Origin: an uncultured Pelagibacteraceae bacterium
GTDB taxonomy: Bacteria; Pseudomonadota; Alphaproteobacteria; Pelagibacterales; Pelagibacteraceae
Assembly: GCA_902590505.1 (NCBI GenBank)
Contig: CACIWZ010000001.1
Location: 1 to 64,000, forward strand
Reading direction: 5' to 3'
DNA length: 64,000 nt
This document shows positions 1 through 64,000 of the stretch, in pieces (within the stretch, counting starts at the first letter, position 1; each line of letters starts with the position of its first letter). A program made the translations under genes and the position numbers. Below the pieces are notes generated by a model. It was not told where the DNA came from. It saw only the letters and a list, made by a program, of their open reading frames with translations, and did not search any database.

Positions 1-852
1 AAATTTTCAGAGGAGTATTTAGGAGGTTCAGGAGCAATTGCTAAGCATGTATCTGAATTTTCTAATAATATCACTCTTTTTTCAATGATTGGAGAAAAAG
101 GTGAATTTAAAAATAAAATCAAAAGTATACTTCCAAAAAATGTACATTTGAAACTTTTAAATAAAAACAACTCTCCAACTATTCTAAAAACAAGATTTGT
201 AGACTCTGTTAATTTAAACAAGGTATTGGGAGTCTACAATATTAATGATGACCTTTTAGATAGGAAACAAGAAAATAAACAATTTAATTTTTTAAATAAA
301 AATTTACCAAAGTATGATCTTGTAATTGTATCGGATTATGGTCATGGTTTTATCACAAAATCTTTAGCAAAGTTAATTTGCAGAAAATCAAAATTTTTAG
401 CTTTAAATGCTCAGGTTAATGCTGCGAACATTGGTTATCATAGTATGAGAAATTATAAAAATATCAGTTGTGTAATTATAAATCAAAAAGAACTTGAGAT
501 GGAATTTAGAGAAAAATCTAAAAATTTAAACGATCTCATTAAAAAATTAGCCTTAAAAAATAATATTAGCAATTTAATAGTCACACAAGGATCAAAGGGT
601 GCAGTTCTTTACGATAAGAAAAAAAATAAATTTTATAAATCCCCAGCGTTTGCCACTCAGGTTACAGATAAAATTGGAGCAGGGGATGCTTTTTTATCTC
701 TATCTTCTATCCTATTAAAAACTAAAGAGAAAAAAGAATTAGCTCTGCTTATGGGTTCACTAGCTGCAGCTCAGTCAACTGAAAGTTTAGGAAATAAGTC
801 TTCAATCAGCAAAATCAAAATACTCAAAAGTTTAGAACATCTCCTAAAATAA
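1..852 (+). CDS. PfkB/HldE-like sugar kinase (5' end outside window)
   Basis: The reading frame is open from base 1, so the gene starts upstream of the window; 283 codons are visible. The first visible residues (LGGSGAIAKHVSEF) match the Gly-rich substrate-binding segment of PfkB carbohydrate kinases. YDLVIVSDYGHG resembles the HldE/RfaE kinase domain, and DKIGAGDAF (visible residues about 223-231) is PfkB signature 2 with the catalytic Asp. Family knowledge suggests phosphorylation of a sugar phosphate, such as heptose 7-phosphate, for surface polysaccharide. No nucleotidyltransferase domain follows; one could precede the window edge. The exact substrate is not shown. Next gene starts 18 bp downstream. 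Confidence 0.85.
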   Translation, partial: KFSEEYLGGSGAIAKHVSEFSNNITLFSMIGEKGEFKNKIKSILPKNVHLKLLNKNNSPTILKTRFVDSVNLNKVLGVYNINDDLLDRKQENKQFNFLNKNLPKYDLVIVSDYGHGFITKSLAKLICRKSKFLALNAQVNAANIGYHSMRNYKNISCVIINQKELEMEFREKSKNLNDLIKKLALKNNISNLIVTQGSKGAVLYDKKKNKFYKSPAFATQVTDKIGAGDAFLSLSSILLKTKEKKELALLMGSLAAAQSTESLGNKSSISKIKILKSLEHLLK

Positions 853-870
853 AAAATTTAGAGATATGCA

Positions 871-2055
871 ATGTTTCAAAAAAATTTAGTGATAAAATAT
901 TTAATTTATCCGACAATATTAATCTTATGTTTAATAGTTAAAATTATTAGACCTCTAATTTTTATAAGATTCGGCTGTCTTTACGCGGACAAAATAGGTC
1001 CTTTTGCATCAAATAATGAACTTATACTTTGTGAAAAAGATCTAATAGTGCAACCGAAAAACTGTTTTGACATTTACTGTGAATCATCGCAGGGACATGT
1101 TTGTAATAATCAACTTCTTCAAATGTGGAGAAGAAAATTTCGAGTTTGGAAAAATTCCTATTTTTTTTGGTATATCTGCCGCCGTATACCTTTTCTAAAT
1201 TCACATTTAATAAGCAGTTTTAAGGGCAGTAGGGATATAAAAGGTTTACTTGCAAGAACAAAACCACACTTAGAATTTTTACACCATGAGAAAAAAATTG
1301 CAACGCAGGAAATGAAAAAATTTGGAATTGGAAATGATGATAATTTTATTTTGATTATGAATCGTGGTTCAAAATTTTTAAATCAATTTTTTCCATCAAA
1401 AAAAGATTTAAGTTATAATGATTTTAGAAATTGTGAGATTAAAGATTTTTTATTAGCTGCTGAAAATTTGACCAAAAAAAAAAATTTTATAATTAGAATG
1501 GGCAAAGGAGTAGATGATAAAATCATTTCCAACAATCCTAAAATTATAGACTATGAATTAGGGGGATTTAGATCTGAATTGTTAGACATTTATTTATCAG
1601 CAAAATGTAGGTATATTATATGTTCAGACACTGGATTTGCGGCAGTTCCATGCTGGCTTTTTAGAAAACCTCTAGTAAGTGTAAACTTTTGCCAAATTGA
1701 GCATTTACATCCCTGGTTACCTAATTGGCTTTTCATTTTTAGAAAATATTGGATGAAAAATGAAAAAAGATTTATGAAAATTGAGGAAATAATAAAATCT
1801 GGAGTTGGAAAATTAAATCATAAAGATGAATATGAGAAGAAAGGAATTGAACTTGTAAAAAATTCTCCAACAGAAATTTTAGACGCATCCGAAGAAATGG
1901 AAAGCAGATTGAATGGAACATGGAAGACAGAAGAAGAGGATGATTTACTTCAGAAAAAATTCTGGAGTCATTTTAAGAATAGTAAGCTTCATGGAAATTT
2001 TAAATCTAAAATCGGCACAAAATTTTTGAGGGAAAATAGAGATATATTATTATGA
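871..2055 (+). CDS. TIGR04372-type putative glycosyltransferase
   Basis: A 394-residue protein with an N-terminal hydrophobic stretch (about residues 8-30), then IRFGCLYADKIGPFASNNELILCEKD, which resembles the 'R(I/F)G..A.N.EL.L.E' start of the TIGR04372 putative glycosyltransferase family. A later FIIRMGKG and a SELLDIYLSAKC...SDTGFAAVPC block fit the same GT-B-like C-terminal half, where a Ser-Asp-Thr/Ser-Gly motif usually binds the nucleotide sugar. It probably adds a sugar to a cell-surface glycan at the inner membrane face. Its stop overlaps the next start (ATGA), suggesting translational coupling. Donor and acceptor are unknown. Confidence 0.7.
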   Translation: MFQKNLVIKYLIYPTILILCLIVKIIRPLIFIRFGCLYADKIGPFASNNELILCEKDLIVQPKNCFDIYCESSQGHVCNNQLLQMWRRKFRVWKNSYFFWYICRRIPFLNSHLISSFKGSRDIKGLLARTKPHLEFLHHEKKIATQEMKKFGIGNDDNFILIMNRGSKFLNQFFPSKKDLSYNDFRNCEIKDFLLAAENLTKKKNFIIRMGKGVDDKIISNNPKIIDYELGGFRSELLDIYLSAKCRYIICSDTGFAAVPCWLFRKPLVSVNFCQIEHLHPWLPNWLFIFRKYWMKNEKRFMKIEEIIKSGVGKLNHKDEYEKKGIELVKNSPTEILDASEEMESRLNGTWKTEEEDDLLQKKFWSHFKNSKLHGNFKSKIGTKFLRENRDILL

Positions 2056-3188
2056 AAATAGGTTTTTACTCTCATAATTTTAATGTACTAGGTAAGTATT
2101 GGGAAAATTTGAAAGATATTGCAGATTGTTGGTGGGGAGTACCAGATCCAAAATTAAACGATCTTTTAATAGAAAAAAAAATAAAAAATATTGTTTTTTG
2201 TGAGGAAAAATTTGAGAAAGATTTAAGTGTAAAAAAAGGAAATATGTATAGATCTACTGATAAAATTACAGCACAAAAAAAAATTGCTGAAGAAATTAAT
2301 CCAGATTTATGGATTGTTGATACTGCTAATAAGCTGAATCATTATTCTACAAAATCTTTACGTGTTCAAACATTTCACACATTGCCCCTAAAAAAATTTA
2401 ACTTTTTTGAACCTGTATTAAACTATGATCTTCTTCTTTTACCTGGCAAATTCCACAAAGAGGAGTTCATAAAAAGATTTAAAAACAAAGTAAACCTTGA
2501 AAAATTAAAGATAGTAGGTTGGCCGCAAGTCGATGATTTAATTAATGGATCTTTCAGTAGAGATCAAATCTTAAAAGATCTAAAACTAGATCCTCAAAAA
2601 AAGACAATTATGTATGCTCCTACTTGGGGTTGGGGCAATGGTAATATTTCACTTTTTTGTAGAAATTTGGGAAAAGAAAAAGAAGTTTTCACCAAACTTT
2701 GCGAACATGCCTCAAAAAATAATTTAAATTTAATTATTAGGCTTCATAGCCTTTCTTTCGCTGCCGAAAATAAAGAATTAATTAAAATTGCAAATAAACA
2801 TGGTGTATTATGGCAAACTTCTTCAACTCAAAATTTTAGAGACGATCCAAATAAATTCTTGTGGATTACCGATATATTAATTAGCGATATATCCGGAATT
2901 ATTACAGAGTTTTTGGTTCTAGATAGACCTATAATTTATATTGACCCAGATGATGAAAATAATCCATGGATTGATAGCGATATGCCAAAAGATTTTAGAG
3001 CAGGGAATATAGTAAAGACATTTAATGATCTTAAAAACTCAATAGATGATGCATTAAAAAATCCAAAAAAATTTTCAAAAAAAAGAAATCAAATAAAAAA
3101 TTATATTTATAGTTATACTAGCGGTAAATCAACTGAAATGGCTTGTAATACCATCATTGAATTTGCAAAAAATAATGGATTAAAATAA
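2052..3188 (+). CDS. CDP-glycerol glycerophosphotransferase-like transferase
   Basis: 378 residues. The C-terminal half has MYAPTWGWGN, then LIIRLHSL, then WITDILISDISGIITEFLVLDRPIIYIDPDD. This order (APTWR-like, R-H, D-ISD-S---E) is characteristic of the CDP-glycerol:poly(glycerophosphate) glycerophosphotransferase family (TagB/TagF type), which has a GT-B fold. In Gram-negative glycan clusters such proteins transfer glycerol phosphate or a related phosphoalditol, or act as glycosyltransferases. No signal peptide or membrane segment is evident. Start overlaps the previous gene by 4 bp. Function assigned at family level only. Confidence 0.75.
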   Translation: MKIGFYSHNFNVLGKYWENLKDIADCWWGVPDPKLNDLLIEKKIKNIVFCEEKFEKDLSVKKGNMYRSTDKITAQKKIAEEINPDLWIVDTANKLNHYSTKSLRVQTFHTLPLKKFNFFEPVLNYDLLLLPGKFHKEEFIKRFKNKVNLEKLKIVGWPQVDDLINGSFSRDQILKDLKLDPQKKTIMYAPTWGWGNGNISLFCRNLGKEKEVFTKLCEHASKNNLNLIIRLHSLSFAAENKELIKIANKHGVLWQTSSTQNFRDDPNKFLWITDILISDISGIITEFLVLDRPIIYIDPDDENNPWIDSDMPKDFRAGNIVKTFNDLKNSIDDALKNPKKFSKKRNQIKNYIYSYTSGKSTEMACNTIIEFAKNNGLK

Positions 3189-3197
3189 AATTTTCAA

Positions 3198-3878
3198 ATG
3201 GGATATTTAAACATTAATTATTACAAAAAAAATAAAAATAAGAAAGATAATAGATCTGATATTACAAAAAGAAGAACAATTATAAATAAGATAATAGCTT
3301 GGGAAAGAGGAAAAGAATATTACGATGGAGATAGATTAAACGGATACGGAGGTTTTAAGTATGATGGAAGATGGTTAAAAATCTTACCAAAATTTATTAA
3401 AAAGTATAATTTAAAAAAAGGATCAAAAGTTTTAGATGTCGGGTGCAAGAAGGGTTTTTTACTTTACGATTTAAAAAAACTTGTTCCTGGAATTAAAATT
3501 TATGGAATTGAAGATCACAAATATCCTATAGATAGAGCTGTTAAAGAAGTTAAAAATGAATTGAAGATAGGCGAGTATCATAGTCTGCCTTTTAAAAAAA
3601 ATTTTTTCGACGCAGTTTTTGCCTTTCACTGTATTTATCGATTAAATTTTGGTGATACCATAAAATCTATTAAAGAAATCCAAAGAGTAACAAAAAAACA
3701 TAGCTATATAACATTAGGTGCTTACTCTGATAAAAAAGGAAAAGAACTTTATGATAAGTGGGGAATTATCTCTACTTCTCATTTGCACATCAAAGACTGG
3801 AAAAAAATTTTCAAGTATATCAAATATAAGGGAGATTATAGTTTTACCACTCCAGAAAGTTTAGGATTAAAAAAATAA
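3198..3878 (+). CDS. class I SAM-dependent methyltransferase
   Basis: 226 residues. KVLDVGCKKGFLL (about residues 77-90) is the glycine-rich SAM-binding motif I, followed by an acidic residue in KIYGIEDHK (motif II position) and SLPFKKNFFDAVFAFHCIYRL, the post-motif region of Methyltransf_11-like proteins. The target is unknown but the setting implies O- or N-methylation of a nucleotide sugar or glycan. It lies 9 bp after the CDP-glycerol transferase-like gene and 4 bp before an SDR gene, so it is part of the same operon. Confidence 0.8.
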   Translation: MGYLNINYYKKNKNKKDNRSDITKRRTIINKIIAWERGKEYYDGDRLNGYGGFKYDGRWLKILPKFIKKYNLKKGSKVLDVGCKKGFLLYDLKKLVPGIKIYGIEDHKYPIDRAVKEVKNELKIGEYHSLPFKKNFFDAVFAFHCIYRLNFGDTIKSIKEIQRVTKKHSYITLGAYSDKKGKELYDKWGIISTSHLHIKDWKKIFKYIKYKGDYSFTTPESLGLKK

Positions 3879-3882
3879 TTAA

Positions 3883-4755
3883 ATGAATATTTTAATTTCA
3901 GGTGTCTCAGGTGAAATCGGAGGTCAAATAGCAAATAATTTTTCAAAAAATAAAAATTATAATCTTTACTTAATTGGAAATAAAAACAGAAAGAAAAATA
4001 TTAAAATATACAAACATGATCTAACAAAAATACTTAAAATAAATTTCAAACCAGACGTTATTATTCATCTAGCCGCAAAACATTTATTTTCAAAAAAAGG
4101 TTCCAAAAATATTTATCACAATAATATCAAGATGACGAAAAACCTGATCACATTTGCTAATGAAAAAAAAATTAAAAAATTTATTTTTTTTTCCTCAGTT
4201 GATGTATATGGAAAAATCACATCAAAAATTATAAATGAAAATACAAATAAACAATATCCCAATTCATACGGAAGATCAAAATTAGAATCAGAAAAAATGT
4301 TGCTAGATAAAAATAATAAATTTAGTGTGGTATGTTACAGAATTCCTGGATTTTTTAGCACAAACCTTTCTAGAGATTTCCCATTAATTGTTAAAATAGC
4401 TAGGACTATTATTAATAATAAAAAACTTAAAATATTTAATTCATCTAGTAAATTCAATAATATTCTAGACTTGAAAGAAATATTAAAAATTTTGAAAATA
4501 ACAATTAAAAAAAATGGCTATACTAAGAAAATATATAATTTATCTGCAAGTAAACCTATGAAATTTATTGAAATTATTTATTTATTAAAAAAAAATTTTA
4601 AATCATCAACTAATTTAATTGAGAAAAAGTCAAATAAAAAATCATTTATAATTTCTAATAGAAAATTTTCAAAAGAATTTAATTTTAAGTTTTCATCTAC
4701 TAAAAATATCATTAATAGATGTTGTTCACAAATATTAAAAAAGAAATATGCCTGA
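3883..4755 (+). CDS. NAD-dependent epimerase/dehydratase (extended SDR)
   Basis: 290 residues. The N-terminus has GVSGEIGG, matching the GxxGxxG dinucleotide-binding loop, then DVIIHLAAKH, KFIFFSSVDVYG (catalytic Ser/Thr position) and YGRSK (the YxxxK catalytic pair). This is the extended SDR fold used by nucleotide-sugar epimerases and dehydratases. It is a little short compared with the usual 310-340 residues. The substrate cannot be read from sequence. The 34 bp gap before the next gene is one of the longer ones in this part of the island. Confidence 0.8.
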   Translation: MNILISGVSGEIGGQIANNFSKNKNYNLYLIGNKNRKKNIKIYKHDLTKILKINFKPDVIIHLAAKHLFSKKGSKNIYHNNIKMTKNLITFANEKKIKKFIFFSSVDVYGKITSKIINENTNKQYPNSYGRSKLESEKMLLDKNNKFSVVCYRIPGFFSTNLSRDFPLIVKIARTIINNKKLKIFNSSSKFNNILDLKEILKILKITIKKNGYTKKIYNLSASKPMKFIEIIYLLKKNFKSSTNLIEKKSNKKSFIISNRKFSKEFNFKFSSTKNIINRCCSQILKKKYA

Positions 4756-4789
4756 AGACTTTAATACGATATAAAGAAAAAATTACTAA

Positions 4790-6532
4790 ATGAAAGCCTC
4801 AGATTTAATAGCAAAAAAAATTTCAGAGTATACCGATTATGTATTTAACGGTCAGGGAGGATCAGTAGTACACATTTTAGATAGTATAGATAAAAGAAAT
4901 GACATTAAATTAATACCTTCTCAAAATGAACAGGGTGCATCTTTAGCTGCTGATGCTTACACTAGAGCTTCTGGGAAACTTGGCGTAGTTGTCACTACTA
5001 GCGGACCCGGAACCATTAATGCTTTACAAGGCTTAGCTTGTTCTTACTACGACTCCGTTCCATCCCTTTATTTTTCAGGTGCACCAGTAGTAAAAAATTT
5101 AAAAAAAAATTCACAGTTAAGACAACTGGGTTTTCAAGAGATGGAAATTAAAGAAATAGTTAAATCTTTTTCAAAGTATTCCACAAGAATTACTAATGCC
5201 AAAGATATTATTTATGAAATAGAAAAATGTGTTTATTTGTCTAAAAGCGGACGACCCGGCCCTTGTGTAATTGATCTACCAGACGATATACAAAGACAAG
5301 AGACAAATCTTAAAGAGCAAAGGAGATTTATTCCACCTACTCATAAAAATAATGTTAAATCAAGTCACATAAAAAAAACAGTAGAATTAATAAAAAAATC
5401 TAAAAGACCACTTTTTATAATTGGGAATGGAGTAAAAATATCCAATTCTTTAAAAGATATGAAAAATTTATTAAAAAAAACAAAAATTCCTTTCGCTCCG
5501 ACTTGGGCAACATTCGATTTGTTTGAAACTCAAGATAAAAATAATGTTGGAAGTTTTGGAGTGTACGCTACAAGACATGGTAATTTCAGCATACAAAACG
5601 CGGATTTATTAATTATATTAGGATCACAACTTAATCCTTCTTTAATAGGCAGCAATCCAAAATTGTTTTCACCGAGATCAAAGAAAATTTTAATTGACAT
5701 TGATCCTGCTCAACTTAAAGAAGAAAACAGAGTTAAAATCGATCTAAAGATTCGCGCTAATGTGAAAGATTTTATAAAAAAACTCAATAAAGAAAAATTT
5801 ACATGTAAGATTAATAATCAATGGTTACAAAAAATAAAAAATTTGAAAGCTAATTACCCTATTTTAAAAAATGAGTATTATGAGCAAAGCAAAAATGTTA
5901 ACCCATATGTTTTTTTTAACACACTCTCAGATTTTACTAAAGAAAACGACATCATAATACCTGATGCAAGTGCAAATTTAGTATGGACATATCAAGCATA
6001 TAAAGTTTCAAAAAAACAAAAGATTTTCACTGCGTTAAATCATTCTCCAATGGGATATTCTGTTGCAGCAGCATTGGGAGCAAGTTTAGCGGCGCCTAAT
6101 AGAAATATAATTGCCATTATAGGTGATGGTTCGATGCAAATGAATATTCAAGAAATAGAAAATATTAAAAGTTTGAAATTACCAATTAAAATATTTTTAA
6201 TAAACAACAACGGATATGGCATGGTTAAACAAACTATAGACACATGGTTAAAAAGTAATTACGTTGGATGTGATGAAAAGAGCGGTTTATCTTTACCTAA
6301 TTTTCAAAAAATATTTCAAGCATATGGAATAAAAACTATTGAGATTAATAATCATAACGATTTAAAAGAAAAAATTGATTTAACTTTAAATTATAACGGC
6401 CCGATCATGTGTGACGTTAAACTTGATCCTAATGAAAAAATAATTCCCAAGGTAAAAGCTGGAAGCCCACTTCATGATATGTTGCCAGCTTTAGACGAAG
6501 AAGAGTTAAAGTCAAATCTTTTTAATAAATAA
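4790..6532 (+). CDS. thiamine diphosphate-dependent enzyme, acetolactate synthase-like
   Basis: 580 residues with the three-domain ThDP architecture. QNEQGA carries the expected catalytic Glu (E47); a central Rossmann-like domain lies at about 190-330; and GDGSMQMN...INNNGYGM (residues about 445-477) is the ThDP/Mg2+ motif. The length and HSPMGYSVAAALGA segment fit the acetolactate synthase/benzoylformate decarboxylase superfamily. It is embedded among sugar SDRs, without an ilvH partner, so a housekeeping valine/isoleucine role is unlikely. By analogy with YerE, which adds a two-carbon branch from pyruvate to a CDP-keto-sugar, it may build a branched sugar; this is inference. Confidence 0.8.
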   Translation: MKASDLIAKKISEYTDYVFNGQGGSVVHILDSIDKRNDIKLIPSQNEQGASLAADAYTRASGKLGVVVTTSGPGTINALQGLACSYYDSVPSLYFSGAPVVKNLKKNSQLRQLGFQEMEIKEIVKSFSKYSTRITNAKDIIYEIEKCVYLSKSGRPGPCVIDLPDDIQRQETNLKEQRRFIPPTHKNNVKSSHIKKTVELIKKSKRPLFIIGNGVKISNSLKDMKNLLKKTKIPFAPTWATFDLFETQDKNNVGSFGVYATRHGNFSIQNADLLIILGSQLNPSLIGSNPKLFSPRSKKILIDIDPAQLKEENRVKIDLKIRANVKDFIKKLNKEKFTCKINNQWLQKIKNLKANYPILKNEYYEQSKNVNPYVFFNTLSDFTKENDIIIPDASANLVWTYQAYKVSKKQKIFTALNHSPMGYSVAAALGASLAAPNRNIIAIIGDGSMQMNIQEIENIKSLKLPIKIFLINNNGYGMVKQTIDTWLKSNYVGCDEKSGLSLPNFQKIFQAYGIKTIEINNHNDLKEKIDLTLNYNGPIMCDVKLDPNEKIIPKVKAGSPLHDMLPALDEEELKSNLFNK

Positions 6533-6533
6533 A

Positions 6534-7562
6534 ATGAATTTTAAAGCAGCAGTACTTTTCAAAAAAAATAAAGTAATTTTAGAAAACCTTGAAGTTCCAA
6601 AACTTAAAGAAAGTCAAGTACTAGTAAAAATATTGTATACATCAATCTGCAAAACACAAATTGGTGAAATATTGGGACAAAGGGGTAAAGATAAGTTTTT
6701 GCCTCACTGTCTAGGTCATGAGGCAACGGGAATTATAATTGATAAAAACAAAAAAGTAAAAAAAGTTAAAATCGGTGATAAGGTCTGTTTAAGTTGGATA
6801 AAAGGGAAAGGTAATGACTCGGGTGGTTTTTTTTATAAAAATATAAAAGGAAAAAAAATAAATGCAGGTCCAGTAAACACTTTTTCAGAGTATTCTGTTG
6901 TAAGCGAAAATCGTGTCTTTAAATTATCTAAAAAAGACGATTTAAAAACTTCGGTTCTTTTAGGATGTGCTTTACCTACTGGATTTAACTCAATATTTTT
7001 TACTTTAAAAGATTGTACCAAAGGTCCAGTTTTTATTTTTGGATGCGGCGGAGTCGGTTTATCAACTATTTTGGCATGTAAGAAAAAAAAGTTAAAACCA
7101 ATAATTGCTATTGATGTAGATATGAAAAAACTAAAATTGGCAAAAAAATTTGGTGCTGATCAACTTTTAAATTTTAGTGAACCTAATTTTTATTCAAAAA
7201 TAGATAAAGTCTCAAGTTCTAATTTTCCAGTGATAATCGAATGTACGGGAAAAATTAATATTCTTAAAATATGTATAAGAAAAACAAATTCGTTAGGAGG
7301 AAAACTGGTTGTTATTGGAAACTATCCTAAAGGAGAAAAGCTGAATTTAGATCCATGGGAAATAATAATGGGTAAAACACTTACTGGCGCATGGAATGAG
7401 AGGGAAACCTATGATAATAAATTTAAATTTTTCAAAAGTAAAATTGACACTAAAAAACTTAATTTATTCTTTGGCAAAAAAATTTATAATTTATCTGAGA
7501 TAAATAAAGCTATAAAAGATTTTAAGACAGGCAAAGTAGTAAGGCCACTTATAAAAATTTAA
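6534..7562 (+). CDS. medium-chain dehydrogenase (zinc alcohol dehydrogenase-like)
   Basis: 342 residues. The GroES-like N-terminal domain includes SICKTQ (first zinc ligand Cys) and CLGHEATG (GHE motif), and the Rossmann domain shows FGCGGVGLSTI followed by an acidic IAIDVD, favouring NAD. The lobe that usually holds four closely spaced cysteines for structural zinc is replaced by a Gly/Lys-rich segment, so that site appears absent. Only one base separates it from the ThDP gene, suggesting the two act on the same keto- or aldehyde-sugar intermediate. Substrate unknown. Confidence 0.8.
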   Translation: MNFKAAVLFKKNKVILENLEVPKLKESQVLVKILYTSICKTQIGEILGQRGKDKFLPHCLGHEATGIIIDKNKKVKKVKIGDKVCLSWIKGKGNDSGGFFYKNIKGKKINAGPVNTFSEYSVVSENRVFKLSKKDDLKTSVLLGCALPTGFNSIFFTLKDCTKGPVFIFGCGGVGLSTILACKKKKLKPIIAIDVDMKKLKLAKKFGADQLLNFSEPNFYSKIDKVSSSNFPVIIECTGKINILKICIRKTNSLGGKLVVIGNYPKGEKLNLDPWEIIMGKTLTGAWNERETYDNKFKFFKSKIDTKKLNLFFGKKIYNLSEINKAIKDFKTGKVVRPLIKI

Positions 7563-8561
7563 ATGAAAAACAAAATTTTAGTATTGGGAACTTCAAGTTT
7601 CGCTGGAGCAAGCATGGTAAACTTTTTATTGAATAAAAAATACAAAGTTTATGGAACGTACAGAAGAAAAAAAAATCAAATGTATCTACCTTATTTAGAA
7701 AATAAAAATTTAAAAAATTTTAAAAACTATCCTATTGATTTTAACAAATCTCCAAAAAAACTAGAAATTATTATTAAAAAATTAAAACCAGACTATATAA
7801 TTGATTTTGTTTCCATAGCAATGGTAAATCAAAGTTGGCAATTTCCAAAAGTTTATTTTGATGTAAACATTAATTATAAACTACATATTTTTCAAAATTT
7901 AAATACATTCAATTTTATTAAAAAATATATACTAATTTCGACACCTGAAATATTTGGTGATAACAAAAAAACTCTCAAAGAGGAAAGCTATATTTTTAAC
8001 CCCAGTACGCCCTATGCTATTTCAAAATTAGGCACGGAGCTTTTACTGAAGTGTTATGCAAAAAGATATAATATTCCGTTTGTTATTACCAGATTTACAA
8101 ACTTTTATGGTCCGGGGCAACCAATCTATAGATTAATTCCAAAAATATTAGCTTGCATTGAAAAAAAAATCAAATTTCCTCTTGAAGGTGGTGGCAACTC
8201 TAGTAGAAATTTTATTTACACTTTTGATTTCTGCAACGGTATTTACAAAGCTATGCTTAAAGGAAAAAATTTCGATACTTATCATTTTTCAAGTAACAAG
8301 TACTACAAAATTAAAGAAATAGTAAAAATCATATGCTCTATGAAAAAGATTGATCATAGGATTCTTATTAAAAAAACCAAGTCTAGAGTTGGTCAAGATG
8401 ATATATATAAATTAAATAGCAATAAGACTCGTAAAATACTTAAATGGAAAACAATTTATTCATTACAAAAAGGCATTCAAGAAATAATTAATTACAATAA
8501 AACAAGATTTAAAAAATTTTCTAAAGAAAGCTTAGTTTATTTGGATAGAAATTTTAAATAA
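7563..8561 (+). CDS. dTDP/GDP-sugar 4,6-dehydratase-like extended SDR
   Basis: 332 residues. The N-terminus ILVLGTSSFAGASM is a degenerate dinucleotide-binding loop. Catalytic elements are LISTPEIFGD (Thr/Ser and Glu in the order seen in 4,6-dehydratases) and YAISK (YxxxK). TRFTNFYGPGQ and EGGGNSSRNFIYTFDFCNGI are standard nucleotide-sugar-binding segments of RmlB/GMD-like enzymes. Immediately follows the MDR gene with no spacer. It probably dehydrates or epimerises a nucleotide hexose for the glycan; the nucleotide cannot be told from sequence. Confidence 0.78.
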   Translation: MKNKILVLGTSSFAGASMVNFLLNKKYKVYGTYRRKKNQMYLPYLENKNLKNFKNYPIDFNKSPKKLEIIIKKLKPDYIIDFVSIAMVNQSWQFPKVYFDVNINYKLHIFQNLNTFNFIKKYILISTPEIFGDNKKTLKEESYIFNPSTPYAISKLGTELLLKCYAKRYNIPFVITRFTNFYGPGQPIYRLIPKILACIEKKIKFPLEGGGNSSRNFIYTFDFCNGIYKAMLKGKNFDTYHFSSNKYYKIKEIVKIICSMKKIDHRILIKKTKSRVGQDDIYKLNSNKTRKILKWKTIYSLQKGIQEIINYNKTRFKKFSKESLVYLDRNFK

Positions 8562-8570
8562 AGAGTCTAT

Positions 8571-9515
8571 ATGAATATTTTAGTAACAGGCGGTTGTGGT
8601 TATACAGGTAGTATTCTTGTAGAGAAGCTTTTAAAAAAAAAACATAAAGTAACCTCTATCGATACACAATGGTTTGGAAATTTTCTTAAAAAACACAAAA
8701 ATCTTAAAAATTTAAAATTAAACATTAACGACATCGATAAGATATCATTGAAAAAATTTAATGTAATAATTCATCTTTCGTCTATAGCGAATGATCCAAT
8801 GTCTGAGCTAGATAAGAATCTCAGCTGGGAAACTTCTGCGCTTGGTAGCTTTAAATTAATAAATCAAGCAATAAAATACAAAGTCAAAAGAATCATATAT
8901 GCATCATCTGGTTCAGTATATGGAGTTAAAAAAGAAAACAAAGTTCATGAAAATTTAAGTTTAAAACCAATATCTCTTTACAATAAAGTAAAAATGTTAA
9001 CAGAGAGAATTCTAATGTCTTATAAAGATAAAATAGAATTATTTATAATTCGTCCTGCAACAGTTTGCGGTTATTCTCCAAGAATGAGATATGATCTAAC
9101 TGTAAATGCCTTAACTTTTAGTGCATTAAAAAAAAAGAGCATCACTGTTCATGGCGGAAATCAAATAAGACCTAATATTCATATAGATGACTTAACGGAT
9201 ATTTATTTATATTTGTTGAACATTTCTAATAAACATGCCGGAGTATACAATGCAGGATTTGAAAATGATTCTATAATAAATATCGCAAAGAAAATTCAAT
9301 CTAAAACGCAAGCAAAAATTAAGATTATTAAAAAATTTAATGATCCCAGGAGTTACAGATTAGACTCGTCGAAATTAAAAAAAATAGGATTTAAACCAAA
9401 AAAAAAATATATTGACGCTGTTCTAGAACTTAAAAAACTGTACTTAAATAAAAAATTAAAGGATAAACCAATATTTCACTCCGTTAGTTGGTTAAAAAAA
9501 ATAAAAAAAAATTAG
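8571..9515 (+). CDS. NAD-dependent epimerase/dehydratase (extended SDR)
   Basis: 314 residues. MNILVTGGCGYTGSIL has the GxxGxxG loop, VIIHLSSIANDP the NNAG-like region, IIYASSGSVYG the catalytic Ser, and YNKVK the Tyr-Lys pair. FIIRPATVCGYSPRMR and HGGNQIRPNIHIDDL are typical substrate-binding blocks of UDP/GDP-hexose epimerases. It is the third SDR within 6 kb, so this stretch likely makes one or more unusual nucleotide sugars. Substrate undetermined. Confidence 0.8.
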   Translation: MNILVTGGCGYTGSILVEKLLKKKHKVTSIDTQWFGNFLKKHKNLKNLKLNINDIDKISLKKFNVIIHLSSIANDPMSELDKNLSWETSALGSFKLINQAIKYKVKRIIYASSGSVYGVKKENKVHENLSLKPISLYNKVKMLTERILMSYKDKIELFIIRPATVCGYSPRMRYDLTVNALTFSALKKKSITVHGGNQIRPNIHIDDLTDIYLYLLNISNKHAGVYNAGFENDSIINIAKKIQSKTQAKIKIIKKFNDPRSYRLDSSKLKKIGFKPKKKYIDAVLELKKLYLNKKLKDKPIFHSVSWLKKIKKN

Positions 9516-9544
9516 TAAAAATCTCGAAATTTCACTTACCCCTG

Positions 9545-11311
9545 ATGATTAATAAATTACGATTGTTATTAAATACAAGAGAGCAGTCTAAAATTCTTTT
9601 ATTATTTATATTAATCTTGATGTCTTCTTTAATGGAGATGTTAAGTTTAGGATCTATTCCAGTATTTATAGGTTATATATTAAATCCTGAATATTTAAAT
9701 AATTTAATAGGACAAAAGGATTATATTTCATTTATTAATTTTAAGGATGAAGAAAATAGGATAGTAATACTCTCTTTACTTTTAGTAACAATTTTTCTAA
9801 CAAAAAATATTTTAATTTTTTTAATTAATTACTTCCAAGCTTATTTCTTCAGAAATTTGACTATAAAAAATTCTTTAACACTCTTCAAATTTTATATCAA
9901 TAATCAGTACTCTTATCACTTGAAAAGCAATCCATCTTTAATGGTTAGAAATCTTACTGGAGATATTCCTAACACAATTATTCATATTGAGTCTCTTATT
10001 AATTTAGCAAAAGAGTTGATAATAATTTTTGCAATATTTTTATTACTTATTATTGTTGATATAAAACTAAGTTTAGCAGTCATCGCTATAATAAGTTTCA
10101 TAACTTTTATAATTTATTATTTTATTAAAAATAAACTATTTTTGTTGTCAAAAATAAATTTTGAATACAGAGGCAAACAAAACAAAATCGTTAACCACAT
10201 GTTTGGTGCCATCAAGGATATTAAAATCTTGCAAAAAGAGAAATATTTTATTGACGAATTTTATTCTCTTGTGAAAGGAATACAAAAAATTAATTTCTTT
10301 ACTAGCATTTCAAATAAGTTTCCAAGACTTGTCTTTGAGATTTTAGCGGTTTGTACTATGTTATTTGTCACTTTTTATTATTTTCAGATAGACGAAAATT
10401 TTGAAAATGTACTTCCAATAATAAGCTTATTAGCCCTCGCAACTGTTAGATTAATTCCTTCTTTCAATACTATATTTTTAAATTTGAGTACATTAAAAAA
10501 AACTCAAATTTCTTTTGAGTCTATTTTTAAACAAATCTCTTTTTATAATAATATTAAAATAAAAGAAAATAATGTCTCAAGTTCAAAAAATATTCAAAAA
10601 ATTGAAAGTATTGATGTAAAAGATTTATATTTTAAACATTCTGAAAACACAGATTACATTTTAAAAAATATAAATTTATCCATAAAACCTAATTCTTTTG
10701 TGGGGATTATAGGTAAAACAGGTAGCGGAAAAACAACATTAATTAATTTAATTGCTGGACTTCTAGAAGCAAATAAAGGTCAAATACTTGTTAATAAAGA
10801 AAATATAAAAAAAAACTTGTCTCAATGGTACAGTAATACAGGTTATATATCTCAAAGCACATTTTTACTAGATGAAACTATAAAAAATAATATTGCATTA
10901 GGTGTTAAAAACGATGGAATAAATATTTCAAACTTAGAAAATGCATTAAAGCTTTCAGGTATAAGTGAATTTGTTAAAAACTTACCCAACACAGTCAATA
11001 CTTATGTAGGCAATCAAGGTGTCAGATTGTCGGGAGGGCAAATTCAAAGAATCGGAATAGCTAGGGCATTATATGATAACTCGAAGGTAATTTTTTTTGA
11101 TGAAGCTACTAGTTCTTTAGATGGAAAAACTGAAGAAAAATTAATTGAAGATATTTGTAAACTTAAACACGAAAAAACATTAATCATGATATCACACAAA
11201 CTGTCTTCATTGAGAAATTGTGATAAAGTCTACTATCTCAAGGATAATGAAATTAAAGACGAGGGTAAAATAATAGAATTGATTGAAAGAAACCCAGAAT
11301 TAAAAATTTAA
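9545..11311 (+). CDS. MsbA-like ABC exporter half-transporter
   Basis: 588 residues from the ATG at 9545; a TTG at 9488 would extend it into the previous gene and is less likely. An N-terminal transmembrane domain with about six hydrophobic segments (roughly residues 20-320) is fused to an ATP-binding domain: Walker A GKTGSGKTT (about 390-398), signature LSGGQ (about 495-499), Walker B FFDEATSSLD and the H-loop ISHK. Such fused half-transporters dimerise in the inner membrane and flip lipid-linked glycans or lipids. Its place in the glycan island suggests export of a lipid-linked product; the exact cargo is inferred. Confidence 0.88.
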   Translation: MINKLRLLLNTREQSKILLLFILILMSSLMEMLSLGSIPVFIGYILNPEYLNNLIGQKDYISFINFKDEENRIVILSLLLVTIFLTKNILIFLINYFQAYFFRNLTIKNSLTLFKFYINNQYSYHLKSNPSLMVRNLTGDIPNTIIHIESLINLAKELIIIFAIFLLLIIVDIKLSLAVIAIISFITFIIYYFIKNKLFLLSKINFEYRGKQNKIVNHMFGAIKDIKILQKEKYFIDEFYSLVKGIQKINFFTSISNKFPRLVFEILAVCTMLFVTFYYFQIDENFENVLPIISLLALATVRLIPSFNTIFLNLSTLKKTQISFESIFKQISFYNNIKIKENNVSSSKNIQKIESIDVKDLYFKHSENTDYILKNINLSIKPNSFVGIIGKTGSGKTTLINLIAGLLEANKGQILVNKENIKKNLSQWYSNTGYISQSTFLLDETIKNNIALGVKNDGINISNLENALKLSGISEFVKNLPNTVNTYVGNQGVRLSGGQIQRIGIARALYDNSKVIFFDEATSSLDGKTEEKLIEDICKLKHEKTLIMISHKLSSLRNCDKVYYLKDNEIKDEGKIIELIERNPELKI

Positions 11312-11392
11312 TATGAAAAATCCTTAATATAACAAAAAAATTGTGTGTAATTATCGATTGCTATTATTTACAAAATACTATAACTAAAATTC

Positions 11393-13120
11393 ATGTCTTT
11401 AAAAACTTTATTCGTAGTTTATGACAACGGTTCTTATGATCACCATTTTCCAATGGGAATAGGTTCTTTAGCAGCAGTGTTAAAGCAGGATGGTCATGAC
11501 TTACATTTTTGGCATCAAGATATGCACCACTGGGCTGACGATAAACTTCGAACCTTTTTAGATGAAAACGAATTTGACGTTGTGGTGTTTAGCTTAATTG
11601 CAGGCTACTACCAGTACCTTAAAATGAAAAGTCTGTCAGAAGCTATTAACAAATCTAAAAATAGATCAAAATTCAAATATGTAATGGGAGGGTATGGACC
11701 TTCCCCTGAACCAGAATTCTTTTTAAGAAAATCTGGATGTGATATAGTTTCAATGGGCGAAGGTGAAGTTTCAGTTACAAAACTATTCAAAGCGTTTGAG
11801 AATAATACACCCCTCAAAGACGTTCCAGGAATTGCTTGGCTTGAAAATGATAAACTTCAAACAACACCCAGAGCAGCTTTGGTTCCAGACTTGGACTCTT
11901 TACCACCTATCCCATACGAGCTTTTCCCAATGGAGTATTATAGATTAATGCGAATGCCGCACGCTCAAGCGACTGACTTTGTTTTTCCAATTATGTCAGC
12001 AAGGGGTTGTTCTTTTAAATGTACTTTTTGCTATAGAATGGATCCAGGTTATAGAAAAAGAAAACCAGGTCCATTACTGGATGAAGTAGAGATGTTATAT
12101 AAAGACTACGGAATTAATTATGTTACTTTTCAAGACGATCTTCTAATGTCCTCGGTTAAACACACAGAAGATGTTTGTTTAGAATTTTTAAAAAGAGATT
12201 TACCTGTCAAATGGTCTTGTAATGGGAGACTTAATTATTGCAGTGAGGAGTTATTACAACTCATGAAAGATGCAGGATGTGTATTTATTAATTACGGTAT
12301 TGAAAGTATGGATCAAAAAGTTTTAAACAATATGAAGAAAGGTCTAAGACCAGAAATGATTATTCAAGGCATAGAAGATACCTTAAAGGTTGGGATTAGT
12401 CCCGGTCTGAACTTCATCTTTGGAAATAAAGGCGACAACAAAGAAACAATTAAAAAAGCTGTAAATTTTTTACTTAAATACGATGATTTTGCTCAGAAAA
12501 GAACAATACGACCGGTGACCCCTTATCCTGGCTCACCTTTATATTACGATGCTATAGAAATGGGATCAATCGATAAAAATAATCCAGCTGAAGATTTTTA
12601 CGAGAGAAAACACCTTAATTCAGATCTGATTTGCACAAATTTTACAGAGCTGACTGATGAAGAGTACTACGAGTGTTTAAGATGGGCAAATCAAACATTA
12701 ATGAAAAATTATTATGATAAACAAAGAGATGGGACAATGAAACAAATAGATTATCTTTACACAACTCTTGATACCTCCTTCAGAGGCTTTAGACACAGCG
12801 CTGGAAGCGGAAAAACTGGCGATGTTACTAACGACAATAAAAAAGCGATTTTATATGAGAAAAGTAAAAAAAAAACAATGTTACAAGGAAACGAAGTTAT
12901 GGATGGTCTTGTTAACTGGGAAAACACATCTTCTGATGGTGATAGGTTTTCTCAAACAAATATTCAGGGAACAAAAAATGGTAAATCAGTTAAAAGTTAC
13001 GAGATCTACTTGAAAAGAAAAGAATTCAGAGCAGCACAGAAAATTGCAAAAAGAAAGAACGAAGTTAAAGAAAAGCTACTTAATAAAGATTTAAAAAACA
13101 CATCGCTGATAGTCCAGTAA
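11393..13120 (+). CDS. B12-binding-domain radical SAM protein (first copy)
   Basis: 575 residues. The N-terminal ~150 residues look like a cobalamin-binding Rossmann domain (SLAAVLKQDGHDLHFW; YVMGGYGPSPEPEFFLR; VSMGEGEVSV). The radical SAM cluster motif is RGCSFKCTFCY with Cys 206, 210 and 213 (CxxxCxxC). Family members methylate or rearrange unactivated carbons using SAM and cobalamin. The classic DxHxxG base-off motif is not obvious, as is usual in this class. An 81 bp gap precedes it, and base composition looks less A-rich than the surrounding glycan genes. The tail (about 430-575) is Lys-rich and of unknown role. Confidence 0.85.
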   Translation: MSLKTLFVVYDNGSYDHHFPMGIGSLAAVLKQDGHDLHFWHQDMHHWADDKLRTFLDENEFDVVVFSLIAGYYQYLKMKSLSEAINKSKNRSKFKYVMGGYGPSPEPEFFLRKSGCDIVSMGEGEVSVTKLFKAFENNTPLKDVPGIAWLENDKLQTTPRAALVPDLDSLPPIPYELFPMEYYRLMRMPHAQATDFVFPIMSARGCSFKCTFCYRMDPGYRKRKPGPLLDEVEMLYKDYGINYVTFQDDLLMSSVKHTEDVCLEFLKRDLPVKWSCNGRLNYCSEELLQLMKDAGCVFINYGIESMDQKVLNNMKKGLRPEMIIQGIEDTLKVGISPGLNFIFGNKGDNKETIKKAVNFLLKYDDFAQKRTIRPVTPYPGSPLYYDAIEMGSIDKNNPAEDFYERKHLNSDLICTNFTELTDEEYYECLRWANQTLMKNYYDKQRDGTMKQIDYLYTTLDTSFRGFRHSAGSGKTGDVTNDNKKAILYEKSKKKTMLQGNEVMDGLVNWENTSSDGDRFSQTNIQGTKNGKSVKSYEIYLKRKEFRAAQKIAKRKNEVKEKLLNKDLKNTSLIVQ

Positions 13121-13145
13121 TCTTCTAAAAATAAAAGAAAATAAT

Positions 13146-14174
13146 ATGAAGCTTGATTTAAAAGAAATCAGCAAAACAATAATTAATCTTGACAACGCTA
13201 CAATTAAAGATGCGATTAATAGTATGAACAATTCAAGTCTTAAAATTGTTCTTGTTATTAACAAAAATAAAAAATTAGCTGGTACAATAGTAGATGGCGA
13301 CATTCGAAGAGGCTTGTTAGGTGGCCTTGAAATAGGTAGCTCTATAAAAAGTATTGTTCAATATAATCCCAAGGTAGTAAAAGATGGAGTATCATTTTTT
13401 GAAGCTGCAGAGATAATGAAAGTAAGCTATTTTAATCACCTACCTATAGTTGATAAAAATTACAAATTACGAGGACTTTATGTGTTGGAGTTTATGAAAA
13501 AACCCATGGTTCGAAAAAACCAAGTAATAATAATGGCTGGCGGTATGGGCAAAAGACTTTTACCTCTCACTAAAACTAAACCTAAACCTTTAATAAAAGC
13601 ATTTGGTAAACCTATGTTAGAGCACGTTATACTTAAAATTAAAAAGTGTGGGTTTGAAAAATTTACTTTGTCAGTCAATTATAAGAAAAATTTAATAAAA
13701 AAATATTTTTCTGATGGAAAAAATATTGGAGTGAAAATTAATTACATACAAGAAAAAAATTTTTTAGGTACAGCAGGATCACTCTGTTATTTAAAAGGAA
13801 AATCTAACGAGACGATTCTCGTTACTAATTGTGATGTAGTAAGTGACATAGATTATGGTCACCTTTTAGATTATCATAATTTAAATAGAGCAGATGCTAC
13901 GATGGCAGTTTACAAGAGAGAGACTAAAAACCCTTTTGGTGTGGTAAAATCAAAAGAAAACAAATTTATTTCTTATGAGGAAAAACCTAAGAATTTTGAT
14001 AATATTAATGCTGGTATCTACGTCCTCAATTTTAAAATCCTTAAGTTTTTGAAACATGAGAAGCCAGAGGATATGCCCGACTTATTTATGAAATTAGTGA
14101 GAGCGAAAAAAAAGGTTATTGTTTATCCTATCTATGAAAATTGGTCAGATCTTGGTTTAAAAAGGAAGAAATGA
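13146..14174 (+). CDS. CBS-domain nucleotidyltransferase (PtmE/HddC-like)
   Basis: 342 residues. An N-terminal pair of CBS motifs (about residues 5-115, with GTIVDGDIRRGLLGG and NHLPIVDKNYKLRGLY) is followed by an NTP-transferase domain starting at VIIMAGGMGKRLLPLTKTKPKPL, the nucleotide-binding loop. ETILVTNCDVV carries the metal-binding Asp. The CBS-plus-nucleotidyltransferase fusion matches PtmE, the GDP-glucosamine-forming enzyme of the Campylobacter legionaminic acid pathway, and its neighbours NeuC/NeuB fit that role. The specific nucleotide and sugar are inferred. It overlaps the next gene by an ATGA. Confidence 0.8.
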   Translation: MKLDLKEISKTIINLDNATIKDAINSMNNSSLKIVLVINKNKKLAGTIVDGDIRRGLLGGLEIGSSIKSIVQYNPKVVKDGVSFFEAAEIMKVSYFNHLPIVDKNYKLRGLYVLEFMKKPMVRKNQVIIMAGGMGKRLLPLTKTKPKPLIKAFGKPMLEHVILKIKKCGFEKFTLSVNYKKNLIKKYFSDGKNIGVKINYIQEKNFLGTAGSLCYLKGKSNETILVTNCDVVSDIDYGHLLDYHNLNRADATMAVYKRETKNPFGVVKSKENKFISYEEKPKNFDNINAGIYVLNFKILKFLKHEKPEDMPDLFMKLVRAKKKVIVYPIYENWSDLGLKRKK

Positions 14175-15499
14175 ATTCGCTTTATAATTTAGGCTCTTTT
14201 AAAAAGAGAGTAAAATTTTTGCAAAAATCTCAATACTGGAGTGAAAAAAAAATTAGCTCTTATCAATTATCCCAACTAAAGAAAATTTTTAATCATGTAA
14301 AGAAAAATGTACCATTTTATAATGAATTTTTTAAAAAAAAAAATATTAGGATTGAAAAATTAGAAGATCTAAGAAAATTTCCTATAATAGATAAGAAAAT
14401 TATTCAGAAAGATTATAATCAATTTTTAGTTAAAGGAGTAAATAAAAAGAAATTAATACATAGAACCACTGGTGGAAGCACAGCAACCCCATTAACAGTT
14501 TGGTCAGATATGAATTTTCAAATTAAAGACAAAGCTAATACAATTCATTACATGAGCGTTTTTAATTTGAACATATTTAAAGATAAATCAGTAAGACTGT
14601 ATGGAGATAAAATTCCAAAAAAATTAATTGAAAAAAAAATATATTGGAAAAAAGAAAAAAATAAATTAATAATGTCTTGTTATCATATTAATCGAAAAAC
14701 ATTTAGAACATATATTAAAGTTTTAAAAAACTTTAAACCAAAATATATTCACACAAGAGCTTCTGCAATTTTTCCACTTGCCAAATATATAAGCGAAGAT
14801 AATTTAAATGTAAATTTAAACATAAAATACATAATTAATGATGGTGAATATCTCACATTAGGTCAAAGAACATTAATTGAAAATTCATTTAATTCAAAAT
14901 TGATAAATATTTACGGACACACAGAAGGTGCTTTAGTAGGTTATCCTTGTAATAAAACCAAAAAACTTCACATTATGCCTCAAAATGGAATAATAGAGAT
15001 ACTGGATAAGAGAGGAAAAAAAATTTCTAAAGATGGTAAAAAAGGAGAAATTGTAGCAACTGGATTTAATAATTATATTTTTCCTTTAATCAGATATAAA
15101 ACCGGTGATATAGGCGTTAAGTCTAAAAACTATTGTTTATGCAAAAGAAATTATCCGATGCTAACTGAGGTTGAAGGCAGAATTCAAGATTATATTATCG
15201 ACAAAAAAAAAAATAAAATCCCTTTAGCACCTGCAATATTTAATTATAACGATATGAGTTGGAAAGGAGTACAAGAATTTAAGATACTGCAAAAAAAAAT
15301 CGGAATTATTACCGTTCTTCTAAAACTGGAGCAAAAAACCGCCACAGAAAAAAAAAAATTGTCAAAATATATAAAATTAAAGATTGGACAATTACTTGGA
15401 AAAAACTTTAATGTTAGAACAAATGTAGTTGAAAAATTAAAAAAATCAAAAATTGGCAAATATAGATACTTAGATCAAAAACTTAAACTAAATCTATAA
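14171..15499 (+). CDS. CapK/PaaK-like AMP-binding (adenylate-forming) protein
   Basis: 442 residues from the ATG at 14171, which sits behind AAGGAAG and overlaps the previous stop; a TTG at 14141 was not chosen. TTGGSTATPLTV is the phosphate-binding loop of adenylate-forming enzymes, YGHTEGALVGYPC is the A5-like motif, and ATGFNNYIFPLIRYKTGD the A7-like motif. This is the phenylacetate-CoA ligase/CapK branch, common in capsule and O-antigen clusters, where it may activate an acyl or amino acid substituent for attachment to a sugar. Substrate unknown. Confidence 0.78.
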   Translation: MNSLYNLGSFKKRVKFLQKSQYWSEKKISSYQLSQLKKIFNHVKKNVPFYNEFFKKKNIRIEKLEDLRKFPIIDKKIIQKDYNQFLVKGVNKKKLIHRTTGGSTATPLTVWSDMNFQIKDKANTIHYMSVFNLNIFKDKSVRLYGDKIPKKLIEKKIYWKKEKNKLIMSCYHINRKTFRTYIKVLKNFKPKYIHTRASAIFPLAKYISEDNLNVNLNIKYIINDGEYLTLGQRTLIENSFNSKLINIYGHTEGALVGYPCNKTKKLHIMPQNGIIEILDKRGKKISKDGKKGEIVATGFNNYIFPLIRYKTGDIGVKSKNYCLCKRNYPMLTEVEGRIQDYIIDKKKNKIPLAPAIFNYNDMSWKGVQEFKILQKKIGIITVLLKLEQKTATEKKKLSKYIKLKIGQLLGKNFNVRTNVVEKLKKSKIGKYRYLDQKLKLNL

Positions 15500-15501
15500 T
15501 A

Positions 15502-16650
15502 ATGAAAATAGCGTTACTCACCACTTCTAGAGCAGATTATAGTTTTTTATTACCTCTTATAAAAGAAATAAAAAAAAATAAAATATTTAAATTAAGTCTG
15601 ATCATTTGTGGAACTCATTTATCGAAAAAACATGGATACACAATAAAAGAAATTGAAGATGATAAAATAAAAGTAAATTATAAAATCAATTCTATAGTGA
15701 ACAATTATAATATAATCGGTTCTATAAAAAAAATTACTTCAGGTTTTTCACGTGTAATTTTAAAAATTAAACCTGATTTGATATTTCTACCAGCCGATAG
15801 ATATGAAATTTTAGCTGCGGCTAATGTTGCTTTACTACATAAAATTCCAATAGCACATTATGGAGGGGGTCAAATTACAAAAGGTGCATGGGATAATTCT
15901 ATTAGACATGCAGTGAGTAAAATTTCTCATATCCACTTTGTTTCTACAAAAAACTGTAAAAAAAAACTTATTCAAATGGGTGAAAATCCAAAAAATGTCT
16001 TCGTTTGTGGTTCATTGGGTATAGATAATATCAAAAGTGAAAAAATTTTAAAAAAAAAATATATTGAAAAGAAAATAAATTTCAAACTTGACAGAAAATT
16101 TGCAGTTGTAACTTTCCACTCAGAAACACTGAGCACTTTGAGACCTGAAAAAATATTTAACAATTTACTAAAATCTCTTGAAAAATTCGGAGATTTAAAA
16201 GTTATTTTTACATGTCCGAACATTGATGAGAAAAATAAGGAATTGATCAATCAAATAAATAGATTTGTTAAAAAAAATACAAAAAAGTCAATTTTTGTAC
16301 CTTCGCTCGGAAGATCAATTTATCTTTCCTGCATAAATTATGCCTCGGTAATCATAGGTAACTCATCTAGCGGAATCATAGAGGCTCCAAGTTTTAGGGT
16401 CCCAGTTGTGAATATTGGAGAGAGACAAAGAGGAAGAATTATCTCCAAAAATATTATCATGTCTGACTCTCAAACTAAAAATATAGTTGCAGCAATAAAA
16501 AAATCTTTTAACAATAAATTTTTACACTCAATTAGAAATTTGAAAAATCCTTATGGAAACGGCACTGCGTCTAAGAAAATTGTTAAAGAGTTAAAACGTA
16601 TTAAATTAAAAAATATTTTGAAAAAAGAATTCTATGAAATTAAATTTTAA
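15502..16650 (+). CDS. neuC: UDP/GDP-GlcNAc 2-epimerase, hydrolysing (NeuC/LegG type)
   Basis: 382 residues. The N-terminus KIALLTTSRADYSFLLPL is diagnostic of hydrolysing NDP-GlcNAc 2-epimerases, followed by PDLIFLPADRYEILAAA, IAHYGGGQITKGAWDNSIRHAVSKIS, VTFHSET and GNSSSGIIEAPSF. These bind UDP-GlcNAc in NeuC or a GDP-diacetamido hexose in LegG, releasing ManNAc or its 6-deoxy analogue, the precursor for the nonulosonate synthase encoded next. It overlaps neuB by 17 bp. Sequence alone does not separate NeuC from LegG; the PtmE-like and LegB-like genes nearby favour LegG. Confidence 0.9.
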   Translation: MKIALLTTSRADYSFLLPLIKEIKKNKIFKLSLIICGTHLSKKHGYTIKEIEDDKIKVNYKINSIVNNYNIIGSIKKITSGFSRVILKIKPDLIFLPADRYEILAAANVALLHKIPIAHYGGGQITKGAWDNSIRHAVSKISHIHFVSTKNCKKKLIQMGENPKNVFVCGSLGIDNIKSEKILKKKYIEKKINFKLDRKFAVVTFHSETLSTLRPEKIFNNLLKSLEKFGDLKVIFTCPNIDEKNKELINQINRFVKKNTKKSIFVPSLGRSIYLSCINYASVIIGNSSSGIIEAPSFRVPVVNIGERQRGRIISKNIIMSDSQTKNIVAAIKKSFNNKFLHSIRNLKNPYGNGTASKKIVKELKRIKLKNILKKEFYEIKF

Positions 16651-17656
16651 AAACAAAAAAGTATTTATTATTGCTGAAGCAGGAGTAAACCACAATGGTA
16701 AGTTAAAAAATGCATTGGCATTAGTTGATGTTGCTGTAAATGCGAAAGCTGATGCAATTAAATTTCAAACTTTTTTACCTGGGGAATTAACAGGAAATTA
16801 TACTCCTAAAGTAAAATATATGAGAGAAACAAAATATAAAAGAAGTCTTCTTACTAAAAAATTAGCATTATCTTTTGAACATTTTAAAATAATCAAAAAT
16901 TATTGTGACAAAAAAAAAATAATTTTTTTATCTACACCTGATGGCGAAAAAAGCTTAGATTTTTTGATAAATAAAATTAAAGTTCCTATGATAAAAATTG
17001 CATCAACTGAAATAACAAATCATGAATATCTTAGTATTATTTCAAAAAAGAATTTACCAGTTATACTTTCAACTGGTATGAGCACAATGAAAGAAGTTAA
17101 AAAAGCGTTTCAAATATTAAAAAAAAATCTAAAAAAACCAATTTATGTTATGCAATGTACTACTGAATACCCTGCACCAATCACAGAGATGAATGTCAGG
17201 TGTGTAAGAACTTTACAAAAAAAATTAAAATGTAATGTTGGTTTATCTGACCATTCTAATAGTTTTGAATCATCGATTGCTGCCATTGCAATTGGAGCAA
17301 AATTAATTGAAAAACATTTCACTTTAAATAAAAATTCAAAAGGTCCTGATCATAAAGCATCTCTATCTCCTTCAGAATTGAAAAAATTTATTCTAGCCTT
17401 AAGAAGAACAGAACAATGTCTTGGATCGATGGAAAAGAAACCAACAAAATCTGAATTAAAAAATATTTCAGGAGTAAGAAGAGGTATTGTTGCGGCTACT
17501 GCAATAAAAAAAGGCACCGTACTTAAAAATTATATGATTACATCAAAAAGACCCTTTAAAGGTATCCAACCTTTTGAAAAAAAAAAAGTTATAGGTAGGA
17601 TCTTGAAAAGAAACTTAAAATTTGATCAACCAATAAAATGGCAGTATTTAAAATAA
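16634..17656 (+). CDS. neuB: N-acetylneuraminate/legionaminate synthase
   Basis: 340 residues. The N-terminal TIM barrel opens with VFIIAEAGVNHNGKLKNAL, followed by ADAIKFQTF, KIASTEI, STGMSTMKEV, and GLSDHSNSFESSIAAIAIGA with EKHFTL, the standard NeuB motifs for PEP and metal binding. A C-terminal SAF (antifreeze-like) domain begins at about residue 280 (RRGIVAATAIKKGTVL). The enzyme condenses PEP with an acetamido sugar to give a nine-carbon acid. Full family length. It overlaps neuC, so the pair is translationally coupled. Confidence 0.93.
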   Translation: MKLNFKNKKVFIIAEAGVNHNGKLKNALALVDVAVNAKADAIKFQTFLPGELTGNYTPKVKYMRETKYKRSLLTKKLALSFEHFKIIKNYCDKKKIIFLSTPDGEKSLDFLINKIKVPMIKIASTEITNHEYLSIISKKNLPVILSTGMSTMKEVKKAFQILKKNLKKPIYVMQCTTEYPAPITEMNVRCVRTLQKKLKCNVGLSDHSNSFESSIAAIAIGAKLIEKHFTLNKNSKGPDHKASLSPSELKKFILALRRTEQCLGSMEKKPTKSELKNISGVRRGIVAATAIKKGTVLKNYMITSKRPFKGIQPFEKKKVIGRILKRNLKFDQPIKWQYLK

Positions 17657-17660
17657 GGAA

Positions 17661-18719
17661 ATGATAGAAATCTTTAATAAAGAGAATAGATCTCAGTGGC
17701 TTGAAACTTTAAAAAATAATAATATTAATTTTAATGAAAATATTTATCACTCTCCCCAATATTTAGAATTATATGAAAAAGACAATTCATTTGCCGAAGC
17801 TTTTTTTTTTAAAAAAGCAAATAATTTTTTTTATCTTCCTTATATTAAAAATCAAATTAGTAAAAAACTTTTGTCTGAGGATTATTTTGATTTTGAAACT
17901 GCATATGGATACAGTGGCCCTTTGTCTAATTCAGAGGATGAAGTCTTCTTAAATCAAGCTTGGGAAAATTTTAACATATTTTGCTCTAAGGCAAGAATAA
18001 TTGCAGGTTTAATACGTTTTAACCCGTTTTTAAATAACCACCTAATCTCAAAACAAAAATTTATCAGAATATCTTTTGAAAAAGACATAGTTATTAAAAA
18101 CTTACAAAAAGATGACAAAGACATATATGAGCAATATGAGAAAGATGTAAAGAGCAATATTAAAAAAGCTATTAAAAATAATATTTTAATTAATATCGAT
18201 GACTCTACTGCTGCCATTAAAAGCTTCAGAAAACTTTACATAAAATTATTAAAAACTAAAAAAACTAATGATTTTTATTTTTTCACTGAAAACTATTTTA
18301 GCAAACTAAGTCAAAATTTAAGTAAAAACTACACAGTTATTTTGGCAAAAAAAAATGATGAGATAGTAGGAGCAGCTTTAGTTCTTATTTCTGGACAAGT
18401 AGCTATTTTACATTTATCGGCTACAGATAGAAAATTTTCAAAATTTGGAACTGCAAGCCTTCTTAGACATGAGGTAGTCAAATACAGTTATAATAATAAT
18501 ATAAAACAAATAAATTTTGGTGGAGGGCTGACCTCAGATAAAAATGACAGTCTCTTAAAATTCAAGATGGGATTTTCTAAAGAAACAAAAAAATTTTATA
18601 TTGGAAAGTTTTTATCAAATAAGGAAATTTATGAGAAAGCCTGTGGTATTTGGAAAAAAAAATATGAAAGAGATAATAAAAATTATTCAAAGTATTTTCT
18701 TAAATATAATTATATTTAA
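17661..18719 (+). CDS. FemAB-like GNAT-fold acyltransferase
   Basis: 352 residues behind a good Shine-Dalgarno (AAGGAA, 3 bases before ATG). EIVGAALVLISGQVAILHLSATD and INFGGGLTSDKNDSLLKFKMGFS resemble the C-terminal GNAT domain of FemAB/acetyltransf_6 proteins, which attach amino acids or acyl groups. Such proteins occur in nonulosonate clusters and may acylate the amino group at C5 or C7. The N-terminal half is poorly conserved. Sits between neuB and the Gfo/Idh gene; the exact donor is unknown. Confidence 0.7.
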   Translation: MIEIFNKENRSQWLETLKNNNINFNENIYHSPQYLELYEKDNSFAEAFFFKKANNFFYLPYIKNQISKKLLSEDYFDFETAYGYSGPLSNSEDEVFLNQAWENFNIFCSKARIIAGLIRFNPFLNNHLISKQKFIRISFEKDIVIKNLQKDDKDIYEQYEKDVKSNIKKAIKNNILINIDDSTAAIKSFRKLYIKLLKTKKTNDFYFFTENYFSKLSQNLSKNYTVILAKKNDEIVGAALVLISGQVAILHLSATDRKFSKFGTASLLRHEVVKYSYNNNIKQINFGGGLTSDKNDSLLKFKMGFSKETKKFYIGKFLSNKEIYEKACGIWKKKYERDNKNYSKYFLKYNYI

Positions 18720-18721
18720 AA

Positions 18722-19624
18722 ATGAATAAAAAAATTTTAATAATTGGATATGGGTCTATAGGGCAAAGACATGCCTATATTTTAAAAAAGTATTTTAAAT
18801 TAAAAGAAATATATATCCTTACCAAACAAAACTGTAAACCTTTCAAAAAAATTAACAAATTAAGTGAAATAAATAATATTAATCCAGATTACATAATTAT
18901 TTCTTCCCAAACCTCTAAACATTACAGTCAATTAAAATACTTAGAAAAAAATTTTAACAACAAAATAATATTGGTTGAAAAGCCCATATTTGATAAATTT
19001 AAAAAAATAATAATAAGAAAAAATAAAGTTTTTGTAGGTTATAATATGAGATTTAATCCTATAATTGCATATATTAAAAAAATTATTAAGGGTAAGATTA
19101 TCTGGTCTGTGAATGTAATTTGTGGCTCGTACCTTCCAGATTGGCGAAAAAATATTAATTATACTAAATCTTCTAGTGCAAACAAAAATCAAGGCGGAGG
19201 AGTCTTATTGGACTTAAGCCACGAGCTAGATTATTTAGAATGGATTTTTGGTGATTTAACTATTGAATATGCAAAAAATTTTAAAATTTCAAATTTAAAA
19301 ATAAACACTGATGACTATTTATCATTGATTGGAAGTATTGATAAAAAAATTAATCTTAATTTAAGTTTAAACTATTTTGATCAAAATCCCATAAGACAAA
19401 TTATAATTAATGGTATGAATATAAATATTAATGCCGATCTTATCGAAAAAAAATTAAAAATAGTCAAAAAAAATAAATTTTTTTCAAAGAAGTTTTCATT
19501 TGACAGAAATTTAAGTTATAGAAAACAACATTTTCATTTATTAAGCGGAAACTTTAAAAATCTTTGTACATTTTTGCAAGGTTTAAAAATTTTAAAGTTA
19601 ATAGAAAAAATTAAAAAAAAATGA
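18722..19624 (+). CDS. Gfo/Idh/MocA-family oxidoreductase (PtmF-like by context)
   Basis: 300 residues. The N-terminal Rossmann domain has ILIIGYGSIGQRHAYIL and later LVEKPIF, the conserved EKP motif, with a C-terminal substrate domain containing GGGVLLDLSHELDYLEWIFG. This family reduces or oxidises sugar rings. Its order (Gfo/Idh, then NeuA, then SDR) resembles ptmF-ptmB-ptmA in Campylobacter, so a role in making the amino-sugar precursor for nonulosonate is plausible; that analogy is inference. ATGA overlap with neuA. Confidence 0.8.
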   Translation: MNKKILIIGYGSIGQRHAYILKKYFKLKEIYILTKQNCKPFKKINKLSEINNINPDYIIISSQTSKHYSQLKYLEKNFNNKIILVEKPIFDKFKKIIIRKNKVFVGYNMRFNPIIAYIKKIIKGKIIWSVNVICGSYLPDWRKNINYTKSSSANKNQGGGVLLDLSHELDYLEWIFGDLTIEYAKNFKISNLKINTDDYLSLIGSIDKKINLNLSLNYFDQNPIRQIIINGMNININADLIEKKLKIVKKNKFFSKKFSFDRNLSYRKQHFHLLSGNFKNLCTFLQGLKILKLIEKIKKK

Positions 19625-20316
19625 AAATACTTTGTACTATATGTGCTAGAGGTGGATCTAAAGGGGTCAAAAATAAAAATATTAAGTTGATTAATAAAAA
19701 ACCTCTTATTTCTTACACAATCAAACAGGCAAAAAAATCCAAATTATTCGACAAAATTGTTGTATCTACAGACTCAAAAAATATTCAAAAATGCGCGCAG
19801 AAATTTGGTGCTGAGTCTTGGTTTTTGAGACCAAAAAAACTTGCATCAGATCAAAGCCAAAAAGTTCCGGTAATTCAGCATACATTAAGAGAGTCTGAAA
19901 AATATTTTAAAAAAAAATTCGATATAATTATTGATTTAGATGCAAGTTCCCCATTAAGAAATATTCAAGATATAAAAAAAGCATTAGTTTTTTTTAAAAA
20001 AAAAAAAGCAGAAATTTTGATGTCGGGCTGCAAGTCAAGAAAAAACCCTTATTTTAATGTAGTGGAAATTACAAATGGAAAATTGAAAAGAGCTAAGGTC
20101 ATGAAAAAAAATATATTTAGAAGACAGGATGCACCAAAAACTTATGATTGTAATGCATCAATTTATATCTGGAAAAGAAAGTCTTTACTAGATTTTAAAA
20201 CGTTTTATAAATCAAAAACTGTATTTTTTATAATGCCTGAGTCAAGGTCATGGGATATAGACACAGAATTTGACTTTGAAATTGTTGAATATTTGTTAAA
20301 AAAAAATGAGAGATAA
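19621..20316 (+). CDS. neuA: CMP-nonulosonate synthetase (NeuA/LegF-like), copy 1
   Basis: 231 residues. The N-terminal CARGGSKGVKNKNIKLINKKPLI motif binds CTP, followed by DKIVVSTDS, IIDLDASSPLR (metal-binding region), and the C-terminal SWDIDTEFDFEIVEYLL. Activates a nine-carbon acid with CMP for glycosyltransferases. Most likely the partner of the NeuB 2 kb upstream, since NeuB-family operons usually carry NeuA nearby. It is the closest to canonical of three paralogues in the island. Overlaps the following SDR by 11 bp. Confidence 0.9.
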   Translation: MKILCTICARGGSKGVKNKNIKLINKKPLISYTIKQAKKSKLFDKIVVSTDSKNIQKCAQKFGAESWFLRPKKLASDQSQKVPVIQHTLRESEKYFKKKFDIIIDLDASSPLRNIQDIKKALVFFKKKKAEILMSGCKSRKNPYFNVVEITNGKLKRAKVMKKNIFRRQDAPKTYDCNASIYIWKRKSLLDFKTFYKSKTVFFIMPESRSWDIDTEFDFEIVEYLLKKNER

Positions 20317-21097
20317 TTATCTTAAAAATATATTGTTAACTAACAAAAAAGCCTTGGTGCTAGGTGGTTCTGGCTTACTTGGTACCGAAATTATAAATGC
20401 ATTAAGTGATGCAGGTTGTTCTATTTTAAATTTAGATTTGAAAGATAATAATAGAAAAAAAAATGATATTAAATTTATAAAATTTGATGTTGGGTTGAAT
20501 AAATTTGATCTCAAACTAAAAAAAATTATTAAAAAATTTAATCCTGATATCTTTATAAATTGCTCATATCCAACATATAAATCTTGGAAAAAAAGTAATT
20601 TTAAGAATATTAATTTGAAAGGCATGACTGAGAACCTAAAAATTCATCTTAATTCTTATGCATGGAGCGCAAAATTAGTTGCAGATAATATGAAAAAAAA
20701 AAAAATTAATGGATCAATAATTCAACTGAGTTCAATCTATGGACTAGTTGGTCAAAATTCTAAGATGTATGAATTTGTAAACGGAATGAACCCAAATATG
20801 ACTTACTCCATTATAAAAGGTGGAATAACAAACCTTACTAGGCAAATGGCAGCACAATATGGAAAATATAATATTAGAATAAACAATGTTTGCCCAGGTG
20901 CTGTAATCGGTCATAACAAGGGAACAAAAAAAAAAATAAATAAAAAATTTATTCAAAACTATAGTTCACAAGTACCTATGGCAAGGTTAGCCTTACCATC
21001 AGAAGTTGCCGGTGCAGTTCTTTTCCTTTCTTCAAGATTATCATCATATATTACTGGCACAAATTTAATAATTGATGGCGGCTGGACTGCAATCTAA
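20306..21097 (+). CDS. classical SDR oxidoreductase (PtmA-like by context)
   Basis: 263 residues. ALVLGGSGLLGTEI is the cofactor loop, IQLSSIYG the catalytic Ser, YSIIKGG gives the YxxxK pair, NNVCPGAV the downstream block, and ITGTNLIIDGGWTAI the classic C-terminus of short SDRs. Immediately follows neuA, as ptmA follows ptmB in Campylobacter. Probably NAD(P)-dependent reduction or oxidation of a sugar intermediate. Substrate not determined. Confidence 0.83.
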   Translation: MRDNYLKNILLTNKKALVLGGSGLLGTEIINALSDAGCSILNLDLKDNNRKKNDIKFIKFDVGLNKFDLKLKKIIKKFNPDIFINCSYPTYKSWKKSNFKNINLKGMTENLKIHLNSYAWSAKLVADNMKKKKINGSIIQLSSIYGLVGQNSKMYEFVNGMNPNMTYSIIKGGITNLTRQMAAQYGKYNIRINNVCPGAVIGHNKGTKKKINKKFIQNYSSQVPMARLALPSEVAGAVLFLSSRLSSYITGTNLIIDGGWTAI

Positions 21098-21109
21098 TTA
21101 CAATTTTGA

Positions 21110-22927
21110 ATGTATAAATTAACTTTTCAAGAAAAAAGAGACAAAGACGAGTCTTTACTAAGATTTAAAGTACCAACTCTAGGCTTTGATGTATCAAAAA
21201 AAATTTTTAAAACTCTTTCGAGTTATAAAGCGTATGGAATAGTAAAAAAAAGGTTTAATAATGATTACTTACAAATGTATTTTGAAAAAAAAATTAATGA
21301 TATTATTCTCCCAATTTGCTCTCAGATGATTATTAATAATTGGAATTACGAAAATAAATCTGAAGAATTCTCCAAAACTTTATACTTTGATGACAATTGT
21401 TTCTTCCCATATATTAAAAAAATTATGGAGAAGGATAATATTAGAGTTGAAAAAAAAAAATCCTTTAAATTTAAAAAATTAAATGAATACTATAAATGGC
21501 TTTTTTATATAAATTTTTTAAAAATTAAAAAACTTTTAGGCTTTAATCTTTTGAAAAAATTCAATAATACAAATCAAGATGTAAAAATTGGTGTAAACTG
21601 TATTGAGGGAAATGACTTAAAAAAGAGGAACGATTTATTTTGGTTTCATAATAACAAAATAAAATCTTCTTCAATTATATATTATGTCGATAGTAAGAAA
21701 AAATTAGATTTAATACATCAAAATTTGGACAATAAATTCAAAAATATAATTCTTCTTAAAATATGGGAATGGCAAAATGTTTATAATGTAAACTTTATAG
21801 ATGAAGCATATAGAGAATTAAAAGTGATTAACCCTGCTGATGATTTAGAAAAATGGCTTATGAAAGAGATAAAGCTAATACTTATAAAAATAAATTTTTG
21901 GTACTGTTTTTTCCAAGATTATAACATTAAAATACATTTTAATTCAGAGGAATATGGGTATTCCAATATTATAAAACAAATAGCTTTAAAAAAAGCTAAT
22001 GGATGCTCAATTGGAAAGTGTAGATCTGTGCCTAGAAAAATCTCTGGAGACTGGTACGGTTTTTATCCTAATGATGTTTTCTTTGTATGGGGTGAAGACT
22101 CAGGAGATGCCATTATTAAGTCAAATAATTTTTTTGATAATATATTAATTTCTGGCTACCCTTACCCAGACGATGAGCATACTAAAAATGCTGAACTTTC
22201 TAAGATTAAATCTAAATTCAATGAACATGGAGTAAACTTTATAATTTTATTGGTTGATGGTGCGCACGCAAATAACGATAATTTTATTGCCCAAAACATT
22301 CCATCTTACAGAATGTCTGAATTCATAAATTGTTTTTTAAATTTAGTAATGAAAAATGAAAATTTTGGCCTAATAATAAAATCAAAAAAACCAGAGATTT
22401 TAAAAAAACTGAGCAAAATCGATAAAAGGTTAGCAGAAGTCAAAAAAACGAACAGATGTGTTGTAATAGACACATTCGGCTCAGAGCCAAAAATTTACTC
22501 TGAACTTGCAGATATGTCAGTCGGGATCTCAGTTGATTTCCCTACGGCATTACTTCAAATTGCAATTAGCGGATCTCGATCAATTATTTATGATTATTCA
22601 AATTTAAAAAATTTAGATAAAAATCTTTATAATTGGGGTGAGAATAAAGTAATATTTAGGGATCTAAAATTAATGTTAAAAAAAATAAAAAACTTTCAGG
22701 AAAAAAGAGAAAATAATTCAGACTTAGGAAACTGGTCTAATCAAATTAAATTATACGACTCTTTTTTAGACAAAAAAGGTAGTGAAAGGATTGAAGAATA
22801 TACAAGTCATCTTCTTTCTCACCTTAAAAAAGGAAACCTACCAAGTAAGAGTCTTAAATATGCAAATGTTATGTATCAAAATAAATGGGGAAAAAATAAA
22901 ATTCTTAAATCAACTTATTATGAGTAA
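21110..22927 (+). CDS. unrecognised glycan-island protein, GT-B-like C-terminal half
   Basis: 605 residues, no family recognised with confidence. The C-terminal half has FFVWGEDSGDAI, ILISGYPYPDD, NFGLIIKSKKPEIL and YSELADMSVGISVDFPTALLQIAISGSRSIIYD. That order of Gly-rich loop, Arg/Lys-rich strand and 'S-D-P-T-A-Q-A-SG' block resembles nucleotide-sugar sites of GT-B glycosyltransferases and CDP-glycerol transferase relatives. The N-terminal 300 residues match nothing I know. No signal peptide or membrane segment is evident. An A11 run lies at 21450-21460. Overlaps the LegB-like gene by 8 bp. Confidence 0.55.
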   Translation: MYKLTFQEKRDKDESLLRFKVPTLGFDVSKKIFKTLSSYKAYGIVKKRFNNDYLQMYFEKKINDIILPICSQMIINNWNYENKSEEFSKTLYFDDNCFFPYIKKIMEKDNIRVEKKKSFKFKKLNEYYKWLFYINFLKIKKLLGFNLLKKFNNTNQDVKIGVNCIEGNDLKKRNDLFWFHNNKIKSSSIIYYVDSKKKLDLIHQNLDNKFKNIILLKIWEWQNVYNVNFIDEAYRELKVINPADDLEKWLMKEIKLILIKINFWYCFFQDYNIKIHFNSEEYGYSNIIKQIALKKANGCSIGKCRSVPRKISGDWYGFYPNDVFFVWGEDSGDAIIKSNNFFDNILISGYPYPDDEHTKNAELSKIKSKFNEHGVNFIILLVDGAHANNDNFIAQNIPSYRMSEFINCFLNLVMKNENFGLIIKSKKPEILKKLSKIDKRLAEVKKTNRCVVIDTFGSEPKIYSELADMSVGISVDFPTALLQIAISGSRSIIYDYSNLKNLDKNLYNWGENKVIFRDLKLMLKKIKNFQEKRENNSDLGNWSNQIKLYDSFLDKKGSERIEEYTSHLLSHLKKGNLPSKSLKYANVMYQNKWGKNKILKSTYYE

Positions 22928-23894
22928 AAAAATATTGATTACAGGTGCCGCTGGTTTTATTGGATCTCACTTAGCAGAGCTTTGCGTTCAGAAAGGGTAT
23001 AATGTTACTGCATTTGATATCTATAATTCTGAAAATTCTTGCGGATGGTTAGAAAACTCAAAATATAAAAAAGATATAAATATCGTATTAGGAGATATCA
23101 GAGACTATAACTCTGTTAATAAAGTTGTAAAAAATAAAGATATAGTCTTTCATTTGGCAGCATTAATTGGAATTCCTTACTCTTATTCCTCACCTCTCTC
23201 TTATTTAAAAACAAATGTTGATGGAGCATACAATATTTTAGAGAATGCAAAAAGAAGTAACATAGAGCAGCTTATTATGACATCTACAAGTGAAGTTTAT
23301 GGCTCTGCACAATATTCTCCAATAGATGAAAAACATCCTTTAGTAGGTCAATCTCCTTACTCTGCTTCAAAAATTGCAGCTGATCAATTAGCTATTAGCT
23401 ATTTTAGATCTTTCAAACTCCCTGTTAAAATATTAAGACCTTTTAATACGTATGGCCCAAGACAATCACAAAGAGCAATAATACCCACAATAATTTCCCA
23501 ATGCTTGAACAGCAATATGATAAGATTAGGAAACTTGAAACCCAAAAGAGATTTTTTGTATGTTTCAGATACCTGTCAAGCATTTTTAAATATCGCAAGA
23601 AAAAAAAATTTTTTTGGGGAAGTATTCAATGTGGGAAGTAACCAAGAATTATCAATAAGTGATTTAGTTCAAAATATAAAAAAATTAACTAATACAAATC
23701 TACAGGTAAAAATTGACAAAAAAAGAATTAGACCTAGTGGTAGTGAGGTCGGAAGGCTTATTTGCAATAGTAAGAAAATTAGGAAAAATTTAAAATGGAA
23801 AAAAAGAGTTGAGTTTAATGAAGGATTAAAAAAAACAATAGAATGGTCTATAAAATTTGACCAATCAAAAAATTCTGAAAAATACAGTATATGA
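22920..23894 (+). CDS. legB: LegB-like NAD-dependent 4,6-dehydratase
   Basis: 324 residues from the ATG at 22920. An in-frame ATG at 22782 lies deep inside the previous gene and is not used. ILITGAAGFIGSHLAEL is the NAD loop, MTSTSEVYGSA contains Thr-Ser-Glu for C4 oxidation and dehydration, YSASK the YxxxK pair, and LRPFNTYGPRQSQRAIIPTII strongly resembles the LegB/TIGR04180 group of GDP-GlcNAc 4,6-dehydratases. It would make the 4-keto-6-deoxy intermediate for a legionaminic-type acid. The expected DegT-type LegC aminotransferase is not next to it. Confidence 0.8.
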   Translation: MSKKILITGAAGFIGSHLAELCVQKGYNVTAFDIYNSENSCGWLENSKYKKDINIVLGDIRDYNSVNKVVKNKDIVFHLAALIGIPYSYSSPLSYLKTNVDGAYNILENAKRSNIEQLIMTSTSEVYGSAQYSPIDEKHPLVGQSPYSASKIAADQLAISYFRSFKLPVKILRPFNTYGPRQSQRAIIPTIISQCLNSNMIRLGNLKPKRDFLYVSDTCQAFLNIARKKNFFGEVFNVGSNQELSISDLVQNIKKLTNTNLQVKIDKKRIRPSGSEVGRLICNSKKIRKNLKWKKRVEFNEGLKKTIEWSIKFDQSKNSEKYSI

Positions 23895-24568
23895 AGATAA
23901 AAAAAAATAAAATAGTTGCTATAGTTCCAATAAAAGCAAAAAGCCAAAGAGTTAAAAACAAAAACTTTATTAAAATTAATAAAAAACCATTATATAGATA
24001 TATCCTTGATAAATTGAATAAATGTGATTTTGATGAAGTTTATATAGACTCTAATAGCAGGGAGGTCGAAAGATATTGTAAAAATAGAAAATTTACTTTT
24101 ATTAAAAGGCTGCCAAAATTGGCAAAAAAAAATGCAAATGGTAATGATTTATTAAATTATCATGCAAATAAAATATATGCAGATATTTATTTTCAAATAT
24201 TTGTTACTGCACCATTACTTAAAGTCAGCACGATTAATAAGTGTATAAAATTTTTAAAAAAAAATAGAGCTTATGACTCAATATTAACAACAAAATCAAT
24301 ATATAATTGGTTTTGGTTCAAAAATAAACCTGTAAACTATAATCCTAAAGTGCTGCCGAGAAGTCAAGATGCTATACCGATTGTATCTGAAACTACTGGC
24401 CTATATGGTATAAGAAGAAAAGCACTTATGAGAAAAAAGTGTAGAATCGGCAACAAACCATTTTTTTTTGAAGTCGGAGACGATGAAGCTTTGGATTTAG
24501 ATAATTATAAAGATTTTGATTACTTAAAATTCTATGTCAAAACTTATTTGCGTAGCTCAAAGCATTGA
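23891..24568 (+). CDS. acylneuraminate cytidylyltransferase family protein, copy 2
   Basis: 225 residues. The N-terminal VAIVPIKAKSQRVKNKNFIKINKKPL resembles the NeuA CTP-binding motif but in the 'IPxRxxS-R-K-KN' variant; FQIFVTAPLLK and EVGDDEALDLDNYKDFDY fit the family fold. Coupled by ATGA to the LegB-like gene and overlapping the next gene by 35 bp. It may activate a different acid or a phosphonate/alditol from that of the other NeuA copies; substrate unknown. Confidence 0.78.
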   Translation: MKIKKNKIVAIVPIKAKSQRVKNKNFIKINKKPLYRYILDKLNKCDFDEVYIDSNSREVERYCKNRKFTFIKRLPKLAKKNANGNDLLNYHANKIYADIYFQIFVTAPLLKVSTINKCIKFLKKNRAYDSILTTKSIYNWFWFKNKPVNYNPKVLPRSQDAIPIVSETTGLYGIRRKALMRKKCRIGNKPFFFEVGDDEALDLDNYKDFDYLKFYVKTYLRSSKH

Positions 24569-26207
24569 CGAGCTAAAATTTATCCTTAAAAATAGTAATG
24601 AGAAAGACATCATTTGTCTTCCCGTAGATTTATCTGTCCAAATTTATTGTTTGGAAAAAAAATTAAAATTTATAAATCCATTAAGTCTAATTAAAAATAA
24701 TTTCCACAAAAAAAGTTTAATTTATTCAGATAATTTAATAAAAAAACTTAAATATGGAGATTTAAGAACACGTAGCCAACAAAAAGAATACATTGCTGTT
24801 ATGCGTTTTAGATTGAATTCTATAATGTTTTTAATTGAATTAATAAACCAAGTAGAGCGTAAATTTAAAATAAAAAAAATATTAGTATCTGGCTGGAATT
24901 CTTATGAGGACCAATTCTCAAAAAATAATTATTTCATTTCTGATTTGATAATTAACCTTATAAAAAAAATTAAAATTAAAGTAGTTGGTTCAAAAAAGAT
25001 TAAACTTCCATTAAAAAGTTTTCACTTTAAGTACTTTTTTGAAGACTCCAATATAGATAATTCTAAAAAATTAATTTTCTTAACAAATATAGGTTATAAT
25101 TTTTCAAGAATTATAAAATTTCTCAAAATCAAAAATATTAACATCTTAACTCCTGATGTAGATAATTTAAACTTTTGGAAAAAAAAAGTACTTAACTTTT
25201 TAAACGTCACATTTATAAAGTTAAAAAAAAAAAAAATAAAAAAAAAAAAAAAAAAAATTCCAAATATTAGGTTTAATTATGGAAAGTATAATTTATCAAA
25301 ACTTTTAAATTATAGAAAAGAGCAAGAGATGCACAACTTTGTTAACTTGATTGAAAAGTCGAAAGCTATTGATAAATTATTTGAAAAAAACAATATATCT
25401 TTGGTTGCTAGCAATGTTACTAAAGGAATTTATGGATATTATTTAGACTCAGCTATTAAACATAGTTTAAAAACTATTTGTATTCCTCACGGTACATTGA
25501 GCAAACCATTTAACAGATATGACAGTAAGTTTAAGAATATTATATCTGAAGCAGTAACACATGAAAAAACTGATTTTATGGCGTCACAATCGAAAATTTC
25601 AGACCGTTTTTTAAAATATAGAAAATTTAAAAATATGTTCCCTAGTGGAAATTTAATATTTAGCGAAAATTTTAAAAATAAAATTCATAAAAATAACATT
25701 TTGTATGCTGTAACTTTAAAAGATTTTGAAAGTATTCAGTATTTAGGCACGGATATGTATTATGAATTTATTGAAAATCTAAAGTATCTGAATTTGATTT
25801 CACAGAATTCAAATTTAAAGATTTATGTTAAACTTCACCCAGCTGCATCCCATTGTTTTTTTTCTTTAAAAAAAATGTTTAAGTATTTATCATTTACACA
25901 AGAAAAGATTCAGTCAGTGTTAAGCAAAGTTTCAATGACAATTAGTTTTTCTTCAACAGTAATAGAAGATTCTCTAAATTCACGTAGGCCAGTTATATTA
26001 TTTGATAGATGGAGAAGATATAGACATTGCTTAGCTGAAAAAAATGTGAGTAAAAAAAATTCACCAATTTATTATGTTAATTCTAAGAAAAGCTTAATTC
26101 AATGTATCAAAACTATTCAAAAAAGTAATAATATTTATTTTAATAAATTTATTTATCAGGATCAAACAAATCAAAATATTTCAAAGTTATTCTCTCAGGT
26201 TATATAA
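24534..26207 (+). CDS. unrecognised GT-B-like surface-glycan protein with long poly-Lys/poly-A tract
   Basis: 557 residues; family not firmly recognised. IPHGTLSKPFNRYDSKF, KIYVKLHPAAS and VSMTISFSSTVIEDSLNSRRPVILFD have the His-Gly, K-HP and S-S-x3-E patterns of capsule/CDP-glycerol-type GT-B transferases. A Lys-rich linker is encoded by A14-T-A20 at 25223-25257, a potential slippage site. Start at 24534 overlaps the preceding cytidylyltransferase by 35 bp, longer than most overlaps here. Likely a glycosyl or polyol-phosphate transferase; this is inference. Confidence 0.55.
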   Translation: MSKLICVAQSIDELKFILKNSNEKDIICLPVDLSVQIYCLEKKLKFINPLSLIKNNFHKKSLIYSDNLIKKLKYGDLRTRSQQKEYIAVMRFRLNSIMFLIELINQVERKFKIKKILVSGWNSYEDQFSKNNYFISDLIINLIKKIKIKVVGSKKIKLPLKSFHFKYFFEDSNIDNSKKLIFLTNIGYNFSRIIKFLKIKNINILTPDVDNLNFWKKKVLNFLNVTFIKLKKKKIKKKKKKIPNIRFNYGKYNLSKLLNYRKEQEMHNFVNLIEKSKAIDKLFEKNNISLVASNVTKGIYGYYLDSAIKHSLKTICIPHGTLSKPFNRYDSKFKNIISEAVTHEKTDFMASQSKISDRFLKYRKFKNMFPSGNLIFSENFKNKIHKNNILYAVTLKDFESIQYLGTDMYYEFIENLKYLNLISQNSNLKIYVKLHPAASHCFFSLKKMFKYLSFTQEKIQSVLSKVSMTISFSSTVIEDSLNSRRPVILFDRWRRYRHCLAEKNVSKKNSPIYYVNSKKSLIQCIKTIQKSNNIYFNKFIYQDQTNQNISKLFSQVI

Positions 26208-26210
26208 AAA

Positions 26211-27086
26211 ATGAATTATTTAAAAAAAATTACTAAATTAATAATAAGCAAATTATTAGATTATTTAATAAGTCCTTTTTTTAAAAGCAAACTTGGAAGA
26301 TTTATTTTTTTTGAAATTTCTAAAAAAGTTAATTTAAGAACATTCAAGGTGTTTTTTAAAAATAAAGAATACTCTTTTTATACTCCAAATGCACTCACAT
26401 ATTTTAGAGCAAAAACTTTTTTATCAAAAGAACCTGAGACCATAAAATGGATTAGTGAATTCGAAAATAAAAGTATATTTTGGGATATTGGAGCTAATGT
26501 TGGACTATATTCCATATTTGCTGCTAAAGAGATGAACTCTGATGTATTTTCTTTTGAACCTTCAGTATTTAATTTAGAAGTTTTAGCTAAAAATATAAAC
26601 ATCAATAAATTGAATGACAAAATTACTATTTTGCCTATTAGTTTATCAGAAGTTACAAAAATTTCAGATTTTAATATGTCGAATATAGAGATAGGTGGAT
26701 CTATTTCATCTTTTTCAGAAAATTATAAACATGATGGGAAGAATTTAGAAACAATTTTTAAGTATAAAACTTTAGGAATTTCAGGATATGATTTAATTAA
26801 ATCATTTCAATTAAAACAACCAAAGTATTTGAAAATTGATGTTGATGGTATTGAGCATTTAATTTTATTAGGAATGAAAAACTTTTTAAAAGATGCAATT
26901 AGTATTCTCGTTGAAGTTGACATGAGGTTTATTTCTCAAAAAGAAAAAATATCGACTTGTCTGAAAAACTTCAATTTTGAACTTATTGCTACAGAGCAAT
27001 CTAAAATAATAAATCAATCTGAAGAAAACAAAAATATATTTAACCAAATTTGGAAAAAAAAAAATGAGAGAGTGGACACAATTTAA
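26211..27086 (+). CDS. FkbM family methyltransferase, copy 1
   Basis: 291 residues. IFWDIGANVGLYSIFAA is the SAM motif I typical of FkbM enzymes, SFEPSVFNLEVLAKNI the acidic-loop block, and YLKIDVDGIEHLILLGM matches the conserved K-D-(V/I)-(D/E)-G-x-E motif. FkbM enzymes are O-methyltransferases, in surface glycan clusters usually methylating sugars. Start 4 bp after the previous stop; overlaps the next methyltransferase by 23 bp. Confidence 0.88.
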   Translation: MNYLKKITKLIISKLLDYLISPFFKSKLGRFIFFEISKKVNLRTFKVFFKNKEYSFYTPNALTYFRAKTFLSKEPETIKWISEFENKSIFWDIGANVGLYSIFAAKEMNSDVFSFEPSVFNLEVLAKNININKLNDKITILPISLSEVTKISDFNMSNIEIGGSISSFSENYKHDGKNLETIFKYKTLGISGYDLIKSFQLKQPKYLKIDVDGIEHLILLGMKNFLKDAISILVEVDMRFISQKEKISTCLKNFNFELIATEQSKIINQSEENKNIFNQIWKKKNERVDTI

Positions 27087-27909
27087 ACTGAAAAAAAATG
27101 GAAGCGAAAGGTTTAAAGAGTTTAAAATCAAAACATTTGAAGATCACGAAAAACTCCTGGGTTCGTATAAATACAGTAATTATTTTTTAAGCAAAAAAAA
27201 TTTCTTTAAAAGATATTTATCTAATCACAGAAAGATTTGGAATAGAATACTCCAAAAAAAAATTAATAAAAATCACCAAACTCTATCTGTTGGCAGTGGA
27301 TTGGGGATAAATGAATTATTGCTTATAAAAAAAAATTTTAAGGTCGACTGTTCAGATTTAAAGATACCTGATTCTTATAAATTTCTTAGAAAAATTTTTG
27401 GTAAATATAAATATAAAAAATTAGATATATTAAAAAAAAATTTGAATAAAAAATATCATAATATAATTTGCTTAAGCGTTGCTTATACATTCAATAAAAA
27501 AAAAATGAATATTTTTTTTAAAAATGTAAATAAAAGTTTAAAAAAAGATGGTAAACTTTATTTGGATATTGGAGGAAGTTCTGATACTTTTTCAAGTCTT
27601 ATTTACGATAAATACTATCTACGAGTGGAGTCAGAAATAATTTTCTTAATTTACAGATTACTGAATAATAAAATTTCTTTTTACAAGTACATATGGGGCT
27701 TTAAGTATAAAAATTCAGAAATCATATCAATTGCTGAAAATAATGGATTAAAATATCAAGAAATTTATATCGATGATTATGAAAATGAATTAAATAGAAG
27801 TAAGATTATTAGTACTATGATTAAATATCTCCCATTTGCTAAGTATTTGTTTTATCTAATTGGTTTTAAAATGCCTTATGTACGTTTATTCGAATTTGTA
27901 AAAGCATGA
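27064..27909 (+). CDS. class I SAM-dependent methyltransferase-like protein
   Basis: 281 residues. TLSVGSGLGINELLLIK resembles SAM motif I, KVDCSDLKI motif II and IICLSVAYTF with KKDGKLYLDIGG the later strands of a class I methyltransferase. It lacks the FkbM K-D-G-E motif, so it is a different type from the preceding gene. Overlaps it by 23 bp and the next epimerase by ATGA. Substrate unknown; glycan or nucleotide sugar likely from context. Confidence 0.65.
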   Translation: MREWTQFKLKKNGSERFKEFKIKTFEDHEKLLGSYKYSNYFLSKKNFFKRYLSNHRKIWNRILQKKINKNHQTLSVGSGLGINELLLIKKNFKVDCSDLKIPDSYKFLRKIFGKYKYKKLDILKKNLNKKYHNIICLSVAYTFNKKKMNIFFKNVNKSLKKDGKLYLDIGGSSDTFSSLIYDKYYLRVESEIIFLIYRLLNNKISFYKYIWGFKYKNSEIISIAENNGLKYQEIYIDDYENELNRSKIISTMIKYLPFAKYLFYLIGFKMPYVRLFEFVKA

Positions 27910-28760
27910 AAATTCTGATTACAGGAGGAAGTGGATTTTTGGGTTCTCACGTGGCAGATGAGTTAACCAAAAGGGGCCATTATGTTAAAATCTTTGATAT
28001 TAAAAAAGCTAAATGGATTCGAAAAAATCAAAAATTTATTAAAGGAAATATTTTAGATTTCAAGAAACTTAGTAAAGTAATGCATAAAGTTGATTACATA
28101 TTTCATTTCGCAGCTTTAGCTAGTTTGGACGAAGCATTATTTAAACCCCTAGAAACAGTGAAAAATAATATTTTGGGAACAGTAAATATTTTGGAGTTAG
28201 CTAAAAAAAAGAAAATTAAAAGAGTAATTTATGCGAGTAGCATCTATTCAACAAGCATTCAGGGTGGTTTTTATAAATGCAGTAAAAGAGCCGCTGAGGA
28301 TTACATTGAAGAATATAAAAAAAGATATAACTTAAATTTTACTATTTTGAGGTACGGTTCTCTCTATGGATCCAGATCTGGGCCAGACAATGGAGTTAAT
28401 AGAATTATTAAAAGTGCTAGAAATGGTAAAAATATAATTTATATAGGAAAAAAAAATGCTGTCAGGAGATACATTCATGTTTCCGATGCAGCCAAAGCTT
28501 CTGCAAATATGATTTCTGATAAATATAAAAATAAATATGTAAATATTGTTGGAAATAAATCGTATAGGATAACTGAATTATTTAAAATAATTTCTAAACT
28601 GTTTGGTAAACAATTTAATGTAAAATATAATCCAAAAAAATATGCTGGACATTATGCTAAAAATCCAAAAATTTTTAAAATTAATCAAGGATTAAACTAT
28701 ATTTTTAGAAATAATATAAATCTTGAGGCGGGTGTAAAACAACTTATAAAAAAAAAGTGA
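27906..28760 (+). CDS. NAD-dependent epimerase/dehydratase (extended SDR)
   Basis: 284 residues. MKILITGGSGFLGSHVADEL is the NAD-binding loop, IFHFAALASLDEAL the NNAG-like segment, VIYASSIYS the catalytic Ser, YKCSKRAAEDY the Tyr-Lys pair, and LRYGSLYGSRSG the substrate segment of UDP-glucose 4-epimerase relatives. Short for the family. It begins a separate four-gene module with the aminotransferase, cytidylyltransferase and radical SAM genes that follow. Confidence 0.83.
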   Translation: MKILITGGSGFLGSHVADELTKRGHYVKIFDIKKAKWIRKNQKFIKGNILDFKKLSKVMHKVDYIFHFAALASLDEALFKPLETVKNNILGTVNILELAKKKKIKRVIYASSIYSTSIQGGFYKCSKRAAEDYIEEYKKRYNLNFTILRYGSLYGSRSGPDNGVNRIIKSARNGKNIIYIGKKNAVRRYIHVSDAAKASANMISDKYKNKYVNIVGNKSYRITELFKIISKLFGKQFNVKYNPKKYAGHYAKNPKIFKINQGLNYIFRNNINLEAGVKQLIKKK

Positions 28761-28767
28761 AAAATTA

Positions 28768-29826
28768 ATGTACCTCAATCATTTAAAAAAGATTTCAAGA
28801 ACATCACAATACGATTTTGATAGATCTAATTACCTCAGACTAGACGCTAACGAAAGAGTTATACCCTTTAAAACAAAAGAAATAGAAAATATAAAAAAGA
28901 TTATAACTAGTGAATTGATACAATCTTACCCACCATCTAACAAAAGTCTAATAAAATTGATTTCAAAAAAAGAAAAAATCAATGAAAAATTTATTACTCT
29001 AGTGGCTGGTTCCGATACAGCGCTTAAGTATTTGTTTGAGGTTTTTAATAAAAAAAAGAAAAAAATAGTATCAATATTTCCAACCTATGGAATGATAAGT
29101 GTTTACTCTAGTATCTATAAATATAAAATTAAAAATATCTCTGAGTCAAAATTTGAAGAAAATATAATATCTAAAGATATTATAAAAAATTGTTCTTTTA
29201 TTTATCTAGCTAATCCAAATCAACCAAGTGGAAATATTATTAAGTACCATTCATTGATTAATATAATTAAAAAAGCAAATAAACAAAAAATACATATTGT
29301 TATTGACGAAGCTTATATTGATTTTACAAACCAAAAGAGCTGCTCTAATTTAGTAAAAAAATATAAATACTTAATCGTATTGAAATCTTTATCTAAGTCT
29401 ATAGGTATTGCAGGACTCAGATTAGGTTATGTTATAAGCAATCCTCAGATAAAAATAATATTAGATGCTGTAAAACCTATATTTGATATCACTGGTCCAT
29501 CAATAAAAATATGTGAGTTTTTTTTTAAGAATAAAAAGATATTAGAAAATTATTTACAGGAAATTAAAAAATCAAAAAATTTTGTAGGACGGGAGTGTGC
29601 TAAGAGACAATTAAAATTTAAACTAACTAATGCAAATTTTTTTCACATTTTCTTTGAAAAAGGAAACAAGGTAAAAAATATAGTAAAAAAATTAAAACAT
29701 AGAAAAATATTGATTAAATCAAAGTATTCTAAAGGATTTAATGTTCTTAAAAATTCAATTAGGATAACTTATGGATCAAGATCTCAAATGTCTACTTTCT
29801 TTAATGAACTTGATAAAATACAGTAA
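28768..29826 (+). CDS. HisC-like class I/II PLP aminotransferase
   Basis: 352 residues. YLRLDANERVIPF is the N-terminal signature of histidinol-phosphate aminotransferase relatives; LANPNQPSGN (about 148-156) binds PLP, VIDEAYIDF carries the PLP-ring Asp (D180), and LKSLSKSIGIAGLRLGY contains the Schiff-base Lys (K210). The gene is far from any his genes and sits between a sugar SDR and a cytidylyltransferase, so a specialised role such as making an amino-alcohol phosphate or amino acid substituent is likely. The substrate is not readable. Confidence 0.85.
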   Translation: MYLNHLKKISRTSQYDFDRSNYLRLDANERVIPFKTKEIENIKKIITSELIQSYPPSNKSLIKLISKKEKINEKFITLVAGSDTALKYLFEVFNKKKKKIVSIFPTYGMISVYSSIYKYKIKNISESKFEENIISKDIIKNCSFIYLANPNQPSGNIIKYHSLINIIKKANKQKIHIVIDEAYIDFTNQKSCSNLVKKYKYLIVLKSLSKSIGIAGLRLGYVISNPQIKIILDAVKPIFDITGPSIKICEFFFKNKKILENYLQEIKKSKNFVGRECAKRQLKFKLTNANFFHIFFEKGNKVKNIVKKLKHRKILIKSKYSKGFNVLKNSIRITYGSRSQMSTFFNELDKIQ

Positions 29827-29829
29827 AAT

Positions 29830-30561
29830 ATGATTTGTGCTTTATTAATTGGTAGATCTGGTAGCAAAGGATATAAGAATAAAAATATCAAAAAAATTTT
29901 AGGAAAAAGCTTGTGTGAATATTCTTTAATAGCTGCCAAAAAATCTTCATTTGTAAAAAAAATTTATGTTTCAACTGATTGTTCAAAAATTAAAAAAATT
30001 TCAAAAAAGTACAATTGTAATATCATTAATCGACCCAAAAAGTTATGTACTCAATCTGCCTTAGGTGAAGATGTATTTCGTCATGGATATTATGAAATTA
30101 AAGATGATCTTGAAAAGGAAGGAAAAAAATTAGAGTTATTAGTCCTTTTATTTGCAAATGTTGCTACGATATCTCATAAATTAATCGATCGAGGGATAAA
30201 AATTTTGAAATCTAATAAAAAATTTGACTCTGCAGTTTCTACTTCTGTTTATAACATGTGGAGTCCTTTAAGAGCTCGTAAACTTATGAAAGATGGTACT
30301 TTAAAGCCATTTGTGCCCTTTAAAACTTTTGGCAATCCGAAAACTCTTAATTGTGACAGAGACTCACAAGGTGATGTATATTATGCGGATATGTCAGTTT
30401 CAGTTGTAAGACCTAAATGTCTAAAAAATATGAAAAGAGGTTTATTGCCTCAAAAATGGATGGGAAAAAAAATTGCACCAATTAAATCAGAGGCTGGATT
30501 TGATCTTGATTATGAGTGGCAAGTGCCGTTAGCTGAATATTGGATAAAAAAATATAATTGA
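29830..30561 (+). CDS. acylneuraminate cytidylyltransferase family protein, copy 3
   Basis: 243 residues. ALLIGRSGSKGYKNKNIKKILGKSL is the CTP-binding start, VKKIYVSTDCSKI and VLLFANVATIS are the mononucleotide fold strands, and the C-terminus EAGFDLDYEWQVPLAEYWI retains the D-x-D region. The 'LL-ANVAT' and 'GRSGSKG' variants set it apart from NeuA copy 1. Paired 3 bp behind the HisC-like aminotransferase, a pairing more like activation of a small amino-alcohol or acid than of sialic acid; that is inference. Confidence 0.8.
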   Translation: MICALLIGRSGSKGYKNKNIKKILGKSLCEYSLIAAKKSSFVKKIYVSTDCSKIKKISKKYNCNIINRPKKLCTQSALGEDVFRHGYYEIKDDLEKEGKKLELLVLLFANVATISHKLIDRGIKILKSNKKFDSAVSTSVYNMWSPLRARKLMKDGTLKPFVPFKTFGNPKTLNCDRDSQGDVYYADMSVSVVRPKCLKNMKRGLLPQKWMGKKIAPIKSEAGFDLDYEWQVPLAEYWIKKYN

Positions 30562-30562
30562 A

Positions 30563-31723
30563 ATGAGCAAGAGTAATATAAAAACTTACGATAAACAAAA
30601 AAGCTTTATAAATCTTTATGTTTCAAAAAATGAATCAGAAGTAAATATACTTAAAAAAATTAAAAGGAAACTTTATGACAAAAAAATTTTAAGTAAGTTG
30701 AACAATTATCAAATAAAAATTTTAAATATTGTCAGAGATGATCTTTTTAAAACTAATTTAAACAAAAAAAGTATATTTAAACTAACACCAAATATTTTAA
30801 ATGAATTAAAACTAATTGATGAAAATGATATTCCAAAATATCTTTTCCACAGGTATAGGTATGATATATTTCCCGAAACTTACCAAGTAGATGATTATCC
30901 GCCATATTTACAAATTGAACCGACATCCTTTTGTAATTATCGCTGTGTTTTTTGTTTTCAAACCAATAAAGATTTTACTAAAAGATCTAATGGATATATG
31001 GGTAAAATGAAGTTAGATTTTTTTAAATATGTCATTGATGAAGTAAAAGATAAAGTTGAATTTATTTCTTTAGCCTCTAGAGGAGATCCATTAGTAGCTC
31101 CAAATATAATTAAAATGCTAGAATATACCAGAGGAAAATTTTTAAATTTGAAAATAAATACCAATGCATCAGTCCTTACTGAAAGAAAGTGTCATGCTAT
31201 TTTATCGAGTGGTGTAAGAACAATAGTTTTTTCTGCTGATGCAGCAGACTCAGATCTTTATAGTAAAATTAGAGTAAATGGAAAATTAGAAAAAGTATTA
31301 AAAAATATTCAAAACTTTAAAAGGATTAGAGAAAAACATTACGCAAGATCCAAAATTATAACAAGAGTATCTGGAGTAAAAATTAATGATCAACAAAATT
31401 TTACAGAAATGAAGAAATTATGGTCAGAACTTGTCGATCAAGTAGCTTTTGTTGATTATTGTCAATGGGAAAACGTTTATAAAATGAGGAGTAACGAAAT
31501 ACTAAAACCGTGTTCTGAGCTTTGGAGAAGACTGTATATTTGGTGGGATGGAAAAGCTAATCCTTGTGAGGTAGACTATAGATCAATTTTATCTCCTGGA
31601 AACTTAAAAAAATTAAATATCTCAAAATTGTGGAATTCCGAAAAATATAAAGAGCTCAGGCACAATCATTTATCTTCTCAAAGAAAAAAAATAAATCCTT
31701 GTGATCGTTGTACAGTTGTTTAG
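30563..31723 (+). CDS. radical SAM/SPASM domain protein
   Basis: 386 residues. IEPTSFCNYRCVFCFQTN holds the CxxxCxxC cluster (C124, C128, C131). RGDPLVAPNIIKML and NTNASVLTE are the GGE-like and later barrel strands. A C-terminal SPASM-like region has KPCSELWRRLYIWWDGKANPCEVDYRS and ends NPCDRCTVV, able to bind an auxiliary cluster. The first ~110 residues are a unique, Lys-rich N-terminal extension. Such enzymes in glycan clusters often dehydrogenate or epimerise sugars or aminoglycoside-like units. Exact reaction unknown. Confidence 0.83.
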   Translation: MSKSNIKTYDKQKSFINLYVSKNESEVNILKKIKRKLYDKKILSKLNNYQIKILNIVRDDLFKTNLNKKSIFKLTPNILNELKLIDENDIPKYLFHRYRYDIFPETYQVDDYPPYLQIEPTSFCNYRCVFCFQTNKDFTKRSNGYMGKMKLDFFKYVIDEVKDKVEFISLASRGDPLVAPNIIKMLEYTRGKFLNLKINTNASVLTERKCHAILSSGVRTIVFSADAADSDLYSKIRVNGKLEKVLKNIQNFKRIREKHYARSKIITRVSGVKINDQQNFTEMKKLWSELVDQVAFVDYCQWENVYKMRSNEILKPCSELWRRLYIWWDGKANPCEVDYRSILSPGNLKKLNISKLWNSEKYKELRHNHLSSQRKKINPCDRCTVV

Positions 31724-31748
31724 TCCTCTACAAATCATCTGAATTTCA

Positions 31749-33077
31749 ATGCAAATAAGAGAACAACAAATTAAATTAATCAAGCAAGCTAAAACTTACC
31801 TAAAAGAAATTAAATCCCAAGGCATCAACACAAGCTCAAGTTCGTTTTGTTATTTGTCACCGCAGCAGCAATCTCCTGGTAGAGAAGTATTAATTAAGCT
31901 TTTAAGAAAAAATAATCTACTAAATACGTGTATAATAATACTAAAACATCTTGTTGCAATCGGTAATCAGAGCAGCTTTAAAATTAAAAATAGCGAAAAT
32001 CTCTATAAAAAAAATTATGAAAATATTATTCTTACATGGGCTTTAAAAAAAAATTTCAACAAAACTGGAGTATTTAGTGATAGAAAACTCGGCGCAAGTT
32101 CAAATTTAAAAAAAAATACTCTTTGGTTTTTATTGTATCAGGATAATGAGCTACCAAAAAAAATTGGTAAAAATATAACAATTTTGTATGAAAAAAAGAA
32201 AATAATAAAATTTAATATAATTTACTTAATAAAAAAATTATTTGAAAACCTTATTAAATATAATTTTTCATTTAAAAAATTTTTTCATTTTACATCTTAC
32301 CAATCAAGTTTCGCTGAGATTGTTAATAAAAGCCTTAAAAATTTACTTCATCAAAAAAAAATTAAATCAATAATCACACCATATGAGTCTCAGCCCTTCC
32401 AAAACTTAATTTTTGACGAAGCAAAAAAAAAAAATATAAAAACAATTGGATACACGGCAGTATCACAGCCAATGCCTTTGCATAATTTGTTCAGAGATGG
32501 TTCACCAAATATGCTATTAGTTCATAGTAATCAAGAAAAATTACATTTAATAAAATATTTTAATTGGCCTAAAAGCAGGGTGAAAATAATCCATTCTATA
32601 TCTTATAAAAAAAAACCGATTCAGCTTTTAAGTAAAAAAATATTTATTCCATATATTATAAACGATAAAAAAATATATCTGGAAAACTTTATCAAATTAA
32701 TTAAAAAGAAAAAAAATAATAACTTTAGTTTCTACAAAACTCAAAATCACCCCTATATGAAAAACTCAGCCAAACATATTGAATTTATTAATGAAATAAA
32801 TGAAATTAAAAAAAACTATAAACTTAGTTTTTCCAGGGAAAATAATGATTCATCAATTTTTTTTGGTGAAACGTATGGAATATTTGAACTGGTTAGTCGT
32901 GGAATGCAAGTTTTCCATATTACTGGAAACCCTATTTTAGAAACGTACAACGAAAAAATATGGCCAGGTTTTAAAGTTATTAAATTAGATGATAATATAT
33001 ATAGCTATAAAATGATAAAAAAATCTAATGGATTAAAATTTGGTTGGAAAAAAAATAATATTTTTAATTATATTTAG
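31749..33077 (+). CDS. unrecognised protein, possible GT-B-like transferase
   Basis: 442 residues; no family recognised. IITPYESQPFQNLIFDEAKKKNIKTIGYTAVSQPMP, NMLLVHSNQEKLHLIKYFNWPKSRV and FFGETYGIFELVSRGMQVFHITGN resemble the 'P-x-E-x-Q-N', helix and 'E-x-x-x-G' blocks in GT-B-like surface transferases such as those at 24534 and 21110. It follows the SPASM gene by 25 bp and precedes FkbM copy 2. A glycan role is inferred only from setting. Confidence 0.5.
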   Translation: MQIREQQIKLIKQAKTYLKEIKSQGINTSSSSFCYLSPQQQSPGREVLIKLLRKNNLLNTCIIILKHLVAIGNQSSFKIKNSENLYKKNYENIILTWALKKNFNKTGVFSDRKLGASSNLKKNTLWFLLYQDNELPKKIGKNITILYEKKKIIKFNIIYLIKKLFENLIKYNFSFKKFFHFTSYQSSFAEIVNKSLKNLLHQKKIKSIITPYESQPFQNLIFDEAKKKNIKTIGYTAVSQPMPLHNLFRDGSPNMLLVHSNQEKLHLIKYFNWPKSRVKIIHSISYKKKPIQLLSKKIFIPYIINDKKIYLENFIKLIKKKKNNNFSFYKTQNHPYMKNSAKHIEFINEINEIKKNYKLSFSRENNDSSIFFGETYGIFELVSRGMQVFHITGNPILETYNEKIWPGFKVIKLDDNIYSYKMIKKSNGLKFGWKKNNIFNYI

Positions 33078-33085
33078 AGATAAAG

Positions 33086-34033
33086 ATGATAAAAAAAATT
33101 TTAAAAAAAATACTTCAAATATATAAAAGCAGCAATGAAAAAAAAAAAGATAGAATTCTTAAAAAAATATTAGGTAAAAATAAAATTATAGTTTTAGATA
33201 TTGGTGCAGCAGGTGGATTGGAGGGCTTACAGGAAGTATGGAAGCCGCATATTAAAAATTTACATTTAATTATGTCAGAACCACATGAGAACTCTCGTAA
33301 AGAAATTAAAAATAAAGAATATCAAATCATTAATGAAGGTTTTGGGTCTAATATTAGCTCAGATAGTATTTTTTTTGAAACAAGAAAATCTGAATGTTCA
33401 AGCACAAAGGAGTTAAACATTGACTATTTAAAGAGATTTCCTAATCCAGAAAGATTTGAATTATTAAAAAAAAATACAATTAAATTGACGACCCTAGATA
33501 CCGTTTTTAGTGAAGAAAATTTTCCTCATTTTATTAAAATTGATACTGAAGGTGGGGAGTTAGATATTTTAAAAGGAGGACCTAAAACTCTTTCAAATAT
33601 TTTTGGTATAGTTGTTGAAAGTTATTTTAGTGAAATACATAAAAATCAATCGATGTTTGAGGAAATTAAAAATTTACTAGAGGAAAAAAAATTTGAATTT
33701 ATTGATTTTTTAAGACTAGTAAGGTGGGAGAGGCATAACCTTACAAGAGATTATGGGCAGATCCAAGTTGCTGATTCTCTTTTCTTACTTGCTCCTGAAG
33801 AAGTCTTAAAACGTTTTAAACAGGATCTAATTGATATCAATAGTTTAAAAATTTATGTTGCAATATTGTTTATCCTTAATAGACCAGATTACATCAATGT
33901 TATAATGCGCAATATTGACGCCAAAACAAACTCTGAGATATTCATTAAAGAATGCTATTATTATGCTGAAAAATGTGTAAAAAGGATGAGCAATATAAAA
34001 AAATTTACTAAAACATTAGAAAGATATTTTTAA
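33086..34033 (+). CDS. FkbM family methyltransferase, copy 2
   Basis: 315 residues. IVLDIGAAGGLEGLQ is SAM motif I, LIMSEPHENSRKEI the motif II region, and FIKIDTEGGELDILKGG the characteristic FkbM K-D-T-E-G-x-E segment. It differs strongly from the other FkbM in the island (26211), so recent duplication is not suggested. The downstream radical SAM start lies directly after its stop. Likely methylates a sugar hydroxyl. Confidence 0.87.
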   Translation: MIKKILKKILQIYKSSNEKKKDRILKKILGKNKIIVLDIGAAGGLEGLQEVWKPHIKNLHLIMSEPHENSRKEIKNKEYQIINEGFGSNISSDSIFFETRKSECSSTKELNIDYLKRFPNPERFELLKKNTIKLTTLDTVFSEENFPHFIKIDTEGGELDILKGGPKTLSNIFGIVVESYFSEIHKNQSMFEEIKNLLEEKKFEFIDFLRLVRWERHNLTRDYGQIQVADSLFLLAPEEVLKRFKQDLIDINSLKIYVAILFILNRPDYINVIMRNIDAKTNSEIFIKECYYYAEKCVKRMSNIKKFTKTLERYF

Positions 34034-35650
34034 ATGGATAAAGGAATTAAAGTTTTATTTTTGTACCCAAATACTTTTGGTATGAACATGTTACCTCCAG
34101 CTATTGCTTTGTTTTCAGCAATTTTAAAAAAAGAGGGTCATCAGACCAAAATTTTTGATACGACTTATTATGCGACTGATCACGGAATCGACTCTGATGG
34201 ATCAAAAGAACAAGCCTTGAACGTAGTTCCCTATCAAAAGGAAATGGATAAGAAAGGTTTAAGAATTAAAGACACAAGTTGGAAAAAAGATTTAAAAGAA
34301 CTTGTAGAAGACTATAAACCAGATATCTTTATACTTTCTTCAACAGAGGATATGTGGGAACTGGGTATGAGAATTCTTGATGAGCTTAAAGATTTTAAAA
34401 AAGAAAATAATACCCCAGTATTGGCAGGAGGAGTTTTTCCAACTTTTGCTCCTGAAATATGCATTAAATACGATTTAGTTGACATGATTTGTGTTGGTGA
34501 AGGCGAAGTAGCATTAGTAGATGTTTGTGAAAGAGTAAAAAAAAATCAAAATTTTTTTGGAGTTACCAATCTATGGGTAAAAAAAAAGGATGGAGAGATT
34601 GAAAAAAATGAAATAACAAAACCAGTCGACATAAATAATAATCCGATGATAGATACATCACTCTTTGAAGAAGCTAGACTTTATAGACCCATGGCAGGAA
34701 AGGTTTATAAGATGTATCCAATTGAAACAATCAGAGGATGTCCTTACACTTGTAAATTTTGCAATTCACCGGATCAAATGAAATTATATAAAGGCTTAGG
34801 ACATAGTTTTTTCAGAAAAAAAAGAATTGATTTAGTTTATAAGGAATTAAAGTATTTTAAAGAAATACATAAAGTGGAATACAACTATTTTTGGGCTGAC
34901 ACATTTCTAGCTATGAACAAAAAAGAATTAGACGCATTCTGTGAAATGTATAAAGAAATAAATTTACCTTTCTGGATGCAAACAAGACCTGAGACTGTAA
35001 ATGATGACAATATAAGTAAATTGTCAAAAGTAGGTTTACACAGAATATCTTTTGGAGTGGAACATGGCAATGAAGAATTTAGAGCCAAGATTTTAGACCG
35101 TAGATGGAAAAATAAGGATATTATTGAGAGATTGAAAATTCCACACAAATACGGTGTAGCTTTCAGTGTAAATAATATTACTGGATTTCCAACTGAAACA
35201 AAAAAACTTGCTTTTGACACTATTGAACTTAATAGGCATATAGAGGCTGACAATGCTAATATTTACTCTTTTGTTCCTTTCCATGGAACTCCTTTGAGGA
35301 AAATGTGTGAAGAATTAGATTTAATTAAACCAGAAACAATTACAAAATGTTTAACCAACAAGCCTATATTAAATATGCCTCAATATCCGCCAGAAGAAAT
35401 TGAAGCGATTAAAAAATGTTTTGCACTTTATATCAAATTTCCAAAAAACAGGTGGAAAGAGATTGAAAGAGCAGAAAAAAACGATGCCGAAGGAAACAAA
35501 ATTTATAATAATCTTAAGCAAGAGTACTTAGATACGTACATGCCAAAGCCTGACGCAGATCCTCATGGAGGAGTAGATGAAGAGTACAATGCTGCAACAA
35601 ACGATCCAAAGAACAACATTGAAAAAAAAACCGAAAATTTAATTGCATAA
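34034..35650 (+). CDS. B12-binding-domain radical SAM protein (second copy)
   Basis: 538 residues. The N-terminal ~160 residues look like a cobalamin-binding domain (LFLYPNTFGMNMLPPAIALFSAILKKEGH; VLAGGVFPTFAPE; ICVGEGEVALVD). ETIRGCPYTCKFCNSP contains C236, C240 and C243 for the [4Fe-4S] cluster. A long C-terminal part follows the barrel. B12-dependent radical SAM enzymes methylate unactivated carbon or phosphorus or rearrange rings. It is the last gene before the cobalamin riboswitch, and its composition is less A-rich than its neighbours. Confidence 0.85.
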   Translation: MDKGIKVLFLYPNTFGMNMLPPAIALFSAILKKEGHQTKIFDTTYYATDHGIDSDGSKEQALNVVPYQKEMDKKGLRIKDTSWKKDLKELVEDYKPDIFILSSTEDMWELGMRILDELKDFKKENNTPVLAGGVFPTFAPEICIKYDLVDMICVGEGEVALVDVCERVKKNQNFFGVTNLWVKKKDGEIEKNEITKPVDINNNPMIDTSLFEEARLYRPMAGKVYKMYPIETIRGCPYTCKFCNSPDQMKLYKGLGHSFFRKKRIDLVYKELKYFKEIHKVEYNYFWADTFLAMNKKELDAFCEMYKEINLPFWMQTRPETVNDDNISKLSKVGLHRISFGVEHGNEEFRAKILDRRWKNKDIIERLKIPHKYGVAFSVNNITGFPTETKKLAFDTIELNRHIEADNANIYSFVPFHGTPLRKMCEELDLIKPETITKCLTNKPILNMPQYPPEEIEAIKKCFALYIKFPKNRWKEIERAEKNDAEGNKIYNNLKQEYLDTYMPKPDADPHGGVDEEYNAATNDPKNNIEKKTENLIA

Positions 35651-35663
35651 ATTAATTTTTTTC

Positions 35664-35692
35664 TTGATATTCACTTACCTTTAAGTTACCTT
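35664..35692 (+). promoter_or_regulatory. candidate promoter upstream of the cobalamin riboswitch
   Basis: TTGATA at 35664-35669 and TACCTT at 35687-35692 are separated by 17 bp, a sigma70-like arrangement that would start transcription at about 35699, the 5' edge of aptamer helix P1. The -10 match is weak (three of six). The same stretch holds two tandem TTACCTTTA copies complementary to the btuB ribosome-binding site. Confidence 0.3.
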
Positions 35693-35698
35693 TATCTC

Positions 35699-35810
35699 AT
35701 ACTGAAATGCATGGTGGGAAATCAGTGTGAAATTCATTGGCTGTTCCTGCAACGGTTATAGTCCGAGCGCCACCCAGTATAGTCCGCTGTTGAACAATGG
35801 CCAGGAAAAG
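35699..35810 (+). ncRNA. cobalamin riboswitch, class II (env8-like) aptamer
   Basis: The core contains GGTGGGAAATCAGTGTGAAATT, then CCTGCAACGGTTATAGTCC, then GAGCGCCACCC, the conserved cobalamin aptamer segments including the B12 box. ATACTG (35699-35704) pairs with CAGTAT (35775-35780) to close P1. Only about five bases lie between the GCAACGG and GTCCGA elements, so the large peripheral extension of class I is missing; this and the GTGGGAAA/GTGAAATTC/ACGGTTATA order match the class II env8 type known from marine DNA. It precedes btuB by about 75 bp and likely switches it off when B12 is plentiful. A kissing-loop helix may follow at about 35783-35808. Confidence 0.85.
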
Positions 35811-35885
35811 TCTAGTTCTGCAATTAAATTTAGCAGTGGCTTTTATTAACTAGAACTTAATGTTCTATAAAAGAAAGGTAAGCCA

Positions 35886-37823
35886 ATGCTGAAAAAAACT
35901 ATAACAAGTTTAATTTTTTTAATATTCATTTTCAAAAGCAGTCTATTATTTTCTGAGGACATTCCCATAATTGTCATTGCACCAAGTAAAAAACCTCAAT
36001 CAGCATCGACTGTAGGAACCTCAGTAGTAGTTCTTGATGAGGAATTTTTAAAGAATTCTAATGAGTATTTTTTAGGAGATGTTTTATCTGGAGGCACTAC
36101 TAGCGCAAATTTTTTTCAAAATGGAGGACATGGATCTACCTCTGCTATTCAATTGAGAGGATTACCTAAAAGATATTCTACTGTATACATAGATGGAGTA
36201 AAAATGTCAGACCCTTCTAGTGTTTCAGGCGATTTTGATTTTAATCACATTCTAACAAGTCAAATCTCAAGAGTTGAAATTTTAAAAGGAAATCAAAGTT
36301 CAGTTTATGGGAGCGGAGCGATCGGTGGGACAATAAATATAACAACAAAAAAAGGAAAACCAGGAACTCAAAAAAACACGATGATTAACACTGGGTCCTA
36401 CGGGACTGTAAACTATTCTGCCAGCTACTCTGGATCAGATGAAATTAATAATTTCTATATTGGTTTTGAGAAATTTCAGACTAAGGGAATGTCGGCTATG
36501 ACACATAACGATGAAAAAGATGGTTATAAGAATAATTCTTTGGTGGCAAATTACAGCAGAGAATTGGCAAATAATTTTAAAATAAAAAGTAATTTGAGAT
36601 TTTCAGACACTAACAAACAATACGATAAAGAGGTAGATACTTCCACTGCCACCCATAGCGAAGAGGAAGATAGTTTGCAGTCTTCAGCAAATTTATCTTT
36701 AGAATACAATCTTAATGAGAAATTTAATAATGAAGTTTCTTTAGCGCAAACCTATATAAAACGTATTTATAATGCTGCACCAGGTAGTGGTAACACAGTA
36801 AAAGATAATTACTATGGAGAAAGGTACAATTACGGCTACAAAGGAAATTATAACTTTGACTTAGATAATAGTATTATTTTCGGAATTGAAAGAGAGGATG
36901 ACCAAATTGGATATAACGCAAATATGACTGGTAAAAAAGTGGAGTCCTTCTATACAACTTCAAAATATTTTGATTATCAAAAGAGATTTTCAGAAAATAT
37001 TTTCGCAACTTTTGGTTCAAGATTTGACGATAATTCAGTAGCTGGCAATGAAGAAGCTCACAGAGTAACTTTTGCATACTTGTTTGATAATAAATCAACT
37101 AAAATAAAATCCTCTTATGGTACTGGCTTTAGATTTCCTTCTCTTTATGAAATGTATTATGTGTATGCTGCTAATTCTAATTCCCTTCCATTTGTAAAAG
37201 CAGAAAATAGTAAAAGTTTTGATATAGGTTTTGAAAAAAATTTTGTTGATTATGGTTTAAGTTTAGACCTTACTTATTTCAATATTGAGTATGAGAATGT
37301 TCTTGAAGGATGGAAAAATAATAATAGTTCAGGCGCAAGTTACACGACACAAAATGCTGATGGAATTGTAAAATCACAAGGGTTAGAATTAATGTCAGGT
37401 TTGAAAGTGTCAAATAATTTAAATTTTAATTTGAATTATACTTATACATCTTCATATGATGGAGCTGAACAAGATGATCCTAATAAAAATCAAAACTACA
37501 CTAATGCTCAAATGGTACGAGTGCCAAGAAATATAATCAATCTTAGAACTAATTTTCAATCTCCTAGTGATGAAAATCTAAGTTTTGTATTAAATTCAAA
37601 GTGGTCTGATATGGCTAGAGATTATGGTAATGGAAATAGAACTTATCAAGATGAGAGAATCGATGATTATTTCGTTAATGATTTATCTATAAATTACAAA
37701 CTTTGGGATAGTTATAATCTATTCTTCAATATTACTAATATATTTGATGAAAAATATGAAACCGTCAGAGATTATTCCCAGCTAGATCGCTCTTTTAATA
37801 TAGGATTAAAAAGCATATACTAA
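35886..37823 (+). CDS. btuB: BtuB-type TonB-dependent cobalamin receptor
   Basis: 645 residues with an N-terminal signal peptide (about 1-23, cleavage near LFS-ED). IPIIVIAPSKK is a plausible TonB box. The plug domain has IQLRGLPKRYSTVYIDGVKMSDPS, RVEILKGNQSSVYGSGAIGGTINITTKKG, and the remainder is an alternating beta-barrel ending in LKSIY with a terminal aromatic. The AAAGGTAAG ribosome-binding site is at 35874-35882. Moves B12 across the outer membrane using TonB energy. The riboswitch upstream supports B12 as substrate. Confidence 0.88.
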   Translation: MLKKTITSLIFLIFIFKSSLLFSEDIPIIVIAPSKKPQSASTVGTSVVVLDEEFLKNSNEYFLGDVLSGGTTSANFFQNGGHGSTSAIQLRGLPKRYSTVYIDGVKMSDPSSVSGDFDFNHILTSQISRVEILKGNQSSVYGSGAIGGTINITTKKGKPGTQKNTMINTGSYGTVNYSASYSGSDEINNFYIGFEKFQTKGMSAMTHNDEKDGYKNNSLVANYSRELANNFKIKSNLRFSDTNKQYDKEVDTSTATHSEEEDSLQSSANLSLEYNLNEKFNNEVSLAQTYIKRIYNAAPGSGNTVKDNYYGERYNYGYKGNYNFDLDNSIIFGIEREDDQIGYNANMTGKKVESFYTTSKYFDYQKRFSENIFATFGSRFDDNSVAGNEEAHRVTFAYLFDNKSTKIKSSYGTGFRFPSLYEMYYVYAANSNSLPFVKAENSKSFDIGFEKNFVDYGLSLDLTYFNIEYENVLEGWKNNNSSGASYTTQNADGIVKSQGLELMSGLKVSNNLNFNLNYTYTSSYDGAEQDDPNKNQNYTNAQMVRVPRNIINLRTNFQSPSDENLSFVLNSKWSDMARDYGNGNRTYQDERIDDYFVNDLSINYKLWDSYNLFFNITNIFDEKYETVRDYSQLDRSFNIGLKSIY

Positions 37824-37829
37824 ATTATT

Positions 37830-38315
37830 ATGAAACAAATAAATATTTGTTTAGGTATATTTCTTGCACTTGCTATTAGCAGATTTGTTCCTCATCCACC
37901 AAATTTTACAAGCTTGATTGCTTTAAGTTTTTATATACCAGTGTTTTTTGGGAGAAAATATATACCAGCAATTATTATAAGTTTTGCGATTACTGATCTT
38001 ATTATTGGACTTCATGCTGTAACTTTTTTCACATGGGGAAGTGTTCTTTTAATTGGATTAATATCTAATTATTTTTCTAAGACATTATTAAAAAGACTCT
38101 CGGGCGCTTTATTTGGAGCAGTGATATTTTTTGTATTAACTAATTTTGGGGTATGGGCTTCAGGAATGTATGGATATACTTTAAATGGAATAATTACTTG
38201 TTATACCTTAGCCATACCATTTTTTGCTTATAGTGCTATTTCTACAATACTATTTTCTTTTTTAATCGAATTTATTTATAGAAGCCTCCAATTAAAAATT
38301 GCAAAACATCAATAA
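37830..38315 (+). CDS. small polytopic membrane protein, DUF6580-like
   Basis: 161 residues with about five hydrophobic segments. SRFVPHPPNFTSLIALSFYIPVFFGRK resembles DUF6580, a family of small inner-membrane proteins often found beside B12 uptake genes in bacteria. It starts 6 bp after btuB, so is in the riboswitch-controlled unit. It may act as an ECF-like substrate-binding or accessory component for B12 transport; that role is inference and no ATPase gene is adjacent. Confidence 0.7.
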   Translation: MKQINICLGIFLALAISRFVPHPPNFTSLIALSFYIPVFFGRKYIPAIIISFAITDLIIGLHAVTFFTWGSVLLIGLISNYFSKTLLKRLSGALFGAVIFFVLTNFGVWASGMYGYTLNGIITCYTLAIPFFAYSAISTILFSFLIEFIYRSLQLKIAKHQ

Positions 38316-38334
38316 ATTTATATTTTAAATTATT

Positions 38335-38904
38335 ATGGATAAGCAAAAATATCTTGAAAAATATTTTAATGATTTAAGAAATGTTATTAATTTTGATACT
38401 GATAAAATAAAGAATTTAATTGAAGTAAGCGAAGTTCTTTTAAAAGCTAATATAAAAGGAAAGAAAACTTTAATATTTGGAAACGGCGGAAGCGCTGCAA
38501 TCGCAAGTCACTTTAGCGTAGATCTAACAAAAAATGCAAGAGTTAGATGTGTTAATTATAATGAGTCTGACCTACTTACATGTTTTTCAAATGATTTTGG
38601 ATATGAGAAGTGGGTTGAAAAATCTATTGAATACTATGGAGATGAAGATGATGTTATAATATTGATTTCAGCCGGTGGGAATTCTCAGAACATGTTAAAT
38701 GGTGCCCAAAAAGCAAAAGAAAAAAAATTTAATAAAATAATTACTTTTACTGGAAATGAAAAAGATAACAAACTCTCAAAATTAGGAGATATAAATTTTT
38801 GGATAGATAGCAAAGCCTATAATCATATTGAGAATGCTCATCAAATTCTCCTTTTGTCATTGGTTGACTTAATAATTGGTAAATCTGAATATCCACCTAA
38901 TTGA
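38335..38904 (+). CDS. SIS-domain sugar-phosphate isomerase (GmhA-like)
   Basis: 189 residues. LIFGNGGSAAIASHFSVDLTKN is the SIS phosphosugar-binding start, IILISAGGNSQNMLNGAQKAKEKKF the second loop, and HIENAHQILLLSLVDLIIG the C-terminal helix with a His for isomerisation. GmhA converts sedoheptulose 7-phosphate to heptose 7-phosphate. The PfkB/HldE-like kinase far upstream would use such a product, though the two are 38 kb apart. Confidence 0.8.
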   Translation: MDKQKYLEKYFNDLRNVINFDTDKIKNLIEVSEVLLKANIKGKKTLIFGNGGSAAIASHFSVDLTKNARVRCVNYNESDLLTCFSNDFGYEKWVEKSIEYYGDEDDVIILISAGGNSQNMLNGAQKAKEKKFNKIITFTGNEKDNKLSKLGDINFWIDSKAYNHIENAHQILLLSLVDLIIGKSEYPPN

Positions 38905-38910
38905 TATAAA

Positions 38911-39999
38911 TTGAAAAAAAAAAATTCATTCTTAAAAAGCTACAAGAAACTACGTATTCTTGTCACAGGTACAACTGGATTTAAAGGCGCTTGGCTAGCA
39001 TTTTGGTTAAATAGCCTGGGTGCGAGAGTAACTGGAATAGCTTTAAAACCTGAAAAAGACTCAATTTTATTTAAAAGCTTAAATCTTATAAGCAAAATTG
39101 ATCAACATTTCATAGATATAAATAATTTTACCAAGGTTAACCAATTAATAAAAAAAACAAAACCAGATATAGTTTTTCATCTAGCAGCTCAATCAATTGT
39201 TTCAAATAGTTTTAGTTTACCTTTAGAAACTTTTAAAACAAATATTATGGGAAGCGCCAATGTGCTAGAAGCATATAGAATCAACCGTGTCCCTTACCTT
39301 GTATACATCTCGTCAGATAAATGTTATTTAAATTTTAATAAAGAGAAAAACTTTAAAGAAAGTGACTCATTAGGAGGTTTAGATAATTATTCTTCATCTA
39401 AAGCTAGTGCTGAGATGATTTTTTCATCGTATTTTAACAATTATTTTAAAAAAAAAAAATTTTTAACTGTTGCCAGTGCAAGGGCTGGAAATGTGATTGG
39501 TGGAGGCGATATGAAAAAAAATAGAATAATTCCAGATATTGTCAAAGCATTAAATGACAAAAAGAAAATTCTTTTACTGAGAGACCCAAAGGCTACAAGA
39601 CCTTGGCAGCATGTTCTTGAATGTATTAATGGTTACTTGCTATTAGGCCACAATCTCTTAAACAAAAATTTAAATATTAATACAATTCCTAACTGGAATT
39701 TTGGACCAAAAAATACTAACTGCTCTAGTGTAGAAAATATCTCTAGAACATTTATTAAAAGCTGGGGAAAAAATAAATTAAAGCTTAATAAAAGCAAAAC
39801 AAAAAAATTCTATGAGTCAAAATATTTATCACTTAATATCAATAAAGCTAAAAAAGAATTGAATTGGGCACCCAGGCTAAATTTAGAAGATACAATTAAT
39901 CTTACAGTAAGTTGGTACAAAAATTTTTTTAATGGTAATAAAAACATGGAGCTATATACAAAAAAACAAATAGATTATTTCTTGGATAATCATTCTTAA
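38911..39999 (+). CDS. rfbG: CDP-glucose 4,6-dehydratase
   Basis: 362 residues from a TTG start at 38911 (no ATG lies between the previous stop and the cofactor loop GTTGFKGAW at residues 20-28). VFHLAAQSIVSNSF is the NNAG-like block, YLVYISSDKCYLN holds Ser-Ser-Asp-Lys typical of CDP-glucose dehydratase, YSSSKASAE the Tyr-Lys pair, and SARAGNVIGGGD with TRPWQHVLE are strong RfbG signatures. Makes CDP-4-keto-6-deoxyglucose from CDP-glucose supplied by the next gene. Confidence 0.92.
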   Translation: MKKKNSFLKSYKKLRILVTGTTGFKGAWLAFWLNSLGARVTGIALKPEKDSILFKSLNLISKIDQHFIDINNFTKVNQLIKKTKPDIVFHLAAQSIVSNSFSLPLETFKTNIMGSANVLEAYRINRVPYLVYISSDKCYLNFNKEKNFKESDSLGGLDNYSSSKASAEMIFSSYFNNYFKKKKFLTVASARAGNVIGGGDMKKNRIIPDIVKALNDKKKILLLRDPKATRPWQHVLECINGYLLLGHNLLNKNLNINTIPNWNFGPKNTNCSSVENISRTFIKSWGKNKLKLNKSKTKKFYESKYLSLNINKAKKELNWAPRLNLEDTINLTVSWYKNFFNGNKNMELYTKKQIDYFLDNHS

Positions 40000-40001
40000 A
40001 A

Positions 40002-40700
40002 ATGAAAGTTGTAATTTTAGCAGGTGGTTTTGGAACTCGTTTATCAGAATACACAGATACAATACCAAAACCAATGGTACCAGTAGGAGGAAAACCAATT
40101 ATTGAACATATCATGGATATTTATTCAAATCATGGACATAAAGATTTTTATATTGCACTAGGTTATAAAGGAGAAAAAATAAAGGAACATTTTAAAAATT
40201 CAAAAAAAAATTGGAATATAAATCTTATTGACACTGGATCCGATACAATGACTGGCGGTAGGTTAAAAAGACTTCAAAAATATTTATCAAATGAAACTTT
40301 CCTTTTAACTTATGGAGATGGCATCTCAGATATAAATATTAATGAAAAAATAAAATTTCATAAAAAACATAAAAGAACTATAACTATTTCTGCAGTAAGA
40401 CCTCCCGCAAGATTTGGATCTCTTAGCTTAAATGGCTCTATAGTAACTAAATTTAAAGAAAAGCAGCAACTTGGAGAAAGCTGGATTAATGGTGGTTTTT
40501 TTGTGATTAATCCTAACTTTTTTGATTACATTGATGGAGATAATACAGTTCTTGAAAAAGAACCGCTTGAACAAGTTACAAAGTTAAAAGAAATACATGC
40601 ATTTAAACATGAAGGCTTTTGGCAATGTATGGACCACAAGTTAGATAAAGATTATTTAGAAAATCTTTTAATTGAAAAAAAAGCTCCTTGGATTAGATGA
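40002..40700 (+). CDS. rfbF: glucose-1-phosphate cytidylyltransferase
   Basis: 232 residues. MKVVILAGGFGTRLSEYTDTIPKPM is the nucleotide-binding loop of RfbF, followed by GGKPIIEHIM, FLLTYGDGISDINI (metal-binding Asp) and VRPPARFGSLSL. GFWQCMDHKLDKDYLENLL is the near-invariant C-terminal motif of this enzyme. Produces CDP-glucose for RfbG. The gene order rfbG-rfbF is reversed from the usual rfbF-rfbG. ATGA overlap with the next gene. Confidence 0.93.
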   Translation: MKVVILAGGFGTRLSEYTDTIPKPMVPVGGKPIIEHIMDIYSNHGHKDFYIALGYKGEKIKEHFKNSKKNWNINLIDTGSDTMTGGRLKRLQKYLSNETFLLTYGDGISDININEKIKFHKKHKRTITISAVRPPARFGSLSLNGSIVTKFKEKQQLGESWINGGFFVINPNFFDYIDGDNTVLEKEPLEQVTKLKEIHAFKHEGFWQCMDHKLDKDYLENLLIEKKAPWIR

Positions 40701-41599
40701 AGAGTCTTTTGGTAATTGGCGGAACAGGTTTCATAGGCTATTACATTATTAAAGAAGCTAAAAAAAAGGGATATAAAATTACTAGCATTTCTTTAAATAA
40801 GCCTAAAAAAAAAAGATATCTAAAAGGGGTAAAATATATAATAGTAGATCTTTTAAATTTTAAAGAATTAAAAAAAAAAATTAATAATAATTACGATTAT
40901 GTTATTAATGCCGGAGGATATGGAGCACACCCCGAATTTGGTAAAGACGGAAATAAATTAATTGAGTCTCACTTCCTAGGTCTTTTAAATATTTTAAAAA
41001 TTTTAATTAAAAAAAATCAACTTAAAAAATTTATTCAAATTGGAAGTTCAGCAGAATACGGAAGAGCTGAAGCTCCCATTAATGAACAAACAGTTTGTAG
41101 ACCTAAAACACCTTATGCTATTGCTAAATTATACTGCACGAATTTTTTACTCTATCTTTATGAAACACAAAAATTTCCAGTAATAATTTTTAGATTATTT
41201 CAAGTATATGGTCCGAAGCAAGATAATAATAGGATTCTGCCATTTCTGATTGAAAATTGTAAAAAAAACAAAAAATTTTTAACTACAGGCGGTAGACAAC
41301 TTTGCGACTTTTGCCATATTGAAGATGTAGTAAATGGGATATTTAAAAGTTTATATACAAAAAAAACAAATGGTGAGATTTTTAACATTGGGTCAGGAAA
41401 AAATATTTCAATAAAAAATTTTATTAATTTAGTGAGGAAATTAGTCGGTAAAGGTCATCCATATATTGGTGGGCTAAAATACAAAAAAGAAACTAATATG
41501 AAAAATTATCCTAATATAAAAAAAGCTAAAAAAAAATTAAATTGGAAACCAAAAATAAGTCTAATAAAAGGGTTAAAAAAGACAATAGCGAGCTATTAA
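40697..41599 (+). CDS. CDP-sugar epimerase/reductase-like extended SDR
   Basis: 300 residues. LLVIGGTGFIGYYII is the NAD loop, YVINAGGYGAHPEFGKDGNKLIESH the middle block, FIQIGSSAEYG the catalytic Ser and YAIAK the Tyr-Lys pair. FRLFQVYGPKQDNNRILPFLI resembles CDP-4-keto-6-deoxyglucose reductases/epimerases of the abequose and paratose type. It completes a CDP-6-deoxyhexose branch with rfbF/rfbG; no RfbH deoxygenase is found, so a non-dideoxy CDP-sugar is likely. Confidence 0.78.
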   Translation: MKSLLVIGGTGFIGYYIIKEAKKKGYKITSISLNKPKKKRYLKGVKYIIVDLLNFKELKKKINNNYDYVINAGGYGAHPEFGKDGNKLIESHFLGLLNILKILIKKNQLKKFIQIGSSAEYGRAEAPINEQTVCRPKTPYAIAKLYCTNFLLYLYETQKFPVIIFRLFQVYGPKQDNNRILPFLIENCKKNKKFLTTGGRQLCDFCHIEDVVNGIFKSLYTKKTNGEIFNIGSGKNISIKNFINLVRKLVGKGHPYIGGLKYKKETNMKNYPNIKKAKKKLNWKPKISLIKGLKKTIASY

Positions 41600-42489
41600 T
41601 GAATAGAAGGCCATTAGTAAGTATAATTATGAATTGTCTTAACGGTGAAGAGTTTTTAAATTTAGCGTTGGAAAGTATTTTAAATCAAACTTACAAAAAT
41701 TGGGAATTGATTTTTTGGGATAATAAATCGACAGATAATTCTGCAAAAATATTAAAAAGTTTTAGGGATAAAAGAATACGATATTTTTATGCAAAAAAAA
41801 GAACAGAGCTTCACAAAGCACGTAATCTAGCAATAAAAAAAACAAGAGGCGAATTTATTGCGTTTCTAGATGTGGATGATATTTGGTCAAAAGAGAAGCT
41901 CTCTTTGCAGATACCAAAATTTAAGAATAAAAAAATTGGGTTAGTTTACAGCAACTTTTATAAGCTTTATGAAAAAAATAAAAAAAAGATAGCTTATCAA
42001 AATAATTTGCCAAGGGGAAAAATTACAAATTCAATAATTAAAAATTATCAAATCGGAATAATTACTGTCGTAATTCGAAAAAAATTTATTAATAAAAAAA
42101 ATCCTTTTGATTTTAAATACGATCTAATCTCTGATTATGATTTTGGATTAGACTTTTCTTTAAAACACAATTTTGAAAGTATAAATAAACCTCTAGCTTA
42201 CTATAGAATACACAAAAATCAAATTCAAAAAAGAAAAATGATTCTACAGGCCGAGCAATTTTGCAGATGGTTCAAAAAAAAAAATATTGAAAAAAAATTT
42301 AATAATTATGATATTTCTTCGATCAAAAAAAAATTTGAATACTATGATTTATTAAAAGAACTTAATAAATCAAAAATTAAACTTTACTATAAAATGTTCA
42401 AAAATTTTAACTTTAAAAACTTCCTTAAATTAAATGCCTTAGTATTATTTCCAAACAAATTCATTTTTAAATTTATTGATAATGTTTAA
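41599..42489 (+). CDS. family 2 glycosyltransferase
   Basis: 296 residues, starting at the ATG that overlaps the previous stop by one base (TAATG); an upstream in-frame ATG at 41542 is inside the SDR gene. PLVSIIMNCLNGEEFLNLALESILNQTYKNWELIFWDNKSTDNS is the GT2 nucleotide-binding fold, FIAFLDVDDIW the metal-binding DxD, and ISDYDFGLDFSL the acceptor-side acidic region. A cytosolic inverting glycosyltransferase for glycan assembly. Confidence 0.92.
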   Translation: MNRRPLVSIIMNCLNGEEFLNLALESILNQTYKNWELIFWDNKSTDNSAKILKSFRDKRIRYFYAKKRTELHKARNLAIKKTRGEFIAFLDVDDIWSKEKLSLQIPKFKNKKIGLVYSNFYKLYEKNKKKIAYQNNLPRGKITNSIIKNYQIGIITVVIRKKFINKKNPFDFKYDLISDYDFGLDFSLKHNFESINKPLAYYRIHKNQIQKRKMILQAEQFCRWFKKKNIEKKFNNYDISSIKKKFEYYDLLKELNKSKIKLYYKMFKNFNFKNFLKLNALVLFPNKFIFKFIDNV

Positions 42490-43252
42490 AAAAAATAAAA
42501 CTATTGATATAATTATGCCAAATTACAACAAAGGTAAATTTATTACAGAAGCAGTTAATTCTGTTATTAATCAAAGTTACAAAAATTGGAGACTCTTTAT
42601 TATTGACGACAATTCAACAGATGAGTCCAAAAAAAAACTTAAACAATATAGGAAAAAAAAAAGAATTAAGGTTTTCTATCTAAAAAAAAATAAAGGTCCT
42701 GCATATTGTAGAAATTTAGGTTTAAAAAAATCTAAATCTAACTTTGTTGCTTTTTTAGACTCTGATGATTATTGGTATAAAAATAAGCTAAAGTTACAAT
42801 TAAAATTTATGTTAGATAATAATTATGCTTTTACATTTACAGACTTTACTCCTATTTTATTTTATAAAAAAAAATATAAAAAACTTAAAATTACGGATAT
42901 TGAAAAAGAATACACTTTTGATAAATTTATTAGAAATTCTTCAATAAATACTTCGACTATGATACTTAAAAAAAAAGAAATAAAAAATATAAGATTTAAA
43001 AATTTAGAATTAATGGAAGACTATATTTTTAAATGTGATCTAATGAGAAAAACTAGGATAACTTTTCAAAAATTTCCTCAATCAACAGCTATTTATAGAA
43101 TTATTAATAAATCTAGAAGCTCAAAAAAAATTAATAATATTTATACACTATGGAAAATAAATAAAAAATATAACAACCTCAATTTTTTTAAAAATTTAAT
43201 TTCTCTAATATTTATTTCATTTAATTCATTAAAAAAATATGGGTTCAAATAA
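42482..43252 (+). CDS. family 2 glycosyltransferase, last gene of island
   Basis: 256 residues from the ATG at 42482, which overlaps the previous stop by 8 bp; a TTG two codons upstream is possible. IDIIMPNYNKGKFITEAVNSVINQSYKNWRLFIIDDNSTDES is the GT2 N-terminal fold and FVAFLDSDDYW the DxD block. The stop codon TAA ends at 43252 and the tRNA-Val gene begins at 43253, leaving no spacer. Distinct from the preceding GT2. Confidence 0.92.
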   Translation: MFKKNKTIDIIMPNYNKGKFITEAVNSVINQSYKNWRLFIIDDNSTDESKKKLKQYRKKKRIKVFYLKKNKGPAYCRNLGLKKSKSNFVAFLDSDDYWYKNKLKLQLKFMLDNNYAFTFTDFTPILFYKKKYKKLKITDIEKEYTFDKFIRNSSINTSTMILKKKEIKNIRFKNLELMEDYIFKCDLMRKTRITFQKFPQSTAIYRIINKSRSSKKINNIYTLWKINKKYNNLNFFKNLISLIFISFNSLKKYGFK

Positions 43253-43327
43253 GGGAGTGTAGTTCAGTGGTAGAACGCTACGTTGACATCGTAGAGGCCA
43301 TAAGTTCAATTCTTATCACTCCCACCA
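43253..43327 (+). tRNA. tRNA-Val(GAC)
   Basis: 75 nt including encoded CCA. Acceptor stem GGGAGTG pairs with CACTCCC; D-arm GTTC..GAAC; anticodon stem CTACG/CGTAG closes a TTGACAT loop with anticodon GAC (Val); T-arm has TTCAATT between ATAAG and CTTAT. Abuts the preceding glycosyltransferase stop with no spacer, so maturation must occur from a longer transcript or an internal promoter in that gene. Confidence 0.96.
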
Positions 43328-43392
43328 TAATCTATTAATAAGGCTATTTTTCGCCTATTTACATCTCATTTTAAAAATAATATAAGTTTCTC

Positions 43393-43508
43393 GCCTGGTA
43401 ATTATTGCGAAGGGGCCACACCCGATCCCATTCCGAACTCGGAAGTTAAGTCCTTCAGCGCCGATGGTACTTTGTCATAAGATATGGGAGAGTAGGACGT
43501 TGCCAGGC
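43393..43508 (+). rRNA. 5S ribosomal RNA, unlinked from 16S-23S
   Basis: About 116 nt. Terminal helix GCCTGG (43393-43398) pairs with CCAGGC (43503-43508). ATCCCATTCCGAACTCGGAAG is the conserved loop/helix III region and the 3' half contains GATGGTACTTTG...GGGAGAGTAGGACG. No 23S is found upstream in this window; in Pelagibacter genomes 5S is known to be separated from 16S-23S by a hypervariable region, matching what is seen. Confidence 0.95.
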
Positions 43509-43516
43509 TAAAAATT

Positions 43517-43642
43517 ATGAAAGTAGCTAGCTCATTAAAATCACTAAAAAAAAGAGATTTAAACTCTAAACTTGTTAAGCGTAGAGGAAAACTTTACGTT
43601 ATAAATAAAAAAAATCCAAAATTCAAAGCTCGTCAAGGCTAG
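43517..43642 (+). CDS. rpmJ: 50S ribosomal protein L36
   Basis: 41 residues beginning [14 protein letters not shown] and ending [15 protein letters not shown], the long, cysteine-free L36 form common in Alphaproteobacteria; the short zinc-binding form has a CxxC motif that is lacking here. Starts 8 bp after the 5S helix. A structural protein of the large subunit. Confidence 0.95.
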
Positions 43643-43644
43643 AA

Positions 43645-43755
43645 ATGAGCGAAAACGATTTCAAAAAAACCTATAGTGGCTTCACCAAGTTTGTGTTATG
43701 GGGAACACTAGCAGTGATTGCTGTATTAGTTATCCTAGCAGCCACTTTACTTTAA
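43645..43755 (+). CDS. aa3-type cytochrome oxidase subunit IV-like peptide
   Basis: 36 residues: a polar start with SENDFKKTYSGFTKF and one transmembrane helix of about 19 residues. This matches the tiny CoxIV-type peptide of alphaproteobacterial aa3 oxidase, commonly encoded beside the transhydrogenase genes as seen here. Starts 2 bp after rpmJ. Its function is poorly known; it is associated with the oxidase complex in the inner membrane. Confidence 0.75.
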   Translation: MSENDFKKTYSGFTKFVLWGTLAVIAVLVILAATLL

Positions 43756-43773
43756 AATCAAAGATATTAAAAA

Positions 43774-44868
43774 ATGATAGTAGGTTCAATTAAAGAAGAT
43801 TTAGGATTAGAAAAAAGAGTTTCTATAACTCCTGAAACAGCAAAAAATATTAAAGGACTAGGTCTAAAAGTATTAATTGAAAAAAATTATGCAACGCACT
43901 TAGGTATCGAGGATAACGAATATGAAAAAAATGGTGCGGAAATTAAAGATACTTCTATTGAAGTTTTAAACTCAAGTGATTTAATAATTAAAGTAAATTG
44001 CCCCTCTGAAAATGAAATTAGTTTATTAAAAGAGAATACAATTTTAATTGGAATGCTCAATCCATCAATTAATAAAATTCAATTAGATAAAATTTTAAAA
44101 AAAAAAATTAAAATTTTTTCACTTGAATTATTACCTCGTATCACGCGCGCTCAATCAATGGATGTATTATCATCTCAATCAAATTTAGCTGGATACAGAG
44201 CGGTAGTAGATTGTGTTGCTGAATTTGAAAAAGCTGTACCGATGATGATGACAGCTGCTGGGACTGTACCAGCTGCTAAAGTTTTGGTTATCGGAGCAGG
44301 TGTGGCAGGTTTACAAGCGATTGCCACTGCAAAAAGATTAGGTGCAATAGTTTCAGCAACTGATGTGAGAGCGGCATCAAAAGAGCAAGTTGAAAGCTTA
44401 GGTGGAAAATTTTTGACTGTTGATCAAGCAGAAGATATGGAAACAGCAGGGGGATATGCAAAAGAAGTCTCAGATGATTATAAACAAAAACAGGCTGAAA
44501 TGATGAAAGAAGCACTTAAAAAAAATGATATAGTTATTTGTACTGCACTAATCCCTGGTAAACCTGCACCAAGAATATTAACTGAGGATTTAGTTAAATT
44601 GATGAAACCTGGCTCTATAGTCTATGATTTGGCAGCAGAGCAAGGAGGTAACTCTGCATATTCAGAGTCTGGGAAAATAAATACTGTTCAGGGAATAAAA
44701 GTGATTGGTGTGAAAAGTTTAATGAATAGTTTACCACTAACTGCTTCAAGTTTATATGCCAAAAACTTATTTAGCTTTATAAGAAACTTATATAGTAGAG
44801 AAAAAAAAGATTTTAATATTAATTTAGAGGACGAGATAATCACAAAATCATTAATAGAGGATGTTTAA
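43774..44868 (+). CDS. pntAA: NAD(P) transhydrogenase alpha subunit, soluble part
   Basis: 364 residues. EKRVSITPETAKNIKGLG is the N-terminal alanine dehydrogenase/PntA domain, followed by RAQSMDVLSSQSNLAGYRAV and the NAD-binding loop VLVIGAGVAGLQAI. Couples hydride transfer between NADH and NADP+ to proton movement. Split from its membrane part as in Rhodospirillum-like three-gene systems, encoded next. Confidence 0.94.
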   Translation: MIVGSIKEDLGLEKRVSITPETAKNIKGLGLKVLIEKNYATHLGIEDNEYEKNGAEIKDTSIEVLNSSDLIIKVNCPSENEISLLKENTILIGMLNPSINKIQLDKILKKKIKIFSLELLPRITRAQSMDVLSSQSNLAGYRAVVDCVAEFEKAVPMMMTAAGTVPAAKVLVIGAGVAGLQAIATAKRLGAIVSATDVRAASKEQVESLGGKFLTVDQAEDMETAGGYAKEVSDDYKQKQAEMMKEALKKNDIVICTALIPGKPAPRILTEDLVKLMKPGSIVYDLAAEQGGNSAYSESGKINTVQGIKVIGVKSLMNSLPLTASSLYAKNLFSFIRNLYSREKKDFNINLEDEIITKSLIEDV

Positions 44869-44870
44869 TT

Positions 44871-45182
44871 ATGGAAATAGATCCATTCATATTTAGATTA
44901 AGTATTTTTATTTTATCAATTTTTATCGGCTATTATGTTGTCTGGAGTGTTACACCATCTCTACATACGCCTTTAATGTCTGTAACAAACGCTATTTCAT
45001 CTGTGATAATCGTTGGTGCTATAATAGCAGCATTAGCTGGATCGTCTGAGAGCATATTTGGTATATCAAGCATTTTCGGATTTTTGGCCATTGTGCTAGC
45101 TGCAATAAATATTTTTGGCGGATTTTTGGTAACTCAAAGAATGCTTCAAATGTATAAAAAAAAGAAAGATAAAAAGAAATGA
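44871..45182 (+). CDS. pntAB: NAD(P) transhydrogenase alpha subunit, membrane part
   Basis: 103 residues with about three hydrophobic helices, HTPLMSVTNAISSVIIVGAI being a highly conserved proton-channel segment of PntA domain II. Forms the proton pathway with PntB. It overlaps pntB by ATGA, supporting equimolar production. Confidence 0.93.
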   Translation: MEIDPFIFRLSIFILSIFIGYYVVWSVTPSLHTPLMSVTNAISSVIIVGAIIAALAGSSESIFGISSIFGFLAIVLAAINIFGGFLVTQRMLQMYKKKKDKKK

Positions 45183-46582
45183 TATCTGCAAATTTATCAG
45201 CAATTTTCTATTTAATTTCAGGAATACTATTTATTCTTGCTTTAAGAGGATTATCATCTCCAGATACATCTAGACAAGGAAATTATTTCGGAATTGCAGG
45301 TATGATAATTGCAATTGTAGTAACATTTTTATCAGTAGGTAATTTTTCTACCTCATTAACCTATGTAATAATTTTTCTTTTAATTGGCGGATTAATTGGA
45401 GCTTTTATTGCCTTTAGAATCCCAATGACTGCAATGCCAGAATTAGTTGCAGGTTTTCACAGTTTAGTTGGATTAGCAGCAGTTTTTGTTGCAATAGCAG
45501 CTTTTCTAAATCCTGAAGCTTTTAATTTAGGAGTTGTTGGGAAAATTAAACTAGCGAGTTTAATAGAAATGTCTATTGGTGCTGCAGTAGGAGCAATAAC
45601 TTTTTCTGGATCTGTAATAGCTTTCTTAAAATTAAGAGGGATAATGTCTGGCTCCCCAATAACTTTTAGTGGGCAACATTTTTTAAATTTGATGCTAGGT
45701 ATCGGAATTTTTGTCTTAATTTATTATTTATGCATATCACAATCAGCAAATATTTTTTGGACAGTAATAATGATTTCTTTTCTTGTGGGTATTTTATTAA
45801 TTATACCTATAGGTGGTGCCGATATGCCAGTAGTAATTTCAATGTTGAACTCTTACTCAGGTTGGGCTGCAGCAGGGATAGGTTTTACTTTAGAAAATAC
45901 TGCTTTAATTATTACAGGTGCGCTCGTAGGTTCTTCGGGAGCAATACTATCTTATATAATGTGTAAAGCTATGAATAGATCCTTCGTAAGTGTTATACTT
46001 GGAGGTTTTGGTGCAGACAGTTCTTCCGATAAGACAAAGCAGAGCAAAGACCAAAAACCTGTTAAGAGTGGTAATGCAGAAGATGCAGCTTTTTTAATGA
46101 AAAACGCTTCATCAGTAATCATAGTTCCAGGTTATGGAATGGCAGTAGCGCAAGCTCAACATGCTTTAAGAGAAATGGTGGATAAATTAAAAAAGAACGA
46201 TATTAAAGTTACGTATGCCATACACCCTGTAGCCGGCAGGATGCCTGGACACATGAATGTTCTTTTAGCTGAAGCAAATGTTCCATATGATGAAGTTTTT
46301 GAGTTGGAAGATATAAATAATGATTTTGCCAATTCCGATGTCGCTTTTGTGATTGGAGCAAACGATGTAACAAATCCCGTGGCCAAAACAGACCCTAAAA
46401 GTCCAATATTTGGAATGCCAGTGCTTGATGTTGAAAAATGTAAATCTGTTTTATTCGTTAAGCGAAGTTTATCACCCGGGTATGCTGGAATAGATAATGA
46501 ATTATTTTATAAAGATAATACATTAATGTTGTTTGCAGATGCAAAAAAAATGACAGAGGATATTGTTAAAAATTTAGATTAA
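45179..46582 (+). CDS. pntB: NAD(P) transhydrogenase beta subunit
   Basis: 467 residues with about eight or nine transmembrane helices (residues 1-260) and a C-terminal NADP-binding domain. GGADMPVVISMLNSYSGWAAAGIGFTL is the PntB membrane signature, IIVPGYGMAVAQAQHAL the NADP loop and AIHPVAGRMPGHMNVLLAEA the domain I contact. Maintains NADPH. Overlaps tal by one base. Confidence 0.95.
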   Translation: MISANLSAIFYLISGILFILALRGLSSPDTSRQGNYFGIAGMIIAIVVTFLSVGNFSTSLTYVIIFLLIGGLIGAFIAFRIPMTAMPELVAGFHSLVGLAAVFVAIAAFLNPEAFNLGVVGKIKLASLIEMSIGAAVGAITFSGSVIAFLKLRGIMSGSPITFSGQHFLNLMLGIGIFVLIYYLCISQSANIFWTVIMISFLVGILLIIPIGGADMPVVISMLNSYSGWAAAGIGFTLENTALIITGALVGSSGAILSYIMCKAMNRSFVSVILGGFGADSSSDKTKQSKDQKPVKSGNAEDAAFLMKNASSVIIVPGYGMAVAQAQHALREMVDKLKKNDIKVTYAIHPVAGRMPGHMNVLLAEANVPYDEVFELEDINNDFANSDVAFVIGANDVTNPVAKTDPKSPIFGMPVLDVEKCKSVLFVKRSLSPGYAGIDNELFYKDNTLMLFADAKKMTEDIVKNLD

Positions 46583-47280
46583 TGAAAACAAAGATATTCT
46601 GCGATATAGCCGATTATAAAACCATTAAATTTTTTAATAATAAAACTTTGGTTGATGGTTTTACAACTAATCCAAGTTTAATGAGGTCAGCTGGTGCAAA
46701 AAATTATAAAGACTATTCTTTAAAAATTTTAAAGGTTTGTAAAAAAAAACCAATTTCTTTTGAAGTATTCGCAGATAATTCAAATGATATGCTTGAACAA
46801 GCTTATGAAATTAACTCTTGGGGTAAAAATGTTTATGTAAAAATCCCAGTCGTTAACTCAAAAGGAAGGTTTACTGGTTCTGTTATTGAGGAGTTAAGCT
46901 ATAAAGGGATCAAATTAAATATAACAGCTGTTTACACATATGAGCAGACTAAAAAGATTTATAAAAAATTATGTAAAAAAACTAAATCTATTATCTCCAT
47001 ATTTGCTGGAAGAATGGCAGATAAAGGTAAAGATCCACTTCCGATATTCAAAAAAAGTATTTCTTTAACTAAAAGGAATAAACATATTGAAATTCTTTGG
47101 GCTAGCACTAGAGAGGCTTACAACTACACTCAAGCTAAACAAATTAATTGCAATATAATTACCATGCCACCTAAAGTCATAAATCAAATAAATGGATTTG
47201 GAAAAAGTTTCAACTCTATGACACTTGATACTGTTAAAGGTTTTTTAAATGATAGTAAAAAATCAAGATTTAGTCTTTAA
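46582..47280 (+). CDS. tal: transaldolase (short form)
   Basis: 232 residues, short transaldolase/fructose-6-phosphate aldolase type. FCDIADYKTIKFF and VDGFTTNPSLM are the start of the TIM barrel, VYVKIPVV contains the Schiff-base Lys, and TAVYTYEQTK and IISIFAGRMAD are conserved. Non-oxidative pentose phosphate enzyme. It ends convergent with typA, their stop codons sharing the TTAA palindrome at 47277-47280, so no terminator fits between them. Confidence 0.92.
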   Translation: MKTKIFCDIADYKTIKFFNNKTLVDGFTTNPSLMRSAGAKNYKDYSLKILKVCKKKPISFEVFADNSNDMLEQAYEINSWGKNVYVKIPVVNSKGRFTGSVIEELSYKGIKLNITAVYTYEQTKKIYKKLCKKTKSIISIFAGRMADKGKDPLPIFKKSISLTKRNKHIEILWASTREAYNYTQAKQINCNIITMPPKVINQINGFGKSFNSMTLDTVKGFLNDSKKSRFSL

Positions 47281-49103
47281 GAAGCCTTAGCTTTTGCCCT
47301 TGATAGTCTTTTTCTTTCATTTGAATCTAAAATTAATTTTCTAAGCCTACATGATTTTGGTGTTATTTCTAGAGCCTCATCCGTATTTAATAAACTTAAT
47401 TGTTCAGCAATAGCCATTTTTCTAACTGGAGTTAAAACTATATTTTCATCCGTGTTTTGTGTTCTCATATTTGTTAATTTTTTTCCCTTCATAACATTAA
47501 TTTCAAGATCACCAGCTTTAGATGAAATACCTACAACCATACCTTCATAAACCGGGTCATTGTGAGTTACAAGCATTTCACCTCTTGCCTGTAAATTAAA
47601 AATAGCAAACGCTACCGCTTTTCCAGTTTCCATAGATATCAGAGCACCATTCCTTCTACCTTCCATCTCACCAGTGAAGTCCCCGTAAGAGTGAAAAATT
47701 CTATTTATTACTCCAGTTCCTTTAGTTAAAGTTAAAAATCTACTTGTATAACCCATTAAACCTCTTGTAGGTGCATGAAAAATTAATCTTTTCTTATTTT
47801 TTCCAGTATCTTTTAATTCAACTAATTTACCTTTTCTTCTATTCATTGAGTCAATGATTCTTGATGAGTATTCCTCATCTAAATCCATTGTGATCTCTTC
47901 CATAGGCTCTTGTTTTTTTCCACTATTTTCTTTTATTAAAACTTTGGGAGGGCTCACAGTCATTTCAAATCCTTCACGTCTCATCTGAGTTAAAAGAATT
48001 TCTAACATTAATTCACCACGTCCGCTGATTGAAAAAGAGTCTTTATTTTCGTTTTCTGCAAAATTGATACCAACATTATTTTCAGCTTCTAATATCAATC
48101 GCTCACGTATTTGCGTACTTGTCAACTTTTTCCCTTCAGTGCCTGCTAATGGAGAACTATTAACTGTAATTGTAATTGACATAGTTGGAGGATCTATAGG
48201 AGTAGCACTTATTGGCTCATTCAATTCCAGATCACAAATTGTATCCGCGACGTTAGCTTTTTCTAGTCCGGCTATAATGACAATATCTCCTGCTTCTCCT
48301 ACTTCAATTGGAACTTTCTTAGTTCCTTCATATCTGAAAATTTTTGTCAATCGTCCCTCATCTACTTTTTTACCTTTTAAATTTATTGCCTTAATCTGTT
48401 GATTAGCTTTAGCTGTGCCTTGAGCAATTCTTCCTACTAAACTTCTTCCTAAAAAACTGTCTGCATACAATAAAGTAGATAGCATTGCGAAAGGTTTAGT
48501 TTTATCTGTAACAGTTGGTTTTACGTGCTTTAGAATTAAATCTAAAAGAGGCTTTAAATTTTCTCTTGGCCCATCTATATCTTTTGTTGCCCATCCAGAT
48601 CTACCACTAGCGTACAAAACTGGAAAATCTAACTGCTCCTCATTAGCATCTAAATTAACAAAAAGATCAAATGTTTCGTTTAAGACTTCATTAGCTCTTT
48701 GATCAGTTTTATCTAATTTATTTATAATTACTATAGGTTTTAAACCTTGTTTTAAAGCTTTAGAGAGAACAAACTTTGTTTGAGGCATAACACCCTCAGC
48801 AGAGTCTATTAATAATAAAGCCCCATCAGCCATATGCAATACTCTCTCTACTTCAGCAGCAAAATCTCTATGACCTGGTGTATCGATAATATTAATTCTT
48901 GAATTTTTCCAATTTATCGAAGTTGGTTTAGCCAGAATTGTTATACCACGTTCCTTTTCTAACTCTCCAGAGTCCATTATTCGTTCTTCAACATTTTCAT
49001 TTTCTCTAAACGATCCACTTTGTTTCATTAAACTGTCGATTAATGTTGTTTTACCGTGGTCGACATGAGCAATGATTGTGATATTTCTAATTTCGTTTGT
49101 CAT
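47277..49103 (-). CDS. typA: translational GTPase BipA/TypA
   Basis: 608 residues. GTPase motifs: G1 AHVDHGKTTL, G3 DTPGHRDF, G4 NKLDK. DSFSISGRGELMLEILLTQMRREG and the C-terminal domain with GLMGYTSRFLTLTKGTGV separate it from EF-G and LepA. It helps ribosome assembly and growth under stress. The ATG follows the initiator tRNA 3' end by just one base, so a processed mRNA would be essentially leaderless. Confidence 0.96.
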   Translation of the reverse strand: MTNEIRNITIIAHVDHGKTTLIDSLMKQSGSFRENENVEERIMDSGELEKERGITILAKPTSINWKNSRINIIDTPGHRDFAAEVERVLHMADGALLLIDSAEGVMPQTKFVLSKALKQGLKPIVIINKLDKTDQRANEVLNETFDLFVNLDANEEQLDFPVLYASGRSGWATKDIDGPRENLKPLLDLILKHVKPTVTDKTKPFAMLSTLLYADSFLGRSLVGRIAQGTAKANQQIKAINLKGKKVDEGRLTKIFRYEGTKKVPIEVGEAGDIVIIAGLEKANVADTICDLELNEPISATPIDPPTMSITITVNSSPLAGTEGKKLTSTQIRERLILEAENNVGINFAENENKDSFSISGRGELMLEILLTQMRREGFEMTVSPPKVLIKENSGKKQEPMEEITMDLDEEYSSRIIDSMNRRKGKLVELKDTGKNKKRLIFHAPTRGLMGYTSRFLTLTKGTGVINRIFHSYGDFTGEMEGRRNGALISMETGKAVAFAIFNLQARGEMLVTHNDPVYEGMVVGISSKAGDLEINVMKGKKLTNMRTQNTDENIVLTPVRKMAIAEQLSLLNTDEALEITPKSCRLRKLILDSNERKRLSRAKAKAS

Positions 49104-49104
49104 T

Positions 49105-49181
<77 letters not shown>

Positions 49182-49186
49182 TTAAA

Positions 49187-49390
49187 TTATTTCTTTTTAA
49201 TATTAATTGCTTGGAGTTTATCTTTTTCTTCTTTTATATCGTAAACAATTGTTTGCTCTTCTTTAAGCACTCTAAGTTTTGATTCTTCAAGTGCTGATAC
49301 ATGTAGAAAAATATCTTTTTTAGTTTCATCGTCTGTTATAAACCCATAGCCTTTTTTGGCGTTAAACCACTTTACTTTACCTGATGGCAT
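49187..49390 (-). CDS. cold-shock domain protein (CspA family)
   Basis: 67 residues from the internal ATG at 49390, which has an AAGGGA Shine-Dalgarno a few bases upstream; an earlier ATG at 49405 has none. SGKVKWFNAKKGYGFIT is the RNP-1 nucleic-acid-binding motif, DIFLHVSAL RNP-2. A single-strand RNA-binding chaperone. It probably shares a transcript with the initiator tRNA and typA. Confidence 0.93.
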   Translation of the reverse strand: MPSGKVKWFNAKKGYGFITDDETKKDIFLHVSALEESKLRVLKEEQTIVYDIKEEKDKLQAINIKKK

Positions 49391-49416
49391 TTCTAATCCC
49401 TTCATTTTAATTCAAG

Positions 49417-49611
49417 TTAATATCTATTTCTTAGTTTTTGGAGCTTTTTAATTCTTTTAAGATTTTCAGTTTGAACTCTTTTTTTTCGCTCAGATGGCTT
49501 TTCATAAGTGCTTTTCATTTTCATCACTTTGAAGAAACCCTCCTTTTGAAGTTTTCTTTTTAGCACTCTAATAGCTTGTTCTACGTTATTATCTTTTACG
49601 TCTATTTTAAT
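49417..49611 (-). CDS. rpsU: 30S ribosomal protein S21 with ATT start codon
   Basis: 64 residues. KIDVKDNNVEQAIRVLKRKL, then EGFFKVMKMKSTYEKPSERKK fits S21 in length and pattern. In-frame stop TAA precedes the SD by a few codons and no ATG, GTG or TTG lies between it and the conserved start. An ATT codon at 49609-49611 sits 5 bases behind a full GGAGG (49617-49621), exactly where the initiator Met of other alphaproteobacterial S21 aligns. S21 assists initiation near the anti-SD. The ATT start is rare in bacteria. Confidence 0.88.
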   Translation of the reverse strand: MKIDVKDNNVEQAIRVLKRKLQKEGFFKVMKMKSTYEKPSERKKRVQTENLKRIKKLQKLRNRY

Positions 49612-49662
49612 AAAAACCTCCGGTTAATTTTTATGGTTGTTATCATTAGACGCCTAGTTTGT

Positions 49663-50247
49663 CTAGGCTGAAGCTGCTTGAGCCTTTTTTTCCTCTCTAA
49701 TTTTAGCTTTTCGCTCTCTTTCAACTCTTCTTTTCGCTTTATCCAAACTTTTTTGAAAAGCCTCCTGTGTGCATAAAGCAAGAATTACAGGGTCTCTAGG
49801 TTTTAAATTAGAAAAATTCCAATAGCTTCTTTTTCTGATCAAAGATACTGTACCTTTAGTACTGCCAACTAGTTTTGAGATTTGGCCGTCAGTAAGTTCC
49901 GAGGCATTTTTACATAACCATAATATTGCGTCTGGTCTATCTTGTCTTTTTGATAATGGAGTGTATTTTGGTTTTTTTCTCTCTTTAACTTCGACTTCAT
50001 CTAATTTTTTAAGTAAACTTAATTTTTTATTTGGATCTTTTGAGCAAATTTCTATTTCTTCTCTAGAAAGTTGACCTGCTAATATTGGATTATAAGCTTT
50101 AATGCCTTTCGCTACATCTCCATCAGCTATACCTTTTATTTCTAATTCATGTAAGTTGCAGAATTCAGCGATTTGCTTAAAAGTAAGTGTTGTATTTTCA
50201 ACTAGCCAAACAGCAGTTGCTTTCGGCATAAATGGTGTTTCAGGCAT
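49663..50247 (-). CDS. trcR: cell-cycle transcriptional regulator TrcR (DUF1013)
   Basis: 194 residues. PFMPKATAVWLVENTTLTFKQIAEFCNLHELEIKGIADGDVAKGI and RPDAILWLCKNASELTDGQISKLVGSTKGTVSLIRKR are the two helix-turn-helix-like repeats of DUF1013/TrcR, specific to Alphaproteobacteria. The C-terminus is Lys/Arg-rich. Binds DNA and RNA polymerase-associated targets in Caulobacter. Preceded by rpmE with a 3 bp gap. Confidence 0.9.
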   Translation of the reverse strand: MPETPFMPKATAVWLVENTTLTFKQIAEFCNLHELEIKGIADGDVAKGIKAYNPILAGQLSREEIEICSKDPNKKLSLLKKLDEVEVKERKKPKYTPLSKRQDRPDAILWLCKNASELTDGQISKLVGSTKGTVSLIRKRSYWNFSNLKPRDPVILALCTQEAFQKSLDKAKRRVERERKAKIREEKKAQAASA

Positions 50248-50250
50248 AAA

Positions 50251-50475
50251 TTATTTTTTGTTTCGAAGATTGCTAAATTTTTTATTATATTTACTTACTC
50301 TCCCTTTATCTAAAATTTTTTGAGCACCTCCAGTCCAAGCGAAGTGAGATTTTGGATCAATGTCTAACTTCAGAGTATCATTTTCTTTTCCCCAAGTGGA
50401 CCTTGTTTCAAATTCAGATCCATCAGTCATGACAACTTTAATTTTGTGATATTTTGGATGCAAGTTTTTTTTCAT
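50251..50475 (-). CDS. rpmE: 50S ribosomal protein L31
   Basis: 74 residues from the ATG at 50475; a TTG two codons upstream is not needed. [22 protein letters not shown] and [15 protein letters not shown]-like C-terminus ([15 protein letters not shown] here) identify the cysteine-free L31 form that binds no zinc. Part of the large subunit. Confidence 0.94.
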
Positions 50476-50503
50476 TTGCAAATATCTATATTAATAATTG
50501 TTT

Positions 50504-51304
50504 TTACTCAATATCTTTTTTAATTATAAGACCTCTTAATTCTTCATGAATATTGGAATTTGATGCTAAAATATTCTTTTTTAAAGGTACGTTAGCGTCT
50601 TGCTCGAAAAAATCAATAAACCCTCCAGCTTCTTTTAAAATAATAATTCCAGCTGCAATATCCCAATAGTTTAATTCTCTTTGCCAATAACCATCAAATC
50701 TACCACAAGCCACATAAGCTATGTCTAAGGCAGCGCTTCCAAACTTTCTTACATTAGAAACATTTTTTGACACATTAATATATTCAGAAAAAATTTTATC
50801 TTTAATTTTGCTAGCTCCTTTAGGGCCGCCAGTTACTATAAGAGCATCATTGATCTTCTTTTTATTGGAAACTCTTATTCTTGAATTATTGAGGTAAGAT
50901 CCATTACCTTTTTCAGCACAAAACATTTCATTCATAATAGGATTAAATATAACACCACATTTAACTTCATTATTTTCCTCATAAGCTATTGATATTGCAA
51001 ATTGAGGTATGCCATTTAAAAAGTTCATTGTTCCATCTATTGGATCAATTATCCATCTATTATCTAAATTAGATTTATTTATTATTCCTGTTTCTTCAGT
51101 TACTATCCCGTAATCTGGGTGAGCTTTTTGTAATTCGTCTATTATAATTTTTTCAGTTCTTTTATCTGCTGATGTTACGAAATCTCCAGGACCTTTAGTT
51201 GAAACTTGTAAATTTTCTATTTCTCCAAAATCTCTTATAAGCGATCTTGAAGCCTTCATACATGCCCTTGTTATTAAATTAATTTGAGGAGAATTTAATC
51301 TCAT
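50504..51304 (-). CDS. suhB: inositol monophosphatase family protein
   Basis: 266 residues. The metal-binding motifs are EETG (about 70) and WIIDPIDGTMNFLNGIPQFAIS (Asp-Pro-x-Asp-Gly-Thr), with WDIAAGIIILKEAGG near the C-terminus. SuhB-type enzymes hydrolyse sugar or inositol monophosphates and bind RNA polymerase-NusA complexes in E. coli. Start overlaps the efp stop by one base. Confidence 0.9.
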   Translation of the reverse strand: MRLNSPQINLITRACMKASRSLIRDFGEIENLQVSTKGPGDFVTSADKRTEKIIIDELQKAHPDYGIVTEETGIINKSNLDNRWIIDPIDGTMNFLNGIPQFAISIAYEENNEVKCGVIFNPIMNEMFCAEKGNGSYLNNSRIRVSNKKKINDALIVTGGPKGASKIKDKIFSEYINVSKNVSNVRKFGSAALDIAYVACGRFDGYWQRELNYWDIAAGIIILKEAGGFIDFFEQDANVPLKKNILASNSNIHEELRGLIIKKDIE

Positions 51305-51867
51305 TAATTTACTCTTTTTACATATTCAAGTGTTCGAGTATCAATAATTATTTTTTCTCCACTTTCTATAAATGGAGGGACATTAATTTTAATACCACAA
51401 TCAAGAAGAGCAGGTTTATAAGATGATGAAGCTGTTTGATTTTTAAGAGCAGCATCTGTTGTTTCAATTGTGCATTCAATGTTGTTTGGTAACTCAATTG
51501 ATATCGGCTTATCTTCCATAAAAGAAATTGTAACTTCTAAATTTTCTTTTAATAATTTATACTGTTCTCCAGCTATAGACTTCGATATTTCTACTTGCTC
51601 ATAAGTATTGTTATCCATAAAATGGCAACTATCTCCATCTAAGTACAAAAAGTTAAATTTTCTTTCATCAACCTCAGCTTTTTCTATTGTTTCGCTTGAT
51701 CTAAACCTTTCATTCAGCTTTGTACCTTTGATAACACTTTTTAATTCTACCTGATTAAAAGCCCCACCTTTCCCAGGTTTAACATGTTGAGTTTTAAGAA
51801 CATTCCAATAATCATTTTTATGTTCAATTATCATTCCAGGTTTTATTTCAATAGCAGTTATTTTCAT
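51304..51867 (-). CDS. efp: elongation factor P
   Basis: 187 residues. KPGKGGAFNQVELKSV contains the Lys (K34-equivalent) that is modified in many bacteria, and the protein has KOW plus two OB domains, ending with the conserved ERIII...Y region. It relieves ribosome stalling at polyproline. Overlaps thiE by ATGA. The epmA/epmB modification genes are not in the window. Confidence 0.95.
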   Translation of the reverse strand: MKITAIEIKPGMIIEHKNDYWNVLKTQHVKPGKGGAFNQVELKSVIKGTKLNERFRSSETIEKAEVDERKFNFLYLDGDSCHFMDNNTYEQVEISKSIAGEQYKLLKENLEVTISFMEDKPISIELPNNIECTIETTDAALKNQTASSSYKPALLDCGIKINVPPFIESGEKIIIDTRTLEYVKRVN

Positions 51868-52466
51868 TTGAATTTTCTAATCGCAAGTTCTGGTTTTAAT
51901 TTGGGGTTATCCCAAATAAAACTTGATATTGCAATATATTTTGCTCCTGCTTTTATTAATTTTTTGTAATTTTTATTATTTATTCCACCTATTGCCACAA
52001 TAGGTTTTTTTACGTTCTTTTTTGCCCATCTCAAAATATTAAGATTGGCCTTTATTGTATTTTGCTTAAGTTTGGATTTAAAAAAAGATCCAAAAGCAAT
52101 ATAACTTGCATTATTTTTAATTGCTTTAACTGCAAGTTTTTTTGAGTTATGACATGTGACACCAAATATTTTATTTTTGAGTTTTTTTCTTGCTTTTAAA
52201 AACGATCCATCATGTTGACCCATATGACATCCATCAACGTTTATTTTCGATGCTAAAATAAAATTATCATTAATGATAAACTTAACTTTATGCTTAGTAG
52301 TAATTTTTATAATTCTTTTAGAGAAATTAAGAAGTTTTTTTTGGCTCAAATTTTTTAATCTTAATTGAAAAAACTTCACATTTTTAAATGACAATACTTT
52401 ATCTAAACTAGTGAAAAAATTCTGATCAATTTTATTAGGTGAAATTAAGTATACTAATTTCTTCAA
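51864..52466 (-). CDS. thiE: divergent thiamine-phosphate synthase
   Basis: 200 residues. FFQLRLKNLSQKKLLNFSKRI, FIINDNFILASKINVDGCHMGQHDGSF and PIVAIGGINNKNYKKLIKAGAKYIAISS follow the ThiE TIM-barrel pattern. The usual HLGQ.D becomes HMGQHD, and the GP.F-x-T loop reads GSFFKSKLK, so conserved Pro is replaced. ThiE joins hydroxymethylpyrimidine-PP to thiazole-P. SAR11 is known to need the pyrimidine precursor, which fits retention of this step. A TenI-like role cannot be excluded. Confidence 0.8.
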   Translation of the reverse strand: MKKLVYLISPNKIDQNFFTSLDKVLSFKNVKFFQLRLKNLSQKKLLNFSKRIIKITTKHKVKFIINDNFILASKINVDGCHMGQHDGSFLKARKKLKNKIFGVTCHNSKKLAVKAIKNNASYIAFGSFFKSKLKQNTIKANLNILRWAKKNVKKPIVAIGGINNKNYKKLIKAGAKYIAISSFIWDNPKLKPELAIRKFK

Positions 52467-52471
52467 ATGTT

Positions 52472-53488
52472 TTAGGCCGCAAATTCTTTCTCTAATTCTT
52501 CAGACCACTCCCCCTTAGATGACAGACCATTCATTTTAGCTCTATGGTTAAAGGCTTTTTGAATATTTTCTGTATTTTCTTGATTTTTTCCAAATTCCTT
52601 TAATGCACTTGCTTGCAACCCTCTTCCATAAGAAAAAGTAATTAAAAAATTACTATCATTTATTTTGTTTATTTCATTTAGATTTTTACTAGACTCAATT
52701 TCAGACTGACCGCCTGACAAAAAGGCTATTCCAGGAACATCACTTGGAACATTTTTCTTTAAACAGTCTAAAGTTTTTTTTGCAATTTCTTCTGCATTAG
52801 ATTTATCTTTGCACTCCGAACCAGGTATAACCATATTAGGCTTAAGAACAGTTCCTTTCAAATTAACTTTATGTATTTCTAGTTCGTTATAACACTCATT
52901 GAGTACATTCGTTGTAACTTGATAACATTTATCAATGTTATGTGAACCATCCATCAAAACTTCTGGTTCGACTATCGGTACCATTTTAGCTTCTTGAACT
53001 AAAGCAGCGTATCTTGCTAATGCGTGGGCGTTAGACTTAATAGATTGGGCAGATGGAAATTTATCTGAAATTTTATAGACAGCTCTCCATTTCGTAAATC
53101 TCGCACCTAAATCATAATACTCCTTTAATCTTTCACGTAAACCATCTAAACCTTCTGTTACAGTTTCATCACTTGATCCAGCGAGAGGTTTTGCACCTTT
53201 ATCAACTTTAATTCCTGGTACAGCTCCATGTTTAGATATTAATTCTGGAATTGATGGACCCAAGGTAGTTTTTTGTCTTATTGTTTCATCAAATAAAATT
53301 ACTCCCCCAATAAAATCTTTCATAGCACTTGAATTAAAAAGAGTTTGTCTAAAATTTAGTCTATTTTTTTCAATATTTTCAACATTTATACTTTTAAATC
53401 TTTTAGCTATTGTTCCAGTGCTTTCATCTGCCGCAAGAATACCTTTTCCTTTAGCACACATTTTTTTAGCTATTTCATTTAATGTCAT
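52472..53488 (-). CDS. fba: class I fructose-bisphosphate aldolase
   Basis: 338 residues. GKGILAADESTGTIAKRFKSI is the class I aldolase signature, NLKGTVLKPNMVIPG contains the Schiff-base Lys, and FLSGGQSE the phosphate loop. It uses a Lys rather than zinc, as class II does. Lower glycolysis and gluconeogenesis, with pgk and tkt in the same operon. Length is as expected for the eukaryote-like bacterial form. Confidence 0.95.
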   Translation of the reverse strand: MTLNEIAKKMCAKGKGILAADESTGTIAKRFKSINVENIEKNRLNFRQTLFNSSAMKDFIGGVILFDETIRQKTTLGPSIPELISKHGAVPGIKVDKGAKPLAGSSDETVTEGLDGLRERLKEYYDLGARFTKWRAVYKISDKFPSAQSIKSNAHALARYAALVQEAKMVPIVEPEVLMDGSHNIDKCYQVTTNVLNECYNELEIHKVNLKGTVLKPNMVIPGSECKDKSNAEEIAKKTLDCLKKNVPSDVPGIAFLSGGQSEIESSKNLNEINKINDSNFLITFSYGRGLQASALKEFGKNQENTENIQKAFNHRAKMNGLSSKGEWSEELEKEFAA

Positions 53489-53497
53489 AGCGATTAT

Positions 53498-54688
53498 TTA
53501 TTTTAAAACACTTATACCAGGCAAGTCTTTTCCTTCTAAGTACTCTAAAAACGCTCCTCCTGCTGTTGATAAGTGAGAGAAAGTAAGTTTATTATCACTT
53601 TTATTTATTGCTGCAAGAGTGTCTCCACCTCCAAGAATAGATATTAGAGATTTTTCAATTGTATTTTTAGAGATATTTTCTGCAATCGATAATGTGCCTT
53701 TTAAGAAATTCTTATTTTCAAAATACCCGGCTGGCCCATTCCACAGAACAGTATTTGACTCGTCAATCTTTTTTTTAATTTTTTTGATTGTATTGAAGCC
53801 AATATCTAAAATTATTTCATTTTCTTGAATTTCATGAAGATTTTTATTTTTACCGGTTCCTTCAAAGTCTGTCCCTACCATGCAGTCTTCAGGAATTAAT
53901 ATTTTACAATTATGTTCCTCTGCTTTTTTATAAATATTTGCAATCGTCTCTTTTGTATTTTTTTCAATTAAAGATTTACCAACTTTTAAATTCTTATGAA
54001 CGAAGAAATTATTAGCCATTGCCCCAACAATTATTATATTGTTTACTTTTTTTAAAAGATTAGTAATAACATTAATCTTTGTAGAAATTTTTGATCCTCC
54101 GATAATGCAAGTGACTGGATTTTTTTTATTTTTTATAACAAGATTTATTGCCTTTATTTCTTTTTTTAATAATGGACCAGCATAACTTTTTTTTACGAAT
54201 TTGGTTATACCATGCACAGAAGCTTGTTTCCTATGGGAGCATGAAAATGCATCATTAATATAAATGTCACCAAGTTCACCTAACTTTTTTGAAAAATCTT
54301 GGCCATCTTCGTTTTCTTCCTTAAAAAATCTTATATTCTCAATTAATATTACCTCACCCCCTTTTAGGTGAGAAAATTTTTCTTTAGTTTCACCATCAAA
54401 AGTTCCTCTAAAAAAATAAACATTAGTTTTAAGCGCATCTTTGAGATATTTGTAGATGGGTATTAAAGACAGGTCAGGGACATTAATTCCTTTTGGTCGA
54501 CCCAAATGACTAATAATTATAATTTTTGCCTTTTTTTCAATTAGTTTATTTATAAAAGGTAAACATAAAGTTATTCTTGTATCATCTTTAATAACTTTTT
54601 CTTTAATTGGAACATTTAAATCTAATCTAAGAATTATCTTTTGATCTTTGATTTCTAAATCGTCAGGAAAGAAATTTATTTCGCCCAT
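53498..54688 (-). CDS. pgk: phosphoglycerate kinase
   Basis: 396 residues. IILRLDLNVP and ISHLGRPKG are the N-terminal substrate motifs, VLIENIRFFKEE-like and DAFSCSHRKQAS follow, and GGGDTLAAI plus STAGGAFLEYLEG are the C-terminal nucleotide motifs. Makes ATP from 1,3-bisphosphoglycerate. Spacing to neighbours is 9 bp on both sides. Confidence 0.96.
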   Translation of the reverse strand: MGEINFFPDDLEIKDQKIILRLDLNVPIKEKVIKDDTRITLCLPFINKLIEKKAKIIIISHLGRPKGINVPDLSLIPIYKYLKDALKTNVYFFRGTFDGETKEKFSHLKGGEVILIENIRFFKEENEDGQDFSKKLGELGDIYINDAFSCSHRKQASVHGITKFVKKSYAGPLLKKEIKAINLVIKNKKNPVTCIIGGSKISTKINVITNLLKKVNNIIIVGAMANNFFVHKNLKVGKSLIEKNTKETIANIYKKAEEHNCKILIPEDCMVGTDFEGTGKNKNLHEIQENEIILDIGFNTIKKIKKKIDESNTVLWNGPAGYFENKNFLKGTLSIAENISKNTIEKSLISILGGGDTLAAINKSDNKLTFSHLSTAGGAFLEYLEGKDLPGISVLK

Positions 54689-54697
54689 CGACTTCTA

Positions 54698-56680
54698 TTA
54701 CTCTCTTAATTTTTTTTGAATAAAATTTGTTATATCTTCCTCTGATAATTTCAAATGTTTGTAAACTTCTTTATAAGGAGCACTTTCACCAAATTTATCT
54801 ATTCCTAAATTGGCACCTTTGTTTTTAATATATTTTTGCCAAGACATTACACTTCCAGCTTCTAATGTGAAGATCAATGAGTTTTCTTCTAAAATATCTT
54901 TCCGGTAATCTTCAGGTTGTTTATCAAAAAGCTCCATACATGGCATTGAAACTACTTTTGAGTGGATATTGTTTTCTTTAAGTTTGTTTTGAACTTTTAA
55001 GGCAAGTTCTACTTCGGTACCTGAAGCAACCAATGTTACATTACTCTCATGCGAAGTTAAATTAACTACATAGGCTCCTTTTTCACATTTATTCTCTTTT
55101 AAATTGCTCGGATTGATGTAAGGAACTTTTTGTCTCGATAAAGCAATAGCACTTGGGGTATTTTCAGTTTTTAAAGCTATTTCCCAACATTCAAATGTTT
55201 CATTAATATCTGCTGGCCTGAAGACATTTAAATTCGGAATTGCTCTCAACCCAGTAAGTTGTTCTATAGGTTGGTGAGTAGGACCATCTTCACCAAGACC
55301 AATTGAGTCATGTGAAAAAATATAAATTACTTTAAGACCCATTAAAGCAGAGAGTCTTATAGAGGGTTTACAATAATCTGAGAATATTAAAAATGTTCCA
55401 CCATAAGGGATTATACCTCCATAAAGCGCTAAACCATTCATAATTGCTGCCATACCATGTTCTCTAACTCCGTAATGAATATAATTTCCATTAAAATTTT
55501 TAGAGTTTATAATTTTAGAATTATTTGTTTTTGTATTATTTGAACCACTTAAATCTGCAGAACCACCTATTAATTCAGGAAGAAAAGCAGAAATTTTTTC
55601 TATGGCAGCCATCGAACATTGTCGTGTAGCTAAACTTGGTTTAGATTCAAAATTTTTATCTTTTTCTTGACGAATTAAATTTTCTAAACCGTTCAAATCT
55701 AATTTTTCATTAGCGCCGTTAAGTTCACTTTTAATTTTAGGATTTTTTTTATTGACTGTATCGAGCCACTCATTTTCTAGTTGCTCACCTTTGTTACCTA
55801 TATTTCTCCATTCATTTAGTATTTCTTGAGGTACTTCAAATGGCTGGTTGTTCCATTTTAGTTTTTTTCTCACTAAAGCTATTTCCTCATCTCCTAAAGG
55901 AGAGCCGTGGGAGGAAGCTTTACCAGATTTATTAGGTGATCCAAATCCTATTATAGTTTTACAAGATATTATTGTAGGTTTTTTTGATTTTGATGCTTTT
56001 GTGATCGCTTTTGAAATTTGTTTTTCATTGTGGCCGTTAACCTCTAAAAAACTCCAACCGTATGACTCAAATCTTTTTTTGTAGTTATCTGAAACACTAA
56101 GCGATGTTGAACCGTCAATTGAAATTTTATTATTGTCGAAAAAAACTATTAAATTCTTTAATTTTAGATGGCCAGCTAGACTCATTGCTTCATGACTAAT
56201 TCCCTCCATTAAGTCTCCGTCACTCGCAATCACATAGGTTTTGTTATTAATGACAGAAGAACTAAATTTTTTTCTAAATATTTCTTCTGCTATTGCCATA
56301 CCTACAGCGTTTCCTAACCCTTGTCCTAAAGGTCCGGTAGTCGTCTCAATTCCAGAGCCTTTTTTGTACTCGGGATGTCCTGCACAGATAGAATTAAGTT
56401 GTCGGAAATTTTTTATATCCTCAATTGAAATACTTTTGTAACCACAAAGATATAAAAGAGAGTAAAGCAACATTGACCCATGTCCTGCTGATAAAATAAA
56501 TCGATCCCTGTTTATCCAATTAGGATTTTTTGGGTTAAACCTCAGGTGGTATTTAAATAAAACGGTTGCAACATCTGCCATGCCCATTGGCATTCCAGGA
56601 TGGCCAGAATTGGCTTTTTGCACAGCATCGATTGATAAAAATCTTACTGCATTTGATAATTGATTAAAATTTACTCTCAC
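54698..56680 (-). CDS. tkt: transketolase
   Basis: 660 residues. [19 protein letters not shown] is the N-terminal phosphate/ThDP region, [13 protein letters not shown] with KLIVFFDNN (GDG-NN-type motif) the cofactor site, and [19 protein letters not shown] the Pyr-domain signature. Links pentose phosphate and glycolysis. First gene of the minus-strand operon with pgk and aldolase; divergent from the coiled-coil gene, with 57 bp between. Confidence 0.97.
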
Positions 56681-56726
56681 TTTTAATAACCTATATAGAC
56701 TTAAACTAAGTATATCAATAATATGA

Positions 56727-56732
56727 TATAAT
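56727..56732 (+). promoter_or_regulatory. candidate -10 element before the zapA operon
   Basis: A perfect TATAAT lies just 5 bases before the ATG at 56738, in the 57 bp divergent gap from tkt. If used, the transcript would be leaderless or nearly so. No clear -35 is seen at 17 bp spacing, so this is weak evidence. Confidence 0.3.
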
Positions 56733-56737
56733 ATTTT

Positions 56738-57061
56738 ATGAGTACAATTGAGCAGAAAGAAAAAAATTTAAATCAATTAATTAGTAAACTTAATTCGTTG
56801 ACTTTAACTTATTCACAACCCACATACGAAGTAGAAAAAATAAAAACTGAAAAAAACGAAATTTTAAGACAAAAAATTGAAATTGAAAAAAAAAATCAAG
56901 AATTACTTAGGGAACACAAATATTTAAAAGAGAAAATAAAAAACTTACAATTAGAAGTTAAAAAAAAAGTAGAATTTGAAGAAAATTTTAATCAAGAAAT
57001 TGATGAGTTGAGCGAGGAAACTGAAAATTTGGTTTCAGAAATTGAAAAATGGCAAATGTAA
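56738..57061 (+). CDS. small coiled-coil protein before ZapA
   Basis: 107 residues, rich in Glu and Lys, with heptad-like spacing throughout (residues about 5-100), predicted as one long coiled coil. No enzyme motif. It overlaps zapA by 13 bp and occupies the place where Alphaproteobacteria often encode a DUF4164-like coiled-coil partner; a role at the divisome is inferred from position. Confidence 0.7.
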
Positions 57062-57495
57062 ATATTAAGTTTAATAACAAAGACTACCTTCTTTCTTGTG
57101 ATGATGGGCAAGAAGAGTCTTTAAAAGAATTGACGAAATTTCTTGATAATAAATATGCAGAACTAAAAGATAAATTAGGCAATATTGGAGAAAATAAGTT
57201 ATTATTAATTACTACAATACAATTAATCGATGAATATTTTGACTTAAAACAGAAAGTAACGCTTCAAAAAAATAAACTTGATGAAATATCAAACAAATTC
57301 AAAGAAATAAAAACTTTAGCCATAAAGTATAAAGATGATAAAGATACTGAGATTCAAAAACTTAAAGATGAATTAGATATTTTCAAAAAGACAATAGAAG
57401 AAAGTAATATTCTTTACGAATCCTTGTTAGACAAAACTACACAATCGTTAGAGAAGATAATTTCTAACACCGAGTCCCTATCTAAAATACAATAG
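57049..57495 (+). CDS. zapA: cell division protein ZapA
   Basis: 148 residues. [43 protein letters not shown] matches the ZapA N-terminal domain, followed by KLLLITTIQLIDEYFDL and a long coiled coil. It bundles FtsZ. No gap remains before the folate cyclo-ligase gene where other bacteria carry 6S RNA, so that RNA is not here. Confidence 0.87.
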   Translation: MANVNIKFNNKDYLLSCDDGQEESLKELTKFLDNKYAELKDKLGNIGENKLLLITTIQLIDEYFDLKQKVTLQKNKLDEISNKFKEIKTLAIKYKDDKDTEIQKLKDELDIFKKTIEESNILYESLLDKTTQSLEKIISNTESLSKIQ

Positions 57496-58050
57496 ATGGA
57501 TAAAAAAAGTTTAATTAGAGAAAAATATTTTCTTAAAAGAAAAAAAAATTTTTTTGAAATAAGCAACAAATTTTTTTTACCTCTAATTAACTTAATTAAA
57601 AAAAAAGGTATAAGCAAAAAAGCTTTCATTTCTCTTTATTATCCAAGTTCTTTTGAGGTAGATGTCTTGAAAATTCTTAAAGTTGAATATTTCAAAAAAT
57701 TTAATTTTCTTTTGCCAATTATACAAAAAAATAATTCGATGGAATTTTATAAATGGAAACATAATGAAATATTATACGTAAATAAATATGGAATACCTGA
57801 ACCGACAAAAACGATTAAAATAATACCTTCGATTATGTTAATTCCTCTTTTAGCCTTCGATAAAGATAAAAATAGATTGGGATACGGCAAAGGTTATTAT
57901 GATAAATATCTTTTTAAGTATATTAAAACTCATAAAAATATTTTAACAGTCGGTGTTGCTTTTTCTTTTCAAAAATACAATAAACTGCCGGTGAATAAAA
58001 AAGATTTTAAATTAAATTTCATAATTACTGAAAAAGGAATAATTAAATGA
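57496..58050 (+). CDS. 5-formyltetrahydrofolate cyclo-ligase
   Basis: 184 residues. The early Arg/Lys region IREKYFLKRKKNFFE, KKAFISLYYPSSFEVDV, then YGIPEPT and IMLIPLLAFDKDKNRLGYGKGYYDKYL (the 'DxxGxRLGxGxGYYD' signature) identify this family, called YgfA or MTHFS. It converts 5-formyl-THF to 5,10-methenyl-THF. Starts one base after the zapA stop and overlaps the next gene by ATGA. Confidence 0.9.
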   Translation: MDKKSLIREKYFLKRKKNFFEISNKFFLPLINLIKKKGISKKAFISLYYPSSFEVDVLKILKVEYFKKFNFLLPIIQKNNSMEFYKWKHNEILYVNKYGIPEPTKTIKIIPSIMLIPLLAFDKDKNRLGYGKGYYDKYLFKYIKTHKNILTVGVAFSFQKYNKLPVNKKDFKLNFIITEKGIIK

Positions 58051-58853
58051 AAATTTTGATTTTGGGAGATGTTATGGGTCAATCCGGCAGAAAAGCACTT
58101 AGAGAAAATCTTAAAAAAATTATTGAAAAAAATAATATAGACTTTTCGGTTATTAACGGTGAAAATGCAGCAGATGATGGCAAAGGTATAACCAAAGAAA
58201 TAGCTGACGAATTTTTTTCTTTAGGAATAGATGTAATTACTTCCGGAAATCACATATGGGATAAAGAAGAAACAGCTAAATTTATTGATAAAGAAAAAAG
58301 ACTTTTAAGACCTGCTAATTTAGCAGAAGGATCTCCTGGTAAGGGTTATGGAATCTTTTTTTCTAAAGACCAAAAATATAAAGTAGGGGTTATAAATTTA
58401 ATGGGAAATATTTTTATGAGAAAAACGGATGATGTTTTTAAAATTGCAAAAGAAATTACTAAAAAAATTAAATTAAAAAATAGTGTTGATTTTTCTGTTG
58501 TCGATTTTCATGGAGAAATTACAAGTGAAAAAATGGCTATAGGGCATTTTTTTGATGGTATCTCTACTTGTGTTGTTGGAACTCATACCCATGTTCCTAC
58601 TGCTGATACAAGGATATTAGAGAAAGGTACTGCATATCAAACTGATATTGGAATGTGTGGAGATTATAACTCGGTAATTGGTATGAACAAAGAAAATTCA
58701 ATAAAAAAATTTTTTAAAGATAAAGATGCGGTAAGACACTACCCATCAGAGGGCGAAGGTACTTTGTCAGGTATAATTGTAGAAGCAAATTCAGAAACTG
58801 GTTTAGCAAAAAAAATTTCTAGATTAATTATTGGGGGAGTATTAAATAAATAG
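58047..58853 (+). CDS. YmdB-like metallophosphoesterase
   Basis: 268 residues. ILILGDVMGQSGRKAL, VINGENAADDGKGI, ITSGNHIWDKEE and VDFHGEITSEKMAIG are the metal-binding blocks of the TIGR00282/YmdB family, with GTHTHVPTADTRIL near the end. A dinuclear phosphodiesterase active on cyclic nucleotides in other bacteria. Cytosolic. Part of an operon with yebC. Confidence 0.9.
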   Translation: MKILILGDVMGQSGRKALRENLKKIIEKNNIDFSVINGENAADDGKGITKEIADEFFSLGIDVITSGNHIWDKEETAKFIDKEKRLLRPANLAEGSPGKGYGIFFSKDQKYKVGVINLMGNIFMRKTDDVFKIAKEITKKIKLKNSVDFSVVDFHGEITSEKMAIGHFFDGISTCVVGTHTHVPTADTRILEKGTAYQTDIGMCGDYNSVIGMNKENSIKKFFKDKDAVRHYPSEGEGTLSGIIVEANSETGLAKKISRLIIGGVLNK

Positions 58854-58855
58854 TT

Positions 58856-59578
58856 ATGGCAGGACATTCTCACTGGGCAGGTATAAAACATAAAAAAGGT
58901 AGAGCTGACAAAGAAAGATCGAAAATATTTTCAAAACTGTCTAGAGAATTAACAGTTGCAGCAAAATTAGGTGATAAAGATCCAGACATGAATCCCAGGT
59001 TAAGAACTGCAATCCAGGCAGCTAAACAGGCAAACATGCCAAAAGATAATATTTCTAGAGCAATTAGTAAGTCCGAAAGTGATCAAAATAAAAATTATGA
59101 AAATTTAAGATACGAAGGTTTTGGTCCGTTTAATACAGCTTTAATTATTGAAACTCTCACTGACAATAAAAATAGATCTGCATCAAGTATAAGAACTGTG
59201 TTGCAAAAAAGTGGAGGTAGATTGGGAGAGACCGGTTCGACTAAGCATATGTTTCATAATTATGGAGTTATACATATTGAGAAAAATAAAATTAGCGAGG
59301 AGGAAGTATTTAATATAGCAATCAATTCTGGAGCAAAAGATTGTTCCATTGTAAATGGATTTCATGAGATAGTTACGCAAAAAGATGATTTTTATAAGAT
59401 TAAAACTGAACTTGAAAAGAAAATAGACAGTTTTGCTTATTCAGCCATAGAGTGGAGACCTCAAAATAACTTAAATTTAGATAAAGATCAGAGTAAAAAA
59501 ATGATAGAGGTTCTAAATGCACTTGAGGAGCTTGATGATGTTCAAAATATATTTACTAATGCAAATTTAGAAAATTAA
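58856..59578 (+). CDS. yebC: YebC/PmpR family regulator
   Basis: 240 residues. MAGHSHWAGIKHKKGRADKERSKIFSKLSREL is the diagnostic start, with GGRLGETGSTKHMF and KIKTELEKK conserved. Family members are transcription regulators and also relieve stalling at proline stretches. Adjacent to a ruvC-like gene as in many proteobacteria. Confidence 0.94.
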   Translation: MAGHSHWAGIKHKKGRADKERSKIFSKLSRELTVAAKLGDKDPDMNPRLRTAIQAAKQANMPKDNISRAISKSESDQNKNYENLRYEGFGPFNTALIIETLTDNKNRSASSIRTVLQKSGGRLGETGSTKHMFHNYGVIHIEKNKISEEEVFNIAINSGAKDCSIVNGFHEIVTQKDDFYKIKTELEKKIDSFAYSAIEWRPQNNLNLDKDQSKKMIEVLNALEELDDVQNIFTNANLEN

Positions 59579-59582
59579 TAAA

Positions 59583-60074
59583 ATGATAGTCGTTGGTATA
59601 GATCCTGGTTTAAGCGGCGCGATAGCAATTTTAGAAAATAATAAAGTATTAAATATTTTTGATATGCCAGTAATGGCAGAAGGAAAAAAGAACAAAAGGC
59701 AATTAAATAGTGCTCAACTAGTAAGTATTATTAAAGACAGCACCAAACCTGATGCTGAAATAGTAGTCGTAGTTGAGCAAGTAAATGCAATGCCAGGACA
59801 AGGCGTAACCAGTATGTTCAATTTTGGTCAAACTTTTGGTGCAATCAAAGGAGTTTGCGCAGCTTTAGAACTTCCAATTTTTTTTGTAAGACCATCTAAA
59901 TGGAAAAAACATTTTGAATTGATTAATTCCTCAAAGGACTCTAGTAGAACTAAAGTAATAGAAATGTACCCATCTTTATCGAGTCAGTTAGCTAAAAAAA
60001 AAGACGTCAATAAATCAGACGCTATTTTGATTGCCAGATTCTACACTGAGACAAGATTAAAAGTTAGCAAATAA
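59583..60074 (+). CDS. ruvC: RuvC-like Holliday junction resolvase, phage-type
   Basis: 163 residues. The acidic catalytic set is D7 (GIDPGLSG), E65 (VVVEQVNA), D141 and D146 (KKDVNKSDAILIA). The middle QVNAMPGQGVTSMFNFGQTFGAIKGV pattern is that of phage-encoded RuvC-like proteins, not of E. coli RuvC (which has ERVF...ALKLGQARG). It occupies the canonical place after yebC, but ruvA and ruvB do not follow; tolQ does. Resolves junctions, with no evidence of RuvAB partners in view. Confidence 0.82.
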   Translation: MIVVGIDPGLSGAIAILENNKVLNIFDMPVMAEGKKNKRQLNSAQLVSIIKDSTKPDAEIVVVVEQVNAMPGQGVTSMFNFGQTFGAIKGVCAALELPIFFVRPSKWKKHFELINSSKDSSRTKVIEMYPSLSSQLAKKKDVNKSDAILIARFYTETRLKVSK

Positions 60075-60132
60075 TATTATTTTCTTAAGAAAGCGCCAAA
60101 TTCATGACACATTCTGAAAGTAATTAAGTTTA

Positions 60133-60813
60133 ATGGAACAAGATATTGCTGCACAAGTAGTAGGATTAGGAGGTGCAACAGACTTCACATTATGGAGCCT
60201 TTTTATGAGGGCCGACTTTGTAGTGAAGTTTGTAATTATCCTATTGATAGCAAGCTCAATTTTTTCATGGGCACTAATATTTGATAAATTTAAGTTGTTT
60301 AAAAATATAAATAAGTCTACAGAGGACTTTGAAAAAAAATTCTGGAAAGCAAAATCCGCTGAAAATTTTAATAATAACCTTCCTGTAAATTCAAGCGATC
60401 CAGCAACTTTAATATTTAAAGCAGCAATGGCAGAACTTTTAAAAACAAAAAGACAATCATCCGCAATTCAAGCTGCGAGAGTTGAGAGAATTTTAGAAAT
60501 TGCTACTGATAACGAATTGAAAAAAGTTGAAAAAAACTTTACATATCTTGCGACGATTGGTTCAACAGCCCCGTTTATAGGATTATTTGGTACAGTATGG
60601 GGAATAATGAATTCATTTCAATCAATAGCTATTTCCAGAAACACAAGTCTTGCTATAGTTGCGCCAGGTATTGCCGAAGCTCTCTTTGCAACAGCGTTAG
60701 GCTTGTTAGCAGCTATTCCAGCGGTTGTAGCATATAATAAATTTAACAGTGACTCTCGAAGATACTTTTCAAAAATAGATAATTTTTCTAAAAGATTTTT
60801 ATCAATAATTTAA
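60133..60813 (+). CDS. tolQ: Tol-Pal proton channel protein TolQ
   Basis: 226 residues with three transmembrane segments (about 30-50, 130-150, 170-195). [22 protein letters not shown] and [29 protein letters not shown]-type segments define the TolQ/ExbB family. Works with TolR to power TolA. 58 bp separates it from ruvC. Confidence 0.94.
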   Translation: [226 protein letters not shown]

Positions 60814-60817
60814 AATA

Positions 60818-61231
60818 ATGGCATTTAAATTCAATCGCTCAAGAAATGAACCAATGAGTGAAATTAACGTAACACCATTTGTAGATGTAATGCTAGTTTT
60901 ATTAATAATTTTTATGGTAACTGCTCCACTTCTAACAGTAGGTGTTCAAGTTGATTTACCGGAATCTGCAGCTGACTCACTTCCAGACGATCAAGAACCA
61001 CTGACAATTAGCATCAATTCAAAAGGGGAGATTTATATTCAAGAACATCAAGTGACATATCAAAAAATGGTTCCCAAGCTGTTAGCTATTGCAAAAAATA
61101 GAACTGATACAAGGATTTATGTAAGAGGAGACAAGAATATTAATTATGGAAGAGTGTTAGAAATAATGGGAACTTTATCAGGTGCTGGTTTTTCAAAAGT
61201 TGCACTTATTTCTGAACCTTACAAAAATTAG
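60818..61231 (+). CDS. tolR: Tol-Pal proton channel protein TolR
   Basis: 137 residues. SEINVTPFVDVMLVLLIIFMVTAP includes the Asp (in FVDVML) needed for proton movement, and the periplasmic domain has DKNINYGRVLEIMGTLSGAGFSKVALI. One transmembrane helix. It starts 4 bp after tolQ. Confidence 0.95.
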   Translation: MAFKFNRSRNEPMSEINVTPFVDVMLVLLIIFMVTAPLLTVGVQVDLPESAADSLPDDQEPLTISINSKGEIYIQEHQVTYQKMVPKLLAIAKNRTDTRIYVRGDKNINYGRVLEIMGTLSGAGFSKVALISEPYKN

Positions 61232-61239
61232 GATGATGT

Positions 61240-62049
61240 ATGATAAAAAGCTTAATTTACTCAATTTCTTTTCATTCATTAATGATTATCCTAACAGTTT
61301 TGAGTTTACCATTTATGCTTAGGGAGCCTGTAGATTTACCCCCAATAGTTTCTGTAGAATTAATACAAATTTCAGATAAAACAAGAATTCCTTATGCTCC
61401 AAAAGCAAGAAAATTGATTGAGGAGAAAAAAAAAATAGAAGAGGAGAGAATGGTTTCGGAACAAGCACCACCTGCAGCTAAAGCAAAAGAAAAGCCTGAT
61501 AGAATTCCAATGCCTGATGAGAAAAAGGAGGAAAAACAAATAATAAAAAAAAAACAAAATCCTGAAGAAATAAAACCAGAGATAAGACAATCTTCAGAGT
61601 TTGAAAAAAAAGAAATTATAGATACAAATCAAATTGCAGCATTAATTGATAAAGCTAAAGAAGTTGAGGCGGTTAAAGAAAAAAAAAGTAATAAAGTTAC
61701 TCAAAGTTCTCAAAAAAATTCATTTGCGTCAGGTTTAACTTTGTCAGAGGAAGATGCTCTTAGAGCTCAAATATTTGGATGTTGGAGTATTCCATTAGGT
61801 TTACCATATGACCAAAATTTATTGGTCAGAATAAAATTAGAACTTAAAAAAGATGGAACTATAATGAAATCTGAAATTTTAGATCACGAAAGAATGAATA
61901 GACCAGGACAAAAATTTTATAAAGTTCTAGCTGAGAGCGCACTGAGAGCAGTAAGACTTTGTCAACCATTGAAAGTTCCTCCAACTGGTTATGATAAATG
62001 GAAAGATTTACAATTAAATTTCAATCCAACTGAAATGTTAAAAGGATGA
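61240..62049 (+). CDS. tolA: TolA/TonB-like envelope spanning protein
   Basis: 269 residues. One N-terminal transmembrane helix (about 5-28), then a long Lys/Glu/Pro-rich region (40-165) that spans the periplasm, and a C-terminal domain from about 170 containing [14 protein letters not shown] and [20 protein letters not shown]. Alphaproteobacterial TolA has this architecture; similar to TonB. Lies between tolR and tolB. Confidence 0.85.
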
Positions 62050-62050
62050 T

Positions 62051-63388
62051 ATGAAAAAAATTCTATTTACTTTATTATTTTACTTTATATTTTTAATTAA
62101 ATCTTTTGCATTAATTGAGGTAGACATCACCAGAGGTAATCTAGACCCACTACCTATAGCTGTTTCTCCATTACACGTAGATGTTAAATCAGATAATTTT
62201 AAAGATTTAAAAGTAAAAGAACTAGGAGAAAATATTTCTGAGATTATAGAAAAAAATTTTAAAAATACTGGTTTATTTAATCCATTAAAGAAAGATGCAT
62301 TTGTTCAAAAACCAGATATTGCCCACCTAAAACCAAGATTTGAAGACTGGCGACTGATAAAAGCTCAAGCATTGGTGACAGGAAAATTATTAATAAAGAA
62401 TGAAAAATTAAAAGTTGAATTCAGGCTTTGGGATTTGACAGCCGCACAAGAAATGACAGCTTTAGCTTTTACAACAACACCATCTAACTGGAGGAGAGTA
62501 GCACATATTATATCTGATAAGATTTACGAGAGATTAACTGGAGAAGAAGGATATTTTGATACAAGAATTATTTATGTAGCAGAAAGCGGTCCGAAAAGTC
62601 AAAGAATTAAAAAATTAGCAATAATGGATCAAGATGGATCCAATACAAAATATTTAACTCTAGGCAATGAATTAGTTTTAACACCTAGATTTAATCCAAC
62701 TAATCAAATGGTAACTTACATGTCTTATTTTAGAAATATGCCAAGAGTGTACTTGCTTGATATTGAAACAGGTACTCAAGAGGTTGTAGGGAATTTTCCA
62801 GGAATGACTTTTGCACCAAGATTTTCTCCAGATGGAACAAAAATAATTATGAGTTTTGCTAAAGATGGTAATTCAGATATTTATACAATGGATTTAGAGT
62901 CCAGAGTAGTTGAGAGAATAACTGAACATTCTTCAATAGATACTTCACCATCTTTTTCACCTGATGGAAAATTTATTGCATTCAATTCTGATAGAAGTGG
63001 ATTACAACAAATTTATGTGATGAGAAGCGATGGCAGTAACGTAAAGAGAGTTACTTTTGGCAAAGGTATATACGGAACACCTGTTTGGTCTCCAAGGGGT
63101 GACTTAATTGCCTTTACTAAAATGCATAAAGGGAGATTTTATATTGGAGTTATGAGAACTGATGGAACTGGAGAAAGGCTTTTAACAGAAAACTATTATC
63201 AAGAAGCTCCTTCCTGGTCACCAAATGGTAGAGTTCTAGTTTTTTATAGAGAAACTAAAGCAGGCGATAAAGGAGAGGGTTTTACAGCTAAATTATGGTC
63301 TATAGATATAACTGGATATAATGAGAGAAAGCTTTACACTAAAACCGATGCATCAGACCCATCTTGGTCCTCATTATTGTCTAAGTGA
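62051..63388 (+). CDS. tolB: Tol-Pal translocation protein TolB
   Basis: 445 residues with a signal peptide (about 1-21, SFALIEVD). The N-terminal domain has the D2-like fold, then five or six WD/PD-type propeller blades with repeated (A/S)xSPDG motifs: [43 protein letters not shown]. Periplasmic; binds Pal and TolA. Follows tolA by 1 bp. Confidence 0.95.
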
Positions 63389-63463
63389 GGTTGAAATTTA
63401 TGTAAAATATACTTGAATAAATTGCAATAATTTGAAATAACCACAATGAACCTAGGGGAAAAA

Positions 63464-63940
63464 ATGACACTAAAATCGAATTTAAAAAATATATTACTTG
63501 TAATCTTCGCAACTTTAATACTTAGCGCATGTTCTACAGCTAAGAAAACTGGAGATATTGATGGAGACGTTTACACTGGAAAAGAAACAGTTGAGTTTTT
63601 AGCTGCTGGTGTGCCTGACAGAGTATTTTTTGCTACAAACAAATCATCACTTACTACTGCATCTAGAGCTACATTAAGAAAACAAGCTACATTTTTAAGA
63701 AAAAATAAAAATCTTAATGTTACAATTGAAGGACACGCTGATGAAAGAGGTACAAGAGAATATAACTTAGCATTAGGTGAGCGTAGAGCTAATGCTGCAA
63801 GAGATTATTTGATGACTTATGGTATTTCTGGAAAGAGAATTTCTGTAATAAGTTACGGAAAAGAGAAACCAGTTAATCCAAAATCATCGCCATTAGCTTG
63901 GTCTCAAAACAGAAGATCAGTTACAGTAAAAGTAAACTAA
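63464..63940 (+). CDS. pal: peptidoglycan-associated lipoprotein
   Basis: 158 residues from the ATG at 63464, which has an AGGGGA Shine-Dalgarno; an ATG at 63446 has none. Signal peptide with lipobox LSAC (lipidated Cys about residue 23). The OmpA-like domain contains NVTIEGHADERGTREYNLALGERRANAARDYL, which binds peptidoglycan meso-diaminopimelate. Ends the tol operon before the terminator. Confidence 0.94.
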   Translation: MTLKSNLKNILLVIFATLILSACSTAKKTGDIDGDVYTGKETVEFLAAGVPDRVFFATNKSSLTTASRATLRKQATFLRKNKNLNVTIEGHADERGTREYNLALGERRANAARDYLMTYGISGKRISVISYGKEKPVNPKSSPLAWSQNRRSVTVKVN

Positions 63941-63957
63941 TTTAAGCTTATCAAATT

Positions 63958-63998
63958 AAAAGACCCTTCTTTACTATGTATTGAGGGGTCTTTTTTTT
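63958..63998 (+). terminator. intrinsic terminator after pal
   Basis: AAAAGACCCTTC pairs with GAGGGGTCTTTT (one T-G wobble) around a loop of about 16-18 bases, followed by eight T residues ending at 63998. This is the clearest rho-independent terminator in the window and closes the tol-pal operon. Confidence 0.85.
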
Positions 63999-64000
63999 GC

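Follow-up and report, generated by a model that had tools for sequence, protein, structure and literature searches.

The leader of a TonB-dependent receptor gene in this Pelagibacteraceae contig raises the question of what RNA is encoded there, which form of cobalamin it would recognise, and how it would control the genes that follow it. In the window (the whole 64,000-nucleotide stretch of DNA that was analysed), a first-pass annotation had placed a class II cobalamin riboswitch at 35,699-35,810, likened it to env8 (which we take to be class II as well), and described it as lacking the large insertion of class I and lying beside its target gene. A cmscan search returned a match to RF01689 (AdoCbl-II, the class II cobalamin riboswitch) at 35,699-35,780 on the + strand, covering model positions 1-81 of 81 with 101.4 bits and an E-value of 5e-25 (gathering score, 36.5 bits), and the only above-gathering matches elsewhere in the 64 kb were a 5S rRNA and two tRNAs. 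A permissive rescan of 35,500-36,000 gave the same RF01689 match along with two others at E 2 and 7.6, with one lower-scoring, overlapping match from the same clan omitted unnamed. The class I model, RF00174, found no match at E <= 0.001 in the window's genome (17 contigs, 1.04 Mb, 89.94% complete, for which absences are provisional) in a search whose E. coli control was matched, and this rules out the class I reading. Comparison of the two class scores was the test named beforehand, and it bears out the class II assignment; likewise, the aptamer measures 82 nt with no large insert relative to the RF01689 model, the core sequence blocks quoted in the annotation are found on the + strand, and the gene adjoining the switch encodes a BtuB-like receptor. 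The original interval stands for the aptamer itself, and the remainder of it reaches only the 5' part of a hairpin, P13, ending one base past the hairpin loop. The observation of a class II cobalamin riboswitch is confirmed, and the RNA is a further member of an already described Rfam family from marine sequence.

This aptamer is the single RF01689 match in the window's genome. With the general numbering scheme for cobalamin riboswitches (PMC10907184), applied to this RNA by our own assignment, its helices are P1 (35,699-35,704/35,775-35,780), P3 (35,713-35,717/35,770-35,774), P4 (35,723-35,727/35,735-35,739), P5 (35,742-35,744/35,749-35,751) and P6 (35,753-35,755/35,763-35,765), all on the + strand, and the leader extends beyond the aptamer to a start codon at 35,886. 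Table 1 of Weinberg et al. (2010) describes the AdoCbl-II or AdoCbl-variant family as a marine, cis-regulatory switch and gives its taxa only as 'Marine' (PMC2864571). The present RNA has the same minimal aptamer, matched over its full length, without differences and likewise of marine source, whereas the copy in the window sits in a genome together with its operon.

Matches to RF01689 above the cut-off were found in 24 of the 151 genomes of the genus, including the window's own; one further match of 25.6 bits, under the cut-off, was dropped because no receptor or DUF6580 cluster member lay nearby (L025). In order to assess the structure, 23 of the 24 genus leaders were aligned from P1 to a downstream element termed E2, with the remaining leader (L014) omitted for an unreadable start region; that leader is also absent from the E2 tests and the pair counts and is present in the loop listing. 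The structure tested comprised the aptamer, P13 and a helix between elements E1 and E2, 35 pairs in all, and was 97.0% paired in the 23 leaders, with two-sided changes in 14 of the 35 pairs. Shuffled alignments, which ignore kinship, averaged 4.5 two-sided pairs, and none of 500 reached 14. Sliding the partner strand by one to three columns, a control that corrects for kinship, left 32-50% of cells paired and one to three two-sided pairs. As 24 of 151 genomes carry the match and covariation lies far above the slid-strand control, the aptamer is more than a chance resemblance, and the conserved helices of the RF01689 aptamer are backed by covariation. Within the genus, P6 is enlarged in three members (L022, L023 and L024), and enlargements of a like kind occur in several leaders of a second set drawn from named genomes.

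Downstream of the aptamer, P13 spans 35,792-35,818 (+) with its loop L13 (CAGGAAAA) at 35,802-35,809. Its outer 4-bp stem is 100% paired in the 23 sequences, one position showing two-sided change (UA in 10, UG in 9, CG in 4), and its inner pairs are 91-100% paired. The loop L5 (UCCUG, 35,745-35,749, + strand) would be the kissing partner of L13, as four Watson-Crick pairs between the two loops are possible in all 56 leaders in which both could be read, either as CCUG:CAGG or as CCCG:CGGG, the latter in two near-identical leaders, one of them among the 23 aligned. These 56 come from a listing of 57 leaders, with one excluded because its match begins inside the aptamer (L126), and as the search pattern for L5 itself demanded CCUG or CCCG, the free test lies on the L13 side only. 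The loops vary little: one compensatory pair was observed, in one of the 23 aligned sequences, and the measures of pairing partly exceed those of shuffles (11 to 500 of 500). A fifth pair (U-A) would form in only 10 of the 23. The loop UGAAAUU (35,728-35,734) was also considered as a partner for L13 and rejected, since no compensation appeared when both loops were listed and UCCUG of the next hairpin was the complementary one. A P13 hairpin and an L5-L13 kissing loop are common to this RNA and to env8 (PDB 4FRG/4FRN) (PMC10907184).

The form of cobalamin bound by the RNA was considered from the content of the genome. Matches to NrdJ, to the adenosyltransferases PF01923 and PF02572, and to FecCD/BtuC, QueG and EcfT were all absent from the ~90% complete genome. 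Three proteins carry an above-cut-off B12-binding match, all three with a radical SAM domain, and a fourth, weak match is an IMP dehydrogenase of ~361 aa, as presumably are the other sub-cut-off matches of ~361 aa in the genus. Since the B12-binding domain is part of both methionine synthase and methylmalonyl-CoA mutase, these enzymes would be expected among its matches. The B12-binding radical SAM protein of 538 aa encoded just upstream of the switch (34,034-35,650, + strand; PF02310 at 38.8 bits and PF04055 at 69.4 bits, both over the cut-off) is a possible consumer of imported B12. A second such protein, of 575 aa, is encoded at 11,393-13,120 (+), ~22.6 kb upstream of the riboswitch.

Across the genus, an above-cut-off B12-binding match is present in 35 of the 151 genomes, distributed as 22 of the 27 genomes that have the riboswitch or DUF6580 and 13 of the 124 others (Fisher 5e-13, uncorrected for kinship); the other five of the 27 lack such a match, in genomes that are incomplete. 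The switch has a B12-binding match within 10 kb in 16 of the 24 genomes that carry it, two of these matches being below the cut-off, and a Pfam scan of ten such proteins identified nine as B12-binding radical SAM proteins and one as an IMP dehydrogenase. B12-dependent radical SAM enzymes are thus the likely consumers.

Adenosylcobalamin as the ligand is suggested by the Rfam family name, and related class II RNAs that prefer this form exist. The absence of matches to NrdJ and to the PF01923 and PF02572 adenosyltransferases argues the other way, as does the fact that the above-cut-off B12-binding proteins of this genome are of radical SAM types, since B12-binding radical SAM proteins use methyl- or hydroxocobalamin. 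The hydroxocobalamin contained in the env8 structures (PMC10907184) was counted against adenosylcobalamin as well, and we consider this ligand unlikely. Because the probable consumers are B12-dependent radical SAM enzymes, the genome context leans towards methyl- or hydroxocobalamin as the likelier ligand.

The genes that follow the switch form a short operon. The first, at 35,886-37,823 (+), encodes a TonB-dependent receptor of 645 aa with PF07715 and PF00593 domains, for which the best NCBIfam model is TIGR01779 (TonB-B12) at 187.9 bits; as this falls below the equivalog cut-off of 599.7, we name the receptor BtuB-like rather than a certified BtuB. In the PDB its best E-value is to the colicin I receptor, over residues 27-449 only, with BtuB chains next in rank and aligned over 29-639. 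Receptors under the same riboswitch fall into two sequence clusters of 13 and 10 members, with the window's receptor in the first, and the one member of the second cluster that was searched has BtuB as its best PDB match. The second gene (37,830-38,315, + strand) encodes DUF6580 (PF20221, Pfam E 2e-26), a six-helix membrane protein that is the predicted inner-membrane B12 importer. The order riboswitch, receptor and DUF6580 on a single strand is found in 21 of the 24 loci; in one, DUF6580 lies nearby on the opposite strand, and two are unreadable beyond the leader or inside the receptor gene owing to runs of N.

DUF6580 occurs in 25 of the 151 genus genomes and the riboswitch in 24, with both in 22 (Fisher 4e-21, uncorrected for kinship). 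Both of the genomes with the riboswitch alone are the loci with runs of N. Among the three with DUF6580 alone, one has a riboswitch cut by the contig end (42.6 bits), another has a partial DUF6580 match with an internal stop and no riboswitch match in the scanned stretch, and the third (L188, genome G067) has DUF6580 behind a frame judged by eye to be receptor-like and no riboswitch match; here the leader may have been lost, making this a natural variant without the switch.

An AlphaFold2 model of DUF6580, built from a 22-sequence alignment, shows six helices with a pLDDT of 89.8. The best 17 VIA-align matches to this model are all S-components of ECF transporters or CbiM, at Z 11.7-14.2 with 144-156 of 161 residues aligned, and the next match after them falls to Z 7.1. 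Most of the 17 were assigned from their titles, and a few, identified by chain, are presumably S-components or CbiM. Scores of this size call for caution, since the best Z was ~14 even for predominantly helical models that had no clear match; the assignment of the fold depends on the consistency of the top-ranked structures and on the drop in Z after them. Foldseek likewise ranked S-components first, with E-values that are not significant (best 0.8), and DUF6580 has no sequence match in the PDB at E up to 10. The modelling therefore predicts a six-helix S-component fold for DUF6580, and nothing points to operation with an ECF module, PF02361 (EcfT) having no match in the ~90% complete genome.

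The nearest known counterpart is BtuM, a solitary B12 S-component for which B12 uptake has been proposed without an ECF module and in which the cobalt ligand is Cys80 (PMC6072759). DUF6580 shares the S-component fold with BtuM at the level of prediction; it differs in forming a separate Pfam family and in lacking a counterpart to the axial cysteine, as no Cys is invariant among the 22 DUF6580 sequences aligned, in which His22, a proposed cobalt ligand, is invariant. BtuM is not among the VIA-align matches listed, which is no evidence against kinship.

The closest DUF6580 relatives in named genomes belong to Candidatus Pelagibacter or Pelagibacteraceae, at 71% identity and below. In order to follow the family further, 36 of the best 80 DUF6580 loci were scanned (L151-L187 without L180), mostly lower-ranked and non-Pelagibacter; this is a biased sample of the family, as the search pattern demanded PHPPNFT or NFGVW and only the best 80 loci were taken. 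A cobalamin riboswitch of either class lies beside DUF6580 in 28 of the 36, in 20 of these at 2.15-2.57 kb upstream with a receptor match between, and in the other eight the receptor match is 3' of DUF6580 and the riboswitch lies between the two. Every one of the 28 riboswitch loci has a receptor match, and the eight loci without a riboswitch have none. The 28 come from a range of sources, SAR116, Omnitrophota and a flavobacterium among them. Class I riboswitches occur in SAR116 and elsewhere, the flavobacterial MAG has class II, and of two Pelagibacteraceae records one has class II and another class I; the control element changes class while the genes stay.

Several of these loci are of interest in their own right. 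In the two Pelagibacteraceae records (L186 and L187, one with a class I and the other with a class II riboswitch), DUF6580 is only 40-43% identical to that of the window, and identity to the window's proteins in L187 is 64% for the receptor against 43% for DUF6580, which suggests from sequence identities that the receptor and DUF6580 genes do not always travel together. The flavobacterial MAG (L185) has a class II riboswitch with SAR11-like P13, E1 and E2 and a receptor that shares 45% identity with the window's, possibly through inter-phylum transfer or through mis-binning of the contig. In a SAR86 MAG (L169), an IMES-1 RNA (RF02034, 123.1 bits) lies at 8,030-8,222, downstream of DUF6580.

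That DUF6580 imports B12 is our inference, as is B12 as its substrate. The protein might instead be a sensor, for example, or import a related compound, and be linked to B12 uptake by no more than its place in the operon, with the riboswitch class assigned correctly all the same. The S-component fold is common to receptors and importers (PMC11109136), and eight of the 36 further loci have no cobalamin riboswitch in the stretch examined, both of which would suit such a role. These same eight also lack the receptor match, whereas the other 28, across SAR116, Omnitrophota, a flavobacterium and others, pair DUF6580 with a cobalamin riboswitch and a related receptor, and the ~90% complete genome has neither FecCD/BtuC nor EcfT. 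A function other than B12 import consequently appears rather improbable.

The surroundings of the operon also bear on where in the genome it sits. To its right, the window has RNA genes within 43,253-43,508 and 49,108-49,181. A tRNA and a 5S rRNA have no other rRNA gene of the window near them, and a further tRNA on the - strand borders the next gene block. The tRNA and 5S rRNA lie at the right-hand side of a ~43-kb run of + strand genes, the portion of which that was examined resembles sugar or polysaccharide genes. In two relatives, the contig position of DUF6580 is near the 3' end of the 23S gene. Because the isolated 5S and tRNA genes lie downstream of a long run of + strand genes, the cassette is taken to be in a SAR11 variable region next to rRNA genes. 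A survey of two cultured Ca. P. ubique genomes counted zero TonB-dependent receptors in them (PMC3400609), which fits an accessory trait carried by some SAR11 (24 of 151 genomes).

On balance we lean towards DUF6580 being an unrecognised family of solitary, S-component-like cobalamin importers, which would combine with a BtuB-like receptor, under a cobalamin riboswitch of interchangeable class (I or II), into a mobile two-gene B12-uptake cassette. In SAR11 this cassette would sit in variable regions, supply B12-dependent radical SAM enzymes instead of methionine synthase or mutases, and be controlled at the level of translation, where transcript surveys would miss it.

How the riboswitch would act on this operon was examined in the leader downstream of P13. 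No terminator-like site is present at 35,550-35,950, which leads us to reject a transcription-attenuation platform and favours translational control, and a translational switch is the simplest reading. Three elements on the + strand bear on such a switch: E1 (CCGCUGUUG, 35,784-35,792), highly conserved between P1 and P13 and a possible anti-sequestering partner of E2; E2 itself (AGCAGUGGCUU, 35,832-35,842), the putative sequestering element, complementary to the start region of its own gene; and E3 (AAGCCAAUGCU, 35,880-35,890), the surroundings of the start codon that E2 could cover. An SD-like AAAGG, recognised by eye, lies just 5' of E3 at 35,874-35,878. At the window locus, the predicted duplex between E2 and the start region has an energy of -13.6 kcal/mol.

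E2 mostly reads CANNGGC with its neighbours, and its variants accompany variants of the start region: AGCAGUGGC occurs with GCCAAUGCU or GCCACAUGC, CAUCGGC with GCCGAU or GCUGAU, and CAACGGC with GCCGUU or GCUGUU. Over the 23 leaders, E2 pairs with its own start region at a mean of -9.9 kcal/mol, compared to -7.9 when start regions are permuted among leaders (0 of 100,000 permutations as low) and -4.0 when they are shuffled (0 of 1,000 as low). The second leader set, taken from named genomes with start codons placed by a fixed rule (33 of 34 used, L177 omitted for a weak profile match), gave -7.77 kcal/mol for E2 with its own start region against -6.36 permuted (0 of 100,000) and -4.19 shuffled (0 of 1,000). 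After thinning by similarity, the permutation result was 0 of 100,000 with 29 of the 56 leaders retained and 31 of 100,000 with nine retained. In 53 of 56 leaders the predicted duplex overlaps positions -8 to +3, and in 51 its energy is -5 kcal/mol or lower. Per locus the signal is uneven, as the own start region ranks first of 23 at only two loci, and at 12 of the 23 the start region is bound equally well or better by a rival 12-nt stretch of the leader that does not overlap E2 (91 of 3,010 stretches pooled); at the other 11, the window's included, no such stretch matches E2. The signal from E2 resides in the set, not in every locus.

The competing helix between E1 and E2 may serve as the alternative structure. 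In the 23 leaders 92% of its cells are paired with zero two-sided changes, its permutation test over 56 leaders gave 1,792 of 100,000 (1.8%), and E1 pairs with E2 in two registers that fit different sequences. In constrained folding, the form with E1 unpaired was on average 5.3 kcal/mol lower than the form in which E1:E2 was forced. In three of the 23 leaders, forcing the ON form did not make the start region any more accessible, while at the other loci it is the constraints themselves that favour the outcome. Since the E1-unpaired form is the more stable in the models, an ON state would need kinetic or co-transcriptional trapping.

The direction of this switch could in principle be reversed, with ligand turning the operon ON through docking that stabilises P13 and a stacked E1:E2 helix and thereby frees the start codon. 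E1:E2 would stack directly upon P13, and the greater stability of the form without E1:E2 is what a default-OFF switch predicts. A scarce vitamin normally represses the genes for its own uptake, and their activation when B12 is abundant would be wasteful, for which reason we judge an ON-switch to be quite improbable. By analogy with other uptake riboswitches, the ligand would instead turn the operon OFF.

The RBS of env8 is located in the P13 loop and is hidden by docking (PMC10907184), whereas the L13 of the window is far upstream of the gene and contains no RBS, and a separate element matches the start region; the likeness to env8 proposed in the first-pass annotation therefore holds for the aptamer, P13 and the kissing loop and fails for the output. 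A switch of that type, in which P13 docking alone regulates through an RBS in L13, would share the aptamer class, the rightly placed P13 hairpin and the complementary L5 and L13, and is nevertheless highly unlikely here, given that 76 nt separate the end of L13 from the start codon at 35,886, that the SD-like site is at 35,874-35,878, and that E2 fits the start regions across 56 leaders.

The reading we prefer, to which we give a probability of roughly three in four, is that the class II cobalamin riboswitch responds to abundant cobalamin by repressing the translation of an operon for B12 import. The ligand would bind the junction of P3 to P6 and stabilise the docking of P13 onto L5 through the CCUG:CAGG kissing loop, which would leave E2 free to cover the receptor gene's spacer and start codon by pairing and so block ribosomes from starting (OFF). 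In the absence of ligand, E1, located between P1 and P13, would capture E2 and keep the start region open (ON). The products of the operon would be the BtuB-like outer-membrane receptor and DUF6580, the latter acting as a solitary, S-component-like inner-membrane importer in place of BtuCDF, and the imported B12 would feed B12-dependent radical SAM enzymes that are often encoded nearby. The E. coli btuB riboswitch also precedes a BtuB-type receptor gene, which it controls at translation initiation (PMC11162775), the level proposed for the window's switch; the E. coli aptamer is class I (RF00174), whereas the window's genome has no RF00174 match.

Earlier work gives little indication of such a switch in SAR11. 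A 2009 paper on the structured RNAs of Ca. P. ubique mentions neither cobalamin nor AdoCbl in its main text (PMC2704228), and a 2007 survey of three metagenomes reported B12 riboswitches before btuB, with no evident link to SAR11 in its account of them (PMC2211319). A literature search, which left subscription journals mostly uncovered, found no title or abstract start describing a switch of this kind in SAR11, which is not proof of absence, and a search by name found no paper naming DUF6580.

SAR11 are among the most abundant bacteria of the ocean. In a 2022 mesocosm study, the B12 regulation of SAR11 btuB transcription was stated to be unknown, and no downregulated SAR11 btuB transcripts were identified in the results given there (PMC9296465). 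A riboswitch acting on translation would be a direct and testable answer, and could explain the missing response of btuB transcripts. The uptake cassette is the more interesting part of these findings than the membership of the riboswitch in its family. If DUF6580 is a B12 importer, an as yet unnamed family would acquire a candidate function and could serve as a marker of B12 scavenging in organisms without BtuCDF.
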